Assembly (NCBI GenBank): GCA_030272585.1
Contig: BSYQ01000010.1
Span: 2,852,001 to 2,916,000, forward strand
From: Bryopsis sp. KO-2023
Lineage: Eukaryota; Chlorophyta; Ulvophyceae; Bryopsidales; Bryopsidaceae
Length of the DNA stretch: 64,000 bases
Direction: 5' to 3'
This document shows, in pieces, positions 1 to 64,000 of the stretch. A program made the position numbers and the translations under genes. How positions within the stretch are numbered: position 1 is the stretch's first letter; every line of letters starts with the position of its first letter. The notes beneath the pieces were generated by a model, which made no database searches, was not told the DNA's origin, and saw nothing but the letters and a program-made list of their open reading frames with translations.

Positions 1-544
1 GGTCCGTCGTCGTACAAGTCAAAAATGCTCCAAAACGGCCAAATGGAAAGTGTGATATTGGGGCCAGTTGATTGTTTGGAAAAAAAATCCAACAAGAAAG
101 AAAAAATCTAAATTGGGCTGAAGCTTACAAATTCGATTTTACAAGATTTTATTGGATTTTATTTTGGGAAGGTCAGCTTCCCAGCAGGTTCTTCATGGTG
201 TTTTTGGTATTTAATTCTTGCATCCTTGCAAGTATCACCCCCTCGACCCCCTCCACACCAAATCGCACGACCCGTTGCAACAGCCCGCCGGCCAAGGCCA
301 GCGAAAAAGCTGCCGAAAATGAGGCACCTTGCTGCGAAAGTGCGTGGACCTCAGTCCTTCCGATCACATGAATTCACCAACCCCGCTTGCCACGTTGTCT
401 CTTTTCGTTTCGGCCTCTTCACACCAACCTCGATTGGGAGCCTCACGACTTTCTCTTTTATTTTTTTATGTTATAAAAACTCTTCCATGTGCCTTTGTCT
501 GGTTTCAACAGTGGTTGTGTTTGTTTTTGGTTTTCCTTGGGCAG

Positions 545-3500
545 GCCTGGTACCTGTCCTTTTTTTCGATGTACAGTTTGGTGAATCCGTATTTGAACCT
601 GTACTATAGAAGATTGGGTTTCAATGAAAGGGCTGTGGGCGTGCTTGCTGGTATCCAACCATGGGTGTTTGGGCCATCTGGCTATTTTTGGTCTGCTTTT
701 GCCGACATGTACAGGAAACACAAGTAAGAATCCATGTAACGGGGCATTGAGCGATTCTCGATTAAGAAAAAAGAAAATTCCTTCTTTGAACAGATATTTT
801 TGTGTGTGTATATTTTATTTTATTTTTTATTTTTAAGGAAAAAGAAAGGGATAAAGCCAATATTTCAATGCCATAATGTTTTGGTTGGTTGGTTGGTTGG
901 TTGGCACAACCCGTATTTCCTTGCATTTTTTTTTCTCCCAATTGGTCGGCCTTTTTATGTGGGTGTGTGTTTTTGACTTTTTTTTTTTTCAGGGTTATTT
1001 TGATCGGGACCTTGATTGCTTCGATTGTATGCAAGACTCTGATCGGATTTTCACACGCTTATTGGCTGTTGATTGGATTGGTGGCTCTGGCACAATTCTT
1101 CACTTCGCCTAGTATGACCATCGCAGACACTGCCGTTGTGGCATTGTGCAAACAGGTTGGGGCACCCCCATCCCCTCCCCCCCAAAAAAAAAATTGAAAT
1201 AATTAAAATTAAAAAAAATCTTTTTCCACTGTTCAAACGAGTGATATATATATATTGGCTCATCACCCATGTCTTTGATTATATAAAGAGTAAATAAAAG
1301 AAGAAAAATGAGAATCTGTTTTGTACACAATGCTTATGTTGTGTTTTATTTATATATATTCTTTTTTTTTATTATTACTTTTTTCCCATGATTTTTTTCC
1401 CATAATTTTTTTTTTGCTTTTTCAGGATGGCTCGTACGGAAGGCAACGTATGTGGGGGGCTGTTGGTTGGGGTATCAGCAGTTTCGTGATAGGTGGATTG
1501 ATCACAGTGTTTGGAATCATGGCTGCTTTTGTTTGTTTCCCGATCGTCGGCATTTTCACAATCATGGCAGGGTGTGCTCTAGACATGTCGCTCTTGACAG
1601 TTCCCGATGATGCCGAGCAAGTATGTGGCTTAATTAAACTAAATGCATGTGGTATTTTTGCAGGAAAGGATATCTATATATGCATATTTTTTTCAAGTTT
1701 TTTTCTTACTCTTTTTTTTTTCCGGTGTCGATAAGCCCAGTAACCAATACTTGGCAGTGCTTTCCTGAGTGAATTCTGTTCCGGGCGATCAAGCAAGGAT
1801 AAGCACAGGGAAATTCATCCATTGATTTCGTTGCACCATAATTGCACATGCCAACACACCCTTTCCTTTGATGCATTATTCTCATTAGTTTCTTATCCCC
1901 TCTTTTTTTCTTTATTTTATTTTTTAATCGTTCGAATACACGTGTACAGAGGGATGCCCCGCAACAATTAGAACTCTGTCCGACCGGAGGAAAGGGGAAA
2001 AAAGATACGAAGCTGGTGCTGGAAACCTCCAGCGAGGAAAGCGATGGCCAGAGCATCGCTGTGGTGGTGGTGGAATCTCCAAACGGCTCGTCCAATTCAG
2101 AAACGCATGTATCAACGTCTGATGCTGAGAGCGTTGGGGAAGATGCGCCGGAGGATGTCAATCTTCTTGCCGGGAAGCAGAATACCTGCGAAAGCAAAGA
2201 GTCAGAAAATGAACTGGGAGGTTCTTTGGACGGAGGTCAGAAGTGCAATGGGTCGATCTCCTTTTTTAAATTTCTTTTTTTTTTTTCGTTTTGACAATTT
2301 CGCTGGTTCCCCCCCCCAAAAAAATGCTTAATTTTCTATAAAAAAAAGCACCAAACCAATGATATGTTGCAAATATACATGTTTCGTTTTCATTGCTTTT
2401 TCTTTCCTTCTTCCTCGTTTTTTTTTTTTCTTTCTGTCAGCGCTATTTTTTCGTTTTACTTTCTGTGTGTTGAAAACTAAAAAAATTATTTTGGTAGCAG
2501 GCAATGCCAGTTTTCTTTCGAAATTGAAACGAGTCCTGATGGAGCCAGAGGTGGCAATCTTTGTTTTGATGGCTTTCCTGATGGGCATCGCTGCGGGTAC
2601 CATCGAGAACTTTCTGTTTCTTTATTTGGATCAACTGGGCGCACCAGAGTACCTGATGGGGTTATCCCTCTTGGTAAGGGAAAAGAAAGAAAAAAAAACA
2701 TCGATCTTTGTCACCTTCTTTCCGTTTCTGTCAAAAAATTCACTTTTCCTTTTTTTTGTCAATCTGTCCGGCTGGAAAAACATTCTGCAAACCCTGTCAG
2801 GATCTTAGCTTTTTCACTTTTTTATTTTTCTACCAGCGAGTAACCGTTTTTCCCTCCAATTCTCGATTCTCATTGGATATAATGACGTCGGGTGTGCAAC
2901 CCAGGTCACTTGCTCGGCAGAAGTCCCCATTTTCTTTGTCATGGACCATATCCTGCGATACGTCGGCATTCAAGCGACCCTGCACATGGTGATGGGGACC
3001 TTCATCGTGAGATTGGTGGCTTACGTGATGCTGGCCTCCATGGGGTCCCCCTGGTGGGTGTTGCTGATCGAGCCCCTGCATGGAGTTACGTTTGGATGCG
3101 CTTGGGGGGCAGGGACAGAATACAGTCGAAGAATCGCACCCCCCGGACTTGATGCCACCTTGCAGGTCGGTTCTCGCTTGTTTTCTGTTAGCTTTTTTTT
3201 TTAAATGGTCAAGCAACCTCTCGTTTTCGAAAAAAGTAAACACGCATAGATATGCAAATCAGGTTGGAATACTGTTTAAATGAAACAAACCAGCACACGA
3301 ACGTCAGTCAGTTTTCAGGGGGGGGGGGGTTCCGTTTTCTTTTTTCCCACCAAATTTGGTTTCATTACCCTGCAAGTTCCCCCCAGTTTTCATGATCTGG
3401 GGAGTAATTCCTGTATTAAACAGAATTTCTTTTGCATCTGCAGTCCATATTTTCTGGGATGTATTTCGGACTTGGGTATGGAACTGGTGCTTTGGTTGGA

Positions 3501-3641
3501 GGGGCAGTCTTCAAGGAATTCGGTCCAAGAATCATGTTTGCTGTGACGGCTTCGATTGTTTCGATTGGTTGGGGAATATGTTTGGTTGCGATTGCGATTC
3601 TCGGTACTCGACGTTCTAAATATCAAAATCTGCAAGGATGA
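545..3641 (+). CDS. MFSD6-like major facilitator transporter (7 exons resolved, 5' end open)
   Basis: Multi-pass membrane transporter; substrate unknown. Exons that join in phase are 545-723, 993-1155, 1426-1620, 1950-2235, 2501-2673, 2905-3165 and 3444-3641 (TGA), giving about 485 residues. The first resolved exon has an MFS_1_like start (SLVNPYLNLYYRRLGF, then GVLAGIQPWVFG). Later exons carry hydrophobic helices and the conserved MFSD6-type stretch WVLLIEPLHGVTFGCAWGAG, followed by GMYFGLGYGTGALVGG near the end. Exon 4 is an acidic, serine-rich loop between the two six-helix halves, as expected for the central cytoplasmic loop. All introns are GT-AG with T-rich 3' ends. The start codon must lie in an upstream exon before 545; a readable frame exists there but no start could be fixed. 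Family call is from remembered motifs; substrate is not inferable. Confidence 0.8.
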
Positions 3642-4267
3642 ATGGAGGGGGGGGCGAGGGGGCAGGAAAAAATGGAAAAAAAAAATGGGAAGGAAAGGAA
3701 AGGAAGTATTGTCAGAAAATGAAAGAGAATTTGATTGATATTCAATTGGGTAGCTGATTTCGTAGGAGAGCTATATTCTTGATTGGGGATTCTGTTTTTT
3801 CTTGGTGAGCTAATTAATGATCAACTTTACTTGGGCAGTTTTTGTGTGTGTTTTTTTTATTTATTTTTTTTAATTCACTCTTAGTTAAAAGTGAATTTTG
3901 GATTGAAGATTTCCACCTACTTTATTCAGGCGTTTTTTTTTGTTTTTTTCCTCAAGTATGTTATTGAGTATGAAGTGTGTTAATGAATTTGGAAAGAATT
4001 TTAGCAGATGCCAGACAGGATACAGAAAAAAAAATGCATGCGTTCTAGAGAAGCAAGAAAAAAGAGTGAGATGGAACCAACCGCCACCTCATTTTGTTGT
4101 TTTTTGTTGTGATTTTTTTCTTTTTTTTTTATTTTGATGCTGAAATTATTGAATGCCTTGGGGCTTCAGCATCAGGGTAGCTAGGTGAAATGTCAGGTGG
4201 CGGTGCTATTATTCAATGAAGGGTAGGATCGGGGTAGGTGGGGTTTTTTTTTTTCTTTTTTATAAAG

Positions 4268-4338
4268 ACAATTTTGTTGCACAGGGAAGGTATTTTTCCT
4301 CTTTTTTATAAAAAAACAATTTTGTTGCACAGGGAAGG
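4268..4338. repeat. 23-bp direct repeat pair in a gene-free T-rich stretch
   Basis: An identical 23-bp sequence (containing TTTTGTTGCACAGGGAAGG) occurs at 4268-4290 and 4316-4338. It sits within 3642-4800, which is otherwise T-rich with no supported gene and probably holds the 3' flanks of the two converging neighbours. Confidence 0.6.
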
Positions 4339-4800
4339 AAGAAGCATCCTTTTTTTCTCTGTGTTTTTTTTTCCCCTTTTAATCCATTTTGAGAATCCCA
4401 TTCACAGCTGTGAAAAAAACATCCCTCGACATCTTACATGCTTTTTTTTTTCTTTCTGGTTTCGCACGCCACCTCTCAAATCACGAATTATACATACAGA
4501 TTTCTGGGATCCCTTCTGTTTCTCTTTCATCGTGCCTTTTTTTTTGAGTCTGGCTTGTTTTGGTGGATTCTTTTCTTAAAGTAATTTAAAAAAAATGACA
4601 AATATAGTATAAAAAATCTTTTGCTTCTCCCATTTTTTAGTCAGCTGCACGACGCGATCGTCTCCGACTTTTTCCACCTTCACTTTCTTTCACCGCGACT
4701 GAGTCCTATCACCAGACAAAAAAAAGAAACCAGAAAAAAATATTTTTTCAGGGATTGGGATGCACTTAATGAAAAACAATTAATTGGAGGTGCTCCTTCC

Positions 4801-5607
4801 TTAATTAGCCCGAATAGATAAGATGTCCAGGGGGGGCTTTCCGAGAAAAGTAAAACAAATAAACAAATAAGATTTTATGCACACCTCACTGGGGTCGGGA
4901 GTTGGGGGCTCTGTGTTGTCTGACTGCCAGATCCAATTCCAGAGCAATCCAAACAAGAAAATTCCACTGCAACGGAAAAAAAAAATTGCAGCTGCAAAAT
5001 GAAAATTGGGGGAACCATAATAACAATTCTGGAGATAGGGGATGTGCTCCTCAGGAAATGCAACGCTGGGTTGAGGAATGAGCAAGTTGGAAAAAACTTG
5101 CCTTCCCTGAAAAAAAGACAGAAACTCACAAACACTTCTTCAAGGAAAAAAAGACATAGGCGTCACTCATATTAGTCATGCTCAAAAAAAGAGTGACTTT
5201 TGTTCTGTCTCTCGAGTTGTAGTTTTCCTCCTTTTTTTTTTTCAAACCAATCTTTCTCACAAGAAAACGACGCCCGTCGTGACTGTTCGCCTGGTTTCCT
5301 TGTCCTCGATCGCCTCCGCAGCAGAGAAAATAAGGGTCGCACCGCAAGAAAACAAAGAAACGCCCATCAACGTGTAACCCACATTCTGTATGAACGAGCG
5401 CCTGCAGGAACGCGAATCTCTCTCAACCACTCGGGTTTTTTTTCCGCAAAAGACACCACCAATTCTTGCTGCACGAACAAGTTTTAAACAGTCTTTCTTT
5501 TGAAGCACCCCCTGAAAGGTATCGGCCCAAGCGACTGACCTTCGTCTGGCTTGATTTTTCTCGGCGACCTCCTTTTCGGCCATCCGCTGGTGAATGGATT
5601 TCGACAT
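4801..5607 (-). CDS. small two-helix membrane protein, unrecognised
   Basis: The gene reads from ATG at 5607. The N-terminus is charged (MSKSIHQRMAEKEVAEKNQ), followed by a hydrophobic helix within NVGYTLMGVSLFSCGATLIF. A good donor (GTGAGA) lies near 5260. An acceptor near 5111 leads into a segment reading LIPQPSVAFPEEHIPYLQN, and a further helix GIFLFGLLWNWIWQ is followed by an acidic/proline tail and a TAA at 4801. One internal intron between 5040 and 4955 is possible and its borders are uncertain, so the exact protein (about 130-190 residues) is not fixed. Two transmembrane segments and a short soluble tail suggest a small integral membrane protein, perhaps organellar. I recognise no family. 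Confidence 0.5.
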
Positions 5608-5954
5608 GGTGAATAAGGGACACTTGCAGATTTCCCTATTTTCAACTTGAACTCAAACAAACGAACGAACAGTCCATGTAATTCATGCAATTCCTGGCGG
5701 CCTGGAACCGAAAAACATTACAAGGGCTAACTAATGCTTCTGAGCCTGAAGATGAGGCCCCAATCGTCCATTGTCTCAACGGTTCAATACATTGGGGTCC
5801 CACTGATCCCAAAGGAAAACCTGGCACCAGCCTAGGTTCTTTCTGTATTTCTGGCAGATTGCAATGTACAAGACAGTTTTCCAGCGGCCCCGTTGATTGA
5901 ACACTCACACGCGACGCACAGTTCAAGAACCAGACTATAACACTGGTGCAGAAA

Positions 5955-7028
5955 ATGTCTAGTTTCTTCGGAGGCTCTCGGCGAACTCAACAAGGACCAT
6001 TGCCCCCGAGCTCCGCACAACCAAACGGCAGCGCTGGTGAGGAAGGTTGAAAAGAAGAATCGTTGCGAATGGGCGTATTTTTGTCGACTGAAGCGTCGAC
6101 ATTTTTGAGACTGTCGACAGGACGATACGGAAATGCAGTGCTGAGGCAACCGCGGCCTGGAGCGGGAGAAGCCAACGTCGCGAGGATTGGCGGCGGCAGG
6201 GGTGCTGGCGCGCTGGACATGCACAGCATGCTGGATTCTTACAACACACACTTTCGATCGGCTGGTGCGGAGAGAATTCGACGAAACGCTGTATCAACTC
6301 CAGTGTTTTTTCGTGTCTTTTGAACTTGGAGTGAAATTCACCTCAGTGGTAATTGCCTTGGGGGGGGGGCGCTTGCTGATCGAAAAGCCTGACCAATCGA
6401 CAGAGTTGTTTTTTTTGAGTTCGCTGTTACGATCCAGAGGCGAGGATACAAGGCCACCAGACGGAACAAGCAAATCTACAACAGGTATAATGCGATGAAC
6501 GTTTATGCTGTGGTTGTCGATCGGCTGCGACGCATTTTCAACCTTTTTTGTTACTTCCAGGCTATTGCTGAGGTGCGGCTTGCCCTCCAATCCGAAAACG
6601 AGAAGAAAACGGCGCTGGAATCGGAATGCGAGGAAGTCATGGCGGACATTGCTCAAATGGAGACTCTGGTTTCGACGCGAGAGGTGCGCGATGTCGCTGT
6701 GGTGGCATGTATACATATATTTCTCAATATATTTCTTGTATGCGCCGTGGAATTGTTTTTCTGCATTGGCCACAGGAAGAGGACGCCAAAATCAAGGACG
6801 CGATCTCCACAATGAAAGAAGAGTATGAGCAGCTTGTGGAAAGCATCAACGCAACAAGGTAGCCCTGTTTTCCTGCCGTACTCAGTGCGTCAACCCATGC
6901 GGCAAATCCTCCCTCAATTTAAAAAAAAATTACGGGCGCTGTTTTGTTTCAGGAAGGATTTTGTGCAAGAGTGCTGGCGGCTGGATGATGAATTGAGGTG
7001 CGATTACGTGAAGTTGGACCCGGGGTGA
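5955..7028 (+). CDS. small coiled-coil protein, six exons, unrecognised
   Basis: Exons 5955-6036, 6121-6264, 6438-6484, 6561-6683, 6776-6858 and 6953-7028 (TGA) join in a single phase-consistent frame of about 184 residues. The N-terminal 75 residues are Gly/Ser/Pro/Arg-rich (starting MSSFFGGSRRTQQG). The rest is a continuous heptad-like coiled coil (for example AIAEVRLALQSENEKK, then EEVMADIAQMETLVSTRE and MKEEYEQLVESINATR), ending RCDYVKLDPG. This layout, a disordered low-complexity head plus one coiled coil, fits a scaffold or complex subunit (ciliary, kinetochore or nuclear-pore type), but no family signature is visible. The ATG context and all five introns are canonical. It is divergently oriented to the membrane protein ending at 5607, so the roughly 350 bp between them is probably a shared promoter. 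Confidence 0.65.
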
Positions 7029-7815
7029 AAAACACAAACACATGCTCTCCTGTTGCCTGAAAACATTGAAAATAGATGTTGGAAGTGCTGCAGTTTGGTG
7101 ATTTGGTACAGGGCTTTGCACACGAATCACTCGGAGAAGAGAGGATCACACTGCTAAGTCTCCAACCGAGTCTCCCCTTTGCTAAAAGGGGCAGTCCACG
7201 AGGCTGAGCAACTTCTATTACAACAAAATAAGACGGCACAGTTCATTGTGGGGAAAATTCCAGAAACGCATATGGTGATCTTACATTTAAAAAAATGGGA
7301 CAAAAAATGAGCCACCATGTTTTTGCAAAATCCAACGAGAATATGCTCCAAAGCTAAGAGGCCACCTGCACTGACTCGCCCAAAGCAAAAAATGCCCCAG
7401 GGCAGCTGAACCAACCAGGGTATATATATATTGGTCAGCTGATCGTTGTCCAAAGCCCCACAAGCATTCTCTAGTCAATCGATCGACATGGAACTCCCAA
7501 AGCATTCGTTGAGTACTACATAAGCTTACGCCAAACTGGCGACCATCGGCGAAGCAAGAGCCCGACTCACATCGATATCACCAGTATTGATAATTTTTAC
7601 GAGGGTTTTGTCCGACGCAATCAGCTAAAAAAGGCCTCGATGCCCCAACGGGTTTTTGATTTCACGGAAGGGAGAAGGCTGAGGGTTGCTCGTTTGCGCT
7701 GTGTTTTGGGGGAAGAAATTCAAGGAGATTTTTCTCTGGGGACCACGAGCTTAAGTTAGAGCTTGCTTAAGTCAGTCGCTGAGGTTTCAAACACAGACAG
7801 GAGTAAATCGGTCAG

Positions 7816-8256
7816 ATGGAGATCAGCGGCAACACGAACTCAGGCGGAGAAATGAACGCATTCATCCCGCAACCTGAGAGGGACAGCGGAAACGTGGGGT
7901 TTTCATCCACAAGAAGCCCACAACCGCGTGATCGAGAGGATGTCCAATCTGTTTTTCGGAGTACAGAGACGACATGTAGAAACGATCTGGAATTTTCTCA
8001 CCGTGGATGGCGTTTATGGCGGCGGTGGAGAGAGCTGAGGGTGGAATTCGGACTAGGGTTGGCGGGGGGAGTGTTGCTGGGGATGTTTTGGAATGGTTGG
8101 CTCTTTGGCGGCGGCGCTCAGGAAGAGGATTCATGTGAATCGAGCCGCCTTGATCAAGATGTGGGAGGGGAGGCAGAGAGGGAGGTGCGTGCGGCGGCAC
8201 GCAGCAGAAGGAGACTTGAAAAGCTTCATCAGGAATGGATGTGGCATGCAGAGTAG
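7816..8256 (+). CDS. single-exon hypothetical protein with one membrane helix
   Basis: ATG at 7816 opens an intronless frame of 146 codons ending TAG at 8256. The N-terminal half is polar. A single hydrophobic segment (LGLAGGVLLGMFWNGWLFGG, roughly residues 81-100) is preceded by an Arg/Trp-rich stretch (RGWRLWRRWRELR). The C-terminal 45 residues are highly charged (AAARSRRRLEKLHQEW). It looks like a tail-region single-pass membrane protein with a basic cytosolic side. I see no known domain. The composition is less AT-rich than the flanks, which supports coding. Alternatives are an open frame by chance; an opposite-strand frame also exists over 7862-8200 but begins without ATG. Confidence 0.45.
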   Translation: MEISGNTNSGGEMNAFIPQPERDSGNVGFSSTRSPQPRDREDVQSVFRSTETTCRNDLEFSHRGWRLWRRWRELRVEFGLGLAGGVLLGMFWNGWLFGGGAQEEDSCESSRLDQDVGGEAEREVRAAARSRRRLEKLHQEWMWHAE

Positions 8257-10692
8257 AGATTAGAAACCGCTTGTAAACCTGTATTTATTGTTCTGAAAAC
8301 ACACATCTCCTTTTCAAGGATCGGTGCAGTACCAAGCAAACATTGACCCAAGCTCCACTCTAGTAGCTCTGATCGCAATCTCCAGCAGTTGTTTCAATCA
8401 CCCAAGACCCCAATTATAATTTGCAAATGTCCCCAACAATTACCCTAATCTGAGGTCATCGTGGTGGACACCCATGATTTTCTTTTTTTGGAAGTCAGAT
8501 CGAGCATTCCACAACGAAAAGCAAATTTGAGGGATTCTCTTCTGGCAGGGATATGAAACATATTAAACACATTTTTTTGGAATTCTTCTGGTGGATTACA
8601 TTCACCACAATGTCGAAAAGAATACCAAATGAACAAAAACTTCCGCGATATGAGAGCACCCTGCAGATATCGGTGAATACACCCATCGCAGTGTAAGAAG
8701 CAAACCGTTTGAAGGAAAAACGGAGCAGACCACAACATAAAATCCCTTATATGTGAGCCTTTGAAAATAAAAAAAAATGGTACAATTTTTCCAGCAAATG
8801 TCCAACACATCTCTGTTTTGTTTCGAATGCATATGGCCCCCAGCTCCGGAGAATATCTCGAGAACGTTTTTCTTTACCCCCTTTTTTTTTCTTCTTCTTT
8901 TTTCTTTGATTTCTCTGTCTGTTTTTTTCTGACCCTCCCTTTGCTTGTGTCAATTTCTTCCCTCTCGGAAAGACCTTAACCCCCTGATACTTGTTTGAAA
9001 ATCCCCCTTGATCACCCTAAAAGAAACCCACTTCCAAACTAGCTCCAAAATAATAGTTGAAAAAAAACAGTAAAGAGAAATTGAAAAAAAAAGAAAAGAA
9101 AATCCATCCCAAAGATGATTAGATTTGGACACCGCCAAGCCCTTGCCCAAGATTCGGCTTTTGTGACATGCTGAATTTTATATCTTATATATATATATAC
9201 TTTTGGAATCTCAATATCTATATATAGATTTAGGGGCCTTTTTCCTTGCCATATTAACACCAAAGGGACATGAACCACCAATTATGAAACACAAAAAGGA
9301 AAAGAAACGTACAAAAAAAAGGGGTATCCAAAAATCTAGATACCAAACTGGAGTGCCTTGGGAAGGTATGTGTATTACCAATTACCTTCTCTATCGCTGA
9401 CCAAAATTTCTACCCAACTCTTTTTTTTGGGAATTATTTTTTTTTTCTCCCTCCCCTCTTCTTTCTAAGATTCCCTTTTTTTTGATATGTTAACATATTC
9501 CTTCCCTTTCTTTTTTTTCCCTGTTTCATTTTCACCCGATTGCTTGACCCTCACCGATCCACTTCCAAAACGAACATCGTGCTTTTCAACCCATCCAAAA
9601 ACAAGAAAAAAATATATATATTTTTGTAAAAAACAAAAAACTATTATTAAAATAAAAAAAACAGAGCATGCAAGGATTGAAAAAAAAGCAAACGATAAAA
9701 AAAAGCAAACAAAAAAGACCCAGAGAAAAACAAAAACAAAAGCATTTGAAAATTAAAAAAACCTACCCGTTTCACGTCGGTATTCGCAGACAAAAAAACC
9801 CAGATTGCCCTTTGTTTCTTTCATGCATATATATTCTTTTGACTTTAATAGCAGGGTTTTTTTTTTGAAAAATCCCCTCCCTCTTCACACAAATCCACGA
9901 ACAAGGTGTTCATATTGTCGTTAGTCAATTGAAAGGAAAGCATCCACAGAAAATAAACACCAGATTTAAAACATAAAAAAAAGAACAATAAAGAGGGCAT
10001 CTCGCCTAAACTCAACTGTCTGTTCGAACTCCCCCACCCACCCCAATTTATCCCGAATTTGATTTTTTTGTTTTTTTTCATTTTGCATTTACACCAACCG
10101 AAACAAAAAAGATTAGAAAAAGAAAAAAAAAAAGCAGCCATATATCGTCTCTTTTTTCTTTTTTTTTGGTTCTCACTGAAATATACTTTTTATGAAAGCT
10201 TTTTATGGTGTTTTTAACCTGACCTATCCCAAATTGCTGTACAATGTTACCAGTACACGAAAATTATTTCATACGATTTTTTTTTTCGACCCCTCCTCCC
10301 TAAGCCGTTTTTTTCTTTCATTCCGCTGCAGTTTAAAACGAAACACCAAAAAAAACAGGATTCTTATGTGTCGTCTTTTTTTTTTTTGGGATCAAATGCA
10401 TACATCAGTCACGCACGCATGCACAATCCCCACAAAAAAAATAATAGAAAAAAATAATAAACAAATAAGGCCAAGTTGGCCCCTCTCTCTCTCCAGCTCC
10501 ACACTGGACAGTCACAATCCTACTCCCCCCCCCCTCATGTCATCCACCCACAGAAATAATCAACTGGACTGACTTCGAAAAAATAAACAAAAAAAATACA
10601 TCGCAAAAGAAAGTTCTGTTTTCATCACATTCCCCCCCCCCCCCCCAACCACCCTTACAGTCATTTCAGCAAGGTTGGTTTGTTGGGTCAGT
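8257..10692. other. gene-free AT-rich stretch
   Basis: No gene supported. The stretch has many A/T runs, a C run near 10631-10646 and short pyrimidine tracts. A 121-codon opposite-strand frame at 8445-8810 contains several Cys residues but no recognisable domain. Confidence 0.5.
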
Positions 10693-12805
10693 TCACAATC
10701 CACTGGATCCATCATCTCTGACAAATATTCTGAGCTCCCCTCGGTCTCCTTCGGTAACTCTGAGACCGTTGTCCAAATAAACCACTGTGAAACTTCCATC
10801 AGTGGCATCCGTCGACAGCCCGCTGTCGGTGAGCTGCCGAAGGAAGTCCGGCAACGGAGGGAACTCGAGCTTCGGAGCACCAAACCCACTGAAAAACAAA
10901 AACGAAAAAACAGACAAGAATAGTGAGGGAAATGTGCAGGTGGGCCGAAAAAAAATTAAAGAAAATGGAAACGTAGACAGGAATTCTGGCAGCGCTCTGC
11001 CATTCTGACTGACACCGATGTAAAAGAAACAAAGAAAACGGGCATTCCTTTTTTTTTTTTTTCATTTTTTCCCCATTTATTAATGTTTTTTTTTCTTTTT
11101 TCTCTTTTGGATTTTTTTTTTTTTTGGAGGGGGGGATAAGCGAATCCAACGAAAACAAAAATCAATCCCAGCGAACCAAATCCTGAAGTTCACGTTATTC
11201 TCAAACATAAAAATAAATAAATATTTGCCCAATTCACAATTCATTCTGTTCACCTGTTCAGAAGCTCAAGGGCCCCCTCTCTGTATTTGATACTCACACC
11301 ACTCGTTCCCACAAAACTCAAATCATGCATCAGAGACAAACGCAAGGTTGGAGATGCGTTGATGGGAACCCATGGTAAACGAGGGGCCCTAACTCCAATC
11401 AATTCCACAATGTTGTCCAGATACCCCTACTCGAAAACACACCAACAAAGGTCAAAACCCCACCCCTCCTGGAACAAAAAAAAAAAATCCTTCCAAAAAA
11501 AAAAGCACTATTAAAAGCTGGTGGCGATCACCCCCCAGACTCACCGTTTCACAATCGATCCTCTGATAGATCTGCCCCAAAGAAAACGGTGTGGCGAAGA
11601 GCTGGAAAGAAAAGGGGCCCGGCCGATTGCCCCCCAAGTTCCCAGATTCGAACGCACTGGAGTACACCAGCCGCCAAATGCCGTTCAATAAACCGACAGA
11701 GGTGTTACCCCTGGTGCCTGTCAATTCAACAATGCCCCCGACCGTTTGAATTCGTTCTGCAGCTTCACGGACCCTCGATATCCGAGCAGCCTGCGCCAAC
11801 ATTCAAAATCATGATTAAGAAAACCCTGCTTCCAGCGTTTGACATAGCTCAATTCATCGAATAATCACCCCACCCCACCCCCTTTCCTCCGATCTTTTTC
11901 ATCCATCGTCCAGGTGCTACCAACATCGACCATTCAAGACAATCCCAACACTCATAATGCTGCTCTTGGCCCGCCCACCCACCCACCCACCCACCCAACA
12001 CTCATATCCTAATGCTGCTCTTGACCCACCCACCCACCAACCCACCAACGTTTTCCCCCAATGTATCTGTACAGCCTGGAAGAAAACTCACCGAGGCGGC
12101 GAAGCCCCTGTCGAGGCCTGCTACAGAGGCCAGGAGATCAGCTCTCAAGTCTGCCCTCGACAGCATTCCTGGATTAGGATTGATGAGGTCGCTGGGGCTT
12201 TCATCATCATCCTCATCTACATCATAGTAGACTGGGACGGTGGCAGGCTGGATGGCCTCTTCCTCTCGCGAAGTCGGAGCCCATGCTTCGCTGGAGCTCT
12301 CAGAAGAGCCTGCCACAACAAAAGATTCAGTCCCTGCCCAATTCCATTTCCTATCCAATGTGAGCATGATTGGAATGGTCCAGTGCCGAGTGCGGAAACG
12401 AATCGAAGACTGGGAAACTGGATTGTACGCGCGAATCGAGGGGGCTGCCCGGTTGAAGCACGTGATTTTTTTACACATGAGCGCCGCTTGCGCGCGCGGT
12501 CGATCACAGTTGGGTGTTCCAATGTGCCAACCGCGATTCTCATCAGCGAACCGAGAAAACACAGAAACGTGACGGTTTTGGAGGAGACGGCCGGCTTCTG
12601 CTTGTACACCCTTACCCGAGCTCGTTTCGGGCTCGTTGCCTGGTCGTTCTTGGCCCGACTTGTCGCGTTGTCGCCAGAGGTTATCCCTATCCACATTCTC
12701 GCTGTTCGCCGCTTCCCCGTTACCCCTGTTGCTGGCGTCTTCCGAGGCGCCAGCGTCCAGGTCGCCATAAGAAGCGAACAGGGAGAGATGACGCCTAGCG
12801 AACAA
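10693..12805 (-). CDS. PAP/fibrillin family plastid lipid-associated protein
   Basis: Fibrillins sit in plastids on plastoglobules or thylakoids and bind lipids or quinones. Minus-strand exons in phase are (?12805)-12616, 12309-12092, 11790-11545, 11426-11298 and a last exon 10888-10693 ending TGA. Family motifs appear in order: LRADLLASVAGLDRGFAAS (start of the domain), NGIWRLVYSSAFESGNLGG, FATPFSLGQIYQRIDCET, then GYLDNIVELIGVRAP, and the C-terminal FTVVYLDNGLRVTEGDRGEL. The last exon starts in phase 2 whereas the exon at 11298 ends in phase 0, so a small exon is missing between them. A 23-nt candidate at 11199-11177 (NNVNFRI) has exactly the needed length. The targeting peptide and start codon are not resolved: the exon ending at 12616 is open upstream to about 12790 and no ATG is convincing. 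Presence of this gene implies a plastid lineage. Confidence 0.82.
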
Positions 12806-14433
12806 ACACGACGAATCGTCACGGGAAAAGCGGCACCGATATGGCAGGTATCAGCGAATAGACATCAGAAACGCCCTCGACGCGATACCGTGTCCACAGA
12901 CAAGAACCAATGGGTGATTAGCAGCCGGCAAAGACCGTCAACGGCCAGCGATGAGGTGGAACGATGCCAAAAGTGTGACACGAGCGTCGACGCACCTCCT
13001 GCGAATACGAGCCTGGCGCCGAAGCACCCGGTCGCCCACTGGCACCGGATTCGGCGCGTGAGCGACGGGGAGCGAGGTCGAGCGTGTCAGCTGACCGATC
13101 GTTGCGCCAGAAAAATTCACCATCTGAGCGTCGCAATTCCAAGCCGGCGTGGACAACTGTGTGAATGGTCCGCACTCGCCTGGCACTCTCATGCAAACCG
13201 CGAAGTTGCGAATTCTTGAACCGGGTTTCGCTCAGAAGCTGTCTTGAAGGGATAACGGATCACGACCCAATCCCTGGTGGATTTCCAAAGCGGATTGATT
13301 AGTATCTGGTCGATCACGCGGACGAGGGCGGCGTTTCGAGTTGCGTAAGTTTACCCATTTTCGTGCCTGGACCCCTCCTGACCAGCAGTTCAGAATGCCC
13401 ACGCGCTGGGCCAACGCTCCCTGATTAGGTCGCTTTGATGTGTTGACACAGATGAACCGAGCAAGCCACCCCCGCACACGCATCCCGCCTCACGGTTTGG
13501 CGCGGCGCCCTGCAGCTGCCCTTACGGCAGCGACCCTGTGTCATTGATTGGCCAAGGAGAAATCCAAATACAGCGTTACCCCACATTCGGAACACTGCTG
13601 TGGTGTCGAGGGAAAGCATATGATATGTGTGTGTGTCGATAAAAGAAAAACTGCCTCGACTCTGCGTTGTTTTTTTTGCGCTTGTTCCGCTTGGTGTCAA
13701 CTCCACCCTATCGCAGTTGCGACGCCAGGTTCGGAGCCAAACAAGCGCAATTTGCTGTGATTGTGTTCAGGGATTGGTTCGTTGCTTTAAAGAGAGCGTT
13801 GGTTTCCTGGTTACTCGATGGAGTCAGTATTCCAGAGACGATATGGGCAGAAAGAAGCATCACAGCATCGAACTCTATGTACACATTGTTTCTGGGTGGT
13901 TGCGTTGGAAACGTAGAACGTGGAAAGCGCCGGCCTAGAGACACACAGCGACCGGAAAGCAGGTGCGAAAAGTGGCTATGCAAATCAACGAGGGAGATAA
14001 CGATAAGGATCCGCGTTCGCCCTCTTTGCGTCGCTTTGAACGGCAAGCGGCCAACACGCAACAGCACACGCGCGCGCGCGTGCTGTTGCTTGCTGAGCAG
14101 GGAAAGCAAGAAGAATTCCAAGTCCGACAGACGAGATAACATTTTTAGAAGATTTTTTGTGGCGTCATCGCCCACTCAATCCAACCCCCACCCACTCAAC
14201 CAATCACAAGCAACCGTCGCGCGACGATGACTAACCCGTCCAGCCTTTTTCTCAGGGTTTGGTTTTTGCAACAAAAAGAACGCTCGAAACTTTTGTCGCA
14301 ACAAAACCCAAGAGCACCGGACCCCTGTTCCTTTCTATCGGGTCGTGTTTCGGTCGGATTTTCGCTTCGCGGAAAAATAAAGAGTAAGCAAGAACCAGCA
14401 AGGAAGCCAGGAAATTGATTTATTTTGCGAAGA
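12806..14433. other. GC-richer region between divergent genes, no supported gene
   Basis: This stretch is clearly less AT-rich than its surroundings and has several long open frames on both strands, none with a recognisable domain. It probably holds the 5' part of the fibrillin gene (minus strand) and the promoter of the gene starting at 14434. A strong inverted repeat with a CG-alternating loop lies at 14059-14086. Confidence 0.4.
14059..14086. promoter_or_regulatory. 9-bp perfect inverted repeat around a CG-alternating loop
   Basis: CAACAGCAC at 14059-14067 pairs perfectly with GTGCTGTTG at 14078-14086, with ACGCGCGCGC between. It could extrude as a cruciform or adopt Z-DNA. It lies about 350 bp upstream of the ATG at 14434, in a presumed promoter region. 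Confidence 0.4.
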
Positions 14434-15929
14434 ATGTCGTCTTTTGTCGGGCGATTGGCGAGGACCCTGTCACAAGGGTCCGGCAACAATAGCGACACGA
14501 CGCACCGTCGCATCTCTAGCTCTCCGGACGCCTTCGAGCGCGCACCGGTGGAGACCAAAACGAGAATGTCTGCGTCGCCCAGCTTCAACGATTTCAGCCT
14601 TCGAGTTGAGGAGGATGGTGAGTCTTTTTTTCTTCGAACGACACTCAGTCCCATCAACAAGCGGCCATGGTGTGCGTGTTATCTATTTTCTTTGCTCACG
14701 AAAGCTGCCGCGGTCCTCTGACCGAGTTCGAATTTGACCTTGCCCGCCCCCGCCACCACCCAGGTGTTATGGGGAGTGCTGATAAAGCGTCCTCTTGAAA
14801 ACAAAAAGTGGGACCTCTCCTTCTTCCAATGCCCCCCCCCCAAATGTGTTTTTCCTCAGAATTCTGGGGGTTCACCCTTTCGGCGTTGTTTTCTCGTCAC
14901 ATCGAATCGCGCGCATTTGTATTGGACGAGTAAAAGGCGATGCAAAATGCTGGTTCACTTTTCAGCAGTCGCGACAGGATTATTCCTGTTACAGCAACAC
15001 GAAGACTCCCCTCGCTTTTCCCCCCCTTGTGTTGTTTTGGGTGTTTTTTTTTTCTTTTTTCCGCTCCCAAAGAGACGTCTATCGCGACCTCTGCGTCTTA
15101 TCGGCAAAACTCTTGGCAACTGTTTGTTGAGACGGATTACTTTTGGTGCAATCCTCGACTGAAAGAAACGACCGACCACACCTAAGCGTTGTGCTTTTAT
15201 GGAATGGCAGCTGAAGAAATGGGCATGTGGTGGAGTCCTTCATGGAGTCAGGAATTGCCTGTGGCTGAAACGAACTCAACCAAGAATACGGCTCCTATGT
15301 TGAGCATGACTAGCAGTGAGTGCCCCCCAACACTACTAGGTTATCGGTTCAGAAATGAGCATCTTTTCCGAAACGCTACCCACATAAAATGATCATCCTT
15401 CTGCATCTTTTTTTTTTTTTTGATTGAACAAGGATGATTTTTCTTCATTCCTGACAATCAGGCTTCAGTTAGATGCGATGCAACATAACATTCAAATGCT
15501 GTATCTTATTTGCATTCATATTCTGTATTTTACTTTCATTCAAGTTCTGTATTTTTATTTAGCCGTAATGAAAAATCCACCATCCCTCTTAAGCAGTGGG
15601 CAGTAAGTTTAACTGAGGGACGGTCAGACAAATAAAAACCCCTCTCAATCAATCATTCATCCCCCCTCCTTATCATAGCTTTTCTAGCAACCCACACACC
15701 AATTTTTTTTCCTAAATCTTTTTTTTTGTGGGGTTTCTTTCCCTGTGCAGCCTCATCGCTTCAGTCTGTGAGCTCCGGTACTTTGTTGCCAGCCGCTGCT
15801 GCGGTTGCTCCGGTGTCTCACACTCCATCGGCCCCCGTCGAAATCTCTGCTCCAAAGCGCAGGAGGCCAACCATCATGGGGATGGATGCCTATGACTACT
15901 GTGATCTCATCAAAAGCAGCAGCATGTGA
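14434..15929 (+). CDS. small low-complexity protein with a nuclear-localisation-like motif, three exons
   Basis: Exons 14434-14617, 15211-15315 and 15751-15929 (TGA) join in phase to about 155 residues. The first exon is Ser/Arg/Thr-rich (MSSFVGRLARTLSQGSGNN). The second reads EEMGMWWSPSWSQELPVAE. The third is Ala/Ser/Pro-rich, then carries a basic cluster SAPKRRRPTIMGMDAYDYCD and ends LIKSSSM. The PKRRRP cluster resembles a monopartite nuclear localisation signal. No enzymatic or DNA-binding domain is visible; the protein is probably largely disordered apart from short conserved-looking motifs (MWWSPSW, MDAYDYCDLI). Donors GTGAGT and acceptors with T-rich tracts support the model. Function unknown. 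Confidence 0.6.
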
Positions 15930-18900
15930 GTTTTCCAGCGAATTCGATCGTTTCGTGTTTTTTTCCTCACGAGGCTGCTGAGACGAATTCCCTCTGCTAC
16001 ACTGTAATTGATGTACCAACATATATAGCATTTCTGTCTTCTATTTTTGTTTTTGTTTTTTTTTTCTTGGTGTGTTGGGGTCTTTTTGGGGGGGTAAGAA
16101 TGCCGTGATGGTGTGGCGTCAAGCAGCAGCGGGAAATCTTTTTGTATTTTGTTTTTGTTTTTGATGGGTGGAAAAGAGGATGGTCATGAAAGAGGAATGC
16201 GATTGGTTTATGATTTGTTTGAAAAAAAAAAAAAGGAATTTTCGAAAAAAAAAAAAAAAAGAGTGAGTTATAAGAATCGAGTGGGGCTGTTCTGCTTTGG
16301 TTTTTTGAGAAGGCCTGGACGGCGGTGGAGTTGGAAAAGGAAAAAAAAGAAGACAAGAGTTTATATGGTTGATAGGTGGTTTTTGTGGATGTGGGGAGGC
16401 CAGGTTGGGTTCAGCTTGTTTTGGCTGCTTTTTTTTAGATGAAATCTTGCAGTACTCGATTCGGAGCAAGAACGGCTTGGTTGGGTTTTGCAAAGGGTTT
16501 TGACTTTTTTTGGGGGTGGGGGGTTTTTGGATAAGGTAAAAAAGAGTGATTGAGGGAGGGAGCTTTTGAAATATATACAGGGAGGGGGTACCTTTCAGAA
16601 AGAAAAGAAAGAAAAAACTTTTGCCGAAGAATTCGTTGAGCGAGATGCAGTGCAATCATGTGCATTGGCTGCATTGCTCAAGTTTTTTTGTTTTGGTTTT
16701 GGTTTTGACTTTAGATTTTCGGACTCTTTTTTTTGGGGGGCGGGTTTCGGATGGGTTTTTTCGTTTTGCTTTTTTTTCCGTAAATTTCCTCTAAGAAGGA
16801 AACCATCGGTTGAGACGAAATTGCGGCTTTTTTTTATTCTGTGGGTTGGGTTGGGGAGTGTGTGTGCATACTTCAGGTAGGTTTTTTCCAATCAATGAAA
16901 TTGGAGCTGGAGAAGCGTCCTTTCTATTATTATTCATTGAGTGGCGAAAAACAAAAAGAAGTATATATAAAAAAAGATTAAAGGAATGGATACTTTTGGG
17001 GGGGTTAATCTGGGGCGACGCTCGAGATTTTAGCCTTCCAAAGAGAGATGACTGGGAGATGCCGGGTTTTTTTTTAACGAAGGAAAAGCGATTTTCTTCT
17101 TCTTCTCAGAGGGATCTATGAATATAGATGGGGAAAAAAAAAGGTTTTTCTCGAGAAAAAGGGAGCCCGAAAAAAGAAAAAAGAAAAAAAAGAAAAAAAT
17201 AGGGTGAAAACCTTCGTACAAAAGAAATGGATGACTGAAGAAAAAAAAAATACAAGGGGAAAGGAATTGTTGGTGGTGGTTATTTTTGGAGGTATGTAGG
17301 GTGTGGATTTTAAAGAAAAGATATGGTGAAGAAGAGGGTTAAAAAAAAAAGAAAAAAAAAAAAGAAAAAGGGAGAGGATGAAAGAGGGGAAGGAAAAGGT
17401 TGACTTCTATGATTGTTACAAAAAATATTGATTTTGTGATTGTGGATTTCATGTTTTGTTTTGGTATGATGATATGTGTGCTTGCCTGTCATAGCCTATG
17501 GGTTATGTATTTTAAAAGAAGCGAAAAAAAAATACCTCCTGTACTTGATAAGAAAGATTTTGAACAGTTGGTTTAAAACTGAAGGGGGGGGGGGGGGGGG
17601 GCAGAAAGCAAACTAATGTTTGTTTGTTCGTTCTTGGACATATAGCTGGCAGGCTTTAGATCTCCAAAAAAAAAAAAAGAAAAAAGCGATGCAAGGAAAT
17701 TGTAAAAACAGGGGGGGGGGGGGGAGAGAGGGCAAAGGATGTTTATGATAACATCTTTTTTTTTATTGCCCTCTTGCTTTTTTTGTTTTCTTTTCGTTTT
17801 GTATGCATAAGAGTTACTTGTTACTGTCGGTTCTTGGCACAGAATAAGCATGCGCTTTTTTTTTTTTTTTTTTTTTTTCGATAAAGTGGAAAAAGAAAAG
17901 TAGAGTGGTGTTCACATTATGATGTAGTGAAAAACAAAGAAAAAATACGTTGAAAAAAAAAAGGTGGGGAGGAAGAAACGCAAAAAATAATATTTCACAT
18001 TTACACATTTCTTGTGGGTTTTTTTTCTCCTTTTCCTTGGTGAGTCTGACTGGGTGCGGGGAAAAATATGAATTTATGTGCGGCGATATTGGATCTACAG
18101 ATCACCCCTGTCCAGAGTGGGAAAAGGGATCCCTTTTTCCTCTTCACAACAAGCTTTTTTCTTGTGCAAAAAAAAAAAAAAGGAAAGAAAAACGTGCTCA
18201 GGTTTTCATTTCATAGCAGTTTTCTTTTTTCCACGGAATAGTTTCCACTTTTTGCTTTTTGTATTTCTTGTTTTTGGCTTCGTTTTTTTTTTTGGTTCTT
18301 GCTTTTTGGTTTTGGTGGGGTGCGTGGTCGAGTCCATCGTGTGCTTCCACCGTGTGTGTTTGTATTTTTATGAAAAAAATATACATTAGTCATCGACGGG
18401 GAAAATAGGAAAGGAGGGTTGGGGTAGGGGTGGGGTTCCAAAAGAAACTGAAAAGAAAAGAAAATTAAGCAAAGAGAACAAAAAAGAAATCATTTGAACA
18501 AAGGAAGAAAAGATTGGAGAAAAGGTTTTCGAACATGTATCAGCTGGGAATGCTGTTGTGTTTTTTGTACAAATTTGATTTGATGGAGAATTTCAAACGC
18601 ATGGTAAAGGCCGTCGATGTTAGGAAGAGTTGTTTTTGTTTTGTGGTTTTTCTTGTGTTTTTTTTGTTTGTTTTTTTTCGACACAATGATGGTGGTCATT
18701 TTTTCCATCATCGAAAAGAAAAAAAAGGGGGGGAGGGAGTGGAAAAGATAGATCCCTTTTGTCGAAGGGATGGTCAAGAGTTAAATCTTGCTTTTCGACC
18801 CCTTTTCTTTTTACATGTGTATTTTGTTCTTGGTAGTGTATTTCAAATCTGGCGAACAAGGGGAAAATGTAAAGGACCTCTGTTGGCTGTGAGATTGGAA

Positions 18901-19112
18901 GTGCAATCCTGTAAGTTGTATCGTGTCACGTGAATTCAGGGTTTCCCCCCAAGGTGGCGTTTGTCTCGACACCCACAGGAGTAGCTCTGCGCAAATACAA
19001 AAATAATAACATTGTTGGTTGGGTTTGTCGCACAAAGATTTTCATCTTCACTGTCAATGGCTGAAGCACCAATTCACTGTTCATTTTGGCAGCAAGTTTT
19101 CCCCTTTGGCTC
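15930..19112. other. gene-free low-complexity stretch
   Basis: No gene supported. The plus strand is T/G-rich to about 18500, with purine patches, long runs of A and T, and G runs near 17584-17600 and 17711-17724. The part from about 18900 begins to resemble the repeat that follows. Confidence 0.5.
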
Positions 19113-20148
19113 TTCATTCCTTTTCCTGTGTGCCTTCTCTGTATGCAACCCAGCCATTCTTTCAATGTGATTTTCTTTTTCTCTTCCAAGATGCATTACA
19201 TTGAGGCTGACAGATCCATGCATCTCCCATGCAAACATCTCACATTATTTGCTGTGAATTTCCTTCCTGTCACTCTTGGATGGAATCATCTCATATTGCT
19301 GCCTGCACTCTTTTTGTCAGATGGAATCATCAATGTTTGAGCCTATTACCAGGCCTCATCGCAAATCCTGGCAAAGTCAACTACACCACTGGTGAAAGCT
19401 CGTGGGATTGGTTTGTTGAAGCCACAGGCGCAGGAGACCTTCAACAAATTGAACTGAACCCAAGCAATCTTGGAAATGTTGTCACCATTTGTTTTCAAAA
19501 TACATCACCAAACTGCCGCCAGATCGATGCTCAGGTCATTGGTCCATGTCTGCTCCTGTAAAAGTTAGCATCTTCACCAGCACACCCTTCCCCAAATCAA
19601 ATCAAAAACAGGTCCTGCGCTTTGCAACAGCAATAATGCACATTAAGCAGTGTATTTGGGGACCTGATCCCAAAGTATACAAAGCCATGACCTAGTGGTG
19701 CATGACCTCTGTCAAATATCATTCATGAACTTGTCATGATCGGTACCTGGATGCTCCACATCCATCTATGCATGTTTATCTGGAAGGAGGTCGAATGAAA
19801 CCACGCGCGCACGCTGTCTCACTCTTTTCAAGACTCGCTGTTTTTAATGCAGACCGGGAGAAGTAATTTTCTGTCGACTCTTCGAAAATAAACTGGTTGG
19901 ATGCAGTCGGAATCGCGCAGCGCTTGCCCCTAAAGGGACGACAGCAAGGGAACATCGCCCGCCGCGACGTTGAGTTTCTGGATTTACCTCGAATGATTCT
20001 GTCATGTGTGCCAATGTCAGACGGTCGGAAATCCGTGAACAGCGGCGGACACCTTAAATTCCGGAGTTCTACGGTTTTTCTTCCTCTGCAAACAAACTTT
20101 CTTGAAGCAACGTTATTCTCGGCGAACTCTGTGCGAACTCTACGAACT

Positions 20149-20268
20149 CTGGCGAACATCTTGGCGAATACAGGCGAATATTTTGGCGACTACTTTGGCG
20201 ACTACTTTGGCGAATATTTTGGCGACTACTTTGGCGAACAAGCGCGGCGAACACGGCGAATACTTACT
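20149..20268. repeat. GGCGAA/GGCGAC minisatellite, 12-bp units
   Basis: Units of the form TTGGCGAATATT and TTGGCGACTACT alternate in tandem, followed by shorter CGGCGAA units. The array stops about 15 bases before the ATG of the downstream ORF, whose first codons (ATGGCGAACATT, then further TTGGCGATAATGGCGAAC) continue the same motif. The ORF's 5' end therefore seems to have arisen from, or been invaded by, the array. Confidence 0.75.
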
Positions 20269-20282
20269 CTTTTTTTTCTGCA

Positions 20283-21092
20283 ATGGCGAACATTTACATG
20301 GCACTGGCGAATATCTTGGCGATAATGGCGAACATTCTGATAACACTGACGGACACCTTTGCGAGGACACCTTTGGGAGGCGAGTTTCAAAAAACTTTGG
20401 GAAGCTTGGCCGGTACGAACTTTAAAAAAACTGTTTTTACTATTCTTACGGATGCCGGCGTTTTTTGGGTTTTCTACTTTCTGTTTCTTCTTTTCGTTTT
20501 TTTCGTTCATATTTCTTACTACGCGACTTTGGGAGCGACGAAAAAGGAGTCGGAAGTTTCTGAGCTTAAAAAACAGATTTCGATGCTGAAGAAAAAAAAC
20601 AAAGGGCTGGAAGAAGAGTTGAGGAAAGAAAAAAAGCGAAACGAGGACTGCAAGAAAGAAAAAAACAACCTGAAAAAAACAATCGACGACCAGAAAAAAA
20701 ATGTCTTCCCGTGGCTTCAGAAAAAAATCGAGGCAGCCCGGTCTGCTTTGAAGGAAAAAACTGAGCAGCTGGTTGAGGCCACAGTAAAATTGGGCAAGGT
20801 TGGGGTGGACTTGAAGAAAAAAAAGGAAGCATTGGAGGAGGCTAAGGAGGAACTGAAGACAGTAAAAAAGGCATTGGGGGTGGCGGAGGGAGACCTGAAG
20901 GGCACGAAGAAGGAGCTCAACGGAACTAAGATCAAGCTTGTGGAGGCCATGAAGGTGGTGGAGACCATCAAGGATGCAAAGATCAGTCAGAGGCTGACCA
21001 ACTGGGAGGGAGACCTGAAAGAGATGAGGGCAAAATTGGGTGACATGAACAGGAGAGGAAAGAGTCTTGGTCAGGCCAGGAAGAGTCGATGA
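20283..21092 (+). CDS. repeat-borne membrane/coiled-coil protein, intact copy
   Basis: ATG at 20283 opens 269 uninterrupted codons to TGA at 21092. Residues 1-50 are mildly hydrophobic with repeated NI(L)A motifs (MANIYMALANILAIMANIL). A strong membrane segment lies around residues 59-78 (GVFWVFYFLFLLFVFFVHIS). Everything after about residue 85 is a Lys/Glu-rich coiled coil (for example LKKKNKGLEEELRKEKKR), ending GKSLGQARKSR. No family recognised. A second copy at 45159-45969 is about 95% identical but frameshifted. Retention of an 809-bp frame here suggests recent activity or function. It could be a membrane-anchored filament-like protein. Confidence 0.55.
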   Translation: MANIYMALANILAIMANILITLTDTFARTPLGGEFQKTLGSLAGTNFKKTVFTILTDAGVFWVFYFLFLLFVFFVHISYYATLGATKKESEVSELKKQISMLKKKNKGLEEELRKEKKRNEDCKKEKNNLKKTIDDQKKNVFPWLQKKIEAARSALKEKTEQLVEATVKLGKVGVDLKKKKEALEEAKEELKTVKKALGVAEGDLKGTKKELNGTKIKLVEAMKVVETIKDAKISQRLTNWEGDLKEMRAKLGDMNRRGKSLGQARKSR

Positions 21093-22068
21093 GCTGCAGC
21101 TGGCTGGTGAAAAGGTAAGGAAGAGGAAAAAAAAAGTCGTAAAAAAAAACAAGAAAAAGGGAAGGAAAAGAAGAAACTGAACATAAAGAAGGAATGAAGT
21201 GTTTAAAGATTTCCAGGAGGTGGTTTTTCGAAAGGGAACCCATGGCCAGATCAATAACAATGGTATGGCAGTAAAAATCAAACTGCAGCCTGGCTTGGGG
21301 GCTGAAGGGAAATGAGCTGCAATCCTGATCGAAGGGCTGAGGTGGGGGTGATATGTCTTGGAGTGCATGACATGAAGAGAACAGGAAGAAGCCTTGGTCA
21401 GGGAAGGAAGAGTGGATGAGATGGGTGGTGGACAGGGCAGCAAATTCCTCCTGCAGCCTGACTTAGGGGCTGAAAGAGATGAGCTGGTTGATGGACAGGG
21501 CAGCAAAATTCTGGAGCTTGGCTTGGGGCTGAAGGGAGATGGGCTGCCATCCTTATCGAAGGGCTGAGGTGGGATTGATATGTATTGGAATGCATGACAT
21601 GAAGAAGCACATCTGATGTCTTGATGTGCATGACATGAACAGGAGAGAAAAAATCCCTGGTCGGGCCAGGAAGGGTCGATGAGCTGGGTGGTGAACAGGG
21701 CAGCAAAAATCCTACTGCAACCCGACTTGGGGGCTGAAGGGGAATGAGCTGGGATTCTGTTCGAAGGGCCGAGGTGGGGTCGATAACCCTGCACCTGTGG
21801 CTTCCCGGTGAGGAGACAGTTGAGTGTTTTTGAATGTGCAGCTGGAGCATACATGATTTGAGATCATGGAGGGTGACATCCACAGTGTTTCGGAAAGCAT
21901 TCTAAGGGGACTGGCTGATTTAAAGGATGCACTTGGGCTTCGATGGGCGCTGTTGGTGGGGACGATCAAGTAAGACCCCAAGAAAAGGATTCTAGAATGC
22001 GTTTTTCTTCCTTTTTAATTTCAAACTCAAGATGGTAGAGTTAGATGTGTTTTACAGCAAGATCTGTC

Positions 22069-22118
22069 AAGTCAGTGCTTATCCTGGGAGCACCCACGGT
22101 TCGAGTCCGTACTGACTT
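22069..22118 (+). ncRNA. tRNA-like fold without an anticodon arm, copy A
   Basis: In 50 nt there is a 7-bp acceptor-like stem (AAGTCAG at 22069-22075 with CTGACTT at 22112-22118). A short D-arm-like hairpin follows (TGCT/AGCA), and then a T-arm with loop TTCGAGT. The T-stem is CACGG/CCGTA with one C-A mismatch. The element contains the pol III B-box GGTTCGAGTCC and ends in TTTT. Copy B at 46816-46865 restores the fifth T-stem pair. Confidence 0.45.
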
Positions 22119-22560
22119 TTGATTAAAAGCTCCAGCGGAGCCATCAACACCACCGTCTATTTGAGTGAAAATGCATTCATAACAAGCAACCACTGGAGGA
22201 CCTTCATTTTTGGAAACCTTCATTTTCCATGCATTCACCATGGTGGATGATGTGGGGCTGGGTCTAGGGGAAGGGGGGGTGAATGAGGTTCGAGCCAGCC
22301 TTTCTGATTAAAAAGTGGATTGTGGAGGAGAGAAGATATGATTTTGCACGGGGCGAGATTGGGCTGCAGAATTAGGTTTCTTTTTTTTTTCTACAGACAG
22401 GAAGACTTGGGAGAATTTGATGGAGGCAAAAGAGTGATATTCTGCATTTGTTCATTTTTGAATGGAGAAGAAATGAAAAGGAACTTTTGCCTCTGCTTTG
22501 TATTTTTTTATTTTATGTGTTCAGAATCACTGAGAATGAGTAGTATGGATTTTATGGTAA

Positions 22561-23535
22561 TCTTGCAAACTTTTTTAACGGTGGTGGAGATGTGCGCTGC
22601 GAGGCATTTCAGATAATTTGAGAAGGAAAACTGGGTAGGGAATTTCTGGATGTTTGTGGATGTTTGTTTGAAAAGCTGCGACTGTCACGAGATTGCAGAT
22701 TTGTCATCGATATCACCTCAATCAAATTCATTTCACATCACTCGAATTTTAAATTGCATTGAAAATCACACAAGACCTACCAAAAAAGCATCCATCAACA
22801 CACACATAATTTAGTTCAAGTGGTCACAATCAAAATTTGTCCAAAAAAAACCTAGTAAAACTGTGTATAACAACAGGCTGTTAATATTGATCCATTTCTG
22901 TGTGCTAATGAGACTTTATTCATAACAAAAAAACCCAAAAGAAATAATCACTGCAATTTCTTTTCTTTTCTTTTCCTGAAAGGCCATTATTCAATCAGCA
23001 TCCCGAACCCACACAGACTTCACATGCCCATCTATTCCAAAAAAAAAGTGATCTCCGGCAAAGACAAATTCTTTTCTTGCATTTATGCACAACAGTGGCT
23101 GTAGTCGAATTTGATCAGCCCAGCCAAGCCTTCTCCATCCAATTTTCCCTCCGATTTTTGCTGTGCAGCACTTTCACTGTAGAAAGAATTTCGGTGGCGT
23201 AATAAATCTGCGAGGATGATGAATTTACGGGCTTCTGAAAAACATTGAGACATTCATGCTCTGGTCGGACCTTTCCAAAGAATGTTGAACCACCAAAGCC
23301 TACCTAAAGGCATCCTAAGCATCTGCTGGTCTCAAAAACTGTTCCCAGGCAATTCAGGGGTTCGAATTCAGAGAATCGCTTTCCTGCCAGAAACACAGCT
23401 TGAAACACATTACTCTGGTCAAAGATTCCACTGAACGGTTAGCAGCGACGTTCACGAAATATAGCACTCCCTCAATCAAGGTCCACCACCTATTCGCTTG
23501 ACCATCTCACAGAGCGCACAGGGAAGTCTGCGAAG
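22561..23535. repeat. fragment related to 43230-43860, then unannotated DNA
   Basis: 22561-22860 matches 43230-43412 joined to about 43690-43830 (shared stretches include CTGGGTAGGGAATTTCTGGA and CACATCACTCGAATTTTAAA). Relative to that fragment it lacks about 280 bp in the middle. 22870-23535 shows no gene. Confidence 0.6.
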
Positions 23536-24151
23536 ATGTTCGTCAAGGCACTCACGCTCACCGTGTCCGTCGCTGGAGCGATATGCATCTCCATATGGGC
23601 TTTCAGGAGCTCCTTCAGGCGACGCCGCGGAAGTGGACAAGGAGTAGCCCCCGCCGCCGCACCACAGGATCCCCAGGTGCTCTGCAAACTTGTTTTAGCG
23701 GGACCATGGCATGAACGCGAGAGCTGGATACTTCTGCGCATTGGGCGCAGCATTGTGCCAGGGTGCATTCACTGATTTTCCGTTCTGCTGTGAATAACAA
23801 AACACAAAACACTTGAAGTTGTTGCTGTCGTTTTTCCAGGCTGAGGCTCCGGGGTCGAGCCTCGTCGAGCTCATCCAGCAGCACCTCTCCCACCTTGAGC
23901 GACTCAAGGAGCAGCTGGTATGATATCCATCAATGGAAGCAACGTGTGTTCTTCTCTACCCCCAAACGCACGACGTTAAAAATTGGAACATGTGGATTCA
24001 TTCCTTGCAGGCGGACCTTCAGGGCTCCGGTGCAGACCCCGAAAAAATCCAAGGGGTAGCCGACACCATCGCGGCTGTTGAGTGGGAGCTGCTGCTTCAA
24101 ATCGCGGAGCTTCAGCCTGGGGACCTGGGGCAAGCGCCCTGGGACCCTTGA
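23536..24151 (+). CDS. small N-terminally membrane-anchored protein, three exons
   Basis: Exons 23536-23676, 23840-23917 and 24011-24151 (TGA) are all phase 0 and give 119 residues. Residues 1-23 form a single N-terminal hydrophobic anchor (MFVKALTLTVSVAGAICISI), followed by an Arg-rich patch (RSSFRRRRGSGQG) that places the rest in the cytosol or matrix. The body is helical and acidic (SSLVELIQQHLSHLERLKEQ, then VADTIAAVEWELLLQIAELQ), ending GQAPWDP. It could be a tail-less receptor or assembly factor of mitochondrion or ER. No family recognised. Composition is clearly less AT-rich than the flanks, and splice sites are clean. Confidence 0.65.
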
Positions 24152-24984
24152 GACAAGGTAAAGAAACACAATTCTGGCGCCAACCAAGTTGATCACCCCT
24201 CCACTTGCACATTTCTGTAGCTCCTCATCTCTTCCTGCTTTAACTTTACCCCTTGTGGGGGTGCTGGCCTCTTTTTTGCTGAGGGGTGTACTCATTGATC
24301 TTCCATGGTATTTTTCTGTGAAGACAAGTGCCCAGAATTGTCACTTTGGATGTGCAGAGTCCAGATTTATTCACACTAAACATACAAATTTCTCGATGAA
24401 TATCGACAAATTAGACGAGCAATTGAACAAAATCGTTATATGATTCAGGGTGAGCAGGCCCCCTCACGGGGGCCAACAAACAAAGGTGGCCGCCCAAATC
24501 GTCAGGCCGTGGCCTGAGCCGGGCCACCGCCAAGATGTAGGCCCGTGGAGGGTGAGGGCAGCCACCAGGCCGGAGGGTGTGGGACGGGCATGGGCCTTTT
24601 TAAGGCTATTCACGTCTAGAGGTGCGTGGTTTCATGGGTCGTTGCATTCTTGAGTGCGTTATTCATTCCTTTTGGTCAGCTCGACCACCACTTGATGTCT
24701 GGTTTGTTAATACAGCAAAAGCGAAGCGACATGAACAACTGCTCAGCCCCAATTCCTGGTTGAGGGTCAGAAGTGAAAAAAAGCGCGTGCAGGAAGGATA
24801 TCAAAAAGCACTAGGAATTACCATTCAATCACATTTCAACAAAGCAGGTACGTACAGGTCACATCAATCAATCTAATATCCATCTAACGGTACGACAGCA
24901 CCTTTCACCACCTTGTCATTATTAATGATGTTGCAAGGATTCCCAAGGAATCCCTCTTTTATTCGTTTCATTGTGTTCGTTTGC
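24152..24984. other. intergenic DNA with a GC-rich hairpin block
   Basis: No gene supported. Around 24460-24620 lies a block of unusually high GC with two perfect hairpins: GGCCCCC/GGGGGCC around TCAC, and TCAGGCC/GGCCTGA around GT. It lies upstream of the KAPA synthase gene and may be promoter, structured RNA or transferred DNA. Confidence 0.4.
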
Positions 24985-27900
24985 ATGGCACTCGATTGGG
25001 CGCAGTGGACTTCACAAACGGTCGAGGAGTTGGATTCGCAGCACCTTCTCAGAGCGCACAGAACTCTGTTGGTGGGCTCGTCTTCCGTCAAGGTGCGCGT
25101 GACGATGGAAAGCGTCACTGACGAACATCCCTTGAAAAGTATGTTTCCTATTTTTTACTTTTCTAGTTGTTGAGCAATCAATACCAATTTTAAGATTTTT
25201 TTTTTTTTGGATGTAATATCCCATGCTTCTTTTCCTATCTTCTATTGTAACGTGTCCTGATTCGCACTCTTCAGGGAGAAAACAAAAAAACAAAAAAAAA
25301 CTATGCATCAAAATCTATGTGTTTGGTGTATACCCGCAAAAATCCAATTTATGCGTATTTTCTATTTTAAGGAAATGAAGATACAAAACCTGATCGTGCT
25401 GATGTCGGTTCACAATTGTGAAGGACTCCGCTAGTGTTGGAATTCGAAAGGCATATTTGTGTGCAACAAACCACCCCGATAAGAGGCAACCCCGATGCAT
25501 CCATCTGTCCATTGGCTCCCTCTCCTTTTCCCCTCCAAATTCTCTCCACAGGGGGAATCCTTGATTTCTGTTTTGGAAATATGTATGAATCCACATCCCT
25601 CGACCAGCCATATATCGACAAGTCTTTGCAGCACCTTCAGAAACCCTCTTTTTGACAGAATCTGATGTGAACAGGATTCACAAGGTTTTCTGCTGTTGTG
25701 GACCTCAGGCTAGAATCACGGAGGAGACCTTTCAAGCATGGATTTCGGATGACACCAGCTCGCCTTTCACATCGACAGGCCAAAATCTCAACAGTAAAAA
25801 CGACGGCAGCAGGAATAATCATGAGGGCTTCCGAGATTTGACGCTGTTCAGTACAAACGATTATCTGGGGCTGTCTTCGCACCCTGATGTGAAAGCAGCG
25901 GCGGCTGAATGTGCGAAGGAGTGTGGATTGGGCCCCAGGTCGTCGGCATTGGTGGGGGGGTTCACAGAGAAGCACCGAGATTTGGAAGTGGCACTTGCCG
26001 ATCTCAAAGGCACCGAGGAGTGCATCCTATTTCCAACAGGTGGGGCAAAACTCGAAAAAGTAGAGGGGGCATCGGGCGAAAACCGATCGAATTGGGTTTT
26101 TGTGGGAGCTGCGTTTTCGGTGGATATGTATATATGTATTTCTTTGGAGTTTTTGAGAGAGAATGAAGTGCCGATGCTGTTGTTGTTGTTGGTGTTTTTT
26201 TTTTCCTCCAGGCTATGCTGCGAATATTGCTGTTTTGACTTCTTTGGGAGGCAACGGCGGGGTTGCGATATTCTCAGATGAATTGAACCATGCGTCGATT
26301 GTTGATGGATGTAGGTTGGCGACCAAATCTGGAGCTCAAGTGCATATCTACAGGTCGGTAGGTTAACTATATATATATACATATATATAGTTTTATAGTT
26401 GAAAAAATATATGTATAGTTTTTTCTACAAAAATAGTAGAAAAAAAATGATTTATGCCAAGCGGATGAAATTGGAGTTAGAGGTATGGGGACCTCGGTTT
26501 ATAGTTCGTTCGTTTTTTGGCGGTTGGCCCATGTCAGTCATTCGTGCAGTTGTTGGGTTGTGCAGGACTTTCAGCTTGGATGTAAGACTCTTGATAAGAG
26601 AGACGTACTAACGTATATATAATAGCATATTAGTACTATTATATTGAGAAATATAACTGGAATGCTAATGTTTCACCCCCAACCCCAGAAAGTTTGGGGT
26701 CCCTCCAAATCAATCATTGGCTGATTCTGGTTTTGGGAAACTCATTATGTAATGATTGAAGGGGGATTAGCTCATCAGGGTTGCCGGGGAAATGGGCCAC
26801 CTGTTTTTTAAAACCTTCGGTTGAGGAAAGGAAAATCTGAAAAACAAAAGAGAGAGAGAGAGAAAAAATAAATTGAAAAAAAAAATCATTGTTGTGATTG
26901 ATTTTCGCAGGCACAACAACATGAGACATTTGGAAAGGTTGCTAGCGAAATCGCCTGTGGACAGAAAATTAGTCATAACAGATTCTTTGTTCAGCATGGA
27001 TGGAGATTTTGCTGATCTGAAGGTGAGAGAAGTTATATTGGTAAAAAAAAGGAGAAAAAAAAGGAGAAAAATAAAAAGGAGAAAATTAGAAAGGAGAAAA
27101 AAATTATATATCATATATGTGGAATCTTCACGATAAAATATGTTCAAATTCTTCAACTTTTTCTATGTTTTGAAAAGCAAGAGTTTCCCTCTTATCATGT
27201 GGAGACGATGCAATTCTTTTGAAGAATTTTTTATGGAGTGATGACCCGTAAGGTTCATGCAGGATTTCTTTCTTTCGATTTGTGCTTGTCTTTTTTCCTG
27301 ATGTTCTTTTTTTTTTCCTTTCCATGCAAACTGCAGAAGCTGGCCAGTTTGAAAAAAAAGTACAATTTCTTGCTGGCTGCAGACGAAGCGCATGCCACCC
27401 TTGTTTGTGGAGTGAACGGAGGGGGTGCGTGCGAAGAAGAAAGAGTTGCAAACGATGCAAGTATTAAACCTAAAGTATTCTTGTTTTCGATTTTGCCTAG
27501 TCGACTTCGACTCTGATTGAATGAAAGCTAACCCGATGGCCCACCAGAAAAAAAATAAAAATATAATAAAAATATACGTCCTAAACTGGTTTTTTTTCTT
27601 GTTTTTTTTGTTTGAAGAAATGTCTGTTTTGTATTGTGAATATGGGTGTGTTGTGTTGGCCAGTACATCCTCCACCAGTCTTTTTTTTCGAGTGTTTTAT
27701 TTTTTAAAACAACTGGCACACACAGATATATCCGGGTAAACAAAAAGCATTCAGTCCAACCGTTGCTATTTATATGTATATATAAAATTTTGAAAAAAAC
27801 AATGGGAAAGCAATGGTGCGATTTCTTAGTGTAAAGCAGTGTTTTCGAAAACAAAAGGAAGTGAAACCTCTCTTAATTTTGAATCAGGTGGATGTGCATG

Positions 27901-29237
27901 TCGGGACGTTGAGCAAAGCAGCAGGCTCCCTCGGTGGTTTTGTGTGTTGCACTGCTAGGATGAGGCAATTGCTGGCTTCTGTTGGGCGAACCCACATTTT
28001 TTCGACAGCGTTGCCTCTGCCCGTCGTCTCGGCCGCCCTGGAATCGATAAAAGTTTCCAGAAGGTGAGCATTGCCTGCTGCATGTGCACAGTACATCCGC
28101 TTTTTTTGTTTTTGAATGAAAACGACCAAAGATCAGTGTGAAGATAAATGTGTGGGTTATGCATTTTTTTATGCTTTTATCTAAGAACAGAAAAAAAAAC
28201 ATGTGGGTTTTTTCTTGCTTTTGTTTTTTTTATGAACATAAAACGTTGGCGCTCTTTTTGAAACAATCGTTAGTTCTAGTTGGTTTTATTCTTTGGAATG
28301 TGTTGCATTGATGCTGAAATCCCTATGTCTGTCCATTGTGCAAACGAGTGACACGGGCCGTAAACACACGTATCTTTTCTTTTTACTCGGTCGATTATTG
28401 AATTAATTAGTTTATATTTATTTCAGCATTGACTTCCCCACCCCCCACCCCTGTCTCGTAAACGCAACTTAATGCTGTTTGTATCGATTTCGCTGTGAGT
28501 AGCAATGCTTGTCAAAATTGATGGATGATTTTGACCCGATGCAACCGGTTTCGCTGCGAATGTCGTCAGGGAGTGGTGGCGAAGGGTGCATTTGTGGAAA
28601 TTGGCGGAGTATTTCGGACGAGAGCTGGGCATTGCTGTCAGCAGTCCCATCATTCCTTTGATCGTGGGCTCGGAATCGGACACCATGGATTTCGCTCGAA
28701 ATTTGCTGCATGCTGGTTTTCATGTCGCGGCGATCAGGCCACCCACGGTGCCTGCTGGAACGTCGAGGTAGGTGCTGTTCAACCCCCCCCCCCCCTCCCA
28801 AAAAAAAAAAAAAAGAGAGGGGATGATTGAAATAATTCAATTTGTGAAATGTTTGAATTGAAAAGAAACTACAGGTGGAGAAACGTTGAATTGTCAGCAA
28901 AAATGCCTCGAATAGCAATCTCGCATTCAAACTGGCCGTCATTTTTGGGGTGATCATTTCGGAAAAAAAAAATCGGATCGATAAGATTTGACCCCACAGG
29001 AACGTGTCGTGGCATGCAAATGTGTCAATCAAGTGTTTAAAAAAATTGTCCCAATTGCCATTTTATTTCAAGTGTGTGTGTGTGTGTGTTTTCTGTGTTT
29101 TTTCACACAGGTTGAGAATCAGTTTGTCAGCTGCCCACAGTTTTGAAGATGTGTCAAAATTGGTGGAGGCAATCAAGAACTCCAACCATCCTTTCATCAG
29201 CTTAGAAGAATTAGCCAAACCTACATCAAAGCTCTAG
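24985..29237 (+). CDS. bioF: 8-amino-7-oxononanoate (KAPA) synthase, plant-type, with peroxisomal SKL end
   Basis: PLP enzyme that condenses pimeloyl-CoA with alanine in biotin synthesis. Exons 24985-25138, 25659-26039, 26212-26353, 26911-27022, 27337-27474, 27888-28063, 28570-28767 and 29111-29237 (TAG) join in phase to 475 residues, about the plant enzyme's length. Landmarks: [44 protein letters not shown], the [11 protein letters not shown] stretch, the PLP-contact motif DEAH, the PLP lysine in [14 protein letters not shown], and the substrate motif [20 protein letters not shown]. The N-terminal exon ([19 protein letters not shown]) matches the family start; the exact ATG (24985) is a choice and an earlier one is possible. 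The protein ends PTSKL, a canonical PTS1, so peroxisomal import is inferred, as reported for fungal and plant KAPA synthases. Confidence 0.93.
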
Positions 29238-29363
29238 TTTCGGTTTTTTTTTTTTTTTTTGAGACGTGGGAAGCCTCTGTGGCTTTTTTCCATTTTGAAG
29301 TTTTTGTTTGTTTGGGAGGGGCAGAAATAACGAAACTACTTTTTTGGGGGGATCAGACTCTGG

Positions 29364-29729
29364 TTAGTTTGCTTGCTTTCGAATATTGAAGTTCTGACAC
29401 TGAAGTTTTGCTGTTTCACTTTCGATAGAAAGTTTCTTTTCAGGATATTCTGGAAGATCTTGAAAATAAAATCGATCAATGCGTATGAATTCAGCTATTT
29501 CAGCATTTTCTGGTGAACTGAGAAGTTTGATGAAGAAAATATCTATTTCAAAAGGCAACCCAAGAGAGGCAAACAGAAAAAGAATCAAGTGGGAAAATGC
29601 TGCCTGTAGAAGTGTCAGCATTCCATAAAGAAGAATTGAAAGATTCCATTCATCCACAATACTACCATTTACAGACAGGATCTTCTCTACCCAATATCCC
29701 CCCCCCTTCAATAGAATAAGGATAAACAA
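29364..29729 (-). CDS. possible AT-rich ORF with a membrane helix
   Basis: A 121-codon minus-strand frame ends at 29364. It contains a hydrophobic stretch (MLTLLQAAFSHLILFLFASL) and then a polar tail (ENAEIAEFIRIDRFYFQDLP) free of low complexity, which is unusual for the surrounding DNA. The upstream edge runs into a G/C homopolymer and no ATG or acceptor is convincing. It may be one exon of a gene tail-to-tail with the KAPA synthase. The rest of 29238-30217 shows nothing. Confidence 0.3.
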   Translation of the reverse strand: MFILILLKGGGYWVEKILSVNGSIVDEWNLSILLYGMLTLLQAAFSHLILFLFASLGLPFEIDIFFIKLLSSPENAEIAEFIRIDRFYFQDLPEYPEKKLSIESETAKLQCQNFNIRKQAN

Positions 29730-30217
29730 ATTATTGCCTGGAACCTACAAAAAAACTTCAAAGCTAATATTAGCTTCCGACATGGCTTCTACCATGCCAT
29801 CAGTTTCAAAAAACATGCATCTGTTGACCTATCTATAAATTCCTTATTTCATTCACCGCCAACGAGTGTGTTTTAAATGTAAAAACAGGATAAAATCAAA
29901 TTTCTGGGACCAAGAAAAAAAAAAGGCCATCTAGAAGGCAACAATTTTGACAAAAAAAAGAGCACTCATCCTCACCAAGAAAATAAAAAAAGCAATGGAT
30001 AAAATGAATAAAATAAGAATCTTCCTCTCATGTGAGGAAGAAAAACAGCTTCATTCAGCCCCCCCCACAAAAAAAAAAATAAAATAAAAATCTGTTCTTT
30101 TTTTCAGGATATCAGCAATCCTGCTCACCTCGAGTGACACCATGTCGTACTGAAACAGATCTTTTCCGCAAACCCACCACTTGGCCAAGAAAATCAAATT
30201 GTCGGTCTATTCTCGGA

Positions 30218-30904
30218 TCACGAGGAGGTCAAATGCTCTGCGTTCACAATGGCCACGGAGGCGTTTTCCATCTTAGGAAGTCCATACAACGTCCCTTCAA
30301 ACAGGCGTTCCGCAAGCAAAAAGGGCCTGTGATACACCAACACAAGCTCCCTGGTGCCGAGCATCTCTCGAACGACCGTTAACGCTGCGAGCTCTTCGAT
30401 AACGTAGCGACGTCCCACCGCGATAGCCTCTTTCGTCCCTTTTCCAACCTTTTCCAGTACACCGCGTGTTGCTTCATCCACGTCGCGCCGAAAGACGTCG
30501 TTCGTTTCGTGGAGTACGTCGAAACGTTTGATAGCTTTGGCGAACGAGGCATTCGTCTCCCCTCCAGTCAGGTCGTCCCACTTGCAGTCTTTGTAGCGGG
30601 GGTCGCCATTCGCTCCAAAGCGAGCGTTGCGACGCAGCTCAGTCGACTGGCCACGTGCGCTGCGTACTCCAGCCTCCTTCGTGTATCCAACCGCTAAATA
30701 CGTCCACACTGACGGACCTTCAGGAACAAACGGGCGCACCGTCCACCCACCAGACAACGTCGCGAGTATGTATTGAAGAGCCACGGCTATATTGTTCTTT
30801 CTGTAGTATCCGTTCTTGGGTGACAACCCGAAGAGCACCACTCCTGACTCAACTGGTCGCCCAAAGGTTGCTTCCTGCAACTCGTGCCTACTCTCGGGAC
30901 CCAT
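30218..30904 (-). CDS. cyclodipeptide synthase (CDPS), intact and intronless
   Basis: CDPSs join two amino acids taken from aminoacyl-tRNAs into a diketopiperazine. ATG at 30904 gives 228 residues, close to bacterial AlbC (239). The nucleophile motif is at residues 24-34 (LFGLSPKNGYY, Ser28, Asn31), followed by RKNNI. Tyr167 and Glu171 lie in GRRYVIEELA, and Tyr191-His192 in LVLVYHRPF. The spacing Tyr167 to Glu171 (+4) and to Tyr191 (+24) equals AlbC Tyr178/Glu182/Tyr202, and Asn31 is Ser+3 like AlbC Asn40, pointing to the AlbC-like (NYQ) branch. The basic helix region (KEAGVRSARGQSTELRRNAR) fits the tRNA-binding patch. The frame is open further upstream to 31114 without ATG, so an upstream exon is possible. 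The block is less AT-rich than its flanks and has no intron, consistent with horizontal transfer. Product identity unknown. Confidence 0.85.
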   Translation of the reverse strand: MGPESRHELQEATFGRPVESGVVLFGLSPKNGYYRKNNIAVALQYILATLSGGWTVRPFVPEGPSVWTYLAVGYTKEAGVRSARGQSTELRRNARFGANGDPRYKDCKWDDLTGGETNASFAKAIKRFDVLHETNDVFRRDVDEATRGVLEKVGKGTKEAIAVGRRYVIEELAALTVVREMLGTRELVLVYHRPFLLAERLFEGTLYGLPKMENASVAIVNAEHLTSS

Positions 30905-31146
30905 TGGCGATACTGTCAGAGTCCCACAGTAAACAGGTCGAAAAACAGTAAAACCGCACGCCTTTGATTGGCTTGATTGCCTGCACTTGTGGGAAGCAAG
31001 CACCAGTAGGAAGACCCGCACGATCCCAACTTGATTGGTTCCTGTTTCGGCATTTTTCAATGCGGAAGGCTGATCACATTCGTCACAACCGTCGGCTGAA
31101 ATGCAAGTTAGCAAGCATCAGCATGCACTGTATCAGTAACTAATTT

Positions 31147-31540
31147 GAAAAGAACGTGGCTGTCGCACTACGCTACACACTTGGTAACTTGGGTGACGCG
31201 TGGACAGTGCGCCCTTTCATTGCTGAGAGATTCCATTGGTAAAGATATTTTTGACAGTTGCGTAGTTGTGTAGCGCACAGCGACAGTCGAACAAGCTGAG
31301 TCGATACGGGCGCGTTGGAGCTGCTGGCGACGAGCGGTACATAGACGGCAGCTGGGACGACTTGACAGGAGGAGAAACCAATCCTGCCTGCGTTGCGACT
31401 TTTGAAGGTCTGCAGACAAAGTACGAAACGAATGACGCTTCTCGACGTGCACGTCACGTGATGCCGTGGGACTTACCCAGTCTGTGCTCGAAAGGCGAAA
31501 AAAGAGAACACGGCAGGCCGTCGATATCGACCCAACCAAT
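31147..31540 (+). pseudogene. decayed second cyclodipeptide synthase copy, inverted
   Basis: On the opposite strand to the intact gene and head-to-head with it, the sequence aligns from the RKNNI region onward: KNVAVALRYTLGNLGDAWTV then RPFIAE matches the intact copy's residues 36-62. After frame breaks and in-frame stops it resumes with SWDDLTGGETNPACVATFEG and ETNDASRR (residues 108-140), and a last GRRY match near 31530 in another frame. The nucleophile-motif region and the C-terminal third are missing. There are at least two frame changes. Similarity is moderate, so this is not a recent copy. Confidence 0.75.
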
Positions 31541-31658
31541 TGGTTGGGTGTTGAATATAAAAGTCGATGAATTTGTAAGCTGATAATTTCTCATAGGCAG
31601 CTAAAGACTCAAAAAAAAAAAAAAAAAAAAAGACTTCAACCTGGATCGCTTTCCCAGC

Positions 31659-31835
31659 ATGAAGGTACTTGGGCATGTCCCAGGGGTCTTAATAGAGGAT
31701 AGTTTCGCATCTAGGTCGCAGGTGGCGATTGTTGGGTTGCAAAACGCACTAGTGGCGGGTATCGACACGATTAAGATCGGGAAAGGCTACAACGAGATGT
31801 GGCTTCATAAAAGCAATTATGGCGGGAATGTGCGT
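31659..31835 (+). CDS. SRA/YDG-like domain fragment
   Basis: ATG at 31659 begins MKVLGHVPGVLIEDSFASRS, then QVAIVGLQNALVAGIDTIK and ends NYGGN before a GTGCGT donor at 31836. The pattern GHxPGVxxxDxFxxR, IVGLxxxxxAGID and xGGN matches the start of the SRA/YDG fold, which reads modified cytosine in UHRF1, plant SUVH proteins and some microbial restriction proteins. The continuing exon was not found with confidence; a frame near 31921 reading VEDSLLLDATNQRTP is a weak candidate. A 23-base A run lies just upstream (about 31610-31632). It may be a truncated gene or relic. Confidence 0.45.
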
Positions 31836-31868
31836 ATCATACTTAAATTAATGCTGAGGTTAATTTAG

Positions 31869-33414
31869 GGGCTCTTGCAAAAAAAACCCTGAGCAGTAAG
31901 GAAGCAAGGTGGGCCATCTAGGGGTTGAAGATTCATTACTCTTGGACGCGACAAACCAACGAACACCAACGCTCATACATTTTAAAAAAAATTGTTGTTT
32001 CGTTTCGTTTCGGAGTTCCTCTTTGACGAGCTTGTATGTTGAAGGAAAGGCTTAACATTCATCTTTGGAACTTAGAGAACCCTTTAGAGGACGTCAAACG
32101 AGTCCTATAGTCAATAGTATTCAACCACTGCCCTCTGAGTCCGACTCAGACATTGATTTGACCTTGATGTAGCTCTCGCCGCCGTTATTAGAAGTGAGAA
32201 TACATTTTTCGCGCAGAAAAAATTGGGTTCAAAAAAACAAAAATATGGGCTGATTTGATACATTATGATTTCTTCTCCTGTTTTTCGAAAGAAAAAAGAA
32301 CATAATAAAAAAGAATATATAAAAAATATATATATTATATTTTGGGGGGGGGGGGAAGAAAGAGTTTGAAACATATGGGGCTAATGGAATTTTTGGAAAA
32401 CTAACAAATTTCATTTTACATATCAAAATAAAATAAAAGAGAAGAAAAAGAAGGCAAAAAAATTCCTAATGGGCAGGAGGTCAAGATTCAGACACATTGA
32501 AAAGACAACTGGAAATGATTGATGTATGGTGTGGGTGAGAAATTTTGAGAAAGAATGGTTTCTGGAAAGAATTATGAAGAATTGGAGAAAAAGGAAGTGG
32601 TGTGACTGGAAAAGGATGGGGGTATGAAGTTTTTTCTGAAGGAGAAAAATATGAGATTGAAGAAAAAAAAGTGTGATCGATGGAGCCTGTGAAAGTTTAT
32701 CAAAGTGAGAAGCAAGGTGAAGGTGAAGGGAAATGGGATTGGTAGGAGCAAAAAGGAAATACAGAAAACAAATTGGAGTTTATGCAGAATTTGAAGACTT
32801 GGTTGGCAGAGGGGAAATGCTGAGGTTTTTTTCCAGGAGATTGTGAATCCCATGGGGGTTGAAGAAAGGGAAGAAAAAGTTGGTGGCTGAAGGAAATGCA
32901 TGAGCTCTGGCTGGGACAGGTGAAAAGCTATGGAATGTTTGTTTTTGTTGATGGAATGTGTGGAGAGGTCGAGGAGGGGGAAAGAAAAAGTTTGAAAAAA
33001 CTGGAAATTCGATTATTGTGAGTGATATTGTTTCAGTTGGAGGTAAAGAAGAAAAAAAAATCAAATTTGATGAACTGTGGAGAATTTGATTATTAGATTA
33101 GTGTTATATTTTCAATTTTCGATTTTGTTTCATGATCAGTTGGGAGAAAATCGAAAATTGGATCAAGACGTGTGGATAGGAATAAAAGAACATAAGGAAA
33201 AAAAAATGGAAGACATTTTTTTTAGAGGTATTTTCATTCTTGTTGTGGGATTTCCAGAAGAAGATCGAAAATATATGGAGAAAAAAAAAGGTAGAAAATA
33301 TAGAATTAGAAGAAGAAAAAAGTGGATAATTGATTTAGGCAGCATTTTCTTTTTTGTTTTGAATTGATCGAAAGAAAATTGAAAATGAACGGTAGAGTTT
33401 TAGCATAGCTTAGA
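31869..33414. other. gene-free purine-rich stretch
   Basis: No gene supported. From about 32440 to 33370 the plus strand is strongly A/G-rich, with short open frames but no domain. A G run of about 11 lies near 32345. Confidence 0.45.
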
Positions 33415-33830
33415 CTAATTTTCTTTTCTGCTCCGGAGTTGCTCGTCCAGCAATGCTGGAGGAAGCTCGAAAATTAGATGGGTTAAAATAGTCATTTTCT
33501 TTCTTGTGTTGGAAATTGTCAGGAGAACATTGAAAATCCATTGTAGCAAAAAAACATCTTGTTTAACATCATAGATTTCAATCATTTCGTTTCTTGTGTT
33601 CCATTGATATCCATCTGCCGGCAAAACCAAAGTGAATGTCACACTTTTTCCTGAAAAACAACCTCCATATGTCTGCCTGAAAAAGAGTGACCCTCTCCTA
33701 TTTTTACCCCCAAACTTGCATTCCGGTGATCTCTACCAATCATATATCCCTTGACGATTCTTTGACCAGCAGGCTGCATACTCAGCTCCACCCATTCGCA
33801 GCGGCCAGGATTTCCGCCACTTGTGGGAAA
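33415..33830 (-). CDS. 3' part of an unrecognised gene
   Basis: Two minus-strand segments look coding. One (about 33830-33735) reads GNPGRCEWVELSMQPAGQRI then VKGYMIG. The other (about 33643-33415, TAG end) reads VTFTLVLPADGYQWNTRNEM then IEIYDVKQDVF and ends LLDEQLRSRKEN. A donor GTAGAG near 33733 and an acceptor near 33648 would join them in phase. The beta-rich, lectin- or discoidin-like look is only an impression. The 5' part was not resolved; a fragment near 33890-33840 (VDVKQQATLSRKED) may belong. Confidence 0.4.
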
Positions 33831-33994
33831 AAATCTGAATCAGTCTTCCTTCCTCGACAGTGTCGCTTGTTGCTTGACATCAACTGGGGACAGAAAAAAT
33901 GCCGACCTCTCTAAATGTTACAGATGGTCTGGGATTCTCGACGCCTTCACTTTGGCTAATCGCACCCCTGCAGAAGCAGGGTCTGACTGAGGCT

Positions 33995-35313
33995 GGTACA
34001 TTTCCACTTCCAAAAAAAAGCTTTTTTTTTGCCCCTCCCCTCCCCCCTTTCATTACTTGTTGCTTGCCTTTCTTGATAACCAACTGTCAAAAGGATGTAT
34101 TTGCACAGTTTCTCAGTTTCAAGAAGGGTCGATGAAACAAATCGATCAATCCACAACACTCTTGTGCACCATAAACAAGAGTTCCAAACTCAAAAACACT
34201 ACTCGATGCTTTTTTTTTCCTCTCCTTTTTTTTTTTTTTCTTCGTGAAGTTCTTTTTAGCAGTCCCTCCCCTTTCCTCTCCAAATATATATATATATCTT
34301 CGTGAAAAATATTATAGTTGCAAATCACAAGAACATAGGCTATGCTCTTTTTTTCCTTTCAGTATGTCAGACATGCACCCTCTCTCTTTCTTTTTTGTTC
34401 TTCTTTTACCCTCTGGTACCCCCACCAGATTAAAAAAAAAAAGATCCCCACTCAATGCATTCAAACGTCCAATTTACATCGAATTATTTTTTATAATGAA
34501 GTGAATGATTTTCAAAACCCTGATTAAAAAAAAAACAAAAACAGATCTCCTAATGCAACACGCATGACAGTCAAAAAAAACAAAAACAAACAAAAACATA
34601 TACAACCAAAAAGAAAACAAGGTAAAAAAAAATCTTGTTTATTCTTCATGATTGCGAGGAATTCCTCAAAACCGACATCCTGAGCAATTCTTTTTTTTTT
34701 CTGTCCCACCTAACGTACTTTTTTTAACATCCAAATGCAATCTACCCTACTCCTAAAAAAAACGCAAAATGCTCAATGATGTGAAAACCCCCTTTCCCAT
34801 GCTTGCGACTAAACGTCCCTTTTCACCTTCTTCACAATGTAATGCTCAATCTTTCATCATTTTAAAATGAGATATCCAACCTTCCCCTCTATTCTTCTCT
34901 TCTTTTCTTTTTCTTTTAAATAGAAACCTTTCCTTCAGCGCTTTTTTCTTGCACTTTTTCACTTCTTGCCACTTTTTCACATATCCACTCTTTCCTTACG
35001 ATCAGAAAAACAAACTTCAAAGAAAAAAGAAAAGGTTCCATCGACCCCCCCTGCCCCCCTTCCCCCCCGTTTTCCCAATCTCAGTAGGCACCCGAACGTT
35101 CCCCAATAAATCAACTTGTCGCTTTCTTCTCTTTTCCTTTCAACTTTTGCCACACTTTTTCTCTTTTTCTCTTATATTGTCACTCTTTTCTCTTTTTTTT
35201 ACATTGTCACACTTTTTCATTTTTTCCAATATTGCAACTCTTTTACTCTTTTTTATTTAACATTGTCACACTTTTCTCTTCTCATTTTCTGGGGCGCATG
35301 ATCACTTCCTAAA
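33995..35313. other. gene-free pyrimidine-rich stretch
   Basis: No gene supported. The plus strand from about 34900 to 35300 is T/C-rich with repeats of a CACACTTTTTC-like phrase. It is the 3' flank of the minus-strand membrane-protein gene. Confidence 0.45.
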
Positions 35314-38300
35314 TCACTCCTTTCCCCCTTTTTTTTCGTCATCTTTTTTCTGTTCTTTCATTTTACCAGATGCTCCTCCTTTTGCACGGTTTGTTTTCGA
35401 CAACAGTCCTGAGGACTTCTGGGTATATCCGAAAACCACTTCTTCGAGGGGGGCTTGTTTCACACTGCCAGTGTGAACGCCCTTGCCCAAGGTGCGGGTC
35501 AGCCATCGGTTGTAGTACTTTCTCTCCAAATATCTATTGAGAGAGAATCGGCAAAAAAAAATAAAAATATTTTCACTTTTCAATTTTTTATTAAACTTTT
35601 AAATATGACTATTAAAAGTTAGAGAGAGCTGGAGAATCCGTTCATTAAATATTTTTCAAGTACCTCAAGTTTGCTTGGAACGCAAACGTATCATGAACAA
35701 TACTGATGCTTGGGCAGCACACACAGGGATTGATTGATTATTGTTCACATAACTCGAATGAGTAGTGGTCATTTCACTCGAGATGATCCATAAAAATATG
35801 TGAAGTGTCAGGTCAGGGATAAAAAAACAAAAACGGCAGGATGCTAAAACATTGATCAATAAGATTTTGTCGACACCTTGTGTTGTTGAGCTGGGCCTTC
35901 AGCACGACGTCCAGCATTTTCGGCGGTTCTTGATTTCCATTCTTGCATGCTTCGTATGCAGCCTGGATGATAAAAAAAAAGATCTCAGTTCCTCGGAAAG
36001 ATATAGGTTTGTTTATGTACTGTGGTATTACCATTAAATGAATGGGTTTGAAACTCAGGATTCAAAAGAATTTCAAAAGACCAAATAAAATGAAAAAATC
36101 GAATGGAAAAGAAAAAAAAAGGGAAATAGATATGGAAAAAAAAAATTAAACAAATCCCGCAGGTTTTATTATTATTATTATTATTTTAAAACTGGTTTGT
36201 TCAGTGAACGGGTTGTTTCAACCTCGATGTAACACATCTGAAAAGGAAATCATTTTTTTTTTTCAGATAATGTGAACATGAACGCCACAACAACAAATTT
36301 TTTTTTGGTAAAAAAACGAAGATTTGATATCACCTTTCCAGCATCCACCAAAACGAACAAATTGTCCAAAAACGTTGCAAGGAAAGCCAATCCTTGGAAA
36401 CACAACAGAGCGATTCCCATCGATTGCATGAAGCCAGGCTGGTCGCTGTCCCCATTGTTAATTATCATAATCGCGAAAATGTAAGTCAAAATATCTCCAA
36501 CTTCGCCGACCATTGCCATTCCGAGATCCCACCTATTCCGTGTTGGAAAGAAAAAAAACAAAACATGCTTTTAACTCTTTGTTAGGACATTTTTTTTATA
36601 ACAAGCCTGGAAAACCATCGATGGGAAAAAAAAACACAATTATAAAAATAAACTTAATGAAAAAACACCGTCTCCTACCCCCCTTCCAAACAACGAAACA
36701 TCCAGAAAAAAAAAACTACATATTAATTCACTTTGTCATGATATGAAGTTTTCTTCCTTCAAGATTCATCGTCCCACCCCAACCCTTTCATATATATATA
36801 TATATTTATTTATTTATTTCTATTTTTATATGTCTATACATTTTTCAACTTTTTTTTTTTTTGGGGGGGGGGGGATTCCTTCGAACTTTTTTCACCTCGC
36901 GAGCGGTGGCCTGAAAACTCTCAGCAGCACAGCATACAGAACCGTCAAAACCAAAAGGACAATCGCTTGGGCATTGCTGCTCGGGTCATCCTCCCCAGAT
37001 ATTATCATCGCCACGAACACCAGCTTGGCTACCTCCAACAATTTGCCACTGATCTGAATCACATGTCCAATCTCGGTGTTTTCTAACCCCTGTCTGACTT
37101 CCACAGCACGCACCTCGCCTCGATTAAACCCGCCCTTGGACTCATCGTACGTGTAAGTAACGTTCCTGCAAATCCACCAAGTGGAAATTTCACCCATAGG
37201 TCAGCAAATCACCCCTTGGTGTTGGAGGAGACCTCCAAAATCAACAGTGGGGCAAAATTCACTGTCATGAAAAAACGATCGGTCGGTCGGTGGTGGGGGA
37301 AGAAATGCATGGAGGTTTTTCCTTACGATCTGGTGGATGGACGATGTCTGAAATCTTGAAACATGGCTCCGTATCGATTGAAAAACATGCTTTTGGGTCC
37401 GGTGGGGGCGACCCAAGTGCCTTCATCGTATGGAGCTCCCAAGAAGGGAGTGTAAACCAGCCGCTCCATCCACTCGTCGAGTTTTGCACAGCACCTCTTG
37501 AAGAATCCCATGAACCCGGTTGCCGGTTTTTCCTCAACTTCTTCTTTTTCTGCTCCTTCAACACCTACTATCAACGAAACATTAAGGTTGAAAAGCAACA
37601 AAAAATCGAAACAATAAAAGAGGGTGGGGGAGGGCGAACCCTTCCTTACATGAATCAAAATCTTCAAGATTCTGGGATCATTGGAGGAAACCGGTTTATC
37701 TATAAATATACACAAACAAATATGTATTTTTATATATGCCTTGCTACGTTTCCCTGTTTCTGGATAGGATGAACAACTCATTGCTTGAGGTCTTGGCATG
37801 ACCCCCCCCCCCCCCCCCCCCCCCCAAACCTGTGGGGGGGCGATTTGCTGTACCTTCTTTTTCTGCTTGTTCTGCATCCAAGGTTTCATAAACGAGGGCA
37901 GCCTTGCAAGATTCCACGGATCGAGAATAGAAATGCTTTCGAAGGACGTAGAGATGCCACACGATGAAAGCAAACGGAAACAATGCTACGAGAAATGCCC
38001 CCAAAACCTTGTCACCTGTGGAGCCCAACAAGATTCTTGACTTGGAAAAAACCCCTTAGAACAACGGACTCGTCCATTTAGGTGTGGACACTTGAGATAT
38101 GGATTTTTTTCGGCATGTTTGCTCTTTGTGGAAACATTCAGCCTTCATGCAAACCTGCCCTTGCTTTCCACTTGAAAACAACAGTTCAGCTTGTTTTGGT
38201 TTGAATTGGAATTCGAGCCTCCCACCCCCCAAAAAAAGAAAAAAAAATACTTATTATATTGTATTGTATTATGTTTGTTATTTTTTATTAACAATTAATT

Positions 38301-41300
38301 TTTCAAAACGTCGAAAGACGTACTTGTATCGCCTTTGAAGAGTCCAGCACTGGAAGTGGCGATTGCTGGGATGGCCCAATACATGAAATAGAGCTCCAAT
38401 CTGGGGAACCTCAATATCGGCGGGACTTTGATTCTCCTGAGCATCAACACTGCCGCGATGCTCAAATGAATGACGAGCAAAACTGCAAAGAAAAGGGCTA
38501 TCCAAAAAAAGGAACGTTTCACGAGATCCCTGGGATCTTCCGAATCTGACGCCCCCACAAACTCTGCAGCTTGATCCTCAGCTAAAGAAAGCATCTTGAG
38601 TTTTCTTCGACCCTGTGTTGAGAAAGAAATGGGTGGGGGAAACACACACAAACAATCACATATGACATACAATCTGTCTTATGTTTAAAGATGGGTTAGA
38701 AATTCTGGTTGTTTCAGGTAGGAGCGCAGTGCACCTCAAAAATCTGGTGACGTTTCACTGCACTTTTGCGTTGAATTTGGAGCCTAATCAAGGATATTTT
38801 GTGGCTCACTTGGGAAACCTGAGGTCCAGTTTCCTTCTCGTCGTCGTCCCAAGGCAGCTTGATGTCGAACATGGTCCATTTCAATTGCTCCGCGAATGCT
38901 TTGTAGTTTTCTGGCATGTTTCCCACTGCCAGATTTCCCGTCAAAAACACTTTCTGGCCCACGTTCAACAGATCCACCGCTCCGTTCATCGTACCCCCAG
39001 CCGCACTGGCCCCAGACCCCGCAACTGAATCCAAAAAAAAGGCAAAAAAACACCAGGAAACTTTTCAAACTCCGTAGAAGCAGAGGCAGGAAAAACACAT
39101 GCATACAAACACTCTCTAAGAGTCGCGGACAGATTTGGGTCTGTATGAACATTTCTGTAAAACAAACACCAATTGGACAAACGCTCTCTACAGAAAAAGG
39201 ATGAAGGTAATTGTTGTATCACCTGATCCCCCAATGGACCCCGCAACAGTAACACCGACCGAAGTCGCAACCGACCCTGCTATGGTGCTGGCAACGACGG
39301 TAGTCGCAGCAGTCCCCAAGTTCTTCCCTCTCTGAATGATGTCCTCCGCCAATATCTGACCAGCCCGCAGCCATTCCATCATCTCAGCCCACCCAAAGCT
39401 GAACAAGCTGCCATCCAGATTCAGCAATGCTGCGTAATCCATGATGGTCCCAGCCGCCGTCCCCAGATCGATCACAGTCGAGGTGTCATTCGGGTCGAAT
39501 TTGGCTGTTATCACCACCTTGGGTGCATCCTTAGAACCCGCCAAGTTTTTCCCAAGATCAGCCACGTTGAACTGCGGCAAGATGTAGTCTGACTTGGACT
39601 CCAGAGCCCCACCAATCGTGAACAGCTCACTCGGGTCGAAGTTGAGAAGACCTCCCGATGTGGGGTCAACACCACACTCGCCGGCAGCATCCACGAGATC
39701 TGCTGCTATAGAAGTTGCATCCAGGAGGTCCAGAATGGTATTGGGGTTGGTCAGAGCTTCAGGAGATAACAGGTCGCCGAAAGTGGACTGCAAAGGGTTG
39801 CACTCCAGTATGTCTGGCGCCACCAACGGCAAAATTCTTTCTGTAAATGAAATCTCAAACTTCACTTCAGCCTCCTTGGCGTCGCTGGGCACCTTTGTTT
39901 GGTTCTTACTGGGGGAAAGCGATGGTTCAGGGGGTGATTCATCATAAAAAATGTAGACCTCGCGGACAGAGCCTCCGGAGTTGACCTTCACTTTGGTAGC
40001 CTCGTTGGCTGGCAGGTCGGTGACATCCACTTGCAACAAAAAGCTCAAACCGGAGGGAATCTGATCAGGGTTCCTCAATGACTCAGTCAGGTTGAATTCC
40101 GCCAAATCCAACACTAGCCCCTGGGCTGTCTCCACGAAGCCCTGACCTGTCTCGATCAAAGCAGTGGCTGCCTCAGACCCAGCCTCGATAGCTCCACTCG
40201 TCAAATTCAACCCTGTCGACACTGCTTGCTCCGTGGTCCCCTCGACGAGTTCTGCACCTTGCTCGACCGCTCCAGCCCCAGTCTCCACCGCACCTGCTCC
40301 GGTTTCAGCCAAATCAGTGGCAGTTTGATTTACTGCATCTGTGAGGGGTGCAGTACTGTCTGCTACGGCCTTTGTTGTATTCTGGACGGTTTCCCCCACT
40401 GAGCCAGCCACCTCTGACACATCAGGTGTCACAGCTTCTGTTGTATTCTGGACAGTTTCCCCAACTGCATCAGCCACCCCAGACACATCGGGTGCTACAT
40501 CTGGTACAGCATCTACAGCTGGAGCAGTCACACTGTCTTGGACAGCCTCCCCAGCTGCACCCGCCGCCTCACCCACATCACCAATCGTGGGCACAGCCAC
40601 TGTTTCTGGCACTCCTCCAATGGGGCTTGTGGTGTCACCTGGAGTGGGGAGTTGCAGAAGCTTCCTTCCACCTGGAATGGGCAGGGAGGCCACATCTGTA
40701 ACGACACTCAGGACTTCAGCACCAGGGATGAGCCCACCGATGCCAAACTCACTGACCTTCACTTTTGCCGATGTGTCAACCTGCAAAGTTGTCAGAAATT
40801 CGTTTTTGGAAGGCAGCCAGAAAGTAAACCAACCAAGCACAGAACAGAATAAGGAGCAGATGGAGTAAGTCAGGTGTCCCTGAAGTGTCGATTGATTGAC
40901 ACCACATTATGAACGTCAGGAGATTTACCTCCACATCAGGGTCAGGAATTGGCTGCAGCAAGCCCAAGTCTGACAAAGAGAGCAGCGTCAAGGAAAACGT
41001 GTTGCTCTTGGTGTAGATGACCTTGCCTCCACAAGCTTCCGTGGCTAAATCCAGATCCACAGTTTCGCCTGCAGCTGAGCACAGAAAAAAGGGGAAAGCT
41101 GCCTGAATGGGCAGCAGCGCTTCTGTAGCCTGAACAATTTCCCGGAAAAAGAAAAAAGAAAAATAGCGTTAGCAGCAACTGGGGACGATTTGTTGGTCTT
41201 CAATGAAACTTAAACTAAAAACACACACTGGGTACTTTCCGTGCAACAATCTGTGTTAAAATTACTGACAATAAAAACATCAGCGAAAGCAACTCTGCCA

Positions 41301-41704
41301 CAAGAAAAGACAACATATTGCAACATATTGTTTCAATATGTTGCTTACTAATGTGTTAGTAATCCTATAATTACTTCTCACCAACTAGCCCAACTCAATC
41401 TAGAAAGAGCTGATCAGAGCAGAGCATCACGCATCACGCATAACGGATTACCTCATCGTACACCAAGGACGTAAATTCATCTACGGCGGGAAACAGCAGG
41501 GGGATTGCTGGAACGCGTGTGACTGCGCAGCATATCCACAATATCACCTGCCGCCACAATATCACGTATCAGTAATAATGATATTTCTCGAGATATTGAC
41601 GAATTTTTTGAAGAGTGAGGAAACTCATATCTAAAACACAGCACCCGACATTTCTCCCCTACCACGAACACCGCCTGGCGTCTTGAGCCCACGCATCCAC
41701 CCAT
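35314..41704 (-). CDS. TRP/Flc-like polytopic membrane protein with large luminal domain, 12 exons
   Basis: Minus-strand exons 41704-41663, 41547-41452, 41129-40929, 40780-39223, 39024-38819, 38612-38324, 38015-37854, 37564-37327, 37165-36896, 36532-36334, 35962-35877 and 35533-35314 are phase-consistent and encode 1188 residues. Residues 1-40 form a signal peptide split by intron 1 (VILWICCAVTRVPAIPLLFP core). A roughly 700-residue luminal/extracellular part follows, including an acidic repeat region (DVSGVADAVGETVQNTTEAV then DVSEVAGSVGETVQNTTKAV). About seven helices follow, e.g. SFFWIALFFAVLLVIHLSIA, VLGAFLVALFPFAFIVWHLY and AIVLLVLTVLYAVLLRVFRP. Between helices 3 and 4 lies the motif PFLGAPYDEGTWV then FFNRYGAMFQDFR, typical of this family in fungi and protists. 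The tail is Lys-rich (KKDDEKKGGKE). Ion or flavin transport is inferred by family only. Confidence 0.78.
40358..40500 (-). repeat. tandem 24-codon repeat in the luminal domain
   Basis: Two adjacent units, DVSGVADAVGETVQNTTEAV and DVSEVAGSVGETVQNTTKAV with their short spacers, are near-identical in protein and DNA, indicating recent unit duplication inside exon 4. Confidence 0.65.
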
Positions 41705-43229
41705 TGTACTCCCAACCTTCACAGCAACAAAACGATACAAAAACTTCAACAGGAAAATACCGCCAATTTTATCTAAAAGCGACCAGTCTTGCGGAACACG
41801 GCTGCAACAGTGCAGCTACAAATAACGAACAAAACGGCTGATAAACTCTGGATGGCGGGGAAAAAACGGTCGATCGAACGTAGTAGCTTCAACACCTCGA
41901 TCTCAGTAGTTAAAGCCTGCAGTGCAAAACCCCAACGAGTCCGATATCGGTATGGAACGAAAAGCAACCCTCTAACGACTCACCACACAGTGCCCTCGGC
42001 GCCGCGATAAGCCTCGATGCTTATTCTCGATGAACCTAGCTCGGGAGGGAGGGGGGAACAGCACTCTCGAAGTTCGCTGGACTGTCGGAGTCAAGAAACA
42101 GCAGTGAGATACTGCAATGCCACCCTGTCTGATCGTACGGTATGGATGAATCTGAGACGATCATGCTGTTTGAAAGCAACACTCCAACATTCAAGAATAA
42201 CTTGGAGGAGTTTGTGCTGTCAATCGATCGATCAATCGGGAATTGCAACCCACAGCAATAGAAGGCCACCCTACATGATGTTGAAACACATTGAAAAAAA
42301 AAAGGAAAAATGCAGTGGAAGTGTAGGAATCTTAGGAATTTTTTTGCACTTGAGTAGGTCGCTGTGGCTGTACACTTGGGCCTGTTTCAAGTCTCAATCG
42401 ATGAGCTCTCCAATCGTCCATCAGATGCAGTTTTGTTGGGGGGGCAGAATGTAGGTTTGTGATAGTTCTGATGTTTGAAAAGCAGGCGTGATGCTTCAGA
42501 GTAGTTTTGTCCTGTTGGCTGGGAGAGGATATCCTGAAATGAAAGAAATTAATTTGGGGATGGCAGTGAATGGAATATCAATAGAGATGACTAGGGATGT
42601 CGTTTTTAGGTTGCCAGCTCCAATGTTGCAGCCTTGAATGGTGCCCAAACAGTAGATTATTTTTTTGTTTTGTTGTGATTGAGATTTGAAACAGACCCCA
42701 GGTGTACAGCCCCAGTGCCCGTCTAAAGTTCCAGATTCTGAAGACCGTAAATAAGCCATATCCCTCAATTCTTACGTCAGTTTTTTCAGGAGTGAAACCT
42801 GGGTTGTAGTGAGAATTCCAATCAACTGGAAAACCATTTTGTCGGCAGCTTCCTGCCAGACTTTTTTCAGGCCAGTAACAAACACACACAACAGTTTATC
42901 TCCAATCATCCAGAGTGTAACTGTCTACAGTTCACTTGACAAGTCCCTTGACTGGTTATGTTAAGTTCATAAGTTGCTTGATAAGGTTTGTTGGTGCGGA
43001 CGATTGACGACTGACGAAAAGAGAAGAAAAAAGATCAAATCAGCCAGCACTGCAGGAAATGTATGATATATGGCATATAATGTGAAGGAGAAAAGTTGAA
43101 ATAAAAATCTGAGATTTTTATTTCTTCCTACTTTTTTTTGGATGGTACCTGCTGAGTTCTTTGAATCGTGTGCACTGCTGTTTGCTCAAATTTTTGTAGA
43201 GGCATTGTTCTTCCTGGATCTGTTGATTT
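41705..43229. other. intergenic DNA upstream of the TRP-like gene
   Basis: No gene supported. It includes the presumed promoter of the minus-strand gene starting at 41704 and an inverted repeat at 42366-42711. Confidence 0.4.
42366..42711. repeat. 34-35 bp imperfect inverted repeat pair
   Basis: 42366-42399 (GGCTGTACACTTGGGCCTGT and on) is the reverse complement, with about four mismatches, of 42677-42711. The arms are about 280 bp apart. It may be a small non-autonomous element or its remnant. Confidence 0.55.
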
Positions 43230-43860
43230 ATTCTTTGCAAATCTTTTTAACTGTGGCGGAGATGGGCGATGCAAGGCATTTCAGAAAATGGATGAATTTG
43301 GGAAGGAGAACTGGGTAGGGAATTTCTGGATGTTTGTGATGTTTGTTTGTTTGTTTGTTTGAAAAGCAGCGGCTGTCACGAGATTGCAGATTAGTCATCG
43401 ATTTCAGCTAATCAACCTGTACAGTTGCTGACTTGGTCTCCTCCGCTTGGCTTTATGAAAATTGCTTAAATTACTTTTTTTTTCTTTTTTGTTCTTTTAC
43501 CATCCTTGAGGCATTTACATTGGTATCATCTCTATTTGGTCAATTGGCTGCATTTAATCTGGATAGTTTACCATCAATATGGAAAATACAAAGAATATAT
43601 CTATCATACTTTTTATTGTCATTACAGAAAAAAGCTGTACTACATCCGTATATGTGAAAAGACCTTTTCAGAAACAGGGACACTGGCCAACAAATTCATT
43701 TCACATCACTCGAATTTTAAATTGCATTGAAAATCACACAAGACCTACCAAAACAGCATTCATCAACACACACAAAAATTTAGTTCATTGTGGTCACAAT
43801 CAAAATTTGTGCAAAACCTCCCAGTGAAACTGTGCATAACAATAGGCTGTTATTATTGAT
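43230..43860. repeat. repeat fragment, fuller version of 22561-22860
   Basis: Matches the DNA that directly follows repeat copy A, but carries about 280 extra bp (43413-43690). The extra part encodes a short frame reading CEKTFSETGTLANKFISHHS, faintly like the C-terminal dimerisation region of hAT transposases. A TTTG microsatellite lies near 43345-43362. Confidence 0.5.
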
Positions 43861-44894
43861 CCATTTCTGTAGAACATTGGTCTGACTAAAAATTGTCGAG
43901 CAAGTCAAGACTCATTTTTACCAAGAATGCAACCAGGACTTCATTCCTTTTCCTGTGTGACTTCTCTGTATGCAACCTAGCCATTCTTTCAATGTGATTT
44001 TTTTTTTCTCTTCCAAGATGCATTACGTCGAGGCTGACAGATCGATGCATAACATCTCACATTGTTTGCCGTGAAGTTCCTTCCTGTCACTCTTGGATCG
44101 AAGCATCTCATTTTAGTGCTGCCTGCACTCTTTTTGTCAGATGGAATCATCAATGTTTGAGCCTCTTGTGGGTCCTCATCGCAAATCCCGGCAAAGTCGA
44201 TTGCAGCACTGCGAAAGCTGGTGTGATTGGTTTGTTGAAGCCACATGCTCAGGAGACCTTCATAAAATTGAATTGAACCCAAGCAGTCTTGGGAATGTCG
44301 TCACCATTTGTTTTCAAAATGCATCACCAAAATGCCGCCAGATCACTGCGCAGGTCATTATCTACTACTGTTACTGTAACCATCTTCACCAGCACACCCT
44401 TCCCCAAATCGAATCAAAAACAGGTCCTACACTTTGCAACAGCAATAATGCACATCAAGCAGTGTATTTGGGGATCGAATGATCCCGAACTATACAAAGC
44501 CATGAGCTGGTGGTGCATGATCACTGCCCAATATCATTCACGAACTTGTCATGATCGGTAACTGCATCCATCCATGCATGTTCATCTGGCGCACGCTGTC
44601 CAACTCTTTTCAAGACTCGCTGTTTTTAATGCAGACCGGGAGAAGTGATTTCTGTCGACTCTTAGAAAATAAACAGGCAGTCGCAATCGCGCAGCGCTTG
44701 CCCCAGAAGGGAAGGCAGCAAGGGAACATCGCCCGCCGGGATGTTGAGTTTCTGGATTTACCTCGAATGATTCTGTCACATGTGCGGATGTCAGACGGCC
44801 AGAAACCCATGAACAGCGGCGGACACCATAAATTCCGGAGTTCTACGGTTTTCCTTCCTCTGCAAACAAACTTTCTTGAAGCAACGTTATTCTC

Positions 44895-45135
44895 GGCGAA
44901 CCTTGCGCGAACTCTACGAACATCTTGGCGAACATCTTGGCGAACATTTTGGCGAATACAGGCGATTACTTTGGCGAACACAGGCGATTACTTTGGCGAA
45001 TACAAGCGATTACTTTGGCGAATACAGGCGATTACTTTGGCGAACACAGGCGATTACTTTGGCGAAAACACAAGGCGAATACTTGGCGAACACTTGGCGA
45101 ACACGGCGAACACGGCGAACACGGCGAATACTTAC
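44895..45135. repeat. GGCGAA minisatellite, about 23-bp units
   Basis: Tandem units containing TTTGGCGAATACAGGCGATTAC are followed by CACGGCGAA 9-mers. The array is longer and of different higher-order unit than in copy A (12-bp units), so the array has been rebuilt since the copies separated. Confidence 0.75.
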
Positions 45136-45158
45136 TTTTTTTTTTCTTTTTTTCTGCA

Positions 45159-45969
45159 ATGGCGAACGTTTACATGGCACTGGCGACTATCTTGGCGATA
45201 ATGGCGAACATTCTGATATCACTGACGGACACCTTTGCGAGGACACCTTTGGGAGGCGAGTTTCAAAAAACTTTCGGGAGCTTGGCCGGTACGAGCTTTG
45301 AAAAAACTGTTTTTACTATCCTTACGGATGCCGGTGTTTTTTGGGTTTTTTACTTTTTGTTTCTTCTTTTCGTTTTCTTCGTTCATATTTCCTACTACGC
45401 GACTTTGGGGGCGACGAAGAAGGAGTCAGAAGTTTCCGACCTTAAAAAAGAGATTGAGATGCTGAAGAAAAAAAACAAAGGGCTTGAAGAAGAGTTGAGG
45501 AAAGAAAAAAAGCGAAACGAGGACTGCAAGAAAGAAAAAAACGACCTGAAAAACACGATCGACGACCAGAAAAAAATTGTCTTCCCATGGCTTCAGAAAA
45601 AAATCGAGGCAGCCCGGTCTGCTTTGAAGGAAAAAACTGAGCAGCTGGTTGAGGCTACAGTAAAACTGGGCAAGGTTGGGGTGGACTTGAAGAAAAAAAA
45701 AGGAAGCATTGGAGGAGGCTAAGGAGGAACTGAAGACAGTAAAAAAGGCATTGGGGGTGGCGGAGGGAGACCTGAAGGGCACGAAGAAGGAGCTCAACGG
45801 AACTAAGATCAAGCTTGTGGAGGCCATGAAGGTGGTGGAGACCATCAATGATGCAAAGATCAGTCAGAGGCTGACCAATTGGGAGGGAGACCTGAAAGAG
45901 ATGAGGGCAAAACTGGGGGACATGAACAGGAGAGGAAAAAGTCTTGGTCAGGCCAGGAAGAGTCGATGA
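45159..45969 (+). pseudogene. repeat-borne membrane/coiled-coil ORF, frameshifted copy
   Basis: ATG at 45159 starts the homologue of 20283-21092 (MANVYMALATILAIMANIL). The frame is kept through the membrane segment and half of the coiled coil, then shifts at an A run near 45691-45699 that has one more A than copy A. The first frame ends soon after at 45722, and the original frame resumes from 45709 to 45969 with the same C-terminus (GKSLGQARKSR). A single-base homopolymer difference could also be a sequencing error. Confidence 0.7.
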
Positions 45970-46815
45970 GCTGCAGCTGGCTGGTGAAAAGGTAAGGAAT
46001 TGGAAAAAGAAAGTCGTGAAAAAAAACAAGAAAAAGGGAAGGAAAAGAAGAAACTGAACATAAAGAAGGGATGAAGTGTTAAAAGATTTTTCCAGGAGGT
46101 GGTTTTTCGAAAGGGAACCAATGGCCAGATCAATAACAATGGTATGGCAGCAAAAATCAAACTGCAGCCTGGCTTGGGGGCTGAAGGGAGATGAGCTGCA
46201 ATCCTGATCAAAGGGCTGAGGTGGGGGTGATATGTCTTGGAATGCATGACATGAAGAAGCCTTGGTCAGTGAAGGAAGAGTTGATGAGCTGATTGACGCA
46301 CAGGGCGGCAAAATTCTGGAGCCTGACATGGGGGCTGAAGGGAGATGGGCTGCCATCCTGATCAAAGGGCTGAGGTGGGGGTGACATGTCTTGGAGTGCA
46401 TGACATGAACAGAACAGGAAGAAGCCTTGGTCAGGCCAGGAAGAGTCGATGAGCTGGGTGGTGAACAGGGCAGCAAAATTCCTCCTGGAGCCTGACATGG
46501 GGGCTGAAGGGTCGATGAGCTGCCATCCTGATCAAAGGGCTGAGGTGGGGGTGATAACCCTGCACCTGTGGAGACAGTTGAGTGTTTTTGATTGTGCACT
46601 GGAGCATACATGATTTGGGATCATGAAGGGTGACATCCACAGTGGTTTACGGAAAGCATTTCAAGGGGACTGGCTGATTTAAAGGATGCACTTGGGCTTC
46701 GATGGGCGCTGTTGGTTGGGACGATCAAGTAAGACCCCCCAAAAAGATTCCAAAATGCCTTTTAACTTCAAACTCAAGATGGCACAGTTAGATGTGTTTC
46801 ACAGCAAGATCTGTC

Positions 46816-46865
46816 AAGTCAGTGCTTATCCTGGGAGCACCCACGGTTCGAGTCCGTGCTGACTT
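46816..46865 (+). ncRNA. tRNA-like fold without an anticodon arm, copy B
   Basis: All pairs are intact in this copy. AAGTCAG pairs with CTGACTT (7 bp), CACGG with CCGTG (5 bp) around loop TTCGAGT, and TGCT with AGCA (4 bp) around a 9-nt loop, 50 nt in total. The B-box is GGTTCGAGTCC. Five T's end it (46864-46868), a pol III terminator. There is no room for an anticodon arm, so it cannot decode. It could be a SINE-like promoter, an RNase P/Z processing signal or a small stable RNA. Confidence 0.5.
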
Positions 46866-47291
46866 TTTGATTGAAACCTCCGAGCATAGCCATTAACACC
46901 ACCGTCTAGTTGAGTGAAAACGCATTCACAACAAGCAACCACTGAAGAACCTTCATTTTCCATGCATTCACTATGGTGGATGATGTGGGCTGGGTCTGGG
47001 GGAAAGGGGGGGTGACTGAGGTTCGAGCCAGCCTTTCTGATCAAAAAGTGGATTGTGGAGAAGAGATTTATAATTGCACACATATGACTTTGCACAAAGT
47101 GGACCGGAGATCGGAGATCTGTTCAGGAGTGAGTGGAGCGCTGCATCTATCCACCAGATTCATGCCAATTATTTGCATTTGTTCATTTTTGAATGGAGAA
47201 GAAATGAAAAGGAACTTTTGCCTCTGCTTTGTATTATTTTATTTTATGTGTTCAGAATCACTGAGAATGAGGAGTATGGATTTTATGGTAA

Positions 47292-48017
47292 GCAAACCTT
47301 GGTGGAACAAGCGTTTTTTACATTTCGTTAATTTTTGGCTAAAGTTGAGGGCAAATCAGTTTTCTGGATAATGTGGAAATCCTCCTTGGTTAGGCTGCAG
47401 TGTAACACTTCAGCGTAATGCTAAAGCCCCCAGGAATATGGCATTAAGAGGTGGGTTTGGATAGGTTATTTTTCCTTTCCAAAAATAGCAGCGAAAAAAA
47501 TGGCTCCGTTCACACTCACCTGTCTACACACACGAAAAATGTACGTACTCATCGGATGAAATCGCTTTATTTATTTTTATTTTTTATTTTATTTTTTTGG
47601 ACCACCCATTTAAATGTGCCACAAACTAGTTCAACTCAAATTTCAGTGGTTTCCTTATGGGTGGTTTCAAACCACCCATTCTTTTCTTCACACCACTGCC
47701 CCTCCCCCAAAAAAAAGTCTGAATTACACTCCCACCATTTGTCTACATTTTTCTTGAAATGATGACCCAACATCTAATACTTCATTTTCTTTTTACTATA
47801 TTGCTTTGTATTCCCAAATCCTTTCACTAAGAAAACAAAAAAACAAAAAATTTGATGTTGCAAATGCCGAATCCTCCCCCCACCACTAATAGGACTCAAT
47901 GAATTTTCCTCTTTCAAAAGTAACCCAGAATTCCCCACCCATATGACACTCAAAATATAAAACTTGAACTTTTCCCCCTCTTCTTATGTTGTTTTTCTGT
48001 GGGTTTTCTGTGGGTTT
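47292..48017. other. gene-free AT-rich stretch
   Basis: No gene supported; it contains T-rich tracts and a C/A run near 47702-47717. Confidence 0.45.
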
Positions 48018-48260
48018 TCACATATCCTCGAAATCCCCCTCGTCATCATCATCGTGTAAGGGCAACACTTCGTGCGCCTCGTTTTCGTAATAATACTTCA
48101 GGTCAGCATATCCCACTTCGTGTTTCCTCGCCGCCAGCTTGATCGAGATCCCGTTGCGGTAGATATCCAACGACGCTGCCTTCATCCTCTCCAATCTCAA
48201 CTCGTCCGAATCTTTGCGTTCCAGCGCGGGAGCCCCAGGTTGTTTGGCAGCATCCCCCAT
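48018..48260 (-). CDS. 80-residue helix-turn-helix (Psq-like) protein
   Basis: ATG at 48260 to TGA at 48018, single exon. Residues 1-20 are polar. Residues 21-60 form a homeodomain-like helix-turn-helix (LRLERMKAASLDIYRNGISI then KLAARKHEVGYADLKYYYEN) with the pattern of pipsqueak/transposase-type HTHs: an A-x3-Y first helix, G-x-S turn, A-A-R-K second helix and Y-x-x-L-K recognition helix. The tail is very acidic (HDDDDEGDFEDM), a common activation-type feature. It is probably a small DNA-binding regulator or a domesticated transposase HTH. Flanking DNA is AT-rich, while this frame is GC-richer, which supports coding. Confidence 0.65.
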   Translation of the reverse strand: MGDAAKQPGAPALERKDSDELRLERMKAASLDIYRNGISIKLAARKHEVGYADLKYYYENEAHEVLPLHDDDDEGDFEDM

Positions 48261-49348
48261 CCCGTTGAAAGTCAGTCAAACTCTGTGTGCGCTCGCGTCG
48301 ACAAGAGTAGAGAGAGGAAGGTTGAAAAAGTGGAGGGGAGGGGAAGTCACACCCCAAGTGGAGCGGGTGAACACCATTTGCCAACAAATGTCGATTCAAA
48401 CAGTGTTCTAATAATAGCAGGTCAAGACCACAGCACGATGCGACAGTCGCAAGGAAAACTGGAAATCAAATGCCCCCCCCATTGCTATTTACCAAGCGAC
48501 CAGGTGCGTATCTGGAGTGATCGTGTGCAAACTGAAAAAAGAAAACAAAAGGTTGATCGTTTCTTGTTGTAGAGGCATGGTTTGGGGGGGTAGACAGATT
48601 TTACTGTTACTCATTGACTGCAGTGTTTTGAAAGAAAACGATTCCTGATTCAATTGAATTGGTAAGTGTTTTTCTTTCGTTCTCATGATTTCCCACCAGA
48701 GGGAAAAACCTTTGAAAGGAAGGAGGCGTCTTTTCGTCGGGAAACGTGGCACCACGTGTGCCAGCGGTGGGATAGTTTGCTGCAAGGGAAGAATTAGCCA
48801 GGATTGCTTTGCAGCTGTTGTGAGTTGTAGAAAACAGGCCAGTTGCCTTTACGTGAATATATGAAACTAGAACATTGCCTCTGGGGGAAAAGTGGAACAA
48901 CGTTTTAAGGAGCACCTGTAAATTGTTCTGCATGAATGTGGACTGACTCAGGAAGAGAGCGATCCTGCAAGCTGACAGACTCGAGAAACCAACTGTAACA
49001 AAACACTATTTACAGTGACAAGAACCACAGGGATGATAGGCGAAGATGTCGTTTGCCAAGACTCCACCCTCCCCTTATGCTGGTTTCGTTCTACTGTACA
49101 GGAAGGACTACAGGAAAACAAAGCATGCATCGTTCTAATCAATGTTAATTTCTCCCAAACCGTACAACCCAAGAAAGGACCCTTTGGTGGGTTCTGATAT
49201 AACCTAGCCTCTTTTGTTTTCCTAAACGTGTTGGTGTTGGCAATTGCCATTTGAGGGAGAAACAAAGCAACAGCGATCTGCTGGGTGAGCCCGAAAAGTG
49301 AATGGAAGCGCGCCCCTTGAAAGCATGAACTATCAAGATGACGAAAGT
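48261..49348. other. intergenic, no gene seen
   Basis: It presumably holds the promoter of the helix-turn-helix gene and the 3' flank of the coiled-coil gene. No recognisable coding exon. Confidence 0.4.
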
Positions 49349-52300
49349 TCACTTTTCCCCAAGCCTTCTAAGACGTGCCCTTTCCACGATCAAGTCTTTA
49401 TGAAGCTTGGACACTTGCGTCTCCGCCGCCATTAATTGGGGCTTCAGAGTTTTTACCTGCACACAAGATGGGGTTGGAGATTGAGAGGCAGCCTTATGTG
49501 ATCGTCTCCACAATAATTATCTGGAATCAGAACTTGTCTTACCTCGTTCTCCAACTGCGTTTTCTCAGCTCTGGTCAAGGTTCCTTCCCCTGCGAGCTTG
49601 GCGTTTCGAACTTCAAGGTCAATGACTGTGGCTTTCACCTTCCAAAAGTCCGACTCCATGATGGATGCTCTCTCCTGAATTCAATATTTCACAAACACTG
49701 TGGAGCGAACATGGCCAGAGAGAGCTCCTGTTGTTATATCGCGTTGGCTACGACGGTCTGCAACTGCTACCTTGAGCATATCGTTTTCTTTTGAAAATTT
49801 CTCTAGTTTCGCGCCAAGAACTTCATTTCTTGTAGATAGACCCTGGTTCTTCTCAACCAATGGGGTAACGACTGCATTCGCCTGCGTGATCTCCTCTTTC
49901 TGTTGCTCCACCAAAGTTTTCATCCCTTCCACCTCTTTTTCTAAATCCTCTCGGATTTGGTCTGCATTAGCCGTTCTGTGTTTCATTCTGCAAAAAAAGA
50001 AAAGCCCAAGAGTTCTCATATGCGATCAATCAGCTAAACGAAAAGAAACAAACGTGATCTTCTCTATCATTGAAGGAACGATATTTTCTTCGGTATGGCT
50101 TCTTCCATCCTGGCATACTTTTTGTGCTCGTCGGTTATTCTGTCCAGCCTCGCCTTGAATCTCTCGCTTTTTACAATGACATCTTCCCTTTTGGTTCTCG
50201 CTCCAGCCGACCACTCCATCAGTCTACCCCCGTGCGTCTCTATCTGGTCCCACAGATGATCCAGAAACACGAGGGTCATTCGACACTCGTTGCTTTGCCC
50301 CATCTCTCGCGCCAGGGAGCCGTACGTGATGCAGGGAACGGGTATTGGCCCTTTTTTGGGTCTCGTGTCGTCCTCGCTCAGAAAATCGTGCGCCGCCACG
50401 CAGAATTCCAATACCCGAGCATTTGCAGCTGACGCCCACGCTAGATCTTGCTCACCAGCCCTCTCCAGTTGCTCGATTTGATACTTGAGGCGCATAATCT
50501 GGACGAAACCGCAAACCCTGTTTGATTAGCAACCAGTGATTGGGATGAAACGGCATACCCTTGATAAGAACTTCTCTTTCCACCTGTTCAGTATCTTCAG
50601 CCCCCGAAGCCTCCCCATCCTGTTATCACGATCCAAGTCAGAAAATAAGAAGAACGTAGAAAAAACGCTAAACGCTGGACTCCTTGCATTCATTTCACGG
50701 ACCTTGTCTCCATTGGTATTTTCCCTCCTTGATTTCCTCACTTGCCCCTCCAGTCTCAACGCCTTCAGCTCCAACTCCTCTACTTTCTTGAGCGTGTTTC
50801 CCTGAACTTCCAGGAGACCGGCCAGCTGCTGTGTAATGTTGCGATTCTTCTCTCGGAGTAGTCCGCACATAACTTTGGGGTCTATTTCTTCAGGAACGTC
50901 CCATTGAGCGGGAACAGATCGAGTCTGCATTGTAGAGATGAATTCAGTGTTCTGAATCTGAGAACTAGGACGGTTTAAGGAAGCCGAAGAAGGGGGGGGG
51001 GGGGTAAAGTACGTCTCACACCTTGAGAATCTTATTGTTAAGCTTTGCGTTCAATGCTTCCAGTTCATCAACCCTCTCTTGTGTTTCTTGCTGCTTCTTG
51101 GCAAGGTCACGAAACTTCTCCACTTGTTCTGATTCAGCATACCGTCCAACCTTATCATCTCGACGAGAAACAACTTGGCGGCAACCCACCAGTGCATTTC
51201 GACCATCGATTTGTTATTAGAATCGGAAAAAGAAACGTCACAGGAACCTTGAAGAAGCGTGCTCTGCTTTACAAATACCTTTCAAAGCTTCATTCTGCAA
51301 TTCCACCTCTTTAGATTTTGACACCACCGGCCAGTATGCGTGTACGAGCTCATCCTTCCGCTTTCGCTGTCTTTGATTCACCCCCTCTAAATCCTCAAGG
51401 TACATCGACAGATTCTCGAGCCTTTGCTTCCACAAGTTCTGCTCGTTTCTCTCAGACTCAAGGGAATTCTGAAGAGCGCCATTTTCGGATTGAAGCTCGC
51501 AGATTCTACATACAGGTCAATAGTTTCAGCCTCTATTTATTTCACAGGGTAGTATAAATGCTTCTGAAGGTCAGAAAGAGTGGAATTACCTCCTTTCTAA
51601 ATCCACAGTTTTCCCTTCGAGAACATGCACCTCTTCCTGTTTGCATTCTACGTCGCCAACAACGAGGTCATAAGCCTTCTTTTTTTCAGCCAGTTCATCA
51701 GACGTCGCCGCCAGCGTTATTGACAATTGCTCAGCGTGCTCCTCTGCCTTCCTTATCGGAATGGGAACAAAACAATCTTAAAAAAAGAATTGCTGGGCTG
51801 ATAAGAATCTAGGAATTCTTTGATTCGGCATCACCCCCCCCCCCCTTTTGGACTGAGAACAATTGAGGGTTCAATTTTTTTTCAAGTGTAGATTTTGGTC
51901 AGGAGTTGGGAAAACTGTATTAATCATGGAATTATCAATAATATTGCAAAGCTCATGGTGGTGTTTCGGTTTTTGAGCCGGCACTATCTGACGAGGACAC
52001 AATAATTGCAGTGGTGATCAAATACCTCTGCTTCAGGAAACATTCCTGGTTTTTGCTTTGTATTTCAGAAGACTCGATTTTTAGCTTCTTCAGTGCTTGA
52101 CTGAGGTTTTTAATCATCTGATCCTTGTCTGCGAAAACGATTCTCTGGTCGCTTGACAACATGTGCATTTGAGCAAGTTGATCACGAGCCTCTTGCAGAA
52201 GCCGCAGAGCCTCGTCCAGCTCGGTCTGGCGACCAACAGAATGAGTATAAGATCGTATGCACTGTTGTACGGCTGTCTGAACAGAGCTAACTGGCTGAAA

Positions 52301-53243
52301 TAATGTCTGGTGGTTCAACACTTGCGTTAGCGTGGAAAGTCCGTCCGAGCAGGAATTGGAGTCGGTTCAGAAATAGACAGTCCGTGGTAAAATCATTTAG
52401 CACGGTGCAAAAAAAAATTGGTGGGCGGTGTAGTTTCTCTAATGGACAGATTGTGATCATATCTTTCCTTTTGAAGTACCAGGCTATGATATATACTCAG
52501 GTGGAAACCTTACTTGCACAATTTCGTTCCCTTGAACCAGTGTGCTGTTTTTCTCGGCCAAATTTTCATTGGACAAGGACAAGCTTACAATCTTCCCTTG
52601 GGCCCCAGCTAAATCCTCTGACATCGTTTTCTTAAGCAACAAGCATTCCAATTTACTTTTCAGCAACCCATTTGCGTGACTTTCAAGATTCTTGTTTTCT
52701 AGCTCCAGCTGCCGAAGACGTGCTTGCATGGTCTGTTCCCTTTGGATGGCCTCTTCCCATCGCTGAGATAGGGAAATCACTTCAGAATCGAAAAAGGTGT
52801 TCAACGCTTCCGTCCAGAGCATCGCATAGGTTTTCCACACCGTCCTCACAAGCTCGTTGCGATGGCGTGCCCCCTCACACAAGCCATGGACGATCTGACA
52901 TACAAGATAAAATCAATAATGCAATAATAATAATAATAATGCAATAATAATAATACTAATAATGCAAGATAATTCTCTGAACCACTTGAAATTTGAATTC
53001 GAAGGAACCGGAGTGGGCTGTGATCTGCACCCCGCGTACTTTGTGGAAGTGGAAAGAGTGAGTGTATATGAGCTTGTAGAGATGGTAAGCATCCTTCTCG
53101 CTCAGTCGATGATACTGCTGCAAGCGCTCTGGTGAGAGAGATCCTCGCATAACATTCGTTCTGCGAAGCTCGGGGCAGCTGTCTCCGACACTCCATTCAC
53201 CCATCGCCATGCGATATACATCTGATTCGGCTTTGAGAATGTC
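49349..53243 (-). CDS. long coiled-coil protein, many exons, 5' end open
   Basis: Well-defined exons include 53243-53040 (68 codons, phase 0), 52894-52514 (127 codons), the two 3' exons ending at about 49554 (SDFWKVKATVIDLEVRNAKL region) and 49456-49349 (ending RARLRRLGEK, TGA). Between them further exons read LKYQIEQLERAGEQDLAWAS, KEVEGMKTLVEQQKEEITQA, SQALKKLKIESSEIQSKNQE and similar. The N-terminal exon is globular-looking (LSEKDAYHLYKLIYTHSFHF, then VHGLCEGARHRNELVRTVWK), and nearly all the rest is heptad coiled coil. An early ATG (53381) with a short exon exists, but its phase does not match the next exon, so the start is unresolved. No motor, kinase or membrane domain is visible. It is probably a structural protein (cytoskeletal, ciliary, centrosomal or Golgi tether). 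Confidence 0.65.
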
Positions 53244-53407
53244 CTGTTTTAACCACAAGCTGATTGCTGAACGAGTGTGTGGGCTATAATATAAAACCTC
53301 GCGCGACACATATTGCACGGAAATGTGGTCGCAATTTCAGGGATGAAAGGCCTCGGCATACCTCTCCGAGCGACGGTCCATTCTTGTCGGGGCCGTGACA
53401 ATCTTGG

Positions 53408-53653
53408 ATGGCGGCGGAATCGAAAGATGTCTGTGCCAGCACCACCACAACAGCACCGCGTTTTAGGTCGGGAGGATCCCAAGAAAACTATCTGCTGGAG
53501 CTGGGCAAACTGTATCGTCAATGCTGCATGTACCTTGCGCTTCCTGTCACAAAACAACAGCTCTGTTTCATTTCTCGTCGGCCGCCGCCTCACGCGCGAA
53601 CGAAACCAGTCTCCGGAGAATTCATCAAGGCCGTCAGCTTGAAGAGTGTCTGA
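53408..53653 (+). CDS. small 81-residue protein, unrecognised
   Basis: ATG at 53408 to TGA at 53653 in one exon. The sequence has a polar start (MAAESKDVCASTTTTAPRFR), a central helix-like NYLLELGKLYRQCCMYLALP and a basic proline-rich part (SRRPPPHARTKPVSGEF). It is head-to-head with the coiled-coil gene on the other strand. No family recognised. An overlapping opposite-strand frame also exists, so the call depends mainly on the good ATG context and composition. Confidence 0.45.
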   Translation: MAAESKDVCASTTTTAPRFRSGGSQENYLLELGKLYRQCCMYLALPVTKQQLCFISRRPPPHARTKPVSGEFIKAVSLKSV

Positions 53654-54476
53654 GCAAGCGAGTGCGAAAGAATGGTGTTTGATACCCAGACAAATCCTTC
53701 GATTGTTTTCTTGATCAGAAGGCTTGGCTACCTGGGCAAGTGTGGTCGAAGGACACGAGTGTTGGCGCGTTGACCAACGGACCCACAGAATATGGTTCAT
53801 TTGCTACTACTGCAGGGGTAGCTCCTTGTACAGAAGGAAGCATCGTTGCTCAATAGCTTGTCTTACGGTCGTTTCCAGTGCCTGTAATGATCGGGAAGGA
53901 TAACGACAACGAGCGACGGTTGGGGGTCAAAGTCGTTGACCGGCGGTTATCATACACGCCATGGTTATTGTCGTCCCAAAAATCGAATGTTGAAATGGAA
54001 ACCGACCGCCGCGCAGTATGCACAGTCACTCTCCATACGTCAGAAAAGCGGCTTATGGTCGAAGACTGCTGAAAGCGTCTGGTGCATAACTGTTTTGGAA
54101 CCTTTCCGTTTACCCTTCAATCACCCCACATATGGCTTCAGATCTGTTCCAGTTCTTTTCTTTTTGATTGATGTTGTTGAGGGTTGTAGATGTAGGACTT
54201 CTTCATTCAAAACCCGTCTTTCCCAAAATCCGCCACCCAAAAGAGAAACGAAGATTTTACACCTCCAAAATCACAAAAAAACCCTGCCTACCAGTTGAAG
54301 GCAATGTCCCTGCTTAACCACATGCCTACTTAAAAAAGTCCCAAGAAGCCATTTGGCGGCAAACACTCTGCTCAATGAAATCCCAAGAGAAACCCCTCGA
54401 TCCGCCAAAAGAAAAAACAACAAAACGCTCAAAACAGCGTTCATGCCAGCGCATTCAAGTCGACGGCAAGTTACGA
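53654..54476. other. intergenic, no gene seen
   Basis: A short open frame at 53887-54072 starting with ATG has no recognisable feature. The stretch is the 3' flank of methionine synthase. Confidence 0.4.
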
Positions 54477-57400
54477 TCACGGCTCGTAGTTCAGCATGCT
54501 CCTCAACCATTTCTCCGCCTCTTTGATGTCCATATTCTTTCGCACGGCGTAGTCCTCCACCTGTTCTTGAGTGATCTTGCCCACTGCGAAGTACTGGCTG
54601 CACTTTCCTCCAAAGTACAAACCGCTGACACTGGCGGCTGGCAACATCGCCAAACTCTCGGTCAAAGAAATGCCCGTCTCCTTTTCGATGTCCATCAGAT
54701 CCCACATCGTCCATTTCTCGGTGTGATCGGGCTGGGATGGATACCCTGGCGCGGGACGAATTCCCTTTCGACACACCACCATAAAACCAACGTCAACTAA
54801 CCAGACAGTGCCAGACGGCCGGTTTGCGCCAATTCTCATTAACAACAGGAGCGTGCATAACAAAACACACCACTATCTTGATGAAGAACGACAGCACAGG
54901 TCATGCTCACCTGATATTTGACACGGAGAAGATCGTCCGTCGACAGGATCTCTTCTCGGGAGTATCCCCAGAAGTCCTTCCTGACCATTTCGTGGAGCTT
55001 TTCCGCAAAAGCTTCGGCCAATCTGTCCGCCAACGCCTCCGCCATGATGTAACTGTAGTCGTCATGGTTGGCCTTGTACTCCTCGATCAAGGTTTCGATT
55101 CCGAAACCGGCGCTGTTGGCGAACATCCCCAAGTAGTCCGCGACGCCTGAGCCCTTCGGAGCGATGAAGTCGGACAGAGAGAAATACGAGACGTCACCCT
55201 CCCGCTCCGCTTGCTGCCTCAGACCGAAAAACTTGCAGCGAACTTCCGTCCTGGATTCGTCTGTGTAGACCTCGATATCGTCCCCAACGGAGTTTGCGGG
55301 GAAGATCCCAATGATGCCGTGCATCTGAAGTTTCTTCTTTGCAACGAAATCCTACAAAAAAAAGCAAGCAAATGTGAGCGCGATCGTCGAAACAGGAAAT
55401 CTCCAAAAAAGGATTGGCGGCTGTTCAGCAAGCTCTCGCTGAAACTGTCCGAATAATGAATCTGTGTTGTGCGTCAGACCCACTCACGTTCAGCATCGTT
55501 TGTGCATCGGCGAAAAGCTTTTTGGCTTCCTCCCCTACAGTTTTGTCCTTGAAGATCTTGGGGTAACCTCTGTTGGGGTACCGACCTCTGAGCTGCCACA
55601 CCTGGAAGAACGGATTCCAATCGATGTAATCCAGCACGTCTTCCAGAGGAAAGTTCATCAGGGCCTTCGAACCCAGCATCTCAGGCGTGGGTGGCTTGTT
55701 TTCTTCGGCAGTCCAATCGACATCGAACATAGTTTTCCTGGCTTCTTTCAGTGTTAAATACCTGCGCGAAATACGACACCCGTTCAGAAACAATTTCTAT
55801 GCAGAGTCGGTCCAGAAACGCAGCACAGCAGCAATCATTGTTTGGAGCGCGGTTTTGCAGATCACTCACTTTCTATCCTCAAGGCCGGCATAGAATTCTT
55901 CTCTGATTTCGTTGTATTCCTCTCTGATGTGCTCAGCCAGTTCATCGTGTTTCACCTTGTCGACCAGAGACTGTGCGACAGGGACGCTCCTACTGGCATC
56001 CAAAACATGCATGGCCACCCCAGAATACACAGGGGCGATCTTGACGGCAGTGTGCATTTTGGACGTCGTCGCTCCTCCAACCAGCAAAGGCAGCTTCATC
56101 TTTCGCTCCTGCATTTTCGTCGCAACCGTCACCATCTCGTCCAGGGAGGGAGTGATCAAGCCACTCAAACCGATAATATCGGCCTTTTCTTCCTCAGCGG
56201 CATCCAGAATCTTTTCCCAAGGGGTCATGACGCCCATGTCGATAACTTTGAAGTTGTTGCACCCCAACACCACCGAGACGATGTTTTTCCCGATATCGTG
56301 AACGTCGCCCTTGACTGTTGCGATGACAATCACTCCGGCGTTGGATGCGCCGGTACCTCCCGATCTCAATTTCTCCTCCTCAATGAAGGGCAGCAAATGG
56401 GCGACAGCTTTTTTCATAACCCGAGCAGACTTGATAACCTGAGGTAGAAACATCTCGCCAGCCCCAAACTTATCCCCCACAATGTTCATGCCGTCCATCA
56501 GCGGTCCCTCGATCACTTGCAGGGCGCTCTCGTACAATCCACTAGACCTGGCCTCCTCGGTGTCACCCACCACAAATTCATCAATTCCTTTCACCAACGC
56601 ATGAGCCAGGCGATCTGTAACGAGGGAGTCTCTCCACGAGGATTTCTTTTGGCCCCCTGCAGCTGGCCCGGCTTCCATTCCCTTCATCCTCACATCTGTC
56701 GGCTTACACTTGGGGTCCAGATAGGTCGCATACTGCAACATTCGCTCGGTGGCATTATCGCACCGGTTCAACAGGACATCTTCGATGTATTCCAAGAGCA
56801 CCTTGTCGATTTTCTCATACTTATCGTTTTTCACTTGAATAGTGTTGACGATCCCCATGTCCATTCCAGCTTTGCATGCATGATGGAGAAACGCGCTGTG
56901 GAATCCTCTCCTCACAGGTTCATTCCCACGGAAAGAGAACGCGATGTTGGAAACACCCCCACTGATTTTACATCCTGGACACACCCTCTTGATCTCCCGG
57001 GTGGCCCGGATGAAATCCACAGCATAGTTGTTGTGCTCGGATAGACCAGTCCCCACTGTCAGAATATTGGGGTCAAAAACAATATCTTGGGGATCGAATC
57101 CGACATCCTCCACCAGAATTTTGTATGCCCGTTGACAGATGCGAACCTTGTCGGCATATCCAGCAGCTTGACCCTCCTCATCGAAAGCCATCACCACCAC
57201 AGCCGCCCCGTGTTTTTTCACGATATTTGCATGCTCCCGGAATTTCTCTTCTCCCTCCTTCAGTGAGATGGAATTGACAATGCATTTTCCCTGACTGCAT
57301 TTCAGCCCATTCTCCACAATGAAAAACTTGGAGGAATCAACCATGAAAGGTATCCTGCTCGTCTCAGGATCGCTCACCAACAGATTCACAAACTTGGTCA

Positions 57401-60400
57401 TGGCAGCACCACCATCGATCAATCCATCATCCATGTTGATGTCAAGAATGTCAGTCCCCTGCTGAACCTGCTTCAGAGCTATGGAATGCGCCTTGTCGTA
57501 GTCCCCATCCACAATAGCCTTCTTGTACATGATGGATCCCGCCACATTGCACCTTTCACCAACATTCAAAAAGGTTTTGCGCATGTTGGTCTCATCAGGG
57601 TAATAGTTCAACGGCTCCAGCCCGCTCAGCTTCATGACATCGTCAATCTCGTGTGTTTCCCTGGGCTCATATTCCTTGCTCATCTTTACCACTGCTGCTA
57701 TATGGTCGGGTGTGGATCCACAGCATCCACCCAAAGCATTCACAATGCGATCTTCACAGAACGGCTGCAACTCGTCAGCCATTTCTTGGGGCTTTTGATC
57801 ATATCCCCCCATGGCATTTGGCAATCCAGCATTTGGATAAGCAAACACGTAGCAATCACTGCACTTGCCCAGGTTCTCCACATATGGTTTCATGTCTGTC
57901 GCTCCGAGGGCACAGTTCAATCCAATCGCAAAAGGTTTTGCGTGTCGCACGCTGTTCCAGAATGCCTCATTTGTCTGACCACTCAGGGTTCTGCCAGACA
58001 TATCAACGATGGTGCCACTGATCATAACTGGGATTCGGATGCCCTTATCCTCGAAAAATTTCTCCAGGGCAAAAATGGCGGCTTTGGAATTCTGGGTGTC
58101 GAAAATGGTCTCCACCAGGAACAAATCCACTCCTCCATCATAGAGACCAATGCATTGGTCATAGTAAGCATCTACAACCTCATCGTAAGTGATTCCCCGA
58201 AACGCAGGGTTTTCCACAGATGGTGAGACTGACAAAGTCTTGTTGGTAGGCCCAATGGCTCCTGCCACAAATTTGTCCTCTCCAGGATGCTCCTTCATGT
58301 AAGCCGCAGTGCATTTCTTGGCAAGTTCAGCAGCAGTTTTGTTGATCAGATAAACCTCCTCCTTGGCTTCCAGAGCATAATCGGCTTGAGAAATGGAGGT
58401 GCCATTGAAAGTGTTGGTCTCCAGGATGTCTGCCCCCGCCTCCAAATATGCAGTGTGGATTTCAGCAATCACGTCAGGCCTGGTAATCACCAACAGATCA
58501 TTGTTTCCTTGGAGCTCACTGCCGTGGTTCTTGTACCGTTCTCCCCTGAAGTCTGCTTCCTTAAGCTTGTATTGCTGGATGGCTGTGCCCATTGCACCAT
58601 CAATGTATGCAATCCTTTTGGAAAAAATGGCCTCCAGCTTATCGAACGCGTCAGTCCGTCGCAAAGGATCTACATATGGTTTGTATTCTGGAACAGGTGG
58701 GAGGTTCGCGTCTGGAGCAAGGGTATCCACATCGGCAGGCACAGGGTTCTCCCTTGGCGGAACTTCGATCTGCACTTGGCCTCCAAGTTTAATAACCGCA
58801 GTGGGCTTGCTCTTCGGATCGATGGTGGCTGCATACTCCAGCAGCCTCTCGGTGGCATTGGTGCATCTATTCAGGAGCACATCTTCGATGAAGGTGAGCA
58901 ACTCCTTGTCAAGCTTCTCATAGGCATCATTCTTGACCTAAGGGACACAGCCATTGGTTTCTCACTCCAGGGATGCTGAAGTCGCCTATTCAACTTCAGA
59001 ATAAGGTGAAACCGATGTTCTAGGGCTGTGACTCTTTGCCAGATCCTTGTTCCATGGAACGTATCGTAGTGCGCTTAATGATATATCGCAAAAAATAAAG
59101 TATGATTTATGGTATTTCCTTCGAAATTTTACGTCTTATTATATTTTATTACAGTAAAAAATATTTTGAGGAGTGTCATTTATTTTGTGAATATTTTGAG
59201 TGATTTTGTTCTGAAAATAACGTCGGCATTTTCGAAAAATATTTATGATTGTGCGACCTTTCTTCCGCGTTTTATTTCTTGGGGTATTTTTTTAAAGCCT
59301 GGATGCAATGAGTCCAGTGAGGTGAGCAACCAGCTGTCGCATGGAAGCTCAAAACCGCCATCCCTTCCAAATGCCACCTTAATTAAGAAAAATCCCCTCT
59401 CTTGTGCCACCACTTTTTAGGACTTGCGAAAATATTCTGGATCATTCGACCTTATCTCTGGTGTGGTCTTTTTTCCAGCCCCCCCCCCCCACAGCATTTC
59501 GAAACTGTGCAACAGTCCCAGGTAGATTTTCGGTTTATGCCTGTTACTCCGACCCTGTTACTCCGACTTCGTCCATGTCTGACATCGGGATAGCTCCCAT
59601 GTCTGACAGTCGGCGCGCGCCGGTCTACCTCGCGGTCGCTCGACGCGCGCCGGTTCGCGCCGGTCTACCCCGCGCTTGTTTAGCCCACTCGCTTGGCGCG
59701 CGCCGGTCGCGCTAACCCTAAACCCTAAACCCAACCCCCCCTTTTTTTTCGGTCTGACATACAGAGTCGGAGTAACAGGGGTCGGAGTTATGGGGGTACA
59801 CCAGATTTTCATTGAATCAACAGTATGTCATACATAAACTGTTGAGGACTTTGGTACTTTGATCCGCCACAGTGTTCCCAATCTATCACTGCCCCCTTTT
59901 TTTTCCCTTTTTTATCTCATCCTTTTTCAGCTGCTATGGTCAGCTCTTCAACACAGATGGTTTGAATCCATCCTTTTTTTTTCATTCTTTGATGCCAGCG
60001 GAAGGCTGGATCAAACACTAAAAAAGGTATCACGTATAAATCCTCCATAGTGAAAAAAAAGAGAGAATTGGGTGTTTTGGGAGAGCGATTAGGTAGATGT
60101 ATCAATCCATCTGTTCACTCCTACCAACATCAACACCCCAATCATGTGGAAAAGATTGTCAGCAGTCGAGCTTACTTTTGGTTGGACTACGGATTTTCTT
60201 TTTTTATTTAGTTTCTCCTGCTCATAATGCATGAAGATTGTTAGCATTCTAAAAGGCCCACCTGAATAGTGTTGACGATCCCCATGTCCATTCCCGCCTT
60301 GCATGCGTAATGTAGAAAAGCGCTGTGGAATCCTCTCCTCACAGGTTCATTTCCACGGAACGAGAACGCAATGTTGGAAACTCCTCCACTGATTTTACAC

Positions 60401-63400
60401 CCTGGGCACACCCTCTTGATCTCCCGGGTGGCCCGGATGAAATCCACAGCATAGTTGTTATGCTCGGATAGACCAGTCCCCACTGTCAAAATATTGGGGT
60501 CGAACACTACATCTTGGGGATCGAATCCGACATCCTCCACCAGAATTTTGTATGCTCGTTGGCATATGCGAACCTTGTCGGCATATCCAGCGGCTTGACC
60601 CTCCTCATCGAAAGCCATTACCACCACAGCCGCCCCGTGTTTTTTCACGATGTTTGCATGCTCCCGGAATTTCTCTTCCCCTTCTTTCAGTGAGATGGAA
60701 TTGACGATGCACTTTCCTTGACTGCACTTCAGCCCGTTCTCCACGATGAAGAATTTGGAGGAATCAACCATGAAAGGTATCCTGCTCGTTTCAGGATCGC
60801 TCACCAACAGATTCACAAATTTGGTCATGGCAGCACCCCCGTCGATCAACCCATCGTCCATGTTTATATCCAAGATATCCGCCCCTTGTTGAACCTGCTT
60901 CAGAGCTATGGAATGTGCCTTGTCGTAGTCGCCATCCACAATGGCTTTTTTGTACATGATGGATCCAGCAACATTGCACCTTTCCCCAACATTCAAAAAG
61001 GTTTTCCGCATGTTCGTTTCATCAGGATAGTAGTTCAATGGCTCCAGGCCACTCAGCTTCATGACATTGTCAATCTCGTGTGTTTCCCTGGGCTCATATT
61101 CCTTGCTCATTTTCACCACTGCTGCTATGTGGTCGGGTGTGGATCCACAGCAACCACCCAAAGCATTCACAATGCGATCTTCACAGAACGGCTGCAACTC
61201 ATCGGCCATTTCTTGAGGCTTCTGGTCATATCCCCCCATGGCATTCGGCAATCCAGCATTCGGATAAGCAAACACATAACAATCACTGCACTTGCCCAGG
61301 TTCTCCACATATGGTTTCATGTCTGTTGCTCCAAGGGCGCAGTTCAATCCGATGGCAAAAGGTTTTGCATGTCGAACACTGTTCCAGAATGCCTCATTCG
61401 TCTGACCACTCAGGGTTCTCCCAGACATATCAACGATAGTACCACTGATCATCACAGGGATTCTGATGCCCTTATCCTCGAAAAATTTCTCCAGGGCAAA
61501 AATGGCGGCTTTGGAATTCTGTGTGTCGAAAATGGTCTCCACCAAGAACAAGTCCACCCCTCCATCGTACAAACCGATGCACTGATCATAGTAAGCATCT
61601 ACAACCTCATCGTATGTGATACCCCGAAACGCAGGGTTTTCAACAGATGGTGAGACTGACAGAGTCTTGTTGGTAGGCCCAATGGCTCCAGCCACAAATT
61701 TGTCTTCTCCAGGATGATCCTTCATGTAAGCTGCAGTACATTTCTTGGCAAGTTCAGCAGCGGTTTTGTTGATCAGGTACACCTCCTCCTTGGCTTCCAG
61801 AGCATAGTCTGCCTGAGAGATGGATGTGCCATTGAACGTGTTTGTCTCCAGGATATCCGCCCCAGCCTCCAAATATGCCGTGTGGATTTCAGCGATCACG
61901 TCAGGCCTGGTAATCACCAACAGATCATTGTTTCCTTGCAGCTCACTGCCGTGATTCTTGTACCGCTCCCCCCTGAAGTCTGCTTCCTTCAGCTTGTATT
62001 GCTGGATGGCTGTGCCCATAGCACCATCAATATAGGCGATTCTCTTGGAGAAGATCGCCTCCAGCTTGTCGAACGTATCTGTCCGTCGCAAAGGATCCAC
62101 ATATGGTTTGTATTCTGGGACAGGAGGCAGATTTTCCTCTGGAGCGAGGGTATCCACATTGTCAGGAACAGGGTTCTCTCTCGGTGGGATCTTGACCTGC
62201 CCCTGGCCGCCAAGTTTGACAACCGCAGTAGGCTTGCTCTTTGGATCAATGGTGGCGGCATACTCCAAGAGCCTTTCGGTTCCATTTTCACATCGGTTCA
62301 GAAGCACATCTTCAATGAAAGTGAGCAACTCCTTGTCAAGCTTCTCATAGGCATCATTCTTGACCTAAGGGACACAACCACTGGTTTATTACTTTGGAGG
62401 AATCACGGCGATGGTTTTTTTTCAGTCCATAAATAAATGGCATCAGTTCAGTTCAGATTGTCTGATTCAGCGTTTTCTGTCAGCTAGGTATTGGGCTTTT
62501 GTTGTCGTACGGATGGTATCAGTATATTGTTAAACTGATAGGATGATGCAGGCGCTCCACGGAACAATGAACTCTACTCATCTCAGCTCACACATGGAAT
62601 CATCATGAATCACATGACCAATGGTTTTACAACTGCATCGTTCGTTGTGGGGCCCTCGTCAAATTCAGGCGTGTCTCTATGTTTGACCCTTGTTCACAGA
62701 GAGAGAGAGAGAGAGAGTAGAGGCCAGCTTTCGGAGCACAAATACAGTCTGGAAGGTAGTATTATTTCAACCTACCTTCCCTGAATTTTACACGAAAAAA
62801 AAAAAAGGTACTCTGAAACTGTACAGTTACACCACTATGCAGGCCATCGGATACTGTGACAGGCTGTTCGCTGAGCAAAACTGCCAGGAGCAGAAGTTTT
62901 ACCCAGAGGAGCCCACTGCTTACTGATTCCGGACTTCGGCTAATAAGTGTGTGGATGAACGGCCAATGAAATGAAAAGAGAATACGAAACGATAGAATTT
63001 TTTTGTGTTTGGACATTAGCTGGTGGCGATTGGTGGCTGCGTTTCTTACACCACCCTTTTCACCTGCGATGAAGAAAAATCTGGTCCTCAAGTCATTTTA
63101 TACAGAATGATTCGAACGCGTGCGCGTATGGGCAGAGCAAGTGTCAGACATCGCATCGTAAATCGATTGGTTATTAAGCCTGAAAAGTCAACCCCACCCC
63201 ATTCAGGGTTATTGAGCCGTGTCTACTGGAGCAACCAATGTCCCAGGCAGACTTTCATTGAAACGACAGTTTCTCATACACGAGATGTCGAGCACTTTGG
63301 TATTTTGATCCCCCACTGTGCTCCTAATCTTTCACTGCCTTTGTTGTTCCTCTCCGAAAGAAATAAAAACAAAAAAATGACAAATTCTGCACAGTCCAAC

Positions 63401-64000
63401 AAAACGTGAGCTTGCATGCTGACGATCTTCATACATGCTTGGGTTCTTATGCTTGGGTTCTTGACCTTGGTAGGAAAAACAAGTGAACAGATGGATTAGT
63501 ATCACCCTACGTTACCCCCAAATATTTGGATTGAATCGTACCTGAACAGTGTTTACAATCCCCATGTCCATTCCCGCCTTGCATGCGTAATGGAGAAAAG
63601 CGCTGTGGAATCCTCTCCTCACAGGTTCATTTCCACGGAATGAAAAAGCAATGTTGGAAACTCCTCCACTGATCTTACACCCTGGGCAAACCCTCTTGAT
63701 CTCCCGGGTGGCTCGAATAAAGTCCACAGCATAGTTGTTGTGCTCGGATAGACCAGTCCCCACTGTTAAAATATTGGGGTCGAACACTACATCTTGGGGA
63801 TCGAATCCAACATCCTCCACCAGAATCTTGTATGCTCGTTGACAGATGCGAACCTTGTCGGCATATCCAGCGGCTTGACCCTCCTCATCGAAGGCCATCA
63901 CCACCACAGCCGCTCCATGTCGTTTCACGATATTTGCATGCTCTCGGAATTTCTCTTCTCCCTCCTTCAGTGAGATAGAATTGACAATGCATTTTCCCTG
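54477..64000 (-). CDS. metH: cobalamin-dependent methionine synthase with repeated substrate modules (5' end outside window)
   Basis: Transfers methyl from methyl-tetrahydrofolate to homocysteine through B12. Minus-strand exons 64000-63542 (partial), 62364-60262, 58937-55870, 55761-55488, 55351-54911 and 54764-54477 (TGA) are in phase. C-terminal parts are ordinary: cap helices ([20 protein letters not shown]), B12 domain with cobalt-ligand motif DVHDIG (58937-55870 exon), and reactivation domain with [15 protein letters not shown]. Upstream, the homocysteine domain (zinc ligands in GLNCALG and [17 protein letters not shown]) and folate domain ([35 protein letters not shown]) occur in at least three tandem modules, each module preceded by the [20 protein letters not shown] linker. 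Both complete modules are exactly 701 codons. E. coli MetH (1227 residues) has one of each domain. All catalytic motifs look intact in each copy. B12 must come from outside or from bacteria. Confidence 0.93.
56835..58937 (-). repeat. metH module 3, fused in one exon to the cap and B12 domains
   Basis: Same length and order as module 2. Its end (NTIQ then [20 protein letters not shown]) shows the original continuation into the cap domain, with CAA at the place where modules 1 and 2 have CAG followed by an intron. Confidence 0.9.
59540..59793. mobile_element. MITE-like inverted-repeat element in a metH intron
   Basis: The left end (CCTGTTACTCCGACCCTGTT and on) is the reverse complement of the right end at about 59766-59793. 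A second matching block just inside (TGTCTGAC near 59577; TCTGACAT near 59752) suggests arms of roughly 45 bp. The 250-bp element holds GCGCGCCGG repeats and a short telomere-like array. No ORF. Confidence 0.6.
59713..59734. repeat. interstitial plant-type telomere motif
   Basis: About three units of CCCTAAA in tandem (TAACCCTAAACCCTAAACCC), inside the inverted-repeat element. It is too short to be a chromosome end here. Confidence 0.7.
59808..59893. repeat. intron segment homologous to 63254-63339
   Basis: About 86 bp (TTCATTGAATCAACAGTATG and on) matches the intron before module 2 at 63254-63339 with scattered differences. This shows the intron was duplicated together with the metH module. 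The two introns also share their 3' ends beside the exon starts 58937 and 62364. Confidence 0.7.
60262..62364 (-). repeat. metH module 2: linker + homocysteine domain + folate domain exon
   Basis: A single 2103-nt phase-0 exon. It is paralogous to 58937-56835 in the next exon (also 2103 nt) and to the partial exon 63542-64000. By my count it differs from module 3 at about 17 of 701 residues, 12 of them in the first 90-residue linker, while silent differences are many. Confidence 0.9.
63542..64000 (-). repeat. metH module 1, partial (continues beyond window)
   Basis: The last 153 codons of a module. It ends in [11 protein letters not shown] and a GTACGA donor, matching the end of module 2. 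It runs off the window edge in frame. Confidence 0.88.

What the first reader, a model, noticed from the sequence alone, without database searches (positions are those of the whole stretch)
54477..64000. Methionine synthase with at least three tandem homocysteine-plus-folate modules feeding one B12 domain
Seen: in the metH gene, two complete modules of exactly 2103 nt (62364-60262 and 58937-56835) and the end of a third (63542-64000) lie in tandem, all phase 0, with splice sites that join them in frame. Each keeps the zinc-binding and pterin motifs. Established: known MetH proteins carry one homocysteine domain, one folate domain, one B12 domain and one reactivation domain. Inference: the gene encodes either a giant enzyme with several substrate modules sharing one B12 and one reactivation domain, or several isoforms by cassette-exon splicing, since every module exon can be skipped without a frame break. 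About 17 amino-acid differences against many silent ones imply selection on each copy.
Basis: partly seen in the sequence, partly recalled or inferred. Interest (0 to 1): 0.92.

Follow-up and report, generated by a model that had tools for sequence, protein, structure and literature searches.

The report
Four-headed vitamin B12 methionine synthase
A green alga has a giant methionine-making enzyme with four copies of its substrate-binding half attached to one vitamin B12 unit, and relatives with two to four copies occur in other algae, which may be a way to get more work out of a scarce vitamin.

Summary
The metH gene (minus strand) encodes four Hcy+Fol modules, then one Cap-B12 and one reactivation domain: 3396 aa. 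Modules 1 and 2 are fused in one intron-free exon beyond the window edge, so a multi-module protein does not depend on splicing. The only Cap match and all reactivation-domain matches in the genome are in this gene. Module pairs differ at 143-171 of 1869 nt but only 5-10 aa (dN/dS 0.010-0.024).

The architecture is not unique. Of 240 database proteins scanned, 146 have at least two Hcy domains; the named ones include green algae, stramenopiles and dinoflagellates. In 91 of 98 intact multi-module proteins the modules group by protein, a sign of concerted evolution. A marker helix separates first from later modules in most green proteins, including two streptophytes, so the green tandem looks ancient. 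All 272 intact modules keep three zinc cysteines.

Most likely: several Hcy:Fol bodies share one scarce cobalamin (B12-sparing; inferred, not shown). Prior print found: one aside, on Phaeodactylum (PMC4523565). Only module 3 is a frame-neutral cassette. New variant of MetH.

The parts
63542..64000 (-). 3' end of module 2; the exon continues beyond the window to C10:2919558 and holds modules 1 and 2 without an intron (4017 nt)
   Evidence: open frame; PF02574 and PF00809 twice each in this exon
62365..63541 (-). GT-AG intron between modules 2 and 3 (1177 nt)
   Evidence: partly similar to the next intron (81.5% over 92 nt)
60262..62364 (-). module 3 exon: folate-exit helix/linker + Hcy + Fol, 2103 nt, phase 0-0
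58938..60261 (-). GT-AG intron between modules 3 and 4 (1324 nt)
59532..59802 (.). short interspersed repeat with inverted terminal arms inside that intron
   Evidence: 59 genomic matches including itself, many partial; a lower bound
56835..58937 (-). module 4 (701 aa: linker + Hcy + Fol), first part of the 3068-nt exon 55870-58937
55870..56834 (-). rest of that exon: folate-exit helix, Cap (PF02607) and cobalamin domain (PF02310, DVHDIG); exon ends in phase 2
55488..55761 (-). exon, start of the reactivation domain (PF02965)
54911..55351 (-). exon, middle of the reactivation domain
54477..54764 (-). last exon, end of the reactivation domain (RPAPGYP motif) and stop

Best explanation
The gene encodes one giant cobalamin-dependent methionine synthase of 3396 aa. 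Four complete Hcy:Fol bodies, each able in principle to bind zinc, homocysteine and methyl-folate, are strung on linkers in front of one Cap-cobalamin unit and one reactivation domain. In known MetH the Hcy:Fol pair moves as a rigid body and the cobalamin domain visits it, so the duplicated piece is the natural substrate body, cut in the mobile Fol:Cap linker. The likely mode of work is that one cobalamin is served by several loaded substrate bodies in the same chain, or in a neighbouring chain, so that more methyl transfers are made per molecule of scarce B12. Shown: the gene anatomy, the constraint on each module, and the multi-module architecture in other algae. Inferred: that all modules react with the one cobalamin, and that B12-sparing is the reason the array is kept (about 0.4).
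For: One exon encodes M1+M2. There is one Cap match and one set of reactivation exons in the genome, all in this gene. Pairwise dN/dS is 0.010-0.024 at dS 0.30-0.38 (YN00). 272 of 272 intact modules keep three zinc cysteines. 98 intact proteins, counting this one, have 2-4 modules, and 97 of 97 others have one Cap, one B12 and one Act. In 91 of 98 the modules group by protein. The first/later marker helix runs across green lineages: first R 35 of 46 (C 9, S 1, D 1); middle C 13 of 13; last C 44 of 46. In the window's gene silent differences are 22-25% in the cores against 45-63% in the exit linkers for five of six pairs, so the cores look homogenised inside an old array. The inter-module linker is predicted disordered in a relative's model (residues 268-339, pLDDT about 28-41; the model as a whole is weak, mean 64). 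The rigid Hcy:Fol body and mobile Fol:Cap linker are in PMC10567725 (passages). Two-module proteins named as transcript ORFs exist: P0090, P0119 and P0246.
Against: No RNA or protein from this organism was available. Whether M1-M3 can reach the cobalamin is untested; M1 lies about 2000 residues from it. Module number varies from 1 to 4 among relatives (one in Chlorella variabilis, two in C. vulgaris, three in C. sorokiniana), so extra modules are not indispensable. The marker helix fails in 11 of 46 first positions, and for M2 against M3 the exit linkers are no more diverged than the cores (28% against 23%, p 0.37). The genome also has a B12-independent synthase match (PF01717), which weakens a strict need to spare B12.
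Confidence: 0.7

Rival explanations
1. The module array is a tolerated coding repeat that grows and shrinks by unequal crossing-over and is kept uniform by gene conversion; only the last module works with the cobalamin.
For: Copy number 1-4 among relatives; homogenised cores.
Against: dN/dS 0.010-0.024 in each pair since the last homogenisation; no loss of a zinc cysteine among 272 modules; position marker retained in most green proteins.
Confidence: 0.2
2. Extra modules act apart from the tethered cobalamin: as a reservoir for homocysteine and methyl-folate, or on free methylcobalamin.
For: Modules are complete and the linkers are long.
Against: No direct evidence for it; nothing in the calls separates it from the main reading.
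Confidence: 0.15
3. Cassette splicing makes single-module isoforms from one gene.
For: The M3 exon is 2103 nt, phase 0-0. M1 alone has an in-frame GT-AG pair, called as a 105-nt intron in the database model, and the Ostreobium model P0007 omits the matching stretch of its first module.
Against: M1+M2 share one exon. The M4 exon ends in phase 2 and carries Cap and B12. Multi-module proteins named as transcript ORFs exist in other algae.
Confidence: 0.1
4. Assembly or haplotype artefact.
For: Near-identical repeats are a classic source of error; many listed proteins, mostly from unnamed metagenome sources, have 100% identical modules.
Against: Copies here differ at 7.7-9.1% of sites, mostly silent; the introns differ and one carries a repeat element; other genomes and transcript sets show the same layout.
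Confidence: 0.02

Closest known systems
Cobalamin-dependent methionine synthase MetH/MTR (TIGR02082, PRK09490; solved chains 4ccz, 9ssp, 8ssc, 8g3h; that the first two are human and 8g3h thermophilic is recalled)
   Same: Same Hcy, Fol, Cap, Cob and Act domains in the same order; the M4-to-end part is a complete ordinary MetH.
   Different: Three further complete Hcy:Fol bodies precede it; still one Cap, Cob and Act.
Phaeodactylum tricornutum long MetH (Phatr2 23399; PMC4523565, passages and section 11)
   Same: Described there as a probable doubling of the MetH and pterin-binding domain, still to be verified by experiment.
   Different: One species, two copies, mentioned in passing in that section; no function proposed there.
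Algal proteins in databases, e.g. Haematococcus P0004 (4 modules), Chlorella sorokiniana P0014 and Volvox P0005 (3), Nitzschia P0082 and Hondaea P0083 (2), Prorocentrum P0065 (3, partial record)
   Same: Same (Hcy-Fol)n layout before a single Cap-B12.
   Different: Fewer modules in most; different linkers in stramenopiles and dinoflagellates.

Membership tests
MetH (TIGR02082 / PRK09490) | whole-protein score over the curated cut-off | tested here: met
   P0002: 4186 bits against a cut-off of 1010.85, and 4652 against 1497
MetH (TIGR02082 / PRK09490) | three zinc cysteines in each Hcy domain (their role is recalled) | tested here: met
   GLNCALG and GGCCG four times each; 272 of 272 intact modules
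MetH (TIGR02082 / PRK09490) | pterin-binding folate domain | tested here: met
   PF00809 in all four modules
MetH (TIGR02082 / PRK09490) | Cap and cobalamin domain with DxHxxG (motif recalled) | tested here: met
   PF02607, PF02310; DVHDIG once
MetH (TIGR02082 / PRK09490) | reactivation domain | tested here: met
   PF02965 in three pieces, one per exon
MetH (TIGR02082 / PRK09490) | one Hcy and one Fol domain (canonical layout, not in itself required by the models) | tested here: not met
   four of each
MetH (TIGR02082 / PRK09490) | B12-dependent methyl transfer to homocysteine | not testable with these tools
   no biochemistry possible

The most novel reading that the evidence does not exclude
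Algae of at least two, probably three, lineages have independently built and long maintained multi-headed methionine synthases: several catalytic Hcy:Fol bodies share one tethered cobalamin, as an architectural answer to scarce vitamin B12. Gene conversion keeps the heads alike, while the linkers and exit helices keep their positional identity.
Probability: 0.4. Interest if true: 0.87.

Novelty: new variant of a known kind. Interest (0 to 1): 0.77.

Why it matters
MetH is described as a one-of-each modular enzyme, and it is a main point where vitamin B12 limits algae. A layout with 2-4 substrate bodies per cobalamin, apparently also in the model alga Chlamydomonas reinhardtii (P0018, three Hcy domains in a gene model without a Cap match), changes how B12 demand per unit of methionine should be reckoned. 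It gives a direct test of how one cofactor can serve several active sites. It is also a case of within-gene concerted evolution over what looks like very long times. A family-level annotation does not show it, because the protein simply exceeds the MetH model's cut-off.

Tried and rejected
Considered and rejected: artefact (silent divergence, differing introns, relatives); pseudogene modules (dN/dS, zinc cysteines); M1+M2 as separate genes (one open exon).

Led nowhere or weakened: single-linkage clustering of linkers at E 1e-3 put green and stramenopile linkers in one group of 163. Counting direct hits gave 5715 green-green, 4412 other-other and only 44 green-other (best E 1.4e-5 over 25 aa), with the seven linkers of the dinoflagellate-like group (four proteins, one of them without an organism name besides the unnamed P0067) linked only to each other (42). 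Separate origins of the green and stramenopile arrays are therefore likely but not proven; one deep origin with diverged linkers remains open. In 'green' means at least 62% identity to M4, not taxonomy. In one search I assigned the green group by name or similarity rank; proteins whose exits the motif did not all find were left out of the counts (among them P0040, P0043 to P0054); all single-module proteins were put in its 'green single' row although several are not green, so I draw nothing from that row.

The length filter (candidates about 1825-5808 aa by the tool's stated factors) selects multi-module proteins, so the frequencies are not a census; 120 of its 150 hits were listed. Of the 240 proteins (the window's own model P0002 among them), 82 were dropped as partial or odd before the module counts. 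Of 60 intact single-module proteins, 4 carry an upstream folate-exit remnant and are probably cut multi-module proteins; short-read assemblies may also collapse identical modules. The module tree is one FastTree run; branch supports were not used in the count. The Fisher tests are not corrected for six pairs that share sequences.

Organism: not named by any search. The C-terminal half is nearest to Ostreobium quekettii among the proteins held (75.3%). From recall, the assembly size fits Bryopsis sp. KO-2023; three looks in the library did not confirm it.

Full report
What is there. The window is C10:2852001-2916000 of a 91.09-Mb, 28-contig assembly. The metH gene runs on the minus strand and crosses the right edge of the window. 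Beyond the edge I fetched the rest. The gene starts with ATG at C10:2919558 and has one 4017-nt exon encoding modules 1 and 2 with no intron between them. Then follow a 1177-nt intron, the 2103-nt module 3 exon, a 1324-nt intron, a 3068-nt exon with module 4, Cap and cobalamin domain, and three exons for the reactivation domain. By exon arithmetic the protein is 3396 aa: 1339 + 701 + 1356. The database gene model of the same contig, P0002, is 3361 aa; it lacks 35 residues of M1 that were called as a 105-nt intron.

Domains. Pfam finds PF02574 and PF00809 in every module, PF02607 and PF02310 once, in the M4 exon, and PF02965 in three exon pieces. In the whole genome the only Cap match is in this gene, as are all three reactivation-domain matches. 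The genome also has PF01717 matches on C5, suggesting a B12-independent synthase, and two partial PF02574 matches on C6. Compared with solved structures, the M4 exon aligns from residue 94 to its end with 9ssp, and residues 99-738 match 4ccz (that both are human MTR, and 4ccz its N-half, is recalled). The repeated unit is therefore the Hcy:Fol half, cut in the linker between Fol and Cap. A paper on a full-length thermophilic MetH describes Hcy and Fol as a rigid tandem body and the Fol:Cap linker as mobile (PMC10567725, passages).

Constraint. Over 1869 aligned nt the six module pairs differ at 143-171 sites but only 5-10 amino acids. YN00 dN/dS is 0.010-0.024 with dS 0.30-0.38; NG86 gives 0.011-0.020 with dS 0.44-0.55. 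The M3-M4 comparison gives 193 differences over 2103 nt.

Relatives. A search restricted to long proteins (150 hits, 120 listed), a search with the M4 exon (7996 hits, 120 listed) and a search with a protein close to a Prorocentrum one (348 hits, 120 listed) show that the layout occurs in many proteins. Of the 240 proteins, the window's own model included, 146 have at least two Hcy domains at more than 70% coverage, and only one, a 4119-aa Symbiodinium model, has two Cap domains. Intact proteins, counting the window's gene, are 60 with one module, 84 with two, 12 with three and 2 with four (158 kept, 82 dropped). Named cases are Haematococcus (4); Botryococcus, Volvox carteri, V. africanus, Chlamydomonas incerta and C. 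eustigma, Chlorella sorokiniana, Trebouxia, Myrmecia (3); Chlorella vulgaris, Pleodorina, Astrephomene, Pedinophyceae, Mesostigma, Chlorokybus (2); the stramenopiles Chrysophaeum (3), Nitzschia, Epithemia, Hondaea, Mucochytrium (2); and the dinoflagellates Prorocentrum (3, partial record), Polarella (3 plus a partial Hcy match), Symbiodinium natans, Effrenium (2) (the P0003, P0069 and P0070 names are read from JGI gene codes, which is recall, as is the grouping into phyla). Chlamydomonas reinhardtii P0018 has three Hcy domains in a model without a Cap match. Two-module proteins named as transcript ORFs include P0090, P0119, P0246 and P0248, the last without a Cap match. In a proteomics paper on C. 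reinhardtii the METH of the same locus was measured as protein (PMC11302038, passages), without a word on its layout in those passages.

Concerted evolution and age. In a tree of 272 modules, 91 of 98 multi-module proteins have modules that form a group of their own; in the 7 others the modules are at least 99.3% identical within the protein and one is identical to a module of another listed protein. Yet the array does not look new in each species. In the helix leaving each folate domain, green proteins carry R after the first module in 35 of 46 cases (C in 9, S 1, D 1), but C after middle modules in 13 of 13 and after the last in 44 of 46; Mesostigma and Chlorokybus, streptophytes, show the same pattern. 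Permuting first and last exits within 41 representative proteins (mostly green, five stramenopile-like) never reached the observed positional signal (0 of 2000; 0.631 against 0.610 identity), whereas for the cores same-position and cross-position identities are both 0.722 (the difference of 0.0003 is still above all 500 permutations), and within-protein core identity is 0.971. In the window's own gene, silent differences at conserved codons are 22-25% in the cores but 45-63% in the exit linkers for five of six pairs (Fisher p 1.9e-6 to 0.011); for M2 against M3 the linkers differ at only 28% (p 0.37), which suggests that one of these later modules is younger. Gene conversion of the cores inside an old array would explain this.

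Linkers. In the 24 proteins printed, chlorophyte linkers are about 109-115 aa and alignable from Chlorella to Volvox to this alga (117 and 193 aa in the two streptophytes); stramenopile ones are 153-163 aa; dinoflagellate-like ones 129-136 aa, with different sequences. Direct similarity between the green and the other group is rare (44 hits against 5715 and 4412 within groups), although single linkage still joins them. Two or three origins are therefore likely. A 12-sequence AlphaFold model of a Fol-Hcy-Fol fragment (P0209) shows about 70 low-confidence residues between modules (pLDDT about 28-41 at 268-339), but the model is weak overall (mean pLDDT 64, pTM 0.45).

How it probably works. Every intact module keeps the zinc cysteines (272 of 272), so each is probably a working substrate body. 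With one cobalamin per chain, several bodies loaded with homocysteine and methyl-folate could be visited in turn, raising output per cobalamin. [quoted passage not shown] This step is inference. Against it: relatives differ in copy number, down to one, and this genome has a B12-independent synthase match too.

What is in print. Searches led to one mention: a 2015 paper notes that P. tricornutum METH has an in-frame 'intron' encoding a second MetH and pterin domain, probably a doubling, to be verified (PMC4523565; passages, section 11). Of the other papers listed in those searches I opened only passages of PMC10567725 and PMC11302038; the rest I saw as titles and abstract beginnings. The library holds open-licence papers only, so other papers may say more.

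Verdict. It is a new variant of MetH, shared by many algae, whose reason is untested.

Noticed in passing
C10:2918064-2918168 (L008:4064-4168), in module 1: Only M1 has a GT at the SR codon pair (AGTAGG; AGC in M2-M4), and the database model removes 105 nt of folate-domain coding there. The Ostreobium model P0007 lacks the matching stretch of its first module. Could be an exitron that switches off the first folate domain, or an annotation error.
   Followed up: partly
window 59532-59802: A short element with inverted terminal arms and a GC-rich middle with TTTAGGG-like units lies in the second intron; 59 genomic matches including itself, many partial (a lower bound), the best other copy 99% identical.
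   Followed up: partly
C5:4133253-4134549: PF01717 matches: a B12-independent methionine synthase is probably present too.
   Followed up: no
C6:5956136-5958298: Two partial PF02574 matches, perhaps another homocysteine methyltransferase with introns; my attempt to scan it failed.
   Followed up: no
P0074 (Symbiodinium sp. CCMP2592, 4119 aa): A model with two runs of Hcy/Fol matches each followed by a Cap; perhaps fused neighbouring genes.
   Followed up: no
P0044-P0052 and, for example, P0169-P0171: Nearly identical proteins from unnamed sources with two (2144 aa) or one (1439 aa) module: copy-number variation within one organism or close kin, or collapse of identical repeats in assembly.
   Followed up: no
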